Part shown: one piece after another, positions 1 through 64,000 of the stretch
Layout of the letters: every line of letters begins with the position of its first letter
Numbering within the stretch: position 1 is the first letter of the stretch
DNA from: Argopecten irradians
Lineage: Eukaryota; Mollusca; Bivalvia; Pectinida; Pectinidae
NCBI RefSeq assembly: GCF_041381155.1
Contig: NC_091144.1
Span: 15,137,544 to 15,201,543, forward strand
Length of the DNA: 64,000 nt
Direction: 5' to 3'
Notes under the pieces: generated by a model
The model's input: the letters and a program-made list of their open reading frames with translations, nothing else
The model's database searches: none
What the model was told of the DNA's origin: nothing
Position numbers and translations under genes: made by a program

Positions 1-2292
1 TTTTGTGATTTATAACAAACACTTATTACACTGTGATATAACACACACAAGCAAACCAGGTCACTGGATAACCGATATGTATATTTTATCAACTCAGTTT
101 AAAAAGAAATGGTGAGATTTGATAAACAACCACGCCAGTGCACCGGTTACATTGGTTCTGGGCGAGCTGACGGAGTGGTATTGAAACTCGCCGTTTTATT
201 TTTTTAGAATGGTTGAATCAAAACCAAAAATGATAAATTTTGATTATTTTACTTCAGTTTTGAATTTCTTAACATTAAAAAAAATTCATTTTTTCTCAAA
301 TATCCGCTTAACTAAAGCTTGCACTGTTTGTGTGCCATTCCTTTTCTCTGAAAGACTCGACGATCAGGATACTGACACAGACTCGGTCGCGTTTTTCTTT
401 TGTTTTCTATGTATTTATTTCATTGTAAATTTCAAAGTTCCATCAAGGTCATGCAACAGACTGTTATCACGTATGTATTACGTATCCATATAGTGATACA
501 GTCTTACCTTTATTACCTCTTATTGACTTAACCCACTTAAGGTTTTATTCGCATTTGCTGTTCACTTTAGCATATGAATTTACATTATATGTTACGTAAG
601 GCCAAACAAAAAAATGTCTGTTTAGGGTTACCCGACCCTATTTTATTTTTCATTTTTCTACGAAAAAAATCAAAAGTCGCGACTTCGATATCAGACTCCG
701 GTTCCGGCCATCATTTTAGAATGAAATACACACGCACAAAAATGCCGACCTACCGACCCTATTTTTTGCCAATGTAACCCGAAATAGACATTTCTATTTG
801 TACGATTTCTCAACCTTTATGTAATATTCACACTAGTTTTGCTTGCATTTGATCGGCTTGCAGTGTCATTCTGATACAGGTGTCGTGAGTGGTACAATAC
901 AGTTGTATGATCGATCATGAGTGTACTGGGTAGGACTCAAGACCAATACAGTTTTTATAAATGATGTTTTATTTCTTTTTATCTAACACATTGAGTTTGG
1001 AAATAACTCAAAAAATACCTTCGCCATCAGTATGTTTGAAAAGTTACTGTTTTTTTATTTTAATTTTCGACAAATAAAAGTTGTTCATGCTACCATGATT
1101 ATATCACTTGTGACATTGTGTTAAGATTCTGTAAAGTAGCATACACTAAATGTTTGATCACATCCAATTTACAATGTGTTAAATCAAACCATATCTACAT
1201 TTAGCAATAACTAGCCATTTTTACATCAATATAAATATATATTTATCAGTGAAAGAAAATATAGCTGTCCAAAATTAACGCGACATGTTATGGTAATTAT
1301 GATTTTAAATGAAGCATATGTATTCAATTTTTATACAATTAAATTGTGGACATATGAAGAGCTGTTTATATTTGGAGCGCTGACTGTAATGTCCAATCCT
1401 TGGCAGCAATCAGTTGCATACATGATCTGGGACATTAAAATGTTTGTGTGAGAAATCCACCGAGTAAAGAACGATATCGCAAACATAATCAAAAAAGTGG
1501 AGCTGTACGTCAAAAGTTCTCGGTCTATGTTATTAACATTACTTTCGCTTTCTGTTTTAAGTAATCGACAACATTATGAAGATAAATGAAACATTTGTAG
1601 TATACTTGGCCTCTTTTCATCGTGGCTGTTAGAAGTGTCTCGTCATACAACATAACTTGTATGGTTACTTTAATATTCAAATGCATCTTTCCAGACTGAG
1701 ATTCCGAAACTTAATATAGTTTCTTTTCTACGCAGTTGATATAAACATGGAAGGTAGTTTTGTGACGCATTTCACCTAGAGTACGTGTGTTTATATTTCT
1801 AAGGTTGACAATATGGCGGCGTATTATTCCCGGCATCAGAATGAAATAATTATGATACATTAGGATCGCTATATCCATCACATGTTTGGTCGTCCAGTTG
1901 AATATCTCAGCTTTTCTGACTTTTTTTTTATTTATCCCATATCGCTGGTTAACACCATGATTGTGGTTGTCGAGGGAAACAGAGAAAATACTTTACGATT
2001 ACAGATTGCTAATATTACATGTCAAATTATTTTATCAAGCATGAACATGAATGAGAGCAGAAATAATGACGATATGTATGGTTGTTAACACGCTAGAAGG
2101 TTGTGTATTTACAGATAAAGGGCACACTGCAGTGAGTCACAAACATACCTGTACGATACACGTATCCACTGAACTGTTTAAAAGTAATCTAAATTTATAA
2201 ATTCGTCTGCATCATGTTTGTATCACTATCACGTCTATTATTCTTTTCTATTATTAGGATTTCACACGTTGCACAAAATGTGAGTCTTCAGC
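1..2292. other. AT-rich 5' flank of gene 1, no gene seen
   Basis: No convincing coding exon was found on either strand; the longest open frames are short and lysine/phenylalanine-rich, as expected from AT-rich noncoding DNA. It should hold the promoter and any 5' untranslated exon of the adaptor gene that starts at 2293, but I cannot place a transcription start. A splice-acceptor-like tract ending in TTATTAG lies at about 2260, so the 5' UTR may be spliced. One MITE-like repeat (602-800) lies within it. Confidence 0.5.
602..800. repeat. MITE-like inverted repeat
   Basis: The two ends are imperfect inverted copies: the left begins CAAACAAAAAAATGTCTGTT and the right, reversed and complemented, begins CAAATAGAAATGTCTATTTC. 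Both then run into GGGTTAC. About 200 bp, no coding capacity. No target duplication was recognised. The superfamily is not assigned. Confidence 0.5.
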
Positions 2293-2359
2293 ATGAGTGA
2301 CGGCTCAGATAGTAGTGACACAGGAAAGGTCAAAGAGGTCAAACTTCTGTCGTCCATAG
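2293..2359 (+). CDS. Gene 1 exon 1 (start codon)
   Basis: Encodes MSDGSDSSDTGKVKEVKLLS and two more residues, ending in phase 1 at CATAG|GTAAGA. This ATG was chosen because the frame reads straight into the PH domain across the first intron (SSIG-AKDLVKLGN). A Ser/Asp-rich N terminus precedes the PH domain. The last 24 nt and the donor are the template of the minisatellite that follows. Confidence 0.75.
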
Positions 2360-5300
2360 GTAAGAAAGGTCAAACTTCTATCGTCTATAAGTAAGCGAGG
2401 TCAAACTTCTAGGTAAGACAAGTCAAACTTCTATCGTGTATAAGTAAATGAGGTCAAGCTTCTATCGTTCATATGTAAGATAGGTCAAAGTTCTGTCGTC
2501 AATAAGTAAAAGAGGTCAACTTCTTCAATACATAGGTACGAGAGGTTAACAAACTTCCATCGTCCATACATGTAGTAATAGAGGTCAACCTTCTATCGTC
2601 TATAAGTAAGAGGTCGAACTTCTATCGTTCATAGGTAAAAGAAGTAAACAAAGTTCTATAGTCTATGGGTAAAAGAGGTCAAACTTCTACTATCCATAGA
2701 AAAAAGATGTCAAACTTTTATCATCCAAAGGTAAGACTAGTCAAAATTCTATCGTCCATAGAAAATAGAGGTCAAACTTCTATCGTTTATAGATAAGAAA
2801 GGACCACTTCTACCATCCGTAGGTAATAGAGGTCATAATTCTATCATCCACAGGTATTAGAGGTCAAAACTTTATCGTCCATAGGTAAAAGAGGTCAAAA
2901 TTCTGTCATCCATAGGTAATAGGGGTCAAGCTTCTATCATCTGTAGGTAATAGAGGTCAAACTTCTATCGTCCATAGTTAATAGAGTTCAAACTTCCTTC
3001 TTCCATATGTAATAGAGGTTAAACATCTATCATTCGTAAGTAATAGAGGTCAAACTTCTATCATCCATAGGTAATAGAGGTCAAACTTCTATCATCTGTA
3101 GGTAATAGAGGTCAAACTTCTATCGTCCATAGTTAATAGAGTTCAAACTTCCTTCTTCCATATGTAATAGAGGTTAAACATCTATCATTCGTAAGTAATA
3201 GAGGTCAAACTTCTATCATCCATAGGTAATAGAGGTCAAACTTCTATCATCTGTAGGTAATAGAGGTCAAACTTCTATCGTCCATAGTTAATAGAGTTCA
3301 AACTTCCTTCTTCCATATGTAATAGAGGTTAAACATCTATCATTCGTAAGTAATAGAGGTCAAACTTCTATCATCCATAGGTAATAGAGGTCAAATTTCT
3401 ATCGTCCATAGTTAATAGAGGTCAAACTTCTATCGTCCATAGTTAATAGAGTTCAAACTTCCTTCTTCCATATGTAATAGAGGTTAAACATCTATCATCC
3501 ATAAGTAATAGGGGTCAAGCTTCTATCATCTGTAGGTAATAGAGGTCAAACTTCTATCGTCCATAGTTAATAGAGTTCAAACTTCCTTCTTCCATATGTA
3601 ATAGAGGTTAAACATCTATCATCCATAAGTAATAGGGGTCAAACTTCTATCATCCATAGGTAATAGAGGTCAAACTTAAATCTTCCATATGTAATAGAGG
3701 TTAAACATCTATCATTCGTAAGTAATAGAGGTCAAACTTCTATCATCCATAGGTAATAGAGGTCAAATTTCTATCGCCCATAGGTAATAGAGGTCAAACG
3801 TATATCATCCATAGGTAATAGAGGTCAAATTTCGACCGTCAATTAGTGAGAGAGGCTAAGCTTCTTTACTATAGTCTATATGTAATAGAGAACAAATCTC
3901 AATAATAGTTAGGAAGGTTATAAACTACTTGCGTTCTTTTGTAAAAGAAAAATATCTGCTTTTGGCAAGTCTGGTCATGTGATGTTGTCAATCTTACAAA
4001 AAATAGGACAAAGATGAATTTGATTAAAATGAAATTATTGTCGCTTATTGCAGTGGCAAATAGATGGATATTTTTGTCACATGAAAGTTTTTATTAACTT
4101 TCTCATTTAATTATCAGTACGATACAATGCAGTTTATGATTACATGATATGGTTTTGATTTATTCGTTATATAATATTGGCGTAGGAAGGATTGCACTGA
4201 CACTGTTTTTGCCTTGTGGCGTCGGCGATATATGTGATTTAAATGCTTTACACTGAATATCTGATACCAATCGATATCATATATTCTCAATCTTAAAATC
4301 AACAAACGTTCGCAAACCTACATTCACAGGTTTTATAAGTACAAAACGTCTTTGTGTTCTAAAATTGCATTTTATTTCTCGATTATATTTTGGCAAATAT
4401 ACAAAGTTGGATGATTATTTTCAAAGACACATTATGATTTGTGAATTGATTTGGCTATTATTTTCAGGGGCTAAAGATTTAGTGAAGCTGGGGAATGTAA
4501 CTAAGGGAGGATGGCTGAAGAGAAAGACACTACGTGGTACACAACGTCTGTCTATCGGCTCCATCGCATGTACGTTATTTTGTTTTGGTTTTTTTGTTAC
4601 TTATGATTTAAGTACTTTGTAATCTAATTACATCGAACCACTCAACTATTTTAGATATGTCGCCACTTTGACATCAATCTCCAGATCAAATGTTGTCTTT
4701 TTCATAAAATATCTTGTCCATTGTGAATTAACTGTTACAGTAAGGATATCATATTGTATCCAATTTACAGTGTGAATTTTTATTTTCAATGGGTGAAGAG
4801 AAATACTATACAGGGAGGTTTTTCTGTCTAAACTTTAATATTAGAATGCTAATTTCTATAGTATACATTTTAAGTAAGAATATTAAGGATAGCCCTCATA
4901 TTTAACTACACTGAGCTCCTGTTGGAAAATTGTTATTGTTTTCATTTATATACTATTGCTATAAGGTAATAATTTTATTGACGATAATACTATTATAACA
5001 ATAAGATGAACCACTTTACATCTATATATCCATTCCTTAAGGGCGGACTTTGTACTGCTGTATAGCAGATGGGTGTATGTACCACTTTGAATCAAACACA
5101 TCAAAAGGCCCAAAGACAGCATTTGCTCTTACGGAATATAACAGGTATTATCTTACGGAATATAACAGGTATTAACACTTCTGTTACTTTTTTTCTTAAT
5201 TCGCGACCAGATACTCAATTGTCAAGTTATGTGTTCGACTCAACGTTTCATAAACAATGGATCTTATCTGCTGAAAAGTCACAATTTTTATATAACTTGT

Positions 5301-6761
5301 TTTCTAAAGTAGAATTTGAGAAATAGCGCTTCAAAATACAACGGTAAATGTAATAAAGTTAATAATGGTGGTGTTGATTTTGAGCTGTTGTGAATATGAA
5401 TCTAATTTTACCTTAACTTTACTATTTTGACTATACACAAAAGAAACTGAAAATGCTAAATATTTTTATAACAGTAAGCATTGAAAATATTTACAATCAA
5501 AACGTTTTCAACAGGGTAACCGCTATCATAAATATTTTTATGTACATATTTACAGTAGAAAGGTTTAGAACTAATGCGTTGTGTTTCGACAAATATCAGG
5601 GTATTTCGGGTGGAGAACCAACAGAGAGACAATTGTTTTGAGATCCAGCCTCTCTTAGGAGATAACTCCCGGAAAACGTACATGTTCTCTTGTGAGAACG
5701 ATGACGATAGACTGGTAGGTAATAATGTTTATACCATTCAGGTATTTGTTTTTGAATTACACAGATGTAATATGAGAAAAAATTCGTATAGGTGTTTGAA
5801 CCAATTCATTATAAATTAGACCTGAAATTGTTGTGAACTAGACCCGAGATTGGTATGAACTAGACCTGAAATTGGCGTAAATTTGACTTTAAATTGGTAT
5901 GCATTTGACCTGAAATTGGTATGAATTGCATCTGATTTTGATATGAATTAGACCTGAAATTAGTATGAATTTGACTTTAAGTTGGTATGAATTTGACCTG
6001 AAATTGGTATTAATTTGAACTGAATTTGTTATGAATTTTACCTGAAATTAGCGTTTTAATGATAATCCATAATTAATTTATTGGAGTTTATTAGTTAGCA
6101 GTGTATTAATTTCATTGAATCTTTGAATGATTTTCAGAAATTCTATCTTATTGTCTTCACACAAATATAAATCTGTTAGCCTGTTTCTTTAGAAATCTGC
6201 TTCTCACTTTTATTATTTTGAAAAAAACACGTATCATGTTCGACTAAGTTGGTTGTTTACCAGATAGACACATATAACTGAAGCAAAAAAAACCCTAAAT
6301 AAACCTAGATTATTTATGGAATTGTATAATTGGCCCCCATACCTATACTTCAAAATATGTATTTTATTTCAGGACTGGATGCGAAGTGTATACCACGCGC
6401 TTCTCGTAGGAAATCACCAGCTGCCCCCAGAGTACGTATTCCTCTGAGTCAGTTATATGTACATATGGTATACATTTACTTCACACAATTATACACAGTT
6501 CCGTTTACAAAATAAAAATACCGAAACTTCGATTAATACAATATAAAAAAGTTAACCAGAAGATCTTAACACCTAATGCATGCCTACATTTCGATACATT
6601 GATAATTCATTATGCATATCTGAAAACGTTGATAATCCATATTAGTTACAATGCATATTTGAAATGGCAACAATAATTTGTTTTCAATAAGGAAATTTTT
6701 TTCATGTCCTTTCCATATATAGACAGTAGAGTGAACATAATGCTTCTTTTAGCTAGCAAAT

Positions 6762-6794
<33 letters not shown>

Positions 6795-9700
6795 TATACA
6801 TATATATCAAGATGCTTTTATCAAAATGTTTACTTAAGTGCCGTATTTTTCATACTCGCGAAAGCAAGATGAAATTTTTGTATTATATTCATTTACACAT
6901 TTAACACACATTTTCAAGGAAGGATAATTAGTTTTATAGGGAACAATACTTATACTATGATCTGCATTCTTCACAAAAACAATTATTATTCCGCTGAGGA
7001 GATATATTTATTGATTTGAATAGATGTAAATTAAATCGAAATCCTCTTAAGTTGTTACCCTCCTACCTCGACAGCAAACACGTATTGGTTAAGTATGGAT
7101 ACGATGACACGGAGAAATCAGTGTTGATGGAAGCTCCGGAAAGCAACTACTCCAATTTACAAGTGATAAATGAAGAAAAGGCAATAGGCAAACCTCAAGT
7201 GGATCGCTACAATCCGTGGGACAGTATGTTCTTTTTTACAATATAATTTCACATTAATTTAAAATTGTATGAAAGCTGCTCTCTGTAACTTGTTGTAACA
7301 CGTCAATGGCTTCAGGCTTCAAATACAAAATTTTATAAAATTTCTTAATATAGAACATAAGCTCCATTTAAAAAAAAAAAAAATTTACTAACATTTTCAT
7401 GAAAAATGCATTTCTATGTATGTATTTTTGAAATTGTAAATTCGGTTGTGAATTTTTTAATTTCTTCGTAACTGTTTCATTATCCGGACGGTTGCACTGT
7501 TTACTGAACTTGAATAAATATGTTATTAGTTGTTCAAGTGAATTTCACCTCTTTCAGAACTGTTCACGGACAAGTCTGGTGATAAAGAGAGTAACAAACC
7601 GGTACGTCACGATCTTATTTCCGCATAAAACACCTCTTGATAAAAAACGTATTTTCATTTCATAAATGGATTGACTTATTCAATTCTGTATATATCGTGC
7701 AATATATTGTCAGGTATTGGCCGCTGGTCGGTGGTTTTCTTAGATACCACGGCTTTTCTATATCTGCTATAGCTGACATGTCCTCAAATGCCCAATGCCA
7801 TTCCAAAACGGCTTTAAATTCTTAAAATGGGAATGCTAAACAAAAAATATCAGTTATTAGCCTACCGTTGAAACTACACTTATCACATTTTGAAAAATTT
7901 CATTTAAATAAAAGAAATATCAATTTTAATAACGCGGATCATTTCATGTTTTCCGCTGTCGCCCTTATTACCGCGCGTTACTTAACCTCCATTTTGCTGT
8001 TTTGTCGTCTTGTGAAATGAGAATTCACTATTAATATAGATAAGCGATTCTTGCATTTGTGTGGAGTTGTAACCTCAACTTTGGCCGTCGATAACTATTT
8101 TCTTATATATGTACCCTGGTTTAAAAAAGATTGGTAAACCATACAATTTAAACGTATTCCTAGTTCAGAACCAATTAATGCGATTACGGGAATTTTCAGC
8201 ATTTTATAAAGTCAGTGGTTTATTTATATTTTTATATAATCTATAATTATTATCTATTCTTAAGAACCAGACGAGAGGACCTTCATCAGAAAGCGATGAC
8301 CCTGTATACGTTAATCAGGTGAGGACAACACATTTAACTTTTCTTGTATTTCAAACATGAGTGCATATTTTCATAACATTTGAAAACAAATGCTAAAAAC
8401 TGGACATTTTTACTCGTTGTAAAATTGGCATTGTTAGATGATTGTGCTTCACGCAAGGCTGATTTGGTATTTTAATATTATCTTGTTGTATATGTTTTTT
8501 CATTGTCATTAAAACCACATACAGTGAGGTAGAAAATTGTAAACTTTTGGTGATAAATTTGGAAAGTTTAGTGTAATCGACTTTAACTCGACAAACATCT
8601 TAATCTTGGGACAGAACGGGTACCTTATGATCAATTTATTATAATGGACATATTAAGATAAGCTTCTGTCTTTTGACGTTTTTATTATCTACAAAAATTG
8701 AAATGGTTCATAAGTAGATAGAATATTTTTTAGTTCTTTGATTTTTAAATAAAAAGGCATTTCTTTTAATTCCAACAGATCTAATACAATAAACATAAGA
8801 TCTTTATTTTCTCGCTATTATGCATTGTAAACCAAATTGGCACAATACTTATATAAACATATTTGAATGGAAGTTCATGCCATCTTGTTACCAGTAAAGA
8901 TTTGTTGTTAAACTCGTTTAACATTAGCTTTAATTGTTGTTTTGAAGGCTGGTCTACTATATGAGAACCAACAAGTAATAGATGAGGAGGAAGAAGAGGG
9001 AGAGGAAGAAACAGAACAAGAGGTTGGTTGGCCTTCTTCACTGTTTTAGTATTAGCAGCTTTAAAATGATCAATCAGTTTACAAAAAAAAACACCTAAAA
9101 CATGACGTAATAATACAACATAATACAATGTAAAATATTAGCATGCATGTTGTGAAAAACCAGGATATTCAGTTTAATTCTGTAAATCATAATGTACTTA
9201 ACCGCCAATATCATGAAAATGACCGCCCTTAAATGACCTTAGCCGTTATTTGGACGTTACACCCAACCTACCGACCAACAATCATAAACAATGCTATATC
9301 AACTTTCGCGTGCGATATTTTTCACGAATTGCACGATCAAGGCTGATCCTTGGAACTTTTGGTCCGTGAAAATGCTTTGAAACGGAAATAATGAGATTTG
9401 GAATCAACGCGAAAGAAAATTTATGGTTTACAGTAAAGGTATGAGTTTTCTCTGAAAAGAAAATGTTGCTCAAATAAGTCTTCAAGTGTCTTTAATTGGA
9501 TATTTTGTAATTATGATTTAATATGATCAAGTGTTAATTACGTAAACCATGATAACTGTTAATCATACCGCTTCTGATTATCAACATGCATGTATATATA
9601 AGAGTAATTAAAAGATACTATTTTCTGACGCTATCGGTCATGTTTTCTCCTATAGGACTATCTGTTTGAAAGTTCAGATGGAAATGCAGCGAGAGCGTAA

Positions 9701-10901
9701 GTTTATAAACTCCTCGTATCTATTTCCTATTTTAACCCTTTTCTTTATGTCTGAGATTCATCAATTCTTGAGAAAAACATGATGCGATAACCATTTTACA
9801 TTTGAACGATGCTTAAGGGATATATTTTTTAATTACCTTTGTTCCAAATCATTTATTATTCCAAAATTGTAATAACGGACCATGTGTCTGAAGTATTTCA
9901 GAATACAGATTTAGCTGAATAAAAAGAGCTTTTTGGTTTTCGGTAAATTGTTCCATACAAATGTTAAACCCTCATGATTAATATCCAATATTACAGACTC
10001 CTCGCAGACAAAGTGTTACAGACTTTCGTCGTACGTAATTCAAGAGAAGAAGGACGAAAGGTAAGTCACAGTTCTCAACATGTCGTTACTTAAAAAGCAT
10101 TTTGTCATAGAGTTATGCATAATTAAAATACCCCATGCCATAATTGTTTGGTTTCTTATTTATTTAGTATATATAGATAAATATATATAGACATTAAGGT
10201 CCTCTCTGAGAAAGTGCAAATAGCATTTGTGCTCACTTACATATTTGTCATAACGTTTCGGGCCCTCTTTGCTACGAAGGCACGCAGACTTGCAGTAAGT
10301 AATATACACAGTTAGATTTTACGCATACTCTAACCATTATTGGTGCAACGATAATGAGTTTAACGTCTCACTCGCCCGTATCTATACGGCTCATTGCATG
10401 ACTATGGTATTCAATGGCTCAGATTCTTATAGAATGATCATCATAACCGGCGAGAACTGAATTAAAATATATAAATTGTGACAATATGCGCCTAGTTATG
10501 CCACATATAACTTCAGTTTTATTATTTGGTTTTTGGCACTTGATAACTGTATTTTGTCATCTTTTTCCACACAGATTTTAGTCGTAAAAAGAAAGGAGAC
10601 ATGCCAGCAACATATCATCAAAATAAAGGTAATTTAGATTTCATTTTAATTTGTTAAATTTTAAGTTTAGTACGCTTTAGACATGTGCACTTAATTAATC
10701 ATGGAACTGTAACGTTCCTGCTGTGTCGATATCTTGCTGTTCTAATTGCATTCTTGGTTGTTGTTTTTGTTTCAGGATGATGTTTATTTCATTGAGCAGA
10801 CAGCCCAATTCGGAAGTCTACATGAACTCATTAATTATTACAAACAAAATGAATTATGTGGGTGCTGTATAGGAAACGGCTATAAATTCTACGATCGTTG
10901 A
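2293..10901 (+). CDS. SH3BP2-like PH-SH2 adaptor, 13 coding exons, 365 aa
   Basis: Cytoplasmic signalling adaptor. Coding exons: 2293-2359, 4468-4569, 5042-5144, 5600-5714, 6373-6431, 7024-7223, 7558-7601, 8271-8318, 8948-9022, 9656-9696, 9997-10060, 10575-10628, 10776-10901. Phases are consistent throughout and total 1098 nt with the stop. PH domain is about residues 33-140: GGWL at 36-39, W57, the strand DGCMYHF at 66-72, YNR at 89-91, and the helix tryptophan W131. SH2 is about 272-365: FVVR at 295-298 with the phosphotyrosine-binding R298, a betaD histidine, and YFIEQ then FGSLHELINYY. The linker has tyrosines, two YxNQ motifs (Y243, Y251) and an acidic stretch (258-271). PH-before-SH2 order with SH2 at the extreme C terminus fits SH3BP2, which links immune-type receptors to kinases and Vav/PLC-gamma. 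Human SH3BP2 is 561 aa with a proline-rich linker; this one is shorter and proline-poor. SH2B/APS-type adaptors are a less likely alternative. Confidence 0.85.
2336..3895. repeat. 31-bp minisatellite built from exon 1 end plus 5' splice site
   Basis: About 50 tandem copies of a unit of the form AGGTCAAACTTCTATC then RTCCATAGGTAATAG. The first 'unit' is the coding end of exon 1 with its real donor at 2360. Copies near the gene diverge individually; copies from about 2950 to 3600 form higher-order blocks of 155 bp (five monomers) and then 124 bp (four). Most monomers keep a donor-like CATAGGTAA or close variant, so the start of intron 1 is a ladder of possible 5' splice sites. Confidence 0.93.
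4468..4569 (+). CDS. Gene 1 exon 2 (PH domain start)
   Basis: Acceptor TTTTCAG at 4461-4467 and donor GCAT|GTACGT. Encodes GAKDLVKLGNVTKGGWLKRK and the beta1-beta2 region of the PH domain. It ends in phase 1 with T, which joins exon 3 GG to make the PH tryptophan W57. Fit to the SH3BP2 start, which also has an IGA-xxL segment before the PH domain, is good. Confidence 0.8.
5042..5144 (+). CDS. Gene 1 exon 3 (PH beta strands)
   Basis: Acceptor TCCTTAAG at 5041 and donor ACAG|GTATTA. Encodes WRTLYCCIADGCMYHFESNT then SKGPKTAFALTEYNR, the classic PH core, closely resembling the SH3BP2 stretch ending in GAFSLSGYNR. A later acceptor (TATAGCAG, 5068) also keeps the frame but would lose the conserved tryptophan and strand, so the upstream one is preferred. 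The donor region is tandemly duplicated immediately downstream. Confidence 0.82.
5127..5174. repeat. Perfect 24-bp tandem duplication across exon 3 donor
   Basis: Positions 5127-5150 and 5151-5174 are identical. The unit holds the last 18 exon bases and the first 6 intron bases, so there are two identical 5' splice sites 24 bp apart (GT at 5145 and 5169). Use of the second would add eight in-frame codons (YYLTEYNR) to the PH domain. Confidence 0.95.
5600..5714 (+). CDS. Gene 1 exon 4 (PH, C-terminal strands)
   Basis: Acceptor AAATATCAG and donor ACTG|GTAGGT. Encodes VFRVENQQRDNCFEIQPLLG then DNSRKTYMFSCENDDDRL. YNR-VFRVE across the junction matches the SH3BP2 YNRVMR segment. A second donor-like site lies 4 nt on (GTAG|GTAATA) but would shift the frame against exon 5. 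Confidence 0.85.
5800..6055. repeat. 24-bp minisatellite in intron 4
   Basis: About ten degenerate copies of a 24-bp unit (GACCTGAAATTGGTATGAAT plus TTxx). It is noncoding and lies wholly inside intron 4. Copies differ by several substitutions, so it is older than the 24-bp duplication at exon 3 and unrelated to it in sequence. Confidence 0.88.
6373..6431 (+). CDS. Gene 1 exon 5 (PH C-terminal helix)
   Basis: Acceptor TTTATTTCAG and donor CAGA|GTACGT. Encodes DWMRSVYHALLVGNHQLPP; the W131 position is the conserved tryptophan of the PH C-terminal helix. Phase 0 in, phase 2 out. Confidence 0.85.
6759..6812. repeat. AT microsatellite
   Basis: An (AT)n / (TATA)n low-complexity tract in intron 5, with small interruptions. 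No other signal seen. Confidence 0.85.
7024..7223 (+). CDS. Gene 1 exon 6 (linker)
   Basis: Largest internal exon, 200 nt, acceptor TTTGAATAG and donor GACA|GTATGT. It encodes the first part of the linker between PH and SH2, with tyrosines in the contexts KYGYDD, SNYSNL and DRYNPW. No PxxP-rich block is present, unlike vertebrate SH3BP2. Confidence 0.82.
7558..7601 (+). CDS. Gene 1 exon 7 (linker)
   Basis: Small 44-nt exon between CTCTTTCAG and CCG|GTACGT, encoding KLFTDKSGDKESNKP. Phase 1 in, phase 0 out. It is accepted because the phases fit both neighbours and both splice sites are strong. Confidence 0.75.
8271..8318 (+). CDS. Gene 1 exon 8 (linker, first YxNQ motif)
   Basis: 48-nt phase 0-0 exon between AAGAACCAG and CAG|GTGAGG, encoding TRGPSSESDDPVYVNQ. 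Y243 sits in DPVYVNQ: pYxN is the consensus for GRB2 SH2 binding and YxxQ the STAT3-type consensus, after acidic residues favoured by tyrosine kinases. Whether it is phosphorylated is inference. Confidence 0.78.
8948..9022 (+). CDS. Gene 1 exon 9 (second YxNQ motif, acidic stretch)
   Basis: 75-nt phase 0-0 exon after GTTTTGAAG, encoding AGLLYENQQVIDEEEEEGEE then ETEQE. Y251 gives a second YxNQ motif eight residues after the first. The donor GAG|GTTGGT is weaker than the others, so the 3' end is the least certain boundary in this gene. Confidence 0.7.
9656..9696 (+). CDS. Gene 1 exon 10 (SH2 start)
   Basis: 41-nt exon between TCCTATAG and GAGC|GTAAGT, encoding DYLFESSDGNAARA across the junction. 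It supplies the N-terminal segment and helix A of the SH2 domain. Phase 0 in, phase 2 out. Confidence 0.8.
9997..10060 (+). CDS. Gene 1 exon 11 (SH2 FLVR strand)
   Basis: 64-nt exon between ATATTACAG and AAAG|GTAAGT, encoding LLADKVLQTFVVRNSREEGR and K. The TFVVRNS segment is the SH2 betaB strand; R298 is the invariant phosphotyrosine-binding arginine, so binding should be intact. Confidence 0.9.
10575..10628 (+). CDS. Gene 1 exon 12 (SH2 betaC-betaD)
   Basis: 54-nt phase 0-0 exon between CCACACAG and AAAG|GTAATT, encoding ILVVKRKETCQQHIIKIK, the betaC and betaD strands with the usual betaD histidine before a hydrophobic pair. Confidence 0.88.
10776..10901 (+). CDS. Gene 1 exon 13 (SH2 end and stop)
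   Basis: Starts after TGTTTCAG. Encodes DDVYFIEQTAQFGSLHELIN then YYKQNELCGCCIGNGYKFYDR, followed by TGA at 10899. The F-SL-ELI-YY pattern is helix B of SH2. The protein ends right after the domain, as in SH3BP2. Confidence 0.9.
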   Translation, partial: DDVYFIEQTAQFGSLHELINYYKQNELCGCCIGNGYKFYDR

Positions 10902-11735
10902 AGGGAAACTTACATATGGACAATGAGTATAAAAAAGGTCCAAAATCATTGAGGGGTGAAACTCACTGGACAATGAGATGGATTTCTGTGTGTCATTAAT
11001 AGGACTGTAAAAAGAGGTTCTAAAAGTGTATTTAATATATCATTGACTATGGTCTATATAAGACATCACACTTAATGATGGCTACGCGCTGTATATGCCT
11101 ATGCTGAAATTATAAATGCAAAAGTGATATATATGTTGTGTAAATATTCTAATATGCAGGTCATTTCTTGTGGCCTATACATAAACATGGCGCATCAGGG
11201 ATACAAATTAGAGATAAGATCTTAATTTTATTCAAATGCGAAAAATCAACGGCATATTCATATAACGAAAAGAGGCATTTTTTATATTTCTTTAAAGTTG
11301 ATTTTTTACTCGAGTACCTATGCTCTAATACCTTAGATTATATAAGTATATGTACAATAATTACCTCAGTGCTCAATAGATTAGACTAGGGCCCATGTAA
11401 TGCTTGTAATTGCAATAATTACCAGTATGCAGTGGGCTATAGAATTCCTGGCTTTAAGTTATGATATCATATGTTCTATTATTCTCTGAGTAAAGAATAT
11501 TATTGTCAAAATATCTCTTCATAATGGTTTTCTGTTTCACAATTATAAAACTGCGTGTTGTGAAACTAAACTACACAGTGACATTATATATGGTTGTATT
11601 TCAAAGTTGTATAAACTACACAGTGACATTATAATTATATGGTTTTATCTTAAAGTTGTATAAAATACACAATGATATTATACATGCATATGGTTTTATT
11701 TTAAAGTTGTATATAAGAAATAAAACGTGTCGATT
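10902..11735 (+). other. Probable 3' UTR and downstream flank of gene 1
   Basis: No coding sequence. A possible poly(A) signal AATAAA lies at about 11719, giving a UTR of about 0.8 kb; earlier weaker signals cannot be excluded. It contains three degenerate tandem copies of a ~60-bp unit (11560-11712). Confidence 0.4.
11560..11712. repeat. Three tandem copies of a ~60-bp unit
   Basis: The unit runs AACTACACAGTGACATTATA, then TATGGTTTTATTTTAAAGTTGTATA, and occurs three times with small differences in spacing. It lies in the presumed 3' UTR of gene 1. Confidence 0.8.
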
Positions 11736-11841
11736 TAAGCAATAAACTGTTACCAGATTGGACATACAGTTGATATGAAGACCATCCGCAAGGAAGATAA
11801 ATAGAATGGCGCCCGTTAATCTGGTTACAGTTTATTGCTTA
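11736..11841. mobile_element. 106-bp Tc1/mariner-type MITE
   Basis: Ends are 23-24 bp inverted repeats beginning AGCAATAAACTGTTACCAGA, with one mismatch between them, each bordered by TA as expected of a Tc1/mariner target duplication. About 58 bp of noncoding spacer. Near identity of the ends suggests it is fairly young. Alternatively it is a structural hairpin of the gene 1 3' region. Confidence 0.7.
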
Positions 11842-12665
11842 TATTTCCATTACGATCATTCAAATTCAAAATTATACACGTTTATATCTTTTGAATTTCC
11901 CGCTCGCGCTAGTATTGAAGTCAGCAAGTTCAATAAACGGAACAGCCATAGCATCAGCTTCTGAATATAATTCAACACAAAACGGTTTGAAACAAGCGAA
12001 CAAATGAAAACTATGTGATGATTTTTTTCAATACTTGTTATTTTGTCGACACGTATACTATTGCATTACAAAGACCGCACGATTTTATTAAAACCACTTT
12101 TTAAATCATTTGACCGTTATGTATAAACGTAAGTATACATTGTATACATTGTCAGTGACGCGGCAGAAGCGTTAAATACCCATACGCTTGACCAGATTGG
12201 AGTTCATAGCCTGATATTGCCCATCTGGTTTAACATAGATCAAACGGGAAACTGAAAATAGAATGGAAATTAAATTTAATACTATATAAGCATCACATCA
12301 TGAAAATATGAATGTCCTTTGCATAATATTGATACGAATTAGGTCACTGCGTATTATGAAATAAGGTATCTAATACTATTGACATTATCCCATTATACAG
12401 ATACGTTTCTTTCTGAATTTCAAGTGTCTGTAGATAGTAAATCAAAAGTAATTGACCCTCCACCCCCCACCCCCCTTAACAGTACAAATATTTTATTCCC
12501 CCAGTTGAAGACTGATGTGTAAACAAATTGTATATATACACATCAGTGTTTTGATAAGAGCTGTCAGGGTTGGGGTTTAAGTGTAGATAGCAAATCAAAT
12601 GTAACAGACCCTTTTTGTTCCGCACTAACATCAATTTTATCTTACATAACTTATGTGTATGGAAG
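11842..12665. other. Intergenic, no gene seen
   Basis: Nothing recognisable apart from a short C-rich tract at about 12458-12475 and AT-rich sequence. No coding exon supported. Confidence 0.5.
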
Positions 12666-13300
12666 TTATGGAAGAAAACAATTATCTCGGTCTTTCCCCA
12701 TAATTTTTACAGACAAGACGTCAGGGATACTGCACTTTTCTCGAACTCCTGTACTTATGGATGTGACTAATTGTTCGAGATCTTTGTTTCTAACACTGAA
12801 TACAAGTGGATATATTATCTGTAAAGTTCCAATTGTTTCTAACAGGAAATAAAACAATGATGAAGCGATAACGAATCTTGCCCTGTTTATCGTAAAATAA
12901 CTAAAATTCAAATCAATATTTACTTGCAAATTTGAAGATAAACATTCGTTTGCTAGTACAGACACATGGATAAATTTCTCTGAAACTGTACATATCAAAG
13001 CATTAAACTGCCTTGGCGGATATATGGACCTATGATTCTCCCAGGATTGCAGACAAATTGAATAAAGCGTGTTTATGTTCGGAAAAAAGTCCAATTAATA
13101 CATTGAAGACATTTTTAACAATTTTAGCAATATATAACACTGTTGACATTTATTATATTATAGAACATTATATCAAACTAAAAAGGCTATGTAAATTGAT
13201 TCCATTTTTTACTCTTACTAGTGCTACGAAAACAGTTTATGGTAGCAAATTATCATATACCTGTAAATACGTTACATAACGGTTTACCTGAAAATATTAA
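12666..13300 (-). pseudogene. Possible decayed multi-pass membrane protein gene
   Basis: The minus strand has a 142-codon open frame (13094-12666) containing a membrane-like segment, RFVIASSLFYFLLETIGTLQ, followed by IIYPLVFSVRNKDLEQLV. Upstream (13300-13095) the same strand shows another hydrophobic stretch, STVLYIAKIVKNVFNVLIGL, in a frame with stop codons. The amphipathic pattern recalls gustatory-receptor-like 7TM proteins, but I see no diagnostic motif. It may equally be a chance AT-rich ORF. Confidence 0.25.
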
Positions 13301-14630
13301 AATTGGATGTTCTAGGTCAATTCCGAAGGTTTTATCCTTCTCAAACGGTGTAATAGACGGCGTATTTCACGATTACTGATTTAGGAACATTCTAAATGAA
13401 GAGTTATCTCCCTTATAACAGTATTGGTAAGACATTACTTAATTTGCCAGTTTGAAAGGGGAAAGTTACAGAAGCTGAACGTCACCCGAAAATGGATATA
13501 TCAGCAATATAGCGTCATTTAAAAAAAACCAAGTCGTTTAGTAACCCCGTTCACACAGACATAATTAAATACAAGTGGAAGTAAGGGACAGCAATAGTAA
13601 CATTACCTTTGTCATCATCAGGTTGTGAAGGGACTTAAATCAGATGGGAAAATACCCTTATCTCTTAAATGCGCGTATGGTCAATTTTTACACCGTTTCC
13701 AGGACAAAAATATTTAAGGTTCAAGTCAAAATCAAGGGCGTTCAAACGGTAAGTTGTCTGAAAGGTTATTTCACTGCCGTCAGCAGAGACAGACACTGTT
13801 AGTTATTCCAGACAGAGACGGATTGTCCAATATCAAATGTAGAGACAGAGATTGTTAAAAATTCACACAGATAGAGACAAAGACTTCCCATACTACACGT
13901 AAACGCAAAGGCGCTGTAATGTCCCATGCAGAGGCAGACTGTCAGATGTTTAATGACGAAACTGTCAATCAATTGATTCTGGCAGACAGATTACCAAAAG
14001 CAACAGGTTACGAGGAGCATGTGACTCCAGGACAGAAGCTGTGAATAGGAAAATGTACGATGGAAAGTAAAAGTTCTCAGGAATGCATCATAATGAATCA
14101 TAGCGATGGACAGACGAAGAGAGGAAAAAATGAACGAGTTTTGGTAAATCGGACACTACCGCTAGATAAACTACAAACAACTCATACCGTCTTATTTCGT
14201 GTTTGCATATTGCATAGTTATATGCCCTTACCATAGGTATTGATTTCGTTCACAAAATATTGACGTCATAATAAATATATTCTCACAAGGGAGATAACTC
14301 TGAATATATATATATATATATAAGCGGAATATCCCACCATATTTTCGTCAGTATTGAATGCGTTAACGCTAATCGTTTGGTTTTTTTATGTGAAATTCAT
14401 CACATATCTAAACTAATGAAAGAATAAATCGATATCTTAAAAACCAAGGCCACATGTAAAACATAATGATAATTTATTCTAAATATGCTCCAAACAAATA
14501 TTTTCACATTCTAATTCATATTTCTCTTGTTATCATGAACAATTCGTAGGTATATGTATATAATATATATATATAATTAAGAATAAATGTAATGAGTTAA
14601 TGCAAAGTAGTGATTGTATGAGAAAGATTT
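13301..14630. other. Intergenic, no gene seen
   Basis: No supported exon. Contains purine-rich sequence (13780-14130) and a short (TA)n tract at 14307-14322. Confidence 0.45.
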
Positions 14631-15529
14631 TTGAAAATCATACTATTTTGCAAAGTAGAAGACAACCTAAAAATTTAAAATAAATGTTAACAAATTCCAG
14701 GTTCAATAACTCTATTGCTGACCCCGTGGTGCGAAATGTAAGACACCTAGATGCGGTACATGTCCAATTATTATTGAATGTAGTACATATGTGTTTAAAA
14801 ACGGCTTGCATTTTCTTGTAAAAGCAAACATTAATTGCAAATCGAAGTTTGTGATAAATGCTATAATTTGTTCTCGTTGTGGTGAGTTTTACATCGGCCA
14901 AACTAGTAATGAACTTAGAGCATGTATGACTGTTCATAGGCAACAAACAAGAACGGTTCTCTATGTAATTTCAATGTCAGTAAATCCCCTATAACTCGAA
15001 CAGCGTGGGACTAGGTCAATTATTCGAGGAATATGGGGTATTCGACTCATCCGAGGTTGGTCACGATCGACAGTCAAAATGTCCGGTCTCTAACTATTAC
15101 AAACAATGCACGGCAATAAAATTTTACTCTATCTTTCAGCATTTTGGATTTCTTTATTCAAGTGTTTTTTGATAGCAATATCAAGTTGAAAAAAATATAT
15201 ATAACATAAATTTAGCGTTTGAAAATGCTTACGAGAAAGCCCTAAATCAAATGTCATTCACAGCAGAGTAAGCAATCGTCATCTAGGCCAATGTTCAATA
15301 CATATTGGTCAACAAGGTGTACATTTTCTATTATTTAATTATTACAAATCATTTTAAACATTTACCAAATACATACTCACAATAAAGTTATTAACCAGCA
15401 TAAGTACGTCTATTTTGTAAAAGCGTGAGTAAAGTTACAGATGGCGGACGTCAACAATATATTCCGCCTCTTTTGTCATTTCACAATGCGTTATTTCTGT
15501 GGCGGGATTGGACTGGGTCGATCACCGGT

Positions 15530-15602
15530 GACCAGGTAGCTCAGTCGGTAGAGCACTCGGCTAGTATTCGGAGGGTCCCGGGTTTGAATCCCGGTCTGGC
15601 CG
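15530..15602 (+). tRNA. tRNA-like sequence in left LTR
   Basis: A box TAGCTCAGTCGG (15537-15548) and B box GGTTTGAATCC (15581-15591). The D arm and T arm are well paired, and the acceptor stem pairs at six of seven positions including one G-T. If the loop is read as CTAGTAT the anticodon would be AGT (Thr), but the anticodon stem is poor, so I regard this as a tRNA-derived Pol III promoter in a repeat rather than a working tRNA gene. Confidence 0.6.
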
Positions 15603-15752
15603 CTACATTTTTTCCTCTCCTGTTACAAAATTGGCGCCCAACTAAATAACCCACGGTGGCGGTGTTTGGAAGGGTCTCGTATGTCTTCGAGGGCAAAGAC
15701 TTCGAGAAAGGAGGGAGGAGTGTAGCGGGATTGGACGGGGTCGATCACCTGT

Positions 15753-15831
15753 GACCAGGTAGCTCAGTCGGTAGAGCACTCGCGATCGGCTAGCATTCGA
15801 AGGGTCCCGGGTTCGAATCCCGGTCTGGCCG
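15753..15831 (+). tRNA. tRNA-like sequence in right LTR
   Basis: A box TAGCTCAGTCGG (15760-15771) and consensus B box GGTTCGAATCC (15810-15820). It has six extra bases in the anticodon-arm region compared with the left copy. Same interpretation: a tRNA-derived Pol III promoter within the LTR. Confidence 0.6.
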
Positions 15832-16075
15832 CTACATTTTCTCCTCTCCTGTTACATTTCTATTAACACGGATCAACAACTTCCGTTTTTTCGTATTTAC
15901 CGCGAAGATTATTACGAGAGAAACATCAATAATTTAATGCCTGTTCTTAAACGTTCAAATAAAGTTTGCATCAAACAACGACTTGCGATCGTGTAGGTAG
16001 GTAATAATGACACCGTTAATTCCTTAATTACCTAAAAGCTTGACACGCCACGCATAAGATCGTGAGCAATTATCC

Positions 16076-18053
16076 ATGTCGGTTGGTGCAGTCAGGTGTG
16101 ACACAGGTAAAAAAATATCTCATGAGCCGAACACCTGTAAGAACAATGTAAATAACTATAGAGGTATTACATTGATTAGTCATGTAGCAAAGTTATTTAC
16201 CAGTCTTTTGAACAAAAGGCTGTTAAAATGGAGCGAATCTGTATCTGCTGTTACAGATGCGCAATTTGGTTTTAAACCCGGTTTCGGTACTCGTGATGCT
16301 ATATTTGCATTATGTAGTCTAATTACTAATACTTTACAACAAAATAAAAAGCTTTATTGTGTTTTTGTCGATTACAGTAAAGCATTTGATAGCATTGTAC
16401 ATAATAAGCTTTGGCTCAAACTATGGCGATGTGGAATTAGGGGTAGATTGTTGAAAGTGATTATATCAATTTATGATAATGTAAAATTATGTACAAAATT
16501 AAGTGGAAAATCATCTGCAATGTTCGATTTACATGTCGGACTCTTACAAGGGGAATCTTTGTCTCCGATACTTTATTCTCTTTTTGTTAATGATATAGAA
16601 AGTGAATTGATAAACTCCAATTGTCAAAGCTATCAACTGCAACTTTTACATTTGTTCATACTTATGTATGCTGACGATACAGTTTTGTTTACTGAAGATG
16701 CTACTGACCTGCAAAACATGTTAGATTGTCTGCAAAATTATGCAAATAAATGGAGTTTATCTGTTAATATAGATAAAACCAAAATAGTTGTTTTTAGAAA
16801 AAGTAAACGTCTACAGGCTAATGAGTACTGGACCTTTCAAGGAAGGGCTATAGATATTGTTGATAATTTTTGTTATTTGGGGCTAGTTTTCAATTATAAT
16901 GGGAGATTTACTCTAGCGCTTAATACTTTAGCATCACAAGGAAGAAAGTCATACTATCTCCTTAATAGTAGAATGAAAAAATACATGCTTAATGTTGAAA
17001 CAAAATTATCCTTATTTGATACTTATGTTTCATGTGTGCTTAATTACTGTTGCGAGGTATGGGGCTCGCACCCAGCACCTAAGATTGAATCTGTACATCT
17101 TTTATTCCTGAAGAGTTTATTGAATGTGAAAAAAACAGTCAATAGTTCTATGGTGTATTTTGAGACTGGTAGGTTTACTTTACATATACAGCGTAAAATA
17201 ATGGTGATGAAATATTGGTTAAAGCTATTAAGAACAGATAACTGTATTTTAAAGTCATGCTATAATGCTCTATTTGAGCTCATTATAAAAAAGCCTAATT
17301 ATAAATTAAATTGGTTGTATGATGTAAAAAATGATTTAGGTAGATGTGGTTTCAACAATATTTGGATTGCTCAGAATGTAGATAATGAAAAACACTTTTT
17401 GGAATTGTATTCACAGCGCTTGCATGATATATTTATTCAGGAACTGCGTTGCGCATTTGACGTGTCTCCTAAATGTGAAATTTATAAACATCTTGTTGAT
17501 AACTTTGAAATTCAATTTTATTTAAAGAAGCCTTTGAATTCTAAAACTAAACAAATATTGAGTAAATATCGCATGCAAGCCCACTCTCTGCAAATTGAAG
17601 CTGGCCGTTATAACGCCGTTCCCAGAGGCGATAGACTTTGTACTGTTTGTGACAAAAATGATGTAGAAGATGAAATGCATTTTGTATTACTATGTCCTGC
17701 TTATTCTGAGTTACGTAAAAAGTTTATAAAAACTTATTACCACAAACACCCAAGTGTATATAAATTAATTATGTTATTTTCATCTAAAAATGTAAAGAGC
17801 TTAAATCTGTTGGGGAAATATTTGATCCAGGCAACAGAAAAAAGGAAAATTATCATTAATCAGCAGTAGTATATACATGTATATCATACTCATGTATTAA
17901 TCAATTTGTTTAATTTGGTATGAAGTATATCGGAATTATCCTCCGCCATCTTGAAACATAACAATGATCATTGTATTATGTATTTATGTATTGGTTAAAC
18001 CTATATGCTGTATTGCATTTGGTAAATAAAAAACTTGAAACTTGAAACTTGAA
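16076..18053 (+). mobile_element. 5'-truncated LINE with 597-codon open RT ORF
   Basis: Non-LTR retrotransposon. The ORF (16076-17869) is uninterrupted. It starts within the reverse transcriptase fingers (NNYRGITLIS, 26-35) and has FVDYSKAFDS (97-106), LLQGESLSP (156-164), the catalytic YADD (198-201), a thumb and connector region, and a C-terminal zinc motif with C522, C525, H535, C540. The endonuclease and ORF1 are missing, so it was truncated at insertion; the ATG is probably not the native start. The 3' end has an AATAAA and a simple tail of three CTTGAAA units (18031-18053). The clade is unresolved (RTE/jockey/I-type are candidates). An unbroken ORF implies recent insertion. Confidence 0.88.
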
Positions 18054-18468
18054 TACATGGAAAACGGGGATATATTTATGTTCGAGGAATAAGGGGTATT
18101 CGACGAATAGCTATCCGTGGTATTCGAGGAATTCGGGTTCGAGTAGAGGGGTTTTACTGTACATGGTTGTGCAGGTGATCAATTTGATGTTATAACTTTA
18201 TATCAACTTTTATTATATATATATATATAACTTATATTATACTTATATTCAATAGACATATAAATTCCTGTATGTTAATATTCAAATATTATATTTCATT
18301 ATCGCCAATATTTGAACACATTTGTTAATAATTAAACAGCTTTATTGCGCGTGCTAATGTCACCAATATTTACCTTCCTAATCAATCGATTTTGCGCGTG
18401 GTACCGTGGCACCGGTCGGGATATTGTTGTCACACTTGGAGACGTGTCGCACGTTAAGTCGGTAGAAC

Positions 18469-18495
18469 ATGGCTCTTTTTAACTCGAGTCTGTGA
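18469..18495 (+). promoter_or_regulatory. Short upstream ORF in gene 2 leader
   Basis: ATG at 18469 opens an eight-codon frame (MALFNSSL) that ends in TGA 20 nt before the presumed start codon of gene 2. If it lies in the mRNA it could reduce translation from the main start. Transcription start unknown. Confidence 0.3.
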
Positions 18496-18515
18496 CCGTC
18501 TTTGGAAGACCAACG

Positions 18516-18576
18516 ATGACAACTACTGGGGAGGATTGGACAAAGCGGCACTTCATCATCCTGATAGCCGTCTATG
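18516..18576 (+). CDS. Gene 2 exon 1 (first half of signal peptide)
   Basis: Encodes MTTTGEDWTKRHFIILIAVY, ending in phase 1 at TATG|GTGAGT. On its own it is a basic segment followed by the start of a hydrophobic core. Joined to exon 2 (VGVVHG-INAPT) it makes a normal signal peptide. It lies just right of the nested transposon cluster. Confidence 0.6.
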
Positions 18577-21500
18577 GTGAGTACTACTTGTACAGTAAAC
18601 CGACCTTCTTTCGCGTGTGATATACTTTCTCGTGTGATTTGCTTTTCTGAATTTCGCGATCAAATTAAATTAGTGATTTTTTTCCACGAGGTTATGACTT
18701 ATCGAAAGATATTTTCATTCGATTTTCAAACTCGCGAAAGTTTATCTCCGCGAAATTGTTTTGAAACGCAAATCGCGAAATTAAGTAGTGACGAGAGAAA
18801 ATTGGTTTGCAAAAGTCATCTTATAGAATGGGTTACGTTTAGGACTTGCTGTTTTAGAAAGAAAACTCATTCAATGTTCATCAGGAATTAATAGATTATT
18901 GTTTATAACATCGCCAAGTGTTTTGGTGATTTAAGGTGTGAACTTTTGTTAGACAGTATGATAGGAAACAAGCCGCGGTTGTGTACATAGCTTACGTAAC
19001 ACTCACATAATTATGAAAAAAGGTTCTTTATTTTCTCTAAAAAATATTTTAAAATTTTAACCAGACTGGGGAAGAATGAAACATAAGTTGGCCTTTGACA
19101 TCATTTGTATTCTGGTATTGAATCAGTTGTTCAAACTTAATTAAGCTTTGTTTTATTATCTGTGAAGTAACGAATTATTTTCCTGTGATGTCAGTTCGCT
19201 TGTGTCTATAACTTGTCTTTTTATATAAAATAAGGATTTTATTCGGACATGTGTATTAATAAATTTTAAATCAAAAGATAAATAATAATGCTACTGTAAA
19301 TCAAAGATACATTTTGGCTTTAAGAGTTACTTTACTAAAATTTTAACGCTTTACTCATAAGCTTGGTAAACTAATGCATAATCTACTCAATGGATCTGTT
19401 AACCACGATACATTTTTAAGTATTAGTTCCCTTCATAAGCAAATGGTATTTTCTGAGTTATGATTAATCGAACAGCGCTGAAATTTAACGAAAGAAATAC
19501 CAGACGTCGTATTTTCACACTTTCAATACAATGAAGGATGTACATCGGAACTAAACTTGTATAGTACTTATCTTGTATTGTTGATTTAAGTCGAAACAAT
19601 GAAGTGATAGAAATGAACGTTTGTTATAACACATTCAGAAGAATCACACAATTTGAAAAATGTCTCCAGGTTCCTTCATGAAAAAAAGAATTAATTTTTT
19701 TTACACATTTGTTATAAGTTGCTGCAATTGGCACAATGTTTTTTTTTTCTAATTCGCATATAGAGTTTGGCGATACTGGATACGAATAATAAAATTAAGC
19801 GTACATCTTAAAACGAAAACCGATTTCTTTTAACGTAATGGTGAGGATGTTTATCGCTAAAATATATTTCTCTTCGTGATTTAAGAGAGCAGTCATATGT
19901 TTTGCTTTTGAGATACCATTTTCCATTTAAAAAATTGATAGATCAAATAAGTATTTTTTTTCGACGTCATGCTAAGTTTTGCATATAGTTATTATGGTAA
20001 CCAAGCTCTTCTAGTGCGTAATAATTGATAGCTGCATGAGTAGTAGAAAACGTGCTGGGGGTAAAAGTGGGGATATGGTTTAATATATTTACATTTTATT
20101 CATTAATGTTTTAACGTTAATGTATTCTGCCAGAAGTTTCATTGAATAATAATTGCTAGTGATAATTGACTTTTAGACAGGTAATTAAAAAAAATATGTG
20201 ATACATATTTGATACTATGAGTTTTTTTAATATACTATGTGTGATTTGTTCCAACTATACACATGCTTAGAAACGTGAGCGGCAATTATATATACATGTG
20301 TATGTACTGTACACTCTTAATGACCTTGCTAATACAACGGTTTAAAACTCGACAGCGAAAAGCAAACGAGAAAAGTCATGGAAAATAATAAGTGTAGCTA
20401 ATGCATGTCATATTTATTATGAATTCAAACAATGACCTAGTCATGTGTAGCGGTGAAAGGTTTTGTCACAATGTACTTAGTGTACCACATTGCGTCATGC
20501 TTGTTGGTCAAATAACCTATCTGTTATTAACAGTATGACAATGTTACCAACCTATTGAACGTCTGCATTTGCAAAAAGCAATTGACGAATAGCTAGCTGT
20601 CAACCAAATCTTTGTAGTATATATGATACGACGTTTGCATCGATATTGAATAAGAACAAGGGCGTTTATGAGCATCATGCTAGGTTACATACTACCTGGC
20701 GATCGTATTTACAAAATGAGTTTGTGAGGAGTATGGATGGTGTACATTGTGGTACCTAACATACTGATTAGCTTATTGTTTGCTTTTGATGCTTACTTAT
20801 CCGTCGATATCTTTTATGTTTGATAATAATCATTTCGTTATATTCGGTACACACAATACTTGTTAATTTATTGATCAAATCCGATTTTTAGATAACTACG
20901 GTTAGTTGCAGAAATACTCTAGTATTAATAATGACAACATGCTAACAATAGATAGTAAAGCACTATTGTATTCCATCTATTAAACATGATGCTTCCTAAT
21001 TGCTTTTTCATCCGCTTTTAAAAGATAGCGAATATATTCGTGTTATTTGACCACTCGAGATGGTGTAAGGGAAAGACAGATTATCATTATCCACTACTTA
21101 GTAAATGATATTGCTCAATTGTAGCTAAACAATTTCAAATCATGTTATTTAAGCATTAAACTGTCTTCCTATGGCATCTAGACCAGAAAACCCGTTTATG
21201 AACGACGATTTAATCCACAAGATGGAACAGCCATTTGACGGTGATCAGTTGACGTCACCACGCCAACATTAGTGACGTCGTAACGTTTTGGGTGTCAGTT
21301 ATACCGTCATGTACTTCACTTTGCATTTTTACTTTATATAGTAGAAGTGACAAATAAATGTAAATATTAACATATACGTATATCTATTTTTATTTATGTT
21401 TTGCTATATTAACAGATCTATTTAATATACATGTAAGACTTAACTACAACATATTACCTTTTAAATTTATATTGGTCATGGCTTAACAATGCAATTTTCC

Positions 21501-24500
21501 CGCCGACAATCATTTTGGCTAGACAAAACAATATAAAAAAAAAAAAAGTTAATAAAGTGGAAAATTGAAATATCGATATATGTTCCTTGATATTTAGTGT
21601 AGCATTTTTTTCAAGATATTTTTTTCTAATAAAAAAGAAATATTGCAACTGCGGCCATTGGAAAGTCTTTGCCTTTTATTGCAAATGATATCTTGGCACT
21701 AGTCTTTTGTCTACTGGGGTAAGGTTATTACAATGGGAAAACATAAACTTAATACTCTATTACATAGCGGGCAATGTGAAATAAATAAAAAAAAGATTCT
21801 TGCTGGTGGTTAAATGAATGACTTGGCCAATCACGGAACAGTCTTCAACATATATAAATTGAATAATCATATATGTACCAATATTCCCAAATTCCAACAG
21901 CTACCGCTGACACCCAATTGTGGCATATGCAGTAAAACAATTCAACTGATCAGTCCGAGGAGCAGTGCTTATTATTTAAATACTCTTTATTAAACCTTAT
22001 GGTTTATCCTAACCATGATGGACTGGTGGTGTTGATACCCTTTTCGGGTTTTCTTTACATTTACTGTAGATGTGGATATTTTCGCGAGTTCTAAATTTTA
22101 CAAGAATAAACCTGTCGCGATGGTATTCGTGACATTTTTACATTCCTACTTTCACAACATTTTGAAATCGTCACGATCAAGCGAACTTCGTGTTATTAGC
22201 GGAGTTTTGCACTCACGTGAATTTCCCTATTTACAGTAGGACATACATGTACAAGATATGCTTATGCAATTGGCTATTTCTGATGAATCGGTTTAGTATT
22301 AGGCGATTGCTGATGGAATGGATTTAGAGTCGTTAAATATGGCGGTACCATATGGAAGTTGGATCTTTATCTAGAACTAATGTTATTCCTTTTATTGCGT
22401 CATATCCGATGCGGCAATATTACGTCAGAACTTCAATCTCTATTATGTATGAGAAGTTCAGTTATGATAAATCAGAAACTTTAATTGTGTATGCCTTTCT
22501 ATTTTATTGCCGTTCCATAATATTCACTGAACATAGTCTAAACTTATATATATAGCTCTAAAAGAAGTGGGGATTTGAAATTTTCTACTTCACTAGCAAA
22601 CATTTTTGTGGATTTCCGGTATATTAGGTGTCATTTCGGATATTTATGTTTCTTATGAGGAAAACATACGGGGATATTTACAATTAAGACCCGAGGTCAT
22701 ACACCATCAAACAATCCACTAATATAAAAGACGCCACAGTCATTGCGATTTGTAGTGTATTTACTAACTAATTGTTATATCATACATTCCGGAAATAGTC
22801 CCATCCGGACCCCTATTATACGCGCCCTGCGCAATGATACTAAGACTCAATAAAAGTAGTTCTATCATGACGGCCATGCTTGTTAGCTGTGTTATTGATG
22901 TCCTGTGAGTTACTGTGGCAAATACACCACACGATTTATAAGGAGATTCAAATAAAAGTATTGAATTGGAAATAATTGATGTTTTGATAAATGCTGTTAT
23001 TAACTGACTATTGCAGTCATAAATCTAAAACAAATATGTCACTGGGCTCTTTTCTGCCATTTGGAATTACATTCTTTCCAATCCTACGATATCCCAAGTA
23101 ATTCGATAATAGGTTTAATTAGGAACACACACGGTGGCGTGTTGGGTATACTGATTGATGGACTGACATAAATTATTTATTTTCAACATGCCGTTTTCAT
23201 ATTTATTTAGTTTGTCTTAGTTAGTCTACTGCCTCCGTGGTCCTAACCGGATTTAGTCCGAATTATTCTTCTGTTCTGCCGTCTTTTTGTATAGACTTCC
23301 ATCGGCTCAAGACCTATAAGAAATTCAATGAAACAAAAATATTATTCACGCTAAATCAAATACTGACTTTAAAATGTCACTTGAACTAGTTTGTAAGGAC
23401 ATTAGTACCAACAACTTTAACTATTTTGTGATTTCACAGGAAGGTTTGTAGTAGAGTTATACAGACTGTATCTGTTATAAGAATCGATTTAGTGTGAATT
23501 AAATTTGACATAGATTAATTAAGTTACCGTCTATAACAATAGTATCAATCCCGATAGAAGATTAGAGGTTTATTTGACTTATATCCTTCAAATTGAAGGC
23601 TTATATGTCATGCCCTTCCATTAACATTGCACATGTAGAGGTCCTCTATGGATGCTGATATTTATGGCCTGGTTTCAAGGACAGGTATAGACATATATAA
23701 ATCGAGATGAATATATGGTAGCATTGGTTAAATGAAAACAAATGTTTTGATATATATTTTAGCGTCTTGCATGTATTTTTTTATTAACTTACGTCCTATT
23801 AACAGCCAGGGTCATGTAAGGACGGCCTCCCATGTATGTGATGTGTTGTGTGTGTAACGTCCTATTAACAGCCAGAGTCATGTAAGGACGGCCTCCCATG
23901 TATGCGATGTGTTGTGTGTATGTGTGCGAGGTGCGTGCTTTGGGAGACTGCTGTATATTCGTGTTGTGTCTTCTTGTATAGTGGAACTGTTGCCCTTTTT
24001 ATAGTGATATATCAGGAGCAGAAACTACCACTTATGTAGACTTTGGTTTGCTCGGCTAGGGGACAGAACCCAGGGCCTATCTCACAGGGCGAGCGCTCAA
24101 CAGAAGGCCAAACGTGAGGTGGTGTCAAGGGAGACGTTAGGAAGAACAAAGTTAGTAAGGAATGAGAGAAAAAAAATATCCTAAATTTAGTCGCCTTTTA
24201 CGATCATGCCAGAAGGGCAGCAGGTACAATTCCAACGGCCTATCTGCAGGGCCAGCCTGACATGAAACCTTAAGAGATGAATATGGATGAATAAAGAAAC
24301 AAGATATTTGACAAGAAGATCCGCCTGTCACATTGGTCTATTTTCATCAAATCAACATTTTAGTAATTTCCTCACTTACAACCCTCCAAAGGATAGCATT
24401 ATGTAGGTAAATGTTTTTCTATTGAAAATCTTAAGCTTAGGAATTCCTTAAAGAGAACAGATTTGCCTTACCGTTACCGTACTTAATAGAATGTGGTATA

Positions 24501-27500
24501 ACTGGGGATTTGTTCTATTTCCGGATATCTCTGATTGTTAACGGTCCCTATTACTGTAAACCATCTTTCTATCGCAGCTACTAAATTTCGCGATTGTGGT
24601 TCCAAATCAAGTTCTCAAATATTAATTTTTTGCAGAAGAGAGATATTTTAGAATTCCCTGTCAATATAATTATTAGTATTTATTTATAAATTTCACTAAT
24701 TATGTTGGGTCGCGAAATTTGCGTTGTTTACAGTAACAGCGATGGACGTCAGAACTCAGTCCCTATAAAAAGGAATAAGCGATCGGCATACGGATCGACA
24801 TCTAAAGTTATTCTTATGAAATTCAAATTTCAATTGTATACACATAACACATATGTACGGAAAGGTCTGTCAATAATTTATAGAACGGTTATACAATGCT
24901 TCGACAATAATCGGAAATCACATGTTTTCACAACTAATGCAGCTCTCAATGCACCCGTGAAATCTTTTTTAGGTAGATAGGGGTAGGTATGAATCATGAA
25001 TTCTTGTTTTTCTTTGTTCATCCGCTCGAGACCTATAGCTATTCCCTCTTAGTATTTAAGGATTGAATATTGATTTGGTCGATTTCAAGGGGTGATGGAT
25101 TGAATTGGTCTTAAAACAAATTGAATGAACTGCGAAGCGGTTTATGTTGAATTATGTTCAAGTCTCTGAACTTGTGCAAGTTTACAACGAGAGACGTATG
25201 AAAATAGTGCGTCATTAGAATACAGCTTATTAAAATAACTAAATGTATATACAAATATTGCACTTTGTCATGCATTTATTTAGAAACAATAACATGATCA
25301 TTATTAACCAGACAAAACATAAAAAATTAACAATATATTAAGAAATGATTGCAAAAATCGTCCGCCGAAGCTGCGGAAACGATAATGTCTAGACGGAGTG
25401 ATACGGTTGTCTCCCGCTTCAATTCAAAATGGAGAGTCACCGTAACGTGATGGGAACGGAAATGTTCTAGTGGTTTATGTAGCCTTTAGCCTTGATACAA
25501 GTTAAACAACTGATTTAAGGTAAATCAATATTCATTGACTTTAATATAGTTTTTTTCTTATCGTCGCTTCGGCTTCATCATTTGTTTTAAACGGAGACGT
25601 TTAACGTAGTTTTGTCACACAGGGACATACACCATTTTCTTTCATACCTACGGGTGTAATACTGGCTGGTCTAGGGCAATACACTCATGTCGCCTGAGGC
25701 TGTATTCCATGGCTACTCATGCAATAAAGCCTCTTGACGTCACGGCGTCAACAAAATCTCTAATTCCTCGGTAAAATTGTAACCTTTTTTCACGAATATG
25801 ACTGGTTTTATTATGAAAGATACAAACAACGGAATTTGTTATGAAAATATCACGTAAATTGTCATGTATGGAAAAATGACTTCAAGTCGTCGATTTCTCC
25901 GAATTTATTTCGAAATGGCGGGATATTATAGCTGTAAAATTGCAATAAAACATCGAGGTATGAAAGAAAAAATACTCTTTCATAAGTGGATATGAAGGAT
26001 AGGGATATTCTACCCTCGGGATCACAAAATGTAGCAAAACCCTCGGCAAGCCTCGGGTTTTACAACATCTTGTGACCCTCGGGTAGAATATCCCTATCCT
26101 TCATATCCACATATGAAAGAGTCTTATAGTATTCTTTTTGTGTATATGATAGGCCTTATAACATATCTCCTCCTTGGCTGACGCCGTGAAAAAAACAACA
26201 GCAAAATGAGAGTTCGTATAAATCGTTAAAAAATTATAGACATCTGTCCGTAATATTTGCACTTTTTTAAGCCGCCACTGTCAAGATATATGTAATAAGG
26301 TCTGATGACCAGTCTAGCTTTCTATCATATGATATTTGCTCCGATAAAATATAGGTACACGTGCGTGTGTGATTTGACACAACTGAAGAAGGGTAATCAC
26401 TTAAGCATTGATATCACTATTTTTTTTATTTTATCGGGGTATGAAAAGAAAATTCCGCGTAGCGGATTCTCACAAAAGTTTGCAAACAAAATTTTTTTTC
26501 ATAACCCGATAAAATCAAAAAATAGTGACATCAATGCTTATAATTAATTTTATACTGTATTTGATAAAATGAAGTGTGTGTAAATGTACCATTATAGTGG
26601 TTTTTTCAAGGGATTCTTTTTTCCGAATCAATACGCAACGTCAATGTCTCTATTGTGACGTCACGAAAACGTCGCGGAGTTTCGCGCCATTCTCGGATTT
26701 TTTTCATAGTGGTATGCAATAAAATTGTTGGCCAATCAGAAAGCCAGATTTGGTATGAAAACAAAGAAAAAATAATTAATCAGTGATAAACGAAATATTT
26801 TGCATGAAAATATCAACTGCATGTTGTATACCAATAAGAATATTCGATTTTGTGGGTGCTGATGGTAATATCAGAGGTCAAAGGTCAAAGGATCATAATT
26901 AAGGAAGTGATACTCCTCCTTTAAAACAAAGACCGTTAATGCTTTGAGTATAGATTTGTAGGAGCAATTCATAACAAGCTGGCAATCGAAATAACTTGGC
27001 GAAAAATGTGTTAACGTAATATACATGTATCCTAATAATAGTACCATTAAAACCAATTGATATGTTGTACTACAGATAAAAATAAAAAGATAAATAACAT
27101 GGTCAGCATCCAATCTAATGCAACAAGTCACATCAACGATTTCAGTATGCTTTATCATAGTCATCGGATAGCAAGACTGAACACGGAGCGGAACACATGT
27201 TTTCCAATAGGTTACGAGACCTTGTCCTTCGTGAAGGAAATGTTTACTTACCAATGTGACCCACTGACATATTATTGATTTGACATGTTTTTCTCTTGGT
27301 TACCGAATCTCACACAATACAATTTACATAAATACAAATACCAATTTGAAAATCCTTACACAATTAAAATAATCTGCTTGGCTGCAGAATCCTCAATAAA
27401 AGCACAGCGTGAACAATATTTTTAATTGTACGATTATAACTTACAAACAATGCCCTGTAGATATAATATTGATTTGAATTGTTGAACAGACATATTTTTG

Positions 27501-30500
27501 TAAGTGGTAAGAAAATTAACTACTGTTCTTATATTGTGTTTGGTATTGAATTTGCTTGCAACACAAATCAATACCGAACAAAGCCACGGTATGTTTTAAG
27601 TGTTCAGCCATAAATATTTACCACTTGGCGGCGTTTATTCAGGAGATGATGACGTACATATCAGTTATTGGAAATTCATAATAGTGCTATAATAACCCTG
27701 TATGTAAATAAGCTATTGCAAAAGAACAAAGTAAGAAAACGCTAAACGTTGAAATAAATGCAACTGCATTGAAATAGAAGGTATAATAACAAACAAGTAG
27801 AAGTGTTTGTATTATATTGCAAACACTTGTACATATCTATAAGGATATTTATTGATATAGTTCCAAGTAAAAATAATTTTTAATTTTTAAGTAAATATTT
27901 AGTTCAAACGTCGATATTTTTCGATCTTAATTATTTGTTATTCGAAATTTTTATTTTATCCATTTGATAAAAAAAACTTCTTTAAGGATAATTCAAAAGA
28001 GAAAAAGTGTGTAGTTATTTATTACATAATCGCTGTTTTTCAATCAGATACATAAGGATTCAGACATGTTTACTCATTGTAGATGTCATTTCTTAAGCGA
28101 TTTTCTGAAAAATTGCTTTCTGATAGCAATTATGAGAGGACAATGTATGCGAAGCGATTAATTTTGAAAAATATTACTTCATTATATCTTTCATCTCTAA
28201 TGCATGCTTTTTAAATTGCAGTGTCATCTTGAATAAATATTCCTTAGAAAAAGTAACTCTCTATAAAATAACGATAAATGAATTACTTGTACGATATATA
28301 GTATAATTGCAAGTCCATGTTTAATTCACTCTTAAAGGAGCGGGTACGCATGACTTGTACATTGTGTTAAATGCGGTCTCAGTCACTCAAGGAACATGTT
28401 TTGTCCACTGGCCGGGTCACTCGATAGACATGTGTAGCTTTCACTGTTTTTCTACGTAACATTAGCGCATTCAGCTATACATTTTGCTTTTGTACCTAAA
28501 GTGCGAATAGGTTAACTTTAAGTGTTCTGTAAAACACGAACATTATTTACATTTTTAGATAAAATATACCGATATTAAAATAGAGCAGTTCAAAAGAGAT
28601 CAAAGTACTGAAAGTACTGAAACACAAAGTTGGTTCTAATCGCAATACCATTACCATTGTTATGAAAGGAGTAAATGTATGTACTTTTCCGAGACTAGCA
28701 CGAAATTATTGGATTCTAGATAGAGAGAAATTTTATACATATGCTAATAGTTATTGAGAAAGAGAGAAAAATCATTTAAGTATGTATAACAAATTGGAAA
28801 TAAGAAATAAATGGATAGTTTCAATAAAAAGACAAAGTCCAATAACAATTATTATTGCAATTGGCAATAACTCCGTAAGTTACAGTAAAATCAAGCTAAT
28901 TTTCAAACTCGTCTGAGATCTTTCTAATGTTGTTCTCCTTTTAAAGTTTCATTAAGATCGGTATATATTTACTCAATTCAAAGTGTTCACTATGTTCATT
29001 ATTTTTATTGCAATGGGCAATAACTCTGTAAGTAAATTTCAAATCACGCTGATTTTCGAACTTGTCAAAGATCTCTCCAATGTTGATCTATTACTCAAGT
29101 TATCATGTTCACAAGATCCAAAAATAATTATCAGTGCAAAGGGCAATAACTCCGTAACGTACAGTCGAATCAAGCTGATTTTCACATTCCTATGAGATCT
29201 TTCCAATGTTAGTCTACACACAACGTTTCATTACACTTGGTGCATATATATATCGAATCATGTATATATGTCGAATCAAGCTGATTTTCATACTCATCCA
29301 AGGATTTCTCCGATGTTATTTTACACACATAGTTTCATTAAGCTCCGTGCATACTTACTCAAGTTATCGTATAAACAAAGTCCAGTAAAAGGTATTAGTG
29401 CAAAGGGCAATAACTCCGTAACTTACAGTCGAATCAAGCTGATTTCATACTCCTATGAGATCTTTTCCAATGTTAGTCTACACACAACTTTTCATTACAC
29501 TTGGTGCATATATATATCGAATCATTTATATATGTCGAATCAAGCTGATTTTCATACTCATTTATTCATTAAGTTGGTTCAAATTTACTCAAGTTAATAC
29601 CGTGTTCACATGAATGGACTAAAGACTATCATAGGTCATCATGACTATGGTCAGTTGACCTAAAATGTAAAATATATGCCGCAAGCGTAATTACGGTAGT
29701 TTAAGTGGATTTGAAGTGGGTCACCTAAGGGGATTTTAAGCTTTTAAAATATCTAAGTTATTTACCAGTGGATTTGAAGTGGTTCTGCTAAGGGGATTTG
29801 CAGTGGTCCAGTTAAGGGGTTATCCAGTGGTTTCGATAAGGGGATTTGAAGTGCCCCCACTAAGGGGTTTACAGTGGTCTAGCTAAGGGGATTTGAAGCG
29901 GTCACACAAAGGGGATTTTAAACGTCTACTATATGTAAATGAGGACACCAGTGGATTTGAAGTTGTATCCTTAGGGGGATTAGAAGGAGTCTCACTTAGG
30001 GGATTTAAAGCGTCTAAAAATCAAGTGGTGCTTAACTAGAGTTATATCATTAAAATCATCTTTGGTAACTTCTGGCTTAAAAGAAATAAATAAAAAAAAA
30101 CCTGCTGTAACAGCTGTTGTTTGAATATCTAAGCAAATCTGGAGTCTAAGGGTTTGTGAAAGATGTGTAACTGGATAAGCTCTTATTTCTGAAAAATTTC
30201 TGAAAAGTTTTTGCATGTGTGAAGAATCATATATTTCTATATACCGGTACAAGATGTATTCATCTCTATTTGCTTTTTTTCAATTGAGATCTTTTATTAA
30301 CAATCCTAAGAATATTTTCATATTTAAAGGACTGTAAATTCATACAACTTTGATCTTAAAATGAATATCTCAAATATGATCCTCGCCATTCCTCTGACAA
30401 AAGGGGTGTAGGGAGGCAGTATAAGAAAGGTATTTATTTTTTTATTCATTTACGAACCTTCCAGGTCTAGGAGGTGGAAGAGGTGAAAGAAAGTCAAGAG

Positions 30501-33500
30501 TATTCAGAAAAAAACATCGACCTATTATTAGTACCTGCAGGCAACTGCCCAATGCAGGTTTTGAACTTGCAACACAGGTGGTGGTAATTTGATGACTCAA
30601 TATATACATGTATAGTTATAAGGCCACTGCTTCCCAAGGAGGGGTTTAATCAATTACAAAATGGAAGGCCTTATATATAGCTATAATATAGTGACCATTT
30701 TTTTATATTAATTACAAACATCTTCATAACAGCTAAGTATATACCCAGTATAAATTAAGAATTTGGATCAGACTACACATTTGTACCCGCAGTGAGGTTG
30801 GCATTGATGACAGTCTCTATTATTCTAGGCCGACCATACAGATTTCATTTCTTGTACATTTCTTCAAAAAAATAAAACATACATTAAGGAAGCTCTTCAT
30901 TTCTTTGAAAATAAAACCTTTAGGGATATTATGATCAATGACTAGAAGATTACAAAAAAAAAGACTCTAAATATAAGGCAAATTAAATTTTGAAATGCAA
31001 ATCTCTGAACTTAAAATTGCATAGAGTAATTTCCAGATAAAAAATATCAAATGTCACTTGAAAAAAGTTAGTTTTTTTTAAACAAAATTTAAATAACATT
31101 TTTTGTCATCATATACATCATGACTTTTTGTAATTTTCACATGGATCAATTGAGAATCACACTACAATCATATCTGCTTGAATGATTTCATAATAGAGGA
31201 CATGTAGCTCTGTGATATTCATGATTGATCAGCCAAATCTGGAATGAATGTATTCTCATTCTGCATGATGACATAATTATGTAGTTTAATATTAGGATAT
31301 ATACTACATAATCAAATTGGATATATCTCACTCAGATTGCATGGTAAATTAATCTAATTAATATACAAATATTCCAAAATCAAAAATATAAATCAATTTG
31401 ATATAATCTACTGAGTAGGAGGATATTGTTTTTTATCTCTACATTTTCCCAGTTTTAATTTTAATTTGCCGGTTAAAAAAAAAATGCTATAATGTCTTTT
31501 AAATACATTAAAATAGTAGGTACTAAACTTTAATTTACAGATTTTATTAAACGTCACATTATTTCTTTTGGAAATTGACACAATCATAAACACAAATATC
31601 TTAGCTAAGGTCAATAATTACAAATTAATCAGCCATGGTAAATAACTCCATCTCTCAAAATATTACTGTGAAGTTTGCCATATATGCATGTGATACCTAC
31701 CGGTCGTAATTAAAACAGCCATATATACTGTAAACATCGATGTATTGAAGAACTATTCTGCTATCCTCATGAAGTCTATGTTCTCTAGTGTATCAAAATA
31801 TAAGCATGGTCAACATCGGTTGTAAGCCAAGCAGTATGTGTCCGTATTTGTTTACACTCAGCAATCAGACATTACGTAAACAAACACACATGCCTGTCTT
31901 TCCCGCACTGAATAATCACGTGACTAACACATACATGTGTCACAAAAGAATGTCGTAGACACACTCTCTACACAAAGAACTGTCGCTTCCGACAAGTTTT
32001 GTTGTTAATACTCTATTTAGTAAACAGTTAACAGGCATTGTGTTGTTTTATTTGGATAATGCTTCACGTAATATAAATAATAAGATCGACATTACATGCA
32101 CGACAAATTTGTCTATTGTATCAAGAACATTTTCCGGTATGTCGTGAAAACTGTAACGATAGAGATTCTAAAAGTACAGAGAACTTCCACTTCATTTGGC
32201 ATATGTCTGATGAGGATTGTCATTATATCATTGCTTAAATAATATCGGTACAACATAGGCCTACTGTACGATATTTATTGTGGTAGGCCCTACGAGTATG
32301 TACTGAGTATGGAATAGTGCGTCAGATCCCAGCTATCAACCGATTTCACTTCACAAGTTTCCTAGTTTTACACATGTGTTACAAAGACCTCGCTCATGGC
32401 CGTTCATGATTGTTTTGTTAATATCAATTGCTTTATATATGATTGCTGAACATTATTTCATATTTACACGCAATAATATTGGCAAAATCCTGTCTTTAGT
32501 GTGACCTTTTTTCAACCGGAAGTTGCGCAGATACGTACATGTACACATATGACGGGCAGAAATAAGGCCACCGGTCATCATAATTTATGCAAATTGTCTT
32601 GACCATTGTACGTAAATAGCGACTTTATCGTACTTTTTTATGAGTCCTTGGTATCTTATTCCCAAATGTAATCATCATTATAGATATTCGTTAATTCAAA
32701 GATGTGTAATGGATGGTAGGTATGAATAAAAAGATAAAGAAAAAATCGCATTTAAATGAGAGGTCAACCGCATTTAAATGAGTAGGTCAGTCATACGTGC
32801 TTGTATAAACACAAGGCATCTTATATGCCTTTGTGTTAAAAACACGTCATGGTGTTAAGATTAGAATAATAATTAGGGCTTCAACGATACACGATATACG
32901 TATCGCGATACATGCCTCTCGATACGATTATTTTCGAGACGCCACGTTTGTTTTCTGTCGTCTTGCATTTCCAACAGTTCTTTTTTATATATCTGGATTT
33001 TAAAATATACAGCTGATGCTTTAATAAGCCATATGTAAAAGAGACTAATTAAAAAGGTGAACATATGTTATGTTTGATGACAACAAAAACATCAATAACT
33101 CAAATTACAATAAAATAGTTAAAAAAAAGAACCTGTAGCCAATATAGTACATATATTTGTATAGCTTAACATATTTTTAAAACAATAATGAACTTATTTA
33201 AATTGATTGAACATGTTTCAAAATTGTAAATAATTATCATTATATTATGGACTTATTCTCATGAAAACTAGGCCAAAAGTACCGATCAAATTAAGTTTAA
33301 GAACAATAAATTGTCTGTATCTATAAAACTTCTGTACAAAAATGTATTTGATTATAATTGTACAATTTATTGTGATTGCTATCATTTATATATGATTAAT
33401 AAAATTTAATGTAAATCCGGATTTGTATTACCTGTCCGTCTCCTTAATTACAATTACCAAATGCCAATATGGCGGCCATTACGATTTCAAACTTTATGAC

Positions 33501-36500
33501 TATCTTCAGACAGTATAGTCCTATTAAATACTGAAAACGTGAGTAAATCATTAACTATTGTGAAAAGTCTTTGCTTTTGATGTGATGCTTACCAGCTGTA
33601 ATTATAACATTTATTGTAAAGCCGGTATGTTGTTTCCAAGTCAGCCTCGGCAGGCCGACTTCAGCTGTAATCAACAGACTCGTGAACAGTGACACCAACT
33701 CTCTACCAGGCTATATAGGCACAGACTGCTAATCAAAACAGGTGGGATGATGGTCATGAGGGTTTACACCACTTTAAAGTCTGATCCCAGTGTCTAATAA
33801 TCTAGATATGGCTAATATTTATTATTTCAAGTGTGAGTCTGAACACTGCAGTTACTGTATCGTATCGAACCGAAACGGCAAGGCTTTATCGTAAAATCGT
33901 ATCGACATACAAATTTCGCGATTCAATATGTATCGCGATGAATCGTTTCAGCCCTTGCTAAGATCAGAAACATATATATAGAGAGAGATTGGAAACTCCT
34001 TCTTTGTCTATGTTGACAGGCAGAGGGACCTCCAGTTTATAGGCATTTTCCCTTGGCTAACTACTTTTAAGTGTATTCTTTTAAAAGTGATATTTTTGCA
34101 TCAATACAAAGTTTAAACATTATATCATGGTTTGATGTGATCAGTTTTCCCAATTGATGTTATTTAATATGATTTTTAAAAGTATGAAAATGAGCCATTT
34201 TACATGGTTTTTCGAAAATCAGGCATTCAAAACCGGAAGTGCGTTTTGTTTTATTAACATATAAGTTAAAATATTATTTTTTCTTTCCAAAATCGTACTC
34301 AAACCATCTGAAAATTAGTTAACTTTTATAACATATCAAAGTTATTCTGCTGTATTTAACTATTTAAGAGTTTATCTTAAAGCCCATAGGGACATACAGA
34401 GGTACATCTGCCTATCGTAAAAATGGAGAAGTTGCCAATCTCTATGTATATATGTTTCTGCTAAGATATAGACGTATGTTTTCTGGTCGTAACATACTAA
34501 ATAGTCTCATCATTCATTCAATTTGACGAGACATTGACTGATGTTTCAGTAATTAATATATTTATTTTGATTATATTTATTTTGATTATAATGAATGGAA
34601 ATAATATACCATTAAAATCGATGATTCTAAATAGAAAAAAAACCACATGTACTTAAAATTATTAAAATAATTGGTGTCAACAGGTTCTTTCACACATACT
34701 AAAGTTGTACTTATTTTAGATTGATTAATGTTAAATATGTTCATAAACATTAACCCAATCAATCATACTTTGATAAGCAATAGTTCTATTTATTAATCAA
34801 AAATCATTATCATAATTTCTCATATGATATATCAAAGAATTATTTCTATGACGGATCATGTCTACAATACAGTAGGTTGCGTTGTTATTAAATAATAAGT
34901 GATATTGGGGAAAATAAATTATGTCGGTTTTGTCATTATGTGTTGTGTTATGTCTGATTAATAGTTGATTGGATTAATCAGACGTATGGAAATTCAACGA
35001 CTTTGACCTAGATATGATTTATTGATCTTATATACATAGGTTCGTCAAGTTGCCATGACGACACGAGTGTTATATTTTGGCTAGTCCACACTTGCCAGTC
35101 AAAGTCACAGTTACGTCGGTCGACTGGTGAGGGGTACAAATCAAGTACATAGAATGATTTTAATTTCCACTCGAGGAGTCATTCGAACACTCGGGTAATG
35201 CATTAGCTAGGTGCGATACATACGTACAATGCTATTGTTCTTTTTTACATTGTTTGTAACGATTGCTTTGGAATAAGTTCAATTTTTCAACCCTTGACGT
35301 AAAACGCAAGCCATCTATAGTTAATTTGTATGGTCAGAGTCTTGACGTATTTTTTCGATACACGTATCATCTACATCATTCAATGAGCTTTGATAACCAG
35401 TGTTGTTATACCTATTTGAAACCGTAAATTATATTTAAAACAGAGCATTATCAAAGGATGTAGCGCCCGTTTTGCACTCATATTTCAATTGACTATATTC
35501 ATTGACTCCTAACATTGTCTATAATATCGATTATCTTGAGATTACTGCCTCTACCATGTGTGTTCTTTTTACATATTCATTGTTGTTTTCGATATTTTGA
35601 ATATAAATTATCAATGATACAGCCCTTTTACCTATGACAATTGTAATATGAATTTTAACATTGCAGTCTATTTGTATATAGTCCTGTCATATAATACTAG
35701 GAAGATAATATCGCGGTTTATGATATTTGAATTAATTTGATATCTACATGATACACTATTATGATCAATCATCTTAATAGTAGAACAGCAACACCTTATC
35801 TGTTTTCTTAAAGAAATTAATTCAAAATGCTCGGGTAAAATAAATGTATTATTGTTCTTTCACAATGCACAATATGAATTGGTTCTATTCTCTTATCAGA
35901 TAGAAAAATGTATATCTGTTCATGTCATAGTTAATCTCTATCATTCACTGTGATTATTGATCATAACATGTTTACATGTATATGACGTGTATCAACCGTC
36001 ATTTCGTGGCTTTGTTATAATACTTGTGAACAAAAGGCTACTGTTTGACAAACTATGAAATTAGCCTACCTCCGGTGCAATATATGAATTATATATATTG
36101 AAATTCTGCATAATTTATATATTAACTTTCACTTAAAGATGCTCCACCGCCAACAGAGCATAAACGATACTCACCAGTTTAACAACAATTGTTGTTTAAT
36201 CATGTATATTTACATTTACTTGTCACTTCTATCATTTAATTTAACCAAGGCAAAGTGAAATATATGAAGGTATAACTGACACCCAAAATGTGACCATTAT
36301 GACGTCACTGATGTTGACGTGGTGACGTCAACTGATCACCGTCAAAATGGCTGTTCCATCTTGTGGATTAAATCGTCGTTGATTAACGGTTTTCCTGGTC
36401 TAACAATGTTAATGCAGAGACCCTAAAATGAGTTGATGATGTAAAATAAGCATTAGACTATCTTCCTACGGCATCTGTGTTCTATATAGATGCCAGAGCT

Positions 36501-39500
36501 TTGCAGACAATCATCTCATAATGCGCTACCGCGCATAATGAATATTGTCTGCAAAGCTCTGGCATCTGTATAGACCATAGGTGCCATAGGAAGATAGTTT
36601 AATGCTTAAATATAAATGTCTTATTAATATAAAAATAATATAAGATTATTTATTTTGCTTTTGATGTATGTTCAATCAGAATTTTATTTAATATAGGACA
36701 TAGTGCCACATAATTCTTTCGGGATACAATTTATTATTTTCAATATTTTTATATTGAAGTAAAATGAGAAGCTCAAACGTTTCAATGGTGGTAATGGTGT
36801 AAAGTAAGTAACTTTTGTAACTGAAAAAAATACTAGTTCGTCTGCTCCTATTTTGATAGAGAAAAACTACAATTCGTAAGCGGTGGAGCATCTTTAATAA
36901 AAAAAAACCACGATGATCATGTTACGTATGCAGGACAGAATAAAAGCCTTCATTAATTAATAATCAGATGGACATGTACTATAATACATGACACATAACA
37001 AGCATGTGATTAGAAAACAATCAAACTAATGGCTGAGCGTGAATAAACCAATAAGTACAGTAAATGAGAAGAAGTGATTTATGTTTTCATCTAAACATAT
37101 ATAAGCCATAAAAACAAGATTTTATTTTTCAGTGGATAAATTCTGTGTTGGAACTTATGTTTATAAGACATCGTATATGTTTTGCCTGTCCATTTGAATG
37201 ATTTCACAGCTTTAGTCATCATATATGGTGGCTTTCAGTTGATAACTGATGAAAAAATAAAAGGTAAATTATTTTGCCCAGTTATGGCACATATAACTTT
37301 AACGGATAACTAGCTTTACATTATTATTATGATAATTTTGTAGTAAAATGGATGTAAGCCTCTATTAGAATCATCTGCAGATGCATCGATAATTAGTCGG
37401 TATGCTGCAATTTAAAGAAAATCGGCAACACTGCAATACATGAGTAAACTTGGGTAATCTGTAACATCGGTTATTGATTCAAATTATTAAAACCGTATAT
37501 TGTCAAATAAATCATCAAGTGCAAAAATAAACAGAGACTAATAAGAAAAACAAGGCAAATTCGGAGAACAAAGTCAAATGCACGTCGTCCGCTTAATCCA
37601 AGATATTCACCAGACAAATGCATTACTGATATATCCGTTAAGTCACATTGTTCAATGGTTCTCCAGAGATGATTCTGTCGACAATATAAAATCAATAATA
37701 TATGTTCGACAGCATTTCGGGGAAATGTATTCATTTTTCAGTTGGCGAGATATATCTCCAAATTGGTAGTATTGTGGGGTAGGAATAGAATGCCTGATTA
37801 ACTGGATAGTTAAATACACATCAGGTCGAGAATGAAGGAATGTTGCTACCCAGAAGTGAAAAAATATCATTTGAACTGCGGATAGAAATCGCATGATATT
37901 CACGTAAAATAAACGTGAAATTAATGAGACAGTTTTCACGTGATATTCACTTTTTCGTGCCGGTTCACGTGCGATTATAATCGCATGAAATTTTCACGCG
38001 AAGAAATATATTGCCTGTGAAACGTGTATTGTTATTATTTTATTTTTTTCGTTTGATTTGCTTGGAAATACATTACAGCTTACGTAATATGTACATCAAG
38101 GTAAATAGTATTTTTCAGCACTTACCGTCGATTTCCATAATGTTTACTAGATCGACTTATATGAAAGATTGTATCTATCTCAACATGATATACAACGCGT
38201 CTGTACTGTAATATTGGAAAACTTATACTTTATTTTTCTCAATATTACTCATTTTGCGAATTTTATACAAAACTTTGTATAAAAATTAAACAATTTATAT
38301 TTAATTAATATCTTATTTGTTTAAACAAATCTTTTATAAAAATATAACTATTTAGCTCTTTAAGCATTGTCTTGGTTTATTGAATGTAAATGAAGCAAGT
38401 GTTGCTTATTAAGCAGTCTTTTCATTATCATTATTTCTTTTATATTTTCTCTGCTTCCAATTTTCTATCAGGATTTTATGTGAGCGCTCTTTATTATTTG
38501 TAACGACCTCTCCAGCCAAGTTGAGCAGCTTAAACCAATATTAATATTTTACAGCATTTCGTTTGTATGTGTTTTGCATATGATAGCCATCGTTATGCCT
38601 TAATTCATTCACAATAGTTAAGTGGTACTTTTAATTTACGTGTGTCAATTGATGAACTGGTGTCTGCTAGTATCCATTCAAATGTCATTATTACCTGATT
38701 CTCAATAACTGTGTATCTATTTTTAATTAGTTTTTTTTGTGTTGATAGATATATCGTCCTACTAATAGCTATGGTCATTAAAATAAATGGCAATGTCAAT
38801 GTGTCCATTATTATACAGGTTGCACGTTGTAAAGGAATAATAAAAACACTCATCATATGAAACATATGTCGAATAGTACAGAATAATGATTTCTAGGATA
38901 TTATATTAATAGCTGGTTCTCATTCGTATTGGTAATTGTATCCCACGAATTCCATGTGGATTCTATCTCTGGATAATATCGTAGCTTTAAATAAAATCTT
39001 TGGATGACATTAGATGAGATGTTCATCATTCTCATGAAACGATCTTCAGAACGGAATTGTCTATAGAGAATACATCGTTTGTGTCTTAGAATATAACCTG
39101 CATTCTGTTAGATTTAGATTTAAGAAAGATAATGGTGGTGCGATTTTAGCAACCCACCTTTTCTTAATGTTCCGAGTCAAAAATAGAGCTGCGGCTTTTA
39201 TTTTCATACATTGACAATGTAAATGATGTATTATTCTTTTTTTATCCATACTCTTCCGGTTACAGGTTTGGTGTTACATATTATGGTATAAGGTTATTCA
39301 TACTGCTAATTATGGACATATATAATGATGACGTACTCCCTCTCTTTGATGTTATTCCATTATCTATTTTACTTTTATATTGATAGCAATTTTATAAATA
39401 CTAACCAAAACGAGACATGGCTTTTGACGCCTCTTTGGCGCCGTTTGGATATTGATTAAGTATTGCGGTTTTATCTCCAGGTAGATGAATATATATCCAT

Positions 39501-42500
39501 ATTTTATCTGAATCCTTGACGGAATGCCGAGGTATGGTTATATGATATCCGCCCGCGTTCATGTCTACCGAAGACTCTTTTTTTCAATCAACCGTATGAA
39601 ATTAGCTTATACGACTGATTAGTTTATGTGACGCTGGTATACTACACAGTATCATAAAAAATTACTACGACAAGGCATCACAATGCAGCTTGTAGGATGG
39701 ATGAACCGAAATCAATATATAATAGATAATACTTCATTCTATTTAATGACATACACAGTGGGGTAATGAATGCTACATGTCATTTTCACCTTGCTGTATT
39801 TTTAATATTGTACATGATGCCGTGTCGCCGCCTTTCTTTTCCATAAAAGCATCCAAAATATATTCCAAAATTATTTCCGTAATGCTTAGATTTAATTGTC
39901 ATGTCATTTTGAAGTTCTCTATATATCTTTAGATATAACTTTAGCATAGAGGTTTATTATCTTATTTTCAGTTTACTTTCAATTGTCCAGACATTTAAAA
40001 GATTTTTTTAATAGTTTAATAACCAAACTGGTTCATTCAACTACAATGTCATTTTTCCTGTGCGGACTAACATGGTGCCAGTAAACAAGACACACATCCA
40101 TTTATATAGATATTACTACACAAAGTCTAGGCTGCATTTATTGGCTCATAATGCAGATCACGATTATCAATAGAGTAATGGGAGTTGCTGTGACAAAATG
40201 TAAATATATATATATATATGATAAGCTCTTGTGTTATTGATTTTAACGGTTTCGAAATAATGCTTTGTTGTTATAAAACTAGACCCTAGAACGAAATTAA
40301 CATTTTGAACTAATTAAAACTTTTGATGTCAATTTTTTAATAAAACGACATAAAGCGTGGCTGAAAATATAATACAGGTTAGAAATATTAATCTAGAGGT
40401 AGGTCTGTTGACGGATAATTTAATGAATGACGTCATCGTCAGACAAAGAAATTAGCACTAGTTTAGGTAAATATTTCATATAGTCACCAATGTTTTACTA
40501 AACCAGCTATACTATTTGTGTTTGTCCTTGCATTAATTAACGCCTACAGACCATAGTCCGAACGTCACCCCGTCGCTTTCTGTTCTGTAAACAAAGTGAC
40601 TGAATTTTCTCTTATTCATAGCTCCGAGACCCTGGGCCCTGACCGGGACACAACATAGTGTGACGTCTCTAATGGGTTCGTCAATTATAGCGAATGATCT
40701 TGGTTAGTGACTAGTCACCAAATGCAAATATATACAGATTTGACAACTATTTGGTAGCGTAAAACATTATATTAATTCCGAGCGATTAACAATAGAAATG
40801 CTTTCATAAATAAGTATATATACAGACAGTGGTCTGCCTGACCATCGACACCTGGTCTTAATGTTCATTGACTATAAATAGTCGTCAACCACCCCGTGGT
40901 CTCAGTGACTAACGTGTAGTCGTTAACCACCCTGTGGTTACTGGCCTAGTTGCCGACGGTGACCGCCTTATATCCCTACGGCCCAATAGTCCGAAGGCCC
41001 ATTAGTCCTAAGGCCCGTTAGTCCGAAGGTCCAATAGTCCTAAGGCCCGTTAGTCCGAAGGCCCGATAGTCCGAAAAAAAATAATATAACTGGAATTTAT
41101 ATGTGAACAGTACTCGAAATGTTTATTACGGTTTTCGATGCAAAAGATTTGTTGTAAATTTGCTAAGGTATACTTACATGTATGTGACTATAGATTTGAT
41201 GAAAAATGATAATAAAAAACGAAATGTTGCGAATTTTAAAAAAGAGCATAATCTTGAAATACGTAAACGTATCTGATATTGAAGAGTATATGCATTTTAA
41301 TTTACAATGCAATCACGTTTAACATCACCCCCCCCCCCCCCCAAAATATCATTATGCGGACCATTTCTGTCATTAAGGGTAGAATAAACAAGTCAAAGAA
41401 AGGGGAAGGAAATGCAAAAAACATGTACATATTGTAAAATATAACGTATATAAGGTATAATAAAGGTCATTTTTCGGTAAATTTTGATTATATACATCAT
41501 TTATTCATGGAGCAACGTTAACCCTAATGCAATCAAATTACAGTGTACATAAGGCTTACAATCGGACAACTTTAAAGCTTGTATGCTTGTGAGATATCTT
41601 ATAAAATATAACATATAAACCTGTTTTAGCATTTTTTTTTTATTTTGATGTAATTTTGAACTCGCAATGCTCCATGAAGAAATGACAACTTGCCGTCCAA
41701 TCGTCCATATAAATTGTCAGATCAGCACTGCAGAAAAATGTATTCGTGAAAATACAACTGTACGTTAATTATAACAACTATATAACTTGCAATATTTACT
41801 AAATTTCGGACTAACGGGCCTTCGGCCTGAAGGGCCTTCGGACTATTGGACCTTCGGACTATTGGACCTTCGGATTAACGGGCCTTCGGACTATTAGGCC
41901 GTAGGGATATAAGGGTGTCACCTTGCCGACTATCGCTAGCCGGTGACTCTCGACAACAGTGTTGTAACCACAGGGACTTGTAACGTAGGTTGTGAGAAAG
42001 TCTGTTGTGTATACATGTGTACTAGGCCTAAGCTTATATACTATATAAAAGGACAAGGGAACCAACGGTTCGCTTGGAAGAGGTACACCTGCCTCTACAA
42101 AAGTCGCCCGTATTCCGTCAAACATGGATAAATATGTACATATATAATACCAATACATTCTTAAATAAATTTTCGACATGAAAAACACAACTTCAATCAC
42201 GATATAATATATCAACATACCTTTATTTCATTATGAACGTGGAAAATGCAGTCAGATTTCCTCGCTGTCGTTTTGCTTGTCCACTGAAATCTAGGTTAAA
42301 CACGTTTGAGTGGATATTGTGTACCCCATACCCGGACCCGAACTGGAAACCCCATATACACAGTGCCTGTACACTAAAAGCTACAATATTAATGTGGTAA
42401 CCGGTAAAGTAAAACATTAGAGTCTCGACTTAAGTTAGATTCTTCAATTAATGATACGTGTATTTCAAATAAAGGTACTTCTAAGAACCTTAACCATGAA

Positions 42501-45500
42501 ACTTAATTTATACAGAGTCTGGGTACAGAATTTCAGTGCAGTATCGGGTAAGGGCGGGTACACTAAAAAGGTACCAATCTTCAATTACAATATGGCGGAT
42601 TATACGAACAAGAGTCGAGTGCTGGATAAAAAAGTGTGATTCCTCGCTTAGTTGTTGGATTGGATTAATGAAAGCGTTATCGGAGATAGCCTATTTGTAT
42701 TTGCAATGGGAAAATATCACCAGAAAGTGAAATGAATGCATACAAAATTTGTTACAAGGGAATATGAGTGCCTTTGACCTAGATTTCACTGGACAGGCAT
42801 AACGACAGTGAGGAAATCTGACTGCATTTTCCGCGTTCATAGTGAAATAAAGGTATGTTAATATATTATTTCGTGTCTGAAGTTGTGTTTTCCGTATCGA
42901 AAATTTATTTAAGAATATATTAGTATTAAATATATACATATTTATCCATGTTAGACGGAATACGGGCGACTTTTGTAGAGGCAGGTGTACCTCTTCCAAG
43001 CGAGCCGTTGGTTCCCTTGTCCTTTTATATAGTATATAGGCCTAGTACACATGTATACACAACAGACTTTCTCACAACCTACGTTACAAGTCCCTGTGGT
43101 TGTAACCACCTATACCGTACGCGTGTAGTCATTGACTTATTACAGGTCACGAGCCGCTGCCAAACACTCTATCAAGAAAAATCGTCAAATGCCGTTATAG
43201 CCTATACCTGATACTCTGTGATCTTCACAGCATGAGTGTTGATACCAGACTGAAATTCGTCGAATTGAATTGAAGAGTTTTACATGCCGTCACGTTATCG
43301 TTTCTGGGCGTCTGTCAGCGCGGGCTTTTTTATACCCTCGAATTTTGGCAATCCGGGTCATACAAACGCTTTACTCGCTAGCGTAAACTTGACTAGCCAA
43401 GCGTGTAATACACCGAGACTACAAACAGGAAACCCGGACGCACACATGTTTACATGTTTATTTATTATTCATTACAATAGTCTATAAAAGTTGTAGTTTC
43501 TGTTCCTACGTAGTACTCAGAATGAAGAAAGCGGGTCGACTGGCCTATCCGTCGCCAGTATAATCTGACCAGGTGGGGTTATCCTCGATATCAGGCTGAG
43601 GGGTTCCGTTCACTTACGATCTCTACACCCCTGGACTATCTCATAGTGAAATTGAAGGCAGCTCAGCGGAAAACATTTGACCAATCACAGGCTAGCAAAG
43701 ATTTCCTTTGAAGACTACAGAGAGAGCGACGCCTAACATCAAAGCCACACAGTCAACCACAGTGTACCGTTATACGGCTCTTTTGATGTACATCGTATGA
43801 CGAAATTACCTGTTTTATTCTGTTGCCTCCAGTTTTACTATGAGAAAGTCCAGGTGTGTAGAGATCGTAAGTGATCGGAACACCTGGAATATCGAGGATG
43901 AGGTGGGGTGTGCTGCTTTGGTTTTTGTTGGCAGCATATTACAGTGATATAGCATTATACAAAGGGGCATAGGTTTTACTATACTAAAGATGCACAAAGC
44001 TAATATACCACATCCTCCCAAAACATACAGACAATCACACCGCAACATCGTATAAGGAGAGACCAACCTTGAATGATATTTGCTTTTCAAGAATTTTTTT
44101 ATCACATAATCTCAACGTCAAAATGCGTGCATTTCCAGCGAGGCAGCCATTTCGTCACGATTTTCTCGCATTATGACGTCACATCATTGTTTACTGACGT
44201 CACAATGAATGTTTAGTCAATAAAAAGCGCTGTAAGTCGCTGAATATTACGCGGATTGTATAAATAAACTTTCTACAGATAGTTTTTATTTCTATCTGGC
44301 ATGAAATCGTGGTGGCGTTTGTCTGACAGCTTATAACAAACTTTATGCTGGGATATACTCTTTACTCATCAGTCATTTAAAAAACCTAATTACCCATAGT
44401 AGGTTGTTATAGAGATCAGCTGTTCTTTTTCGACACTGTTATTAGTTGGTATTGGCAACACCAAACCCATATAACCGTTATATATAAGTTTGAAAACTAA
44501 TGACAACTAATAAGATCGTGGCTTGATCCTTAATTCAACAGTTTGGCAAAAACAGTAAGTAGTAGTGTAATAGAAAAAATCTTGCAACTTATCTGAATTT
44601 CTTGCAGTAGGTATATGCATAATATAAGACTCTTTCATATATGGATATGAAGGATAGTGATATTCTATCTGAAGGTAACAAAATGTTTTAAAACGTAAGG
44701 CTTGCCGAGAGTTTACAACACTTTGTGTTCCCGAGGGTAGAACATTCCCATCCTTCATATCAATGTAGTATAATGTATTTTTCTCTCATACCTCGATGTT
44801 TTATTGCAATTTTACTGCTATGATTGTTCGCCATTTTAAAATAAATTCGAAAAAACGCGGCTGCAACTCAATTCTCCAATTTTTTGTTGACGATGTGACG
44901 TCACGAGGCTTTATTGCATGGGTAGCCATGCAATACATCCTCAAACGACATGGATTTCTTTTACACCTACGGGTGTTATACTGGCCGGTCTTGGGCAATA
45001 CACTCATGCCGCCTGAAGTTGTATTGCATGGCTACCACTGCAAAAAAGCCTCGCGACGTCACGGCGTCAACATTTCTATTTCCTCGGTAAAATTTAAACA
45101 TTATTTTCACAAACTTGACTGGTTTTACTATAAAAGATGCAAACAACGGAATTTTGTTTTGAAAATGTCGCGTAATTTTTCATGTATGACAAATTGACTT
45201 TCAGCCGTGGATTTCTTCGAATTTATTTAAAAATTGCGGGATATTATAGTTTTAAAATTGCAATTAAACGTTGAGGTATGAAAGAAAAATACTCTTTCAT
45301 AAGTGGATATGAAGGATATGGGTATTCTAACATCGGGATCACAAAATGTTGCAAAACCCTCGGCAAGCCTCGGGTTTTACTACATTTTGTTACCCTCGGG
45401 TAGAATATCCCTATCCTTCATATCCACGTATGAAAGAGTCTTATAGTATTACCCTGGACCAGCCAGTATCACACGTGTATGTATGAGAGGAAATACGTTA

Positions 45501-48500
45501 TTTTACAAAAAAAACTGTCCTTCATAAATTTATAACATAGGTCATACGTTACAATAAAACTTCCAAACTATGCGTTAAGCCATGTGACCATCCAAATGGA
45601 CAATCACTTATTTAGAATTAAACGTGAGTACTATGAATTGAAATATTTGTATTTTGTGGTATAGCTTAAAGGCCTACTACCTTTCCAGAGCAAAACATAA
45701 AGGTTTCTTAAACACCAGAAAATATATACCGATGGCCTATGATGAGATTACAACACCAAACATATCCAATATATGATAACGGATAACAGTGGAGAGTCAT
45801 TTCGCTGTTTTGCCGTCTGGCACAGTGATATGGTCATCTACCGCGCGGTATTTAGGATGACGGCGGAAAACATAAGACGACCCGCGTTATGAAAATTGAC
45901 ATTTTATTTATTTTAAACAAATTGTTCAGAAGGTGATGATTAGTGTAGCATTGGCGGTAAGTTAATAACTTTTGCAACTCTACAAAATTATCGATCTCGT
46001 TTTACATTCCCATTTTAAAAATTAAAAGCCGTTTCGGAAAAGTAGTGGGCCTTTAATTGGAGTATGACGCAAACATAAACTGCGTCAGCAATAATGACGC
46101 AAGTCATCGCAGTATTGATGTAGCTTCACATACATGTAGTTTTTTTTTAAAAACTTTGAGCGGAAATGGGACTTTTATAAGCGATTACCAGTGGATTATT
46201 CCACTTATAATTTAGACTACATATATATATTAACTGGTAAGAGTATAAGTTCAAATTTATGACATTTTATTACAACTGTTCTCAAAAAGAATAGTGTGGA
46301 TAACTGCATGCAAAGACATTTAAAACGAGAGTATAGAACACAATGTGCAGCAATATATATCAATGTGTAACAAGCTTGGTATGCTTGGTTTCAATATTGC
46401 ATTTTTTATCAAACATTATTTTTATCTAATAAATATATCGTCCTATTTCAAACCTACCAAGGTTGCTATAAGTTCTAAATAGGAGTGTATACTCCAATAT
46501 CGCTCGTGCACTTCTGAGCACACAATCAAACAAACAACGCGAAATAGTGTCTTTGTTTGCAGTTTCAGTATGCATTATACATATACAGTATTTACCTTTA
46601 CAATAAAATCAAATTCAGAAATGAGTATTTTAAATCAGACTATTGACTTAACTGCATCAATAACTTCTTAACCGTATCATCACTTGTCCCTTTCTGTATC
46701 ACACACCATGTATTCTTATAAAGTATTGAATTAGCCCTGCTCATCAATATGCATATTTCCTGAGCCAGGCATTTTCCCGCGATGTCAGCCGTGACTATAT
46801 GTCTGGAAGAGTAAGTATTATGTATATGGGTTGATGTTAACAGCTTTAAGTTATTGATGCCATTATCATTGGCCTTTTTCATACTCAGATCTAATTATTT
46901 CTGTTTTAACTGGGTCGTATAACTCCGTAATCAGCTGGACGGTGACGCCGTCAATAGCGATGGTTATTTGGTACATGTTAATACGGTACCACACAAAAAC
47001 ACTAATTACGTTCACATGAATAGAACTGCAGAAGGATAAATATGGTTATTTCTGGCCTAAGTTGTGAATAATAGATCTGAAGAAACTATAGAATAAAACT
47101 AATCGTATATAAAGATGCTCCGTAGCTGATAGAGCATTAATGATATTCATCATTTGAACAACAATTTATATTTAATCGTGTATATATATAAGTCTAATTA
47201 ACACACAAAAATAACATGAAATAATTTGTTTTGGCTTTGGTGCATGTAGGATATAGTGCAATGGAATTTTTTCGGGATGCAATTGATTATTTTTCATATT
47301 TTTAACTTGAAGTAAAATAAGAAGCTCAAACTTTTCAATAATGGTAATTGTGTAAAGTAAGTAACTGTCGTAACTGAAGAAAAATACTAAATTGTATGCT
47401 TCTGTTTTTGATAGTGAAAAATACCATTTGTCAGCGGTGGAGCATCCTTAATTGCTTTAAGTAGCATATACGGTACCAGAAAAGTAAAACACAGGTACCG
47501 GATGTAACATCAACGGTGAAAGTGAGGTTCATACATATCAATACATGTATTAGATAACAATTTAATGTGATATATACTTCATTTATTTTACATCGATCGC
47601 AAAACAAGTTATTTAAATTACACAAATCTCTTCCGATGGCCCGGATGAATGCACAAGAGAGATCTTAGAGTGAGAGGAAACCAGAGTGCCCGGAGAAAAA
47701 ACTCATTTGATTGGGCAGGTGACCCTGATCTTTTTCTGCCCGTGTCGGGGTTCGAACCCCGGCCGGCTAGGTGAAAGGCGAGTGGTTTATATTTTTAATT
47801 AACTACAACACGTGCACCCGGTCACCCGTCTGATAACAAATACCTATATTTGCATATATAGATTGTAACGCTAGGTTGCTTGAGTGTAATGGTATATTAT
47901 TCAGTGAAAATGACATGTTGTTGCCCACAATCTTTTGCTTCACAGTCGATAACAATCCGTGTAGATAAAAATGTAATGTTATATGTAAATTAACAAAAGG
48001 AAAAGAACGATGGGCAAATAGTTTATCTAAAATAGAAATATAAATATCTCAAAAGGATTCCATTAAAAATTCAAATATACCAAAGTAACCGTATTTCGCG
48101 AGACTTTATCAGGATTGCAAAATTTAGATCAGCAAATAATCAATAGAAGTCATAAGGTAGGTTTTATCTGCCGTTTTATAATGCCGATTGATATATAATG
48201 TACTATGTGTTTGTGCTATAGCACCAGCTGACATACCAAGTCGGAGGATTAAATTCTTTTCTATATTTTGAAAATTGTGATGTGTAAACAGACCAAATAC
48301 TTATTTTTCTATAATACTAGTCATTAAACTGAAATTTATGTTTCGATATGCTGTCTGAGAAATGACGTGAATTGTCATAGTACCAGTCTGAGGATTAAAT
48401 TGTTTTTACATTTTGTAAATTATGATGTTTACTGATAGTCTAATAAAAGGAAGCAACAACATTATAACAATAATGGCTTTAATGGATACCACTTCCAGAG

Positions 48501-51500
48501 TACATCTATTAACTGTACCAGACCTGTATCTATCAATTGAAAATTGAGAATACAACAAAAGGTGGGAGTGGGCAAAAAATAATTAGCCTTTAGCTTGGCT
48601 GTTGAAGCACATGTCAATTGAAAACGAGGCGCGGTAAAACAATGCGGAAGTACATCAATTTTTACAAGCACTAAAAATACAGAATGCGGGAAACTAGGGA
48701 AACGACAATACTAAAATTATATTTACATGTAAATAACACTTTACTGATAGTCTAATAAACGGAAGCAACAACATTATAACAATAATGGCTTTAATGGATA
48801 CCACTTCCAGAGTACATCTATTAACTGTACCAGACCTGTATCTATCAATTGAAAATAGACAATACAACAAAAATGAGTGTTGCAAATGTCATGAGATATA
48901 TAGGTCCAAACCCAAGTTGTTGAAAAGGAAGGGAAAAAGGGGGTTATGATACAGGTTAACGAGGAAGAGATAAACAAAAGAGGTTCATAGCATTGTTACG
49001 TTTGCTCCTATTAGTTTCAATATAGCGTTTATAGCAATCACTAGACCATAAACCTAGAAGTTGGATATCGTCGTCTGCGACACCACACTAACTACCCTAA
49101 GTAGCAGCCCCCCCCCCCCCCCCCCCCCCCCCGCGACTCGGAGAGTGACCCCCATAGGAAGCGGCGTAGTACCCTAGTTGAGAGAGAATAAAGCGGAAGG
49201 CCTTAAGGAAACCAGAGTAGGATATGCACTTCCCAGAGGATAAGAGGAACAGAGGTTGGGTCAAATCTGGTCGTACTAAAAGCTGCTGAAGTGGGGCACA
49301 GGGGCAAAGGGGGTGACCTAGCTGTAAACGGGGAAGAACAATTTCAATAGGAACAGCTCTAAATTGCATGGTCTGTACAACTTTTAAAGACAATAACATA
49401 CCCCATAGGTGAGGCAACAAATCCAGACACTGAATATGACGGGATGGGTCAAATACACCTTTAACTAAGAAATTATTAGGTCTCAAAAAAAACCCCAAAG
49501 AAACCAACAAGGCAGGCTGACCAAAAAACACAGTTGTCTTTACAAGTAAAATCTAAAATATATCGTGAATCTCTAACAACAAACGGGGAGTTACTGGGGA
49601 CTTACAGGATTGTGCTGTGCCAATTTCTCTCTTAACACCCGTTAAGACATGTTTTACATGCCAGGTTGTAGTATAGGACCAGGTAGATTTTCAGATGTGT
49701 GGAAGACTGATATAATATTTAAGATTTTAAGTAAGTAAGATTTTATACTGCTAATTTTTTTCACATCAACCAAATAGGCGACATACATTTCTACAGTCTC
49801 TATATCTGCCGGAACACTTGCTAACTTATGGGCCGTACAAAAACTCAAAAAAGTCTGTAAATGAGTTTTATAAGTCTCTGATATGGAACTAGCCCACCCC
49901 TTCTTTTTCAGTCTTTTCACACCGTGTTTGAGTCTCTCTGTCTGGGGATCCGCGTAATCCCCACCTATAACATAGAAAAGAAGGGGAAACATGCTTTAAC
50001 AGCTCATCGGCAGTAAAGTCAATAAGGTTATAACTAGTCACAACACTATACAAGCGAGAAAGCTGACCTTGCTCATGAAGGCGAGAAGCACTATCTGCGA
50101 TAGTATTAAATCGTCCATTTATGAATTTTGCTTTGATTTTGAAATTATAATATGCAGATATCCAAAATAACAATCTTAAACAAAACATAAGTACACTATT
50201 CTTAGAGGACCCTTTGTTAATAATGCTCATGGTGGTCATATTGTCCGTTGACACAATCACAGTTTTATTACACCACCAAGGGGCCCAACGTAAAGCTGAT
50301 AATACGACAGCCATTGTTTCTTTAATATTAATATGTTCGGAGGACATCACTAGCAGGTCTAATTCCCAATTGACATAAAAGTAATCACCATTATCACACG
50401 CGTCTGTCTGTAAGCCTGTTAGAGGTGTTAACTCTATAAAGCGGACACAGCCATTAAAAGTTGACATAAACGTTATCCACCAGTTTAAGTCGGAGAAAAA
50501 ATCATCATTAAGTTTAACTTTTGCATTAGAACATTTATATTCACTTGGGATCAAATTAAGCACACGTCTGAGAAAGGGGCGGCCTCCCTTTATCACTGAA
50601 CATGCCCAACTGAGCTTTCCACATAAAGATTCTAGTTGTTTGACACTTGCACGCTTTTTTCCAACAAACGTATATAGTAAGTTTTGAAATTCGGTCATTT
50701 TTCCTGCAGTAAACTCAATGTTAGTTCCGTCGTGTTGATTAAGACTCCAAGGAAGATAAGCTGCTGACTAGGACCCTCGACTTTGTTCCACGATATATTG
50801 AAGCCCAATTTTCTCAGAGTTGAGATGAGTAATCGAAGACCTCTACTGCATTGTTCAAAAGTGTTTTCGATAATTAGAAAATCGTCTAAATATGCGATAA
50901 CTGTCACATTAAAATGAACTTTCATGATATGACACACAGACAAACTCAGCTTTTGAAAGATTTTAGGGCTTTTGGCATGCCCAAAAGGTAATTTTGTGTC
51001 ATACATATATGATGGCGATGTTTCTCCCTTAAACGTCCACTTTAAGCCTGTGAGTGCATAATCTGAAGGATGAATTTTTACTGAGCAGTAGGCACTTTTT
51101 AAATCCACTTTTGCTAAGAAATCACTTGGTTTAATGATAGAAATGGCACTTTTTAAATCCATATAAGAACAATCTGTATCCGAGGTTAAAGAATTTAAGC
51201 ATGCATGTATAGACCGACTAGCATCATGAATTAAGCGAACATCCCCGTTAGTTTTAGGGACAGCTCCAAGCGAACTAATTATTGTCGGTTTTGTATCTGT
51301 TATTACGTAATTTTTAGCGATAACTCTGTGAGTATCTGATCTTCAACTTTTTTATTATATAAAGCAGCTGAGGTATAGTTGTCTCTTGCGACTTGTTGGT
51401 ATGGACCAAATTTTGAAGTAAGCTTAAATCCATCACGTATACCAACTAAAAGTTCCTCCCTATCCCCACAGTCGTTAGGAGCAGTTCTTCTCACGCCCCA

Positions 51501-54500
51501 TGTTTTAAACAGTTTGTACAGTCTACTGTTGAGCTGGCCCGTTTTTTGGGGTCCCTATGACAGTGGGGTAAGATTTGGAAGTGTCTTGGGAGTGGTTAAC
51601 GGCCGAATGAACACTTGAAAGGCAAATGGCACAATTATGTGCCATCCTACATGCCGGTCGCGTACACATGTTACTGTTGAGGCTACGACAGATTTCTTTC
51701 CCGTTAGGCAGGAAGGGGTCCTTCATACGTCGATCCGGTGCACTGTTATGATATTGGGTTTGAATGCCAGCCTCTTGAAATGCCCTAGACGTGACATTAG
51801 AGGATTTATGAACTAGGTTGAATTCTTGTAGATCTTGTCTGTATGTCCCCCACTGTGGCTTGTTGTTCTCGATATTCCTTATCATAAAGGAGCACGGAAA
51901 ACCAAACATACTTGGACGCGAGCCGGAAAATGTCAGCTGTATACTTTAAGTATGGCGCAGAATTGGGGAGATTGCCTGATTTTGTTAGGGCAGTCATGAT
52001 TTGGATGTTCGCGAACCCCCATTGTTCTAGTGTCACTTTTTCCAAAGTACGAGTTTTACCTATTCTCACCTCCATATTTTTACCTAGATTCACAGTATCA
52101 TATTGGGGAATAGGGTCCTGAGAGATATGGTCTACGATTTTTAAACATTTTCGCTGTTCATTGTTATTGTTCAAATTGTTCAATATCAACTCACCGACAC
52201 TGGCAACGGCTCCACTCTCTTGACCTTGACCGTGATCCCTAGAATTGTCTGGTGTCACGTAATCTTTTGCGAGTTCGGTTCGTATTTTTTCCTTTTCTTC
52301 ATTAATTTTTCTTCGTATCATAATTTTTTCTCTGTCAATTTTTATCCTTTTCAGTTCGCTTTGCAGTTGTTGTAGCTCTTCGTCGTCATGATCGTCCACG
52401 TGGTCGCCATCACTCCCCGGCATGGGTCCATGTTCTGGCATCGTCAAAGATTCATGGAAAACGTCTTCCGTATCACTTTCGCGGGACTCTTCTTCGTTTT
52501 GAAGGGCGTCGATAAACACTTTTAGTCTTGCTCCCGCTTTCGTTCGCTTGGGAAGAGCCCCGCCGTTACCTTCAGTCATATTTCAGCAAAAATCATCAGC
52601 AAAAAATAATCAGCTTTTAGCGTGGCTGTTGAAGCACATGTCAATTGAAAACGAGGCGCGGTAAAACATTGCGGAAGTACATCAAGTTTTACAAGCACTA
52701 AAATACAGAATGCGGGAAAATAGCGAAACGACAATACTAAAATTATATTTACATGTAAATAACACAATAAGTCAACAGACTTAATACTTATACTAATACT
52801 TGATAAATACCTATTTGTCATTTTACTGAAATTTCTATGTCGATAATGCTGTCTGAGAATTGACGTGATGTAGATAATGCTTTATTGAAAGTCCCATTCA
52901 AACCATTCTTGGTTGTATTGCATTCTTCAAATTCCCATCGCCGATCTGGTTTGGTCTGGTCTTCGTTGTTTTTTTTAGTTTGAATCTAAACATTATTTTG
53001 TTATGATTTAGACATAGCCTCTTCTGATATGATTATCCCAAGTAAATGTTCATAGACATTGATTTGCTTAAGTTGACTTTGATTCAAACGTAAGAATAAA
53101 TGACACCTTTGTTTGAAAATTGTAATTATTTGCACATCTGTGTTCATAAGTAGGAATTTAAATACCCCTTTAGTGATTTGATGAGTAATTCAATAAATAG
53201 TTTATATCTGTTCAATTTAAAAACTGTAGATTTGGTCATTGATAAGTTGGTAACAGAAATAACATTTACTTCATTCTATCTATTAATGTACATATTTGCC
53301 AATTCATATATACTCAAAAGTATGTACATATTTTTGCAAAGAGAAGATTTTAAAGAACATTTTGTATTGCTTAGATTTTGACATTCAATCGTACATTTTG
53401 GTCTTGGTAACTGGAGTTTTATTGATGTTTCAGTTGGTGTAGTGCATGGAATTAATGCACCGACAAAAATTAGCTCTTGGTTACCAATTGCTGCATATAC
53501 GAACCCGGAAGTGACGTATACCCATGGTCTGGGCGAAGTGCCAATAAAAGTTGATGTTCAGGTTCGGATAAGAGATACCACACGGAATAAGGATATTATC
53601 TTCAACGCCATCAACTCGGGTCATAGAGGAGAGGACGATGGATCAGAGTATGGGGGAGTGATATATGTCTATAATAGCAATGAAGTAAAAATGTTAGCCC
53701 CCGGCTCGTCAAATGGCGCTGGCACAGGAAAGCTTGTACACTTAGGTGATGTAATATTCATTAAATCATTAATGTCATTTTTCTAAATTCCATAGGGGTA
53801 TGAAAATATGTTTTAATTACCAATCCGCCACAAAAAATGGAAATATTTGTTTTCGTAACCCATGCTATGAAAATGTATCAAATAGTAATCATTCTTTATT
53901 ATATAACTCAATTTTGCTTGAAATAAGCATTTTCATTGGTTTAAAATTCAGCCCATTATTGAAAAAAAAATAGAAAATTTTTGTAACGTCGCTTCTGATT
54001 GGCAGATATAGCAGCGTTATGCTTTCATAGAAAATAAGTCCCATAATTAATTTTTAATTTTTAATAGAAAACCTTTCGTAAATTGAATTATAAGGATTAA
54101 TTCTTACTCAGATTTTATTATCTTATATTTACTTCAATAATCTTTTGATCCAATTCAGACAAAATAAAATATGTTTTAATGTACGATTCATTGATTTATC
54201 AAGGTATTTTAAAATGTCATTAAATCAACACCCATTCTCAGTGTCTCTATTGTGACGTCACGATATCATTTGTGCCATTTTCGGATCATATTTAGTCATA
54301 GCATGAAACCAATTACAACAAGAAATGATATATTCGTGAATTTTTAACTATTGTATTATTACGGCATATAAAAACGTTTCTTAATCAGATATATTAGATA
54401 AGAAAATTATCGACGTTAAAGGCGTTCAGACAGGAGTACCGCTTAATATCTACATTTATAATGTTTGTTTAATACGTCTTTAAATATTTGATAATTGCGT

Positions 54501-57500
54501 CTTTTATAATATTTGTATTATACGTCTATAAATATTTGATAATTGCGTCTTTTATAATATTTGTACTATACGTCTATAAATATTTGATAATTGCGTCTTT
54601 TATAATATTTGTATTATACGTCTATAAATATTTGATAATTGCGTCTTTTATAATATTTGTATTATACGTCTATAAATATTTGATAATTGCGTCTTTTATA
54701 ATATTTGTATTATACGTCTATAAATATTTGATAATTGCGTCTTTTATAATATTTGTATTATACGTCTATAAATATATTTGATAATTGCGTCTTTTATAAT
54801 ATTTGTATTATACGTCTATAAATATATGATAATTGCGTCTTTTATAATATTTGTATTATACGTCTATAAATATTTGATATATATTGCGATAATTGCGTCT
54901 TTTATAATATTTGTAATATACGTCTATAAATATTGATATTTGATATGTATGCGTCTATTTTATAATATTTGTATTATACGTCTATAAATATTTGATAATT
55001 GCGTCTTTTATAATATTTGTATTATACGTCTATAAATATTTGATAATTGCGTCTTTTATAATATTTGTATTATACGTCTATAAATATTTGATAATTGCGT
55101 CTTTTATAATATTTGTATTATACGTCTATAAATATTTGATAATTGCGTCTTTTATAATATTTGTATTATCCGTCTATAAATATTTGATAATTGCGTCTTT
55201 TGCATGATCCATGTAGTACATAGTCGATGATGGAGCGTTAAAATCAATTTGTTTCAGTGCAGCTAACATGTTAGAGTAACAGAGCAGATAAACCACAGAC
55301 TGTCATAATAATCATGACTATGGAATTTTAACTTCTATTTTCTGTTAATCAATGTTATATACTGAATTCCGGAATTGTACCTGCTGGTGCATTGCAGCAT
55401 CGTAATAATCCTTTGTTATATTCTTCCTTACTGACTTTCGTCTTCGGCACCGCCTTGCTTTTGACCGGTCGCGAGATACACCGCAGTCTATAACAGTGGC
55501 TGTTTCTGTTCCTACCTAGCGTTAAGCATAATTTAATGTAACTGGGTTGGATGTGCTTCAGTGAGTTATTACAATATGAAAATATCGCAGCTCGCAAAAC
55601 ATTCACACAATCACACATTACACACATGCAGTCTACTTAGCCTGTCTATAATATTTGGATTTTATTATTTTTTGCCTAATATATATCTGGCAAAAATTCT
55701 AAAAAAAGATTAAAGGAAGGTTTAGTGTACTGCACACAGGAGAGACCGTCCTTTAATGGCCAAGGCTATTAACAGGCCGTTCAGCCAATCCAAACAAAAC
55801 ATTTTCAAACGGTTACAATGGAACATGATTGTTTACATACATTTTTCGATTTCTTGAAAATTGTGATCCGAAGTCGGTTCACTATCTGATCCTAAAGAAC
55901 GGTACGAAAATCATTACCGGCTATGTTGCTGGAGCCATTCCTCAGATTATGTTCAGTGGATTAACCATGTAATGTTTCTTTGAAAACAAACCGCATAATG
56001 AACTCCTGTATCTGGTAAACCTTCATGTAAATCTGATATTCCATAAACATCCGCATGGCAACGGCTCATAATTACAGAATAAAAATTCAAAGTAGGCGAG
56101 CAGAATAATGTTTGTATGAACACACGGCCAACAATAAAATTGAACATAACACGTATAACAGATTAGCTGTTACATTTGATGTTCGTTATATAGTGCAAGG
56201 TAATTAATGTATATCACAGGATAAGGATTAGCATCATTATCAGTGAGGCCTAAAGTTCCTAATAGATAGTCAAATATTCCAAATACGTAAGTGCATTACT
56301 TTGAATAGACATTTAAAGATGCTCCATTATAATTGTTGTTTTGCCTTTGGTGCATGCGCAATCGGTACTTCATTCCATTAGGGCATCGTGATGTCTTTCG
56401 GGACGTAATTATTATTTTTAATATTTTTATCTTTAAGTAAATTAAGTGGTGATTATGGTGTAAAGTAAGTAACTTTTGTAACTAAGGAAAAATATCCATT
56501 CATCTGTTACTGTTTTTGATAAAGAAACAATACCATTCGCTGTTGGTTGAGCATCTTTTAATATAAAAGACATGTATGATAGAGTATTCGTATATTCGTC
56601 ATTAAAAAAACTTTTACAAAAAATCAATGATAAATGAAAATTCATACTTATATTGAATGGTATCTAGTTAAAAGTGTAGTAAATGCACGGAATTGCTACC
56701 AAAGATCAATCTGTCAATAAATGTTTGTTGAATAATCAAGTGCCTAAACAATATAGCTATATCACAAAGACAAAGCCAGCAACACATGTACCAGTTAGGT
56801 GACAACCACTTTGAACATTATTTGTCTCATACAAGCATTGAATTCCCACAGCCTTAATATTCAGCACGATCAACAGAGAATAATTCCTCCCCCCTAGGTG
56901 TGTAACTGGCTTTATCTTTGTGGTATAGCTAGGTACGTCACATAATGACATCATTAAGCAGACCTATATTGGCAGAATATAGCGAAAGGACAATGAGAAC
57001 AACTGATAATAGACATGGGTAATCAAACAACATGTACCGGCAGTTGGATAACGAAGTGACTGTTTTGAACTAAATGGACTGCATTATAAGATTTAATGAA
57101 AGCAGTATACAAAGGCACAGTTAGCCAAACCAAACTCTGTTGATTTATTGATTGAACGATAATAAGTGTCATCTGATATATGTAGTAGTTTCATACACCG
57201 AAGTTTGATATGTTACAAACATTAATTATGTTTTAGCAGGGATAACACAAGTGCATTGACACCTTTCATGCGCTGATGTCGATGCAGATTACCAAAACGA
57301 GATAGCAATGATCAAAATGAACATATTCATCATAACGTTTTATCAGTCATGCTCGCTACATCTATAACTTATTGAACACTCATACCAGATATGATCGGGA
57401 TATCTAAATTATCATAAGAGAATAATAGGAAGCATTCACTATTGTGGGATTGAGAAACAAGCTCAAAGGTTATATTTTCTTTCCCAGTTTTCGAAACATT

Positions 57501-60500
57501 TTCTTTAGGTTGAACAGTATGGTTTATGTACTGATGTGTGAACGAATCGCCTAGAGGAATAATCTATGCCTAGTACGAAGTGAATCATATGTAGTGCTCC
57601 ATAGGATGTTAGAATCATATATTTTGTTTTAATATTTATCTATGATAGTCCATGTATGTCATTTCTTTCTTGAAGTCTCTTATCGTTCTCTCTATTTACC
57701 TGTGAATATTTCTCAGAAAATTCAGGAATTTCTTAGCTTAAAGTTATCCACAGGAAAGTATTTAAGATTTTAAGGAAGGCCCTGTTCTTTCATGTGCCTC
57801 TGTTGTTCATGTAGTCTTTGTTCCATGCATATTTAGTACTATTTTTATTTACGTAACTTTAAACACACTATGTATATGCGTAATGATATTATAATGGATC
57901 AAATATGCATATGTAATTTTATAACATTGTACTTGTACTTCAGGCGGATCTAAATACGTAGGACCGACTATAACCGGGGACTTCTCCTCAGGACATGTTC
58001 GAGTACGGTTGTGGAAGATGTGCGAGTTTGCTAAACCCGCCTATGTGTCCGATCTTGTAACCCTAGATAATAGTATGTATTTCTTATACAAGTGTGGATT
58101 GGAGAAAAATTTCAAATTTCAATTACCAGATATGTTATAAGACTATAGGTATGTCAGATCATTTCCACATTGATTTGAAATCAACTAGATCTATCGGTAT
58201 GTTGCATTATAAGACTCCTTCATATTTGGATATGAATGATTGAGAAATTCTACCATAAGTTTACAAAATGATGTAATCGCGAAGTCTGCCGAAGATTTTA
58301 CATATTTTTATCCCAAGGGTACACTATCCCTATCCTTCATATCCACATTTGAAAAAGTATTTTTTCTTATACGTCGATGTTTTATTGAAATTTAACAACT
58401 ATGACTACATGCGTGTATTGCATGAGACCAGAAAGTAATACATATGTTGGTATGATAGAAAACACGTTATTGATATTGATATGCTTGTGCGCTATTTATG
58501 TTTCTGATGTAAGGAATTGAGATTTCAAATAAGCGATTACAATATTACTGAATTTGTATCCGAAATCAGTCCTATTAGGCAGTAGCATCTGCATCATTTA
58601 TATTTACGTCTTTAAAAATGTGTGAGCAAAAGTAAAACAATGTCTAAGATTGATTATCTTATCTTATTCGACATTATGTTCAAAATCCCAAATTGTGTTC
58701 TTTGTCTAATTAATATCGCCTTTATTGTTATATGAATTTCGCATGGCTTGCTCTCTGTGTTATTTTTCTACATTGAAACGTCTTTGTTTTTATCACAGCT
58801 GCCGAGGAATCTTACAAAGAAGTGTTCCACTCCGTTGGGTTGGCTCCGGATCTCGTCATTGTACAGGTGCACCTTGACAACAATTGGGTAACAGATGCAC
58901 AAGGTAATATAATACCATAAATCAATCTTATGATATGTATTACAGTCACAGTTACAATGCATCCGTTTCAGATTAGATTATTTATTTTTCTATGCTTTTA
59001 ACACATTGTAAAGTTGCTAGGGAATGTACAGGTATCACGAAATTTCATCTAGAAATCCTGCAGATGTCAAAGATAAAAACTAAGAAATGGTTGCTAATTT
59101 TTAAATCCAGGAGTTACTGCCTAAATGTTTAGCGGACTACTACTGATAAAATATATCCAATTTGGTCATAATTGTTGTTTGCCAAAATTCAATGGTTCAG
59201 ATAGTAGGTTTATAGGCTTAATAATCTTTATGTTTTAACTTTATTTGAAATGAACTGCTCACAATGCTCTCCATTGATAGCAATGAAACATATACATGTA
59301 ATGACAGAAGATAAGGGGGAAATAGTGCTTTCCTATGTAGAAGTTTAAAAAATTTTGATGACATTATGCCCAGATAATAAACAACAAATCATGTTTACGT
59401 TTAGATCAATTTGCCACTAACGCCACATCAAAACACCTCCACACTGCATTCGATTTGATAAAATATCTATTATTTGTAAAAATGAATTGTTCGTAGTAAA
59501 CTTTGTAATTTGATAGGTTCATCATCTTGCTCCATTAAACATAAAAGTATATTTTTTCCAATGTTATAATAGTTTATCACGTAATCCGCCTGATATCCAG
59601 CGACGTTACCCGTGTTATGGTATTGCACAAGACACTTGTGTAATATAAGCTGCATGAGCGCTTTTGATTGGCTAGAAATTTATTGTGACGTCACGGCTTG
59701 ACGTAATTAGTAAATGATGACCCCGTAACAAATGTTAAAGTTGATGTTCTTCGAAATATAGGTTTTGAAAAAAGGTATCTGAAATTAATTAAAATGTTTT
59801 TTATAAAGACTCGTTTTATGAAATCTCACATGAAATAAACACTCATTCATGAATCAAACTTCGAGTAAACCTACAAGTATCTGATAAGAATACTTCGGTA
59901 TACGTATATGTTTTAGTGGTTATTTTATTTTTCGTGCGAAAAATGCTGCATTGAAATATTGTTATTGGTCTAATTTGATTTCTGTTGCTCGTTTTATGGC
60001 AGTGATGGCGATCGATGTTGCGCCCCAATATAAGTACGTGTGCAGTATATAAACTAATAAAATGTGTCTTCTGGTTTAGGTATGTCGTTTTACTCTCAAA
60101 GTACTACGTCGTATGGAGGTGTAATGTTTGCATTCGGCAAGTACAGTATTCGCTTGTGGACACCTACAAAAGGTTCAGGATCTGCGTCTAACGGTAGGTG
60201 GAATCAGATTTAGATTGTTATAAATACCTGTATAACATATTTGTATCCCGATAAGAAGAGTACATGATTATGATTTCTTTGCATTGTCTTATGCGTAGTT
60301 ACCAAGGTGTACGAGATCGTAATTAAGGCTGAAATGAAATATTGTCCGTTTGTGTTTCAAGGCATCGGGGCCTACCGTGATGCTGTATTTTGTCATGAAT
60401 CACGCTATATAATGGGATTTCAGCCATGGATATCCCATCAACAAGCGATATTTTAATTGAAATAAAAAAGATTGTTACATAAATGTAATATTGCATCACG

Positions 60501-63098
60501 ACACGAATCTTTATAGTAATTTGTTACCCTTTTAATTAACGACATCAAATCCTTTTATGAAAGATTATACAAATGCTAAAACTATCTAGTGTTGTATTAT
60601 TTAAGTTATATGTGCCGTAATTTTAATACTCATGAATCAAAAAGAATATTCCTCACAAAATGTTCTATGATTTTGAGAATCACAATACTTACTATGCATA
60701 GGTTTTGATTTAACAAAACATAGAGCTGAAAAGGATTTTTGGCAGTACTGGTTTTCAGTAGATAAGTGAAGAAAAAGAGCATGTCAAACATTTCGCCCAG
60801 CTATAGCACATTAAACTTTAAACAACAAAAAAATGTTATATTAAGCAAGGATTTATAATATACGTCCTTGTATTAAGGTACGCCAAACTATATCACACTC
60901 AACATACCGAATTGATATTTGTACAACCGTCTCTAGAGGTTGAATGTATCTGTTCCAGGTGTCGTGTTTAATGCAGTGGACGGCTGGGGTAATGGCGGTC
61001 AATTTATGTACGACGATGCAGCTAGTGCACGAATCTGGGCATGGAACTTCGGGGACTTGGAAAATGATCCGATCAAACTATTGACTTATTTACGGAAACT
61101 TCCCGTTGATGGGACGTCTACACAATCTATGTCGATTATAGACGACGGCTTTGTCACAGTAACGGTATGTCTTAATGATCGAACCATCAAACTGTTTATT
61201 AATCTTCATAAAATGTCATATTTCACATATGTTATATGTAGTACGATAGCTTAGTTTAGAATCACTACCTTATACTACTATATTATCAAGAAGAAAAAAC
61301 TAAGTACATATGAATTTCGCCGCTAACGTTTTCAGACCTCCTGGGTATGTATTATGACGTCATATCATAGTCACTGTATCCTGCATCCTCGATACTCCAG
61401 GGGTTCCGATCACTTACGATTTCTACACCCCTGGACTATCTCATCGTAAAACTGGAGGCAACAGAACAGAACAGGTAATTTAGTCCTTTGATGTACATCA
61501 AAAGAGCCGTATAACGGTACACTGTGGTTGACTATGTGGCTTTGAAGTTGGGAGTCGCTCTCTCTGTAGTCTTCAAAGGAAATCTTTGCTGGTCTGTGAT
61601 TGGTCAAATATTTTCAGCTGAGCTGCCTTCAATTTCACTATGAGATAGTCCAGGGGTGTAGAGATCGTAAGTGATCGGAACCCCTGGAGTATCGAGGATG
61701 TGTATCCTGACGCCATAATAGTAGGAGGGGAGATAATATTGCAAGGAACGCAATAAGATGAAGGAATTGTTCATATTATAGCGTCATACACCTATCTATG
61801 CTTTAAAACTGGTTCAAAAAGTTTTATAAACATGTCTTCCTTGCTTACATATTTTAACATAATATTTCATTACTACAGGTACAGGTAGATGTGGGTACCA
61901 ACCAGGGGTACCGCTTTTACACGGCCGGGACTGGTCCGACCACAGATAATCTAGGACCGTCTGTGTATTACGGCGGAGTGTTTTATGGAATTATGGACGA
62001 TACTCTCATGATGTGGCACCCAGACGACTCTGAGACATATGGGTGTCTAGCTATGGCATACGGTCAGTGGGGGGACGGCAATGAACAGCAATGTATCAAA
62101 GAGGCGGACAGTCAGATAGTCATACAGTTGGCCTATGCGGATGTTGATGGTACGAAATTCCTCATGGAAAATGAGTTAATTGTTAACCATAAGTAAAATA
62201 CCTCAACATTTTAAGGATCTCTTTTCTTTTAATGGGCTTTGAGGATAACGGTGGATTATTTTGTCGTTGTCGTAAGTGTCATCAATATTTCCACTGTGGC
62301 ATTCGTTGAAAATATCAACTAATGGATATATCATAGGCCACATATGATATAATGAAAACTTAAGAAACAGTATATATGTAAATGTCAACCACACTTTTGT
62401 AATGCTGTAAGAAACAATGAGAATGTTTAAAGCAAAATAAATCTAATTAATGCATTTTCATAAGTTTTAGTATTCATTTTTCGCCATTACATTTTTGTCA
62501 ACCTAACCATGAAAAGCATTTCACTATTAAACATTTTCAGAACCCCCATGTGGGGAAAGAGGCTGCAACCCGTCCGATATAGGGCCTACGTGTTTGTGTG
62601 CCGGTTCCGGATATGAAGGACAATACTGTGGTGCACGTAAGTCATTGTTACATTGTTCCTTTTTCTTAACTCTCTACGAAAATCTACTTTATTATTTTAA
62701 CAGACACTAAGAAAAGATACACGCAGTCAAATGGCACTCTCAAGAAATAGATTTAAACGTTCACGCACTAATAATTTCTTCTTGGTATGAAACAATTATG
62801 AAACAATTTTACTTAAACTATTGTTTGTCACCAGCCATTTTCATTATAACGCCGTTGTACGTGTGTCTACAACACAAAATTATATTGGCTTTCACTAACC
62901 ATTTATCCCTTTCAGTTGTGCAATGTATTCCCCCAAGTGGTCATCAATATGCAAACTACGCCCCTGTGCAGTTAATGTACGATTTCGCAGCCAATGTAAC
63001 ATTCACGTGTCAGGATGGATATGAATATCAACAGGGTGATAAGCAGTCGATGTGTGATGCTTTTAAGGCCTGGAACGGAGACCCGTACATCTGTACCC
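18516..63098 (+). CDS. Secreted protein with three YGGV repeats, EGF-like and CCP modules (3' end outside window)
   Basis: Exons: 18516-18576, 53434-53745, 57944-58072, 58799-58903, 60080-60193, 60959-61164, 61879-62149, 62541-62636, 62916-63098; 492 codons so far, ending in phase 1, so the gene continues to the right. A signal peptide is formed across intron 1 (HFIILIAVYVGVVHG, about residues 12-26). Then come three copies of a beta-strand-rich unit with YGGV at 93-96, 214-217 and 340-343, spaced 121 and 126 residues. Shared features are a V-x-V-x-V strand before YGGV and an LW/MW-x-P segment after it. These are followed by a five-cysteine EGF-like module (400-431) and a CCP/sushi module (C435, C463, C478, W484, C491). 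The last two are typical of extracellular adhesion, complement-like or matrix proteins. I do not recognise the YGGV repeat. Placing exon 1 35 kb upstream rests on phase and signal peptide fit only. Confidence 0.75.
18592..18815. repeat. TTTACTGTA/CGCGAA-type MITE, degenerate
   Basis: Starts with TACAGTAAACCGACC and contains repeated CGCGAA/TTCGCG motifs in both orientations, as do the copies at 22060-22239 and 24551-24735. The right end is unclear. Located just after the gene 2 exon 1 donor. Confidence 0.45.
18816..21150. other. Gene 2 intron 1, unique AT-rich part
   Basis: No exon, RNA gene or repeat family recognised. Contains several poly-T/poly-A runs. Confidence 0.4.
21153..21360. repeat. 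MITE copy with CRE-like palindrome
   Basis: Begins GCATTAAACTGTCTTCCTAT and reads through a segment (about 21200-21300) that is repeated in inverse orientation at 36220-36440, including GATGGAACAGCCATTTGACG and TTGACGTCACC. Noncoding. Terminal motif shared with the nested element at 36450-36605. Confidence 0.6.
22060..22239. mobile_element. ~180-bp MITE with TTTACTGTA ends
   Basis: The left end TTTACTGTAGATGTGGATAT and the right end, reversed, CTACTGTAAATAGGGAAATT are imperfect inverted repeats; both continue into a TTCGCGAG/TTCACGTGAG segment. Noncoding. Same family as 24551-24735. Confidence 0.6.
23785..24262. repeat. Dispersed repeat with tandemly doubled 5' segment
   Basis: ACGTCCTATTAACAGCCAG followed by GGTCATGTAAGGACGGCCTC occurs twice (about 23793 and 23857). 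Then comes a long block ending in a small hairpin, GGCCTATCTGCAGGGCC. I associate this sequence with a family common in scallop genomes; that is memory, not a search. No ORF; SINE- or Helitron-like origin cannot be decided. Confidence 0.6.
24551..24735. mobile_element. ~185-bp MITE with TTACTGTAAAC ends
   Basis: The left TTACTGTAAACCATC and the right GTTGTTTACAGTAA are inverted; the sub-terminal AATTTCGCGA is matched by TCGCGAAATTT on the right. Noncoding. Same family as 22060-22239 and, less clearly, 18592-18815. Confidence 0.6.
25600..26128. mobile_element. Foldback element, truncated copy with 150-bp palindrome
   Basis: The right 150 bp (25978-26125) form a near-perfect hairpin. Its arms contain GTGGATATGAAGGATAGGGA and its tip is rich in CCTCGG / CCGAGG. 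The left part matches the middle of the full element at 44625-45443, including CTTGACGTCACGGCGTCAAC. The left arm of the full element is missing here. Confidence 0.75.
26395..26770. mobile_element. Second foldback family, AGCATTGATRTCACTATTTT arms
   Basis: 26409-26545 is an inverted repeat with arms AAGCATTGATATCACTATTT and its complement, and inner arms TATCGGGGTATGAAAA / TTTTCATAACCCGATA. The sequence to 26770 includes TATTGTGACGTCACGAAAAC and a segment shared with 54240-54320. Noncoding. Confidence 0.6.
27255..28844. other. Gene 2 intron 1, no gene seen
   Basis: No supported exon, RNA gene or repeat; AT-rich with scattered short direct repeats. Confidence 0.4.
28845..29595. repeat. Satellite-like tandem array
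   Basis: Four to five degenerate copies of a unit starting GGCAATAACTCCGTAACTTA, continuing CAGTCGAATCAAGCTGATTT, then GAGATCTTTCCAATGTTAG and ACACTTGGTGCATATATA. Copies lie at about 28861, 29014, 29145 and 29406, with half-copies between; unit lengths run from about 130 to 260 bp. Confidence 0.8.
29690..30012. repeat. Minisatellite of AAGGGGATTTGAAGTGGT units
   Basis: About nine degenerate copies of CTAAGGGGATTTGAAGTGGT at spacings of roughly 30-45 bp. Noncoding. It begins 100 bp after the preceding array ends. Confidence 0.8.
30013..32874. other. Gene 2 intron 1, no gene seen
   Basis: AT-rich sequence without supported coding. A short hairpin (TATAGTTATAAGGCC and its complement) lies at 30610-30690. 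Confidence 0.4.
32875..33955. mobile_element. ~1.08-kb non-autonomous DNA element with AGGGCT ends
   Basis: The left end AGGGCTTCAACGATACACGA and the right end, reversed, AGGGCTGAAACGATTCATCG are inverted repeats followed by CGCGATACAT on both sides. The termini recall hAT elements. No transposase is visible and no clear 8-bp target duplication was found. Confidence 0.6.
33975..34452. mobile_element. ~475-bp MITE with ATAGAGATTGGCAACTTCTCC-like ends
   Basis: The left AGAGAGATTGGAAACTCCTTC and the right, reversed, ATAGAGATTGGCAACTTCTC are inverted repeats. Inside them AGGCAGAGGGACCTC on the left pairs partly with GAGGTACATCTGCCT on the right. Noncoding. Confidence 0.55.
34453..36132. other. 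Gene 2 intron 1, no gene seen
   Basis: No supported exon, RNA gene or repeat family. Confidence 0.4.
36133..36897. mobile_element. AAAGATGCTCC-family MITE with nested insertions
   Basis: Ends TTAAAGATGCTCCACCGC and its exact complement. The outer parts match the uninterrupted copy at 47110-47451. A block from about 36219 to 36655 is extra and holds another repeat (inverse of 21200-21360) and a 156-bp MITE. Confidence 0.75.
36450..36605. mobile_element. 156-bp MITE with ~60-bp inverted repeats
   Basis: Left arm GCATTAGACTATCTTCCTAC, right arm (reversed) GCATTAAACTATCTTCCTAT. The inner arms are identical over AGATGCCAGAGCTTTGCAGA. Only about 30 bp of loop. Nested in the element above. Confidence 0.8.
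36898..40949. other. Gene 2 intron 1, no gene seen
   Basis: No supported coding. Contains a cluster of CACGTGA-type palindromes at 37884-38005 and a short (TA)n run at about 40205. Confidence 0.4.
37884..38005. repeat. Inverted-repeat cluster with CACGTG-type motifs
   Basis: About seven TTCACG/CGTGAA half-sites, with TTCACGTGAT and GTTCACGTGC palindromes. The outer ATCGCATGATATTCACG is inversely repeated at the right. It could be a short MITE or an E-box cluster; no evidence of function. Confidence 0.4.
40958..41922. mobile_element. 965-bp DNA element with 8-bp target duplication and terminal minisatellites
   Basis: Perfect 8-bp direct repeats TTGCCGAC flank it (40950-40957 and 41923-41930). 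Terminal inverted repeats begin GGTGACMSCCTTATATCCCT and continue ACGGCC. Inside each end is a small array of about 17-bp units, AGTCCGAAGGCCCGTT, in inverted orientation. The centre is AT-rich and noncoding, with a C-run at 41328-41341. An 8-bp duplication suggests hAT, P or Merlin superfamilies; no transposase is present, so it depends on another copy. Confidence 0.88.
41962..43106. repeat. 1.1-kb inverted repeat with ~335-bp arms
   Basis: Arms 41962-42297 and 42776-43106 are inverted copies, about 85-90% alike by eye, with a 478-bp spacer. Each arm carries TATATAAAAGGACAAGGG-like sequence (about 42040 on + and 43030 on -), followed by a GC-richer stretch that can be read as VEAGVPLPSEPLVPLS on the opposite strand. 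The open frames in both arms are the same sequence and not evidence of a gene. It may be a foldback transposon or an inverted duplication. Confidence 0.85.
43580..43900. mobile_element. 321-bp MITE with perfect 9-bp target duplication
   Basis: Flanked by AGGTGGGGT at 43571-43579 and 43901-43909. Long inverted ends begin YATCCTCGATA and continue through GGTTCCGATCACTTACGATC and CTACACCCCTGGACTATCTC. A sister copy in reverse orientation is at 61384-61700. A 9-bp duplication with long inverted ends points to a Mutator-like origin (inference). Confidence 0.88.
44625..45443. mobile_element. 819-bp compound foldback element
   Basis: The two ends are inverted copies (TAAGACTCTTTCATA and complement), and each end is itself a hairpin of about 140-150 bp with arms containing GGATATGAAGGATAG. 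The centre is a third inverted repeat around GTGACGTCACGAGGCTTTAT and its counterpart near 45040. Other copies: 25600-26128 (truncated), 58205-58355 (one hairpin only). Noncoding; open frames across it are by-products of the palindromes. Confidence 0.8.
45444..47109. other. Gene 2 intron 1, no gene seen
   Basis: No supported coding or repeat family recognised. Confidence 0.4.
47110..47451. mobile_element. 342-bp MITE, AAAGATGCTCC family (uninterrupted copy)
   Basis: The left end TAAAGATGCTCCGTAGCTGA and the right end, reversed, TTAAGGATGCTCCACCGCTG. The body aligns with the outer parts of 36133-36897 and with 56313-56561, including GTAAAGTAAGTAACT and TTTCGGGATGCAATT. Noncoding. Confidence 0.75.
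47630..47812 (-). repeat. SINE-like repeat with tRNA-type B box
   Basis: Contains GAGAGGAAACCAGAGTGCCC, GGAGAAAA and GTCGGGGTTCGAACCCCGGC. The last is a palindromic T-arm-like block, readable as a Pol III B box on either strand. No intact tRNA fold is seen. Strand assignment is tentative. Confidence 0.5.
48236..48427. repeat. Host tandem repeat interrupted by the Ngaro element
   Basis: A unit starting about AGTCGGAGGATTAAATT (48240) is followed by a second unit starting AGTCTGAGGATTAAATT (48384). The second stops near 48427 and its remainder (ACTGAAATTTCTATGTCGAT and GCTGTCTGAGAATTGACGTG) reappears at about 52820-52870, so the target of the insertion was inside the second unit. Confidence 0.6.
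48428..52766 (-). mobile_element. Ngaro-type DIRS-like retroelement fossil (tyrosine recombinase)
   Basis: On the minus strand the order is: repeat A1 (52766-52601); a gag-like region (about 52579-51520, with an acidic coiled-coil N-terminal half); reverse transcriptase and RNase H (about 51490-49890, with DLKSAYCSVKIHPSDYAL and a YLDD catalytic motif); a tyrosine recombinase region (about 49990-49100); then repeats B1 (48873-48740), A2 (48739-48574) and B2 (48560-48428). The split direct repeat layout A1-ORFs-B1-A2-B2 is diagnostic of Ngaro-type DIRS elements, which use overlapping frames. It is broken in several places. A1 and A2 differ at about 8 of 165 positions, suggesting moderate age. 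It lies antisense to gene 2 within its first intron. Confidence 0.85.
53434..53745 (+). CDS. Gene 2 exon 2 (signal peptide end, YGGV repeat 1)
   Basis: Acceptor TGATGTTTCAG and donor TTAG|GTGATG. Encodes VGVVHGINAPTKISSWLPIA, then strands THGLGEVPIKVDVQVRI and EYGGVIYVYNSNEVKMLAP. A clear rise in GC and codon structure marks it out from the AT-rich surroundings. Phase 1 in and out. Largest exon of the gene in this window. Confidence 0.88.
53785..54330. repeat. Foldback-type repeat related to 26395-26770
   Basis: Starts ATAGGGGTATGAAAATATG, and further in has GTGTCTCTATTGTGACGTCACG followed by a GCCATTTTCGGAT segment, both shared with the 26.6-kb copy. Degenerate, noncoding, in gene 2 intron 2. 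Confidence 0.5.
54425..55205. repeat. 48-bp satellite array, about 15 copies
   Basis: The unit is AATATTTGATAATTGCGTCT, then TTTATAATATTTGTATTATA, then CGTCTATA. Most copies are identical; a few near 54780-54950 have short insertions. Because 48 is a multiple of 3, one frame stays open as repeats of IIASFIIFVLYVYKYL; this is an arithmetic by-product, not a protein. Gene 2 intron 2. Confidence 0.95.
55206..56312. other. Gene 2 intron 2, no exon seen
   Basis: A 90-codon minus-strand frame (55627-55355) is cysteine-containing but has no recognisable domain and no splice context; treated as noncoding. Confidence 0.4.
56313..56561. mobile_element. ~250-bp MITE, AAAGATGCTCC family, degenerate
   Basis: Ends TTTAAAGATGCTCC and GAGCATCTTTTAA. 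The body shares GTAAAGTAAGTAACTTTTGT and TTTCGGGACG with the copies at 36 and 47 kb. Third and shortest copy. Confidence 0.7.
56562..57943. other. Gene 2 intron 2, no exon seen
   Basis: No supported exon or repeat family. Confidence 0.4.
57944..58072 (+). CDS. Gene 2 exon 3 (repeat 1, second half)
   Basis: Acceptor GTACTTCAG and donor AATA|GTATGT, phase 1-1. Encodes GSKYVGPTITGDFSSGHVRV, RLWKMCEFAKPAYVSDLV and TLDN. The SGHVRVRLW segment resembles the SARIWAW segment of exon 6. Confidence 0.87.
58205..58355. repeat. Single hairpin of the compound foldback family
   Basis: Arms ATATTTGGATATGAATGATTG and complement, with the tip CTGCCGAAG; degenerate relative to the copies at 26.0 and 45.3 kb. 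Gene 2 intron 3. Confidence 0.65.
58799..58903 (+). CDS. Gene 2 exon 4 (repeat 2 start)
   Basis: Acceptor TTATCACAG and donor CAAG|GTAATA, phase 1-1. Encodes AEESYKEVFHSVGLAPDLVI then VQVHLDNNWVTDAQ. The HSVGLAPDLVIVQVHL strand aligns with THGLGEVPIKVDVQVRI of repeat 1. Confidence 0.87.
60080..60193 (+). CDS. Gene 2 exon 5 (repeat 2, YGGV)
   Basis: Acceptor CTGGTTTAG and donor AACG|GTAGGT, phase 1-1. Encodes MSFYSQSTTSYGGVMFAFGK, YSIRLWTPTKGSGSASN. It carries the second YGGV and the LWTP motif. Confidence 0.87.
60959..61164 (+). CDS. Gene 2 exon 6 (repeat 2 end, repeat 3 start)
   Basis: Acceptor CTGTTCCAG and donor AACG|GTATGT, phase 1 in, phase 0 out. Encodes VVFNAVDGWGNGGQFMYDDA, then ARIWAWNFGDLENDP and the linker to repeat 3 ending FVTVT. 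An upstream ATG at 60940 lies in the intron and is not a start. Confidence 0.88.
61384..61700. mobile_element. 317-bp MITE with perfect 9-bp target duplication
   Basis: Flanked by TGTATCCTG at 61375-61383 and 61701-61709. Inverted ends CATCCTCGATACTCCAGGGG. Reverse-orientation sister of 43580-43900. Sits in gene 2 intron 6. Confidence 0.9.
61879..62149 (+). CDS. Gene 2 exon 7 (repeat 3, YGGV)
   Basis: Acceptor CATTACTACAG and donor GATG|GTACGA, phase 0-1. Encodes VQVDVGTNQGYRFYTAGTGP, then VYYGGVFYGIMDDTLMMWHP and a cysteine-bearing tail. Two cysteines here (GCLAM, QQCIK) may form a bond within repeat 3. Confidence 0.88.
62541..62636 (+). CDS. Gene 2 exon 8 (EGF-like module)
   Basis: Acceptor CATTTTCAG and donor GCAC|GTAAGT, phase 1-1. 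Encodes EPPCGERGCNPSDIGPTCLC, then AGSGYEGQYCGA. The C-x-C...GY-G--C pattern is the EGF-like C-terminal half. Only five cysteines are present rather than six, so it is a short or atypical module. Confidence 0.85.
62916..63098 (+). CDS. Gene 2 exon 9 (CCP/sushi module)
   Basis: Acceptor CCCTTTCAG and donor ACCC|GTAAGT, phase 1-1, one exon per module as usual for CCP. Has C435, C463 (VTFTCQDGYEY), C478, W484 and C491: the full CCP signature. The open phase shows that the coding sequence continues past the window. Confidence 0.9.
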
Positions 63099-64000
63099 GT
63101 AAGTAATGCTTGTTTGTGTCATTCATTAGTTTGTTTCTCTTGTGATTGCAGCCACGACACTGAACAGTTTGGTAAAATTTTCTTTAACAAAATAACATTG
63201 TTGAACGATTGCTTGATAGGTTCTACATCATGCTTTTGTCGCAGTTATATGAGCATGGTTTTCACAAACGCTCTGAGTATTACCAAAGTAAGAAGAATGT
63301 TGTACCAAGTTTAACTACGTGCTAATTATCATTATAAGTATAATTATTTCGCCCCTGTGTTTCTATAGTGTTTAGAAGAATTTTGATGCATAAACATTTT
63401 CTTTGGGTTGTAAGTACATGTATGACTTTTAACAGGGGCGCCTCTATAAAAAAAAAGCCCGGGCTTGTACATAAATAAAACTAGTATGAGTTATTCATGG
63501 TCCTGTAAAGTTAAAACATCTACGTCGATCCGTCAAAGTCTTGAATGTAATGTAATATCAAAGTAAAAAAATAACCTAAATGTAGATGATTTATCTAAAA
63601 TTAATGTTACTGAAATATACCCGTTTTGGAAGTCCGGAAAATGGAAACCTGAAGTACGACCAACCTACGGGTTCTGGGTGATTAGTGCTTGTGTTGTTTG
63701 GTGCGTTAATATGAAGAAGACAGAATTAAAGACAAGATGGTTTTTTCAAGCTTAAACCGAAATATCGAAAAGTGACACCTCGCAAATTATAGTGACACAG
63801 AGTAGATTCTACTTAGATAGTCCGCTAACACCTGCCTATACATGTAGGACTTATCATGAGATTTCCATGCTTTTGTACTAAACATTAACGCATAATAATC
63901 AGGTACAGGTAGAAAACAGACCTTTCTAGTTTAGCAATACCAAGCATTATCAAACATCATTTCCGGGACAAAACAATTCCTTAAAACCATATTCTGTCGA
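63099..64000. other. Gene 2 intron 9, no further exon seen
   Basis: No acceptor followed by an open phase-1 exon was found before the right edge; the next exon probably lies outside. Confidence 0.45.

What the first reader, a model, noticed from the sequence alone, without database searches (positions are those of the whole stretch)
15498..15856. Miniature LTR element whose LTRs carry a full tRNA-like Pol III promoter
TG...CA direct repeats, a tRNA-Lys-type primer site, a polypurine tract and a likely 4-bp target duplication identify a TRIM-type element of only 359 bp. Each ~130-bp LTR contains a tRNA-like sequence with A and B boxes. In plants, Cassandra TRIMs carry 5S rRNA promoters in their LTRs; a tRNA equivalent in a mollusc would be a parallel solution letting Pol III transcribe a retrotransposon. 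I am not aware of a described case but could not search.
Basis: partly seen in the sequence, partly recalled or inferred. Interest (0 to 1): 0.82.

Follow-up and report, generated by a model that had tools for sequence, protein, structure and literature searches.

The report
Scallop mini-retrotransposon with tRNA promoter
This is a tiny non-coding jumping element whose two end repeats each contain a transfer-RNA-like sequence that may drive its transcription; it is real and common in this scallop genome, but the kind was already described in 2024 under the name Helenus.

Summary
Window 15498-15856 is a 359-bp miniature LTR retrotransposon: 130/136-nt LTRs, tRNA-Lys-type primer site, polypurine tract, 4-bp target duplication (TTTC), and a tRNA-like sequence in each LTR that passes Rfam and ARAGORN. 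It is dispersed: the LTR start occurs 528 times in the genome, reversed control 0. Of 30 full-length loci cut out, 19 of the 23 outside tandem arrays have an exact 4-bp duplication. Four of 30 LTRs sampled in contig order are solo, all with 4-bp duplications. A tRNA-SINE dimer is excluded.

The kind is not new: Kojima 2024 (PMC10886601) named it Helenus and lists the bay scallop Argopecten irradians as a host. A myosin exon of this genome is 106/106 identical to bay-scallop myosin.

Not found in the parts of that paper I saw: a second tRNA-bearing family here, whose LTRs match only over the tRNA-like part but whose internal domain is related, both with a perfect hairpin of different letters before the polypurine tract; and a three-LTR mosaic inside one 4-bp duplication. 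Pol III transcription was not tested.

The parts
15494..15497 (.). target-site duplication, left copy (TTTC)
   Evidence: row L001
15498..15627 (+). 5' LTR, 130 nt, TGTGGC...GTTACA
15530..15603 (+). tRNA-like sequence in 5' LTR (ARAGORN Thr-AGT; Rfam tRNA 47.5 bits)
15537..15548 (+). box A-like TAGCTCAGTCGG
   Evidence: read; box motifs as given in PMC10886601
15581..15591 (+). box B-like GGTTTGAATCC (one change from GGTTCGAATCC of the 3' LTR)
   Evidence: read
15608..15613 (+). T6 run directly after the tRNA-like part, possible Pol III terminator
   Evidence: role inferred
15632..15642 (+). primer-binding site TGGCGCCCAAC, 11 nt, tRNA-Lys(CTT) type (the tRNA match is recalled, not computed)
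   Evidence: present in 30 of 30 full-length loci, which were picked as best matches
15683..15700 (+). internal hairpin GTCTTCG-AGGG-CAAAGAC, 6 of 7 pairs in the window copy
15707..15720 (+). polypurine tract AAAGGAGGGAGGAG
   Evidence: exact and followed by TGT in 29 of 30 loci
15721..15856 (+). 3' LTR, 136 nt, 6 nt longer than the 5' LTR
15753..15832 (+). tRNA-like sequence in 3' LTR (ARAGORN Asp-ATC; Rfam tRNA 42.5 bits)
15760..15771 (+). box A-like TAGCTCAGTCGG
   Evidence: read
15810..15820 (+). box B-like GGTTCGAATCC
   Evidence: read
15837..15840 (+). T4 run directly after the tRNA-like part
15857..15860 (.). target-site duplication, right copy (TTTC)
   Evidence: row L001

Best explanation
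A Helenus-type TRIM (non-autonomous miniature LTR retrotransposon with a tRNA-derived sequence in its LTRs) in a scallop, most likely the bay scallop Argopecten irradians. It encodes nothing recognisable. Shown by anatomy: it was made by LTR-type reverse transcription (tRNA-Lys-type primer site, polypurine tract, two LTRs alike in the young copies) and inserted with 4-bp duplications; solo LTRs and tandem arrays occur. Inferred: RNA polymerase III starts just upstream of the tRNA-like part of the 5' LTR through its A and B boxes, reads through the first T run and the 93-nt internal domain, and ends at or near the T run of the 3' LTR, so that the tRNA-like stretch is the repeated R region and the last ~17-20 nt of the LTR are U5. 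The RNA is then copied in trans by the proteins of an autonomous element, probably Gypsy-type as proposed in PMC10886601, primed by tRNA-Lys.
For: tRNA-like hits in both LTRs. 528 exact LTR starts, control 0. Exact 4-bp duplications in 19 of 23 loci outside arrays, against 13 of 506 in mismatched pairs. TGT...TTACA ends in 29 of 30 loci, primer site in 30 of 30, exact polypurine tract plus LTR start in 29 of 30. LTR pairs differ by 0-3 of 130 in 26 of 26 rows left after dropping L001 (window copy), L002 (mosaic), L007 (5' end incomplete) and L025 (not parsed) of 30; 6 of the 26 are neighbouring LTRs inside arrays. Sample of 30 LTR starts in contig order: 13 3' LTRs, 12 5' LTRs, 1 middle LTR of an array, 4 solo LTRs, the 4 with matching 4-bp flanks (L073 and L083 reassigned by eye from the script's 'solo'). 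Longest stop-free stretch in any frame 69 codons. Host: myosin exon 106/106 identical to the 1QVI chain, which a passage of PMC6650474 names bay scallop. Matching published kind: PMC10886601.
Against: No RNA data, so Pol III use is inference. A T run of four or more stands right behind the tRNA-like part in the 5' LTR of 29 of 30 loci, which should stop Pol III early; full-length copies need read-through. The second family in this genome has no T4 anywhere in the three LTRs checked, so the terminator/R-U5 reading does not generalise. In the 30-LTR sample the boxes are not clearly spared: non-CpG change against one copy is box A 11/290, box B 14/270, whole tRNA-like part 103/1754, T run plus U5 32/745; this says little either way, as most copies are probably dead. 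No autonomous partner was identified. 4 of 23 loci outside arrays lack an exact 4-bp duplication.
Confidence: 0.88

Rival explanations
1. A dimeric tRNA-derived SINE or a pair of tandem tRNA genes, not an LTR element.
For: Two tRNA-like units 223 nt apart, each called by ARAGORN and Rfam. Longer tandem arrays exist (six LTRs in L010). Locus L007 has an incomplete 5' end and an 18-bp flanking repeat.
Against: Constant ends (29 of 30 loci), primer site (30 of 30) and polypurine tract (29 of 30), 4-bp duplications in 19 of 23, and 4 solo LTRs with 4-bp duplications among 30 sampled LTRs.
Confidence: 0.02
2. A TRIM transcribed by RNA polymerase II from an ordinary LTR promoter; the tRNA-like part is a passenger from an old SINE insertion, or serves the RNA (packaging, localisation), not transcription.
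For: The T run in the 5' LTR should block Pol III. Boxes are not measurably protected among copies. The whole LTR folds as a rod, not a cloverleaf (z about -1.6; the tRNA-like part alone was not folded).
Against: Box A and box B are intact in two families of one genome whose LTRs align only over the tRNA-like part. Only 32 nt lie upstream of the tRNA-like part in the window family, little room for a Pol II promoter (the second family has more). The same association recurs across phyla in PMC10886601.
Confidence: 0.12
3. The LTR still makes a working tRNA-Thr, so that copies enlarge the host's tRNA set.
For: Of 15 loci scanned, ARAGORN reads Thr-AGT in both LTRs of 7 and in one LTR of 3. PMC10886601 says seven bivalve families can encode tRNA-Thr (passage).
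Against: 5 of the 15 loci have no Thr call, only '???' with a four-base anticodon, and the window's own 3' LTR reads Asp-ATC. PMC10886601 judges Helenus unlikely to encode functional tRNA.
Confidence: 0.03

Closest known systems
Helenus (Kojima 2024, PMC10886601), bivalve families
   Same: Non-coding TRIM, tRNA-like sequence with A/B boxes in each LTR, tRNA-Lys 3'-end primer site used by some bivalve families, polypurine tract, 4-bp duplications in animals, several families per genome. Tandem arrays are reported for the zebrafish family. Argopecten irradians is in the host table.
   Different: I could not see the supplementary consensus sequences, so whether this exact family, or the second one, is listed is not known. 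The window copy has unequal LTRs.
Cassandra (5S rRNA TRIM of plants; seen in PMC7215508 abstract and passages, and as told in PMC10886601)
   Same: TRIM with a Pol III promoter inside the LTRs, tandem arrays of LTR and internal domain, multi-unit transcripts from arrays reported.
   Different: 5S rRNA instead of tRNA; plants; the only validated case according to PMC10886601.
biv-TRIM (Satovic 2019, PMC6934838, passages seen)
   Same: Bivalve TRIM with solo repeats, tandem forms, and inverted repeats in the inner domain.
   Different: No unambiguous primer site there; no tRNA-like part in its terminal repeats is mentioned in the passages I saw.

Membership tests
Helenus | short LTR element without coding capacity (311-1263 bp in PMC10886601) | tested here: met
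   359 nt; longest stop-free run 69 codons
Helenus | tRNA-derived sequence inside each LTR with box A and box B | tested here: met
   Rfam 47.5 and 42.5 bits, ARAGORN both; motifs read
Helenus | primer-binding site after the 5' LTR and polypurine tract before the 3' LTR | tested here: met
   30 of 30 and 29 of 30 loci
Helenus | 4-bp target duplications (animal Helenus) | tested here: met
   19 of 23 loci outside arrays exact
Helenus | mobilised by Gypsy-type autonomous elements | tested here: inconclusive
   51 exact sites for the 17-base Lys primer pattern TGGCGCCCAACGTGGGG, control 0. 8 of the 51 read over 301-351 bases: five share one LTR end (whose last letters GTTACA it has in common with this family), L094 and L099 have one other end each, L096 is the second TRIM family. 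No partner proved; coding sequence beside them was not examined.
Helenus | Pol III transcription | not testable with these tools
   no RNA data; stated as unvalidated in PMC10886601
tRNA-derived SINE (dimer) | variable, longer target duplications and LINE-type 3' tail (recalled) | tested here: not met
   4-bp duplications in 19 of 23; only L007 shows an 18-bp flanking repeat

The most novel reading that the evidence does not exclude
Two Helenus families of one genome, whose LTRs are alike only over the tRNA-like part, share an internal domain in which letters upstream of the polypurine tract have changed while a perfect hairpin is kept (7 bp GTCTTCG/CGAAGAC in one, 9 bp TTGAGATTT/AAATCTCAA in the other). 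That hairpin would be the recognition signal by which an autonomous element's Gag or reverse transcriptase accepts Pol III-made RNA, and whole multi-LTR chains (such as L002) can be copied and inserted as one unit.
Probability: 0.25. Interest if true: 0.5.

Novelty: already known. Interest (0 to 1): 0.22.

Why it matters
Such elements plant hundreds of tRNA-like sequences in a genome and can distort automatic tRNA gene counts (PMC10886601 shows this for rust fungi). The related internal domain and hairpin of two families with different LTRs offer a small, testable candidate for what ties a Pol III-type TRIM RNA to its helper element, which PMC10886601 says is not known.

Tried and rejected
Tried without result: COX1 in the genome to name the host (none). 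Two myosin exons whose best matches were unconventional myosins. L089 as an autonomous partner: it looked like a foreign LTR with this family's U5 and primer site, but is a copy of this family with most of its 5' LTR missing, in a repeat-rich flank. The pattern for host tRNA-Lys genes was too loose to read (6067 hits against 1865 in the control). Eight of 51 Lys primer sites were read for a partner; none was convincing. Whole-LTR RNA folding gave no cloverleaf and z about -1.6.

Rejected: SINE dimer, tRNA gene cluster, chance repeat (see rivals). Also rejected: reading the LTR divergence of the window copy (7 mismatches plus 6 nt) as simple age. Its 3' LTR is closer to the middle LTR of L002 (133 of 136) than to its own 5' LTR, so exchange between copies is as likely.

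Full report
What is there. The repeats at 15498-15627 and 15721-15856 are direct repeats of 130 and 136 nt beginning TGT and ending ACA, enclosing 93 nt that start with AAAT and the tRNA-Lys-type primer site TGGCGCCCAAC and end with the polypurine tract AAAGGAGGGAGGAG; TTTC stands on both sides. Each repeat holds a tRNA-like sequence that passes Rfam's gathering score and ARAGORN; these are the only two tRNA hits of either program in the window. Right after the tRNA-like part stands a T run (six T in the 5' LTR, four in the 3' LTR).

It is a dispersed family. The genome that holds the window has 845.8 Mb in 1508 contigs. The 359-bp unit has at least 46 matches (some are overlapping units of arrays). 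The first 26 bases of the LTR occur 528 times exactly (286 + 242), the reversed control 0 times. A 20-base stretch of the internal domain occurs 399 times (213 + 186; control 0), which counts the window family and a second family together.

Insertion anatomy. Of the 30 best full-length loci cut out (30 of 46 matches, biased to those most like the window copy), seven lie in three tandem arrays. Of the other 23, 19 have an exact 4-bp duplication; flanks taken from different copies agree in 13 of 506 pairs. The four without are L004 (3 of 4 bases), L013 (3 of 4), L006 (2 of 4) and L007. L007 lacks its first two bases, if the TA before GCGGG is counted to the element, and has an 18-bp direct repeat on both sides, as an insertion not made by the usual integrase step could have. 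The two LTRs of a copy differ by 0 (13 rows), 1 (11 rows), 2 (1) or 3 (1) of 130 in the 26 rows left after dropping the window copy, mosaic L002, L007 and unparsed L025; 6 of these 26 are neighbours within arrays. The ends are TGT(A/G)GC...TTACA in 29 of 30, the primer site is present in 30 of 30, and the exact polypurine tract before TGT in 29 of 30.

Unselected sample. The 30 loci returned are the first 30 of 528 LTR starts, along contig C1. My script classed 12 as 3' LTR, 11 as 5' LTR, one as both (array) and 6 as solo. On inspection L073 is a 3' LTR (polypurine tract two bases off) and L083 a 5' LTR (changed primer site), leaving 13, 12, 1 and 4. The four solo LTRs (L059, L061, L077, L086) have matching 4-bp flanks, L059's being AAAA in an A run. 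A T run of four or more follows CTACA in 22 of 30; two have TTT and six did not match the search expression, one of them (L067) cut short before that place.

Host. A muscle-myosin exon (L057, C5) is 106 of 106 identical to the chain group that includes 1QVI and 1B7T, ahead of 2OS8. A passage of PMC6650474 names 1QVI as bay scallop Argopecten irradians and 2OS8 as Placopecten. The published draft of A. i. irradians is 835.7 Mb (passages of PMC7090048). The species is therefore likely, not proved; one exon was compared and the two scallops are close.

Known kind. PMC10886601 (Kojima 2024; [quoted passage not shown] irradians in Table 1; bivalve families use tRNA-Lys among others, and seven bivalve families can encode tRNA-Thr. 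A search for papers from 2023 on naming Helenus with TRIM and retrotransposon returned only that one. In the listings of three other searches I recognised no further tRNA-bearing TRIM by title or start of abstract; I did not open most of those papers. The element meets every Helenus feature that I could test and that gave an answer; the helper element stayed open.

How it probably works. Reverse transcription and integration are read from the anatomy. Transcription is inferred: box A TAGCTCAGTCGG and box B GGTT(C/T)GAATCC are present in the LTRs, and 32 nt precede the tRNA-like part. If Pol III starts a few bases upstream of the tRNA-like part (recalled for tRNA genes) and ends in the T run, the LTR divides into U3 (~20-30 nt), R (the tRNA-like stretch) and U5 (~17-20 nt). 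The weak point is that the same T run in the 5' LTR must be read through. In the second family none of the three LTRs checked holds a T4, so this division is not general.

A second family. Reading Lys primer sites led to L096 and then to a second tRNA-bearing TRIM family (41 matches, a lower bound) with LTRs of 181-182 nt, read as tRNA-Glu by ARAGORN in L103-L105. Against the first family its LTR aligns at 71% over positions 42-107 (the tRNA-like part), with one further weak match of no significance (E 0.35). Its internal domain is related: 66 matched positions, 10 mismatches and 19 gap positions, the first 20 bases identical. Both families have a perfect Watson-Crick hairpin just before the polypurine tract with different letters: 7 bp in the first (printed as best stem in 14 of 18 distinct internal sequences; the window's own copy has 6 of 7 pairs, and one shortened sequence has lost it), 9 bp in the second (2 of 2). 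In 20,000 dinucleotide shuffles a stem as long arose 344 times for the first (1.7%, weak) and 13 times for the second. With two families this is a lead, not a covariation proof. The main text of PMC10886601 holds no 'hairpin', 'inverted repeat' or 'packaging'; inverted repeats in inner domains are reported for another bivalve TRIM (PMC6934838, passages). The second family may well be in that paper's supplement, which I could not open.

Arrays. L010 has six LTRs and five internal domains (flanks CATG/CACG); L009/L026 three LTRs (flanks share GTAACATTG, 9 bp, not a 4-bp duplication); L080 three; L002 three; L105 (second family) three parsed, without matching flanks. In L002 the outer LTRs have no mismatch (one 1-nt gap) while the middle LTR differs by 5 mismatches and a 6-7 nt gap, and the first internal domain and middle LTR are of the window type. 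The whole is flanked by CAGT on both sides. Copying a three-LTR RNA would give this, since outer LTRs are remade from one template; ectopic gene conversion into a single element would too. The other arrays do not show this pattern: in L010 the last LTR differs from the first by 4, in L080 the outer LTRs differ by 7 mismatches, in L009 by 2.

Verdict. Interest is low for the finding itself; the related internal domain and hairpin are the part worth a follow-up.

Noticed in passing
L105 (C3:5993637-5996754, minus strand), L104, L103: Second tRNA-bearing TRIM family in the same genome: LTR 181-182 nt, tRNA-Glu-like, primer site TTAGCGCCCAACTAAATAACC in L105, period 268 in tandem.
   Followed up: partly
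L096 (C6:9657650-9657950): Chimera: LTR and primer site of the second family joined head to head to an inverted primer site and LTR of the window family, with a nearly palindromic junction TGGCGCCCAACGTGGGGCGCCA.
   Followed up: partly
L007, flanks of the element at 1501-1849: Copy with an incomplete 5' end and an 18-bp direct repeat TATTTGACATCAAAACAA on both sides instead of a 4-bp duplication.
   Followed up: partly
L002, 1501-2083: Three-LTR mosaic with outer LTRs free of mismatches, a divergent window-type middle LTR and one exact 4-bp duplication CAGT around the whole.
   Followed up: partly
window 16076-17869 (+): 597-aa ORF with a reverse transcriptase domain (RVT_1, 1.4e-32), next to the TRIM but of another element, probably LINE-type (my guess, not tested).
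   Followed up: no
window 50695-51162 (-): Second reverse-transcriptase fragment (RVT_1, 2.2e-17) among several minus-strand ORFs at 49097-52579.
   Followed up: no
C9:182076-210246 and C18:202226-213162: Lys primer-site pattern repeated at about 5.5-5.8 kb steps (one step double), suggesting clustered autonomous LTR elements of about that length.
   Followed up: no
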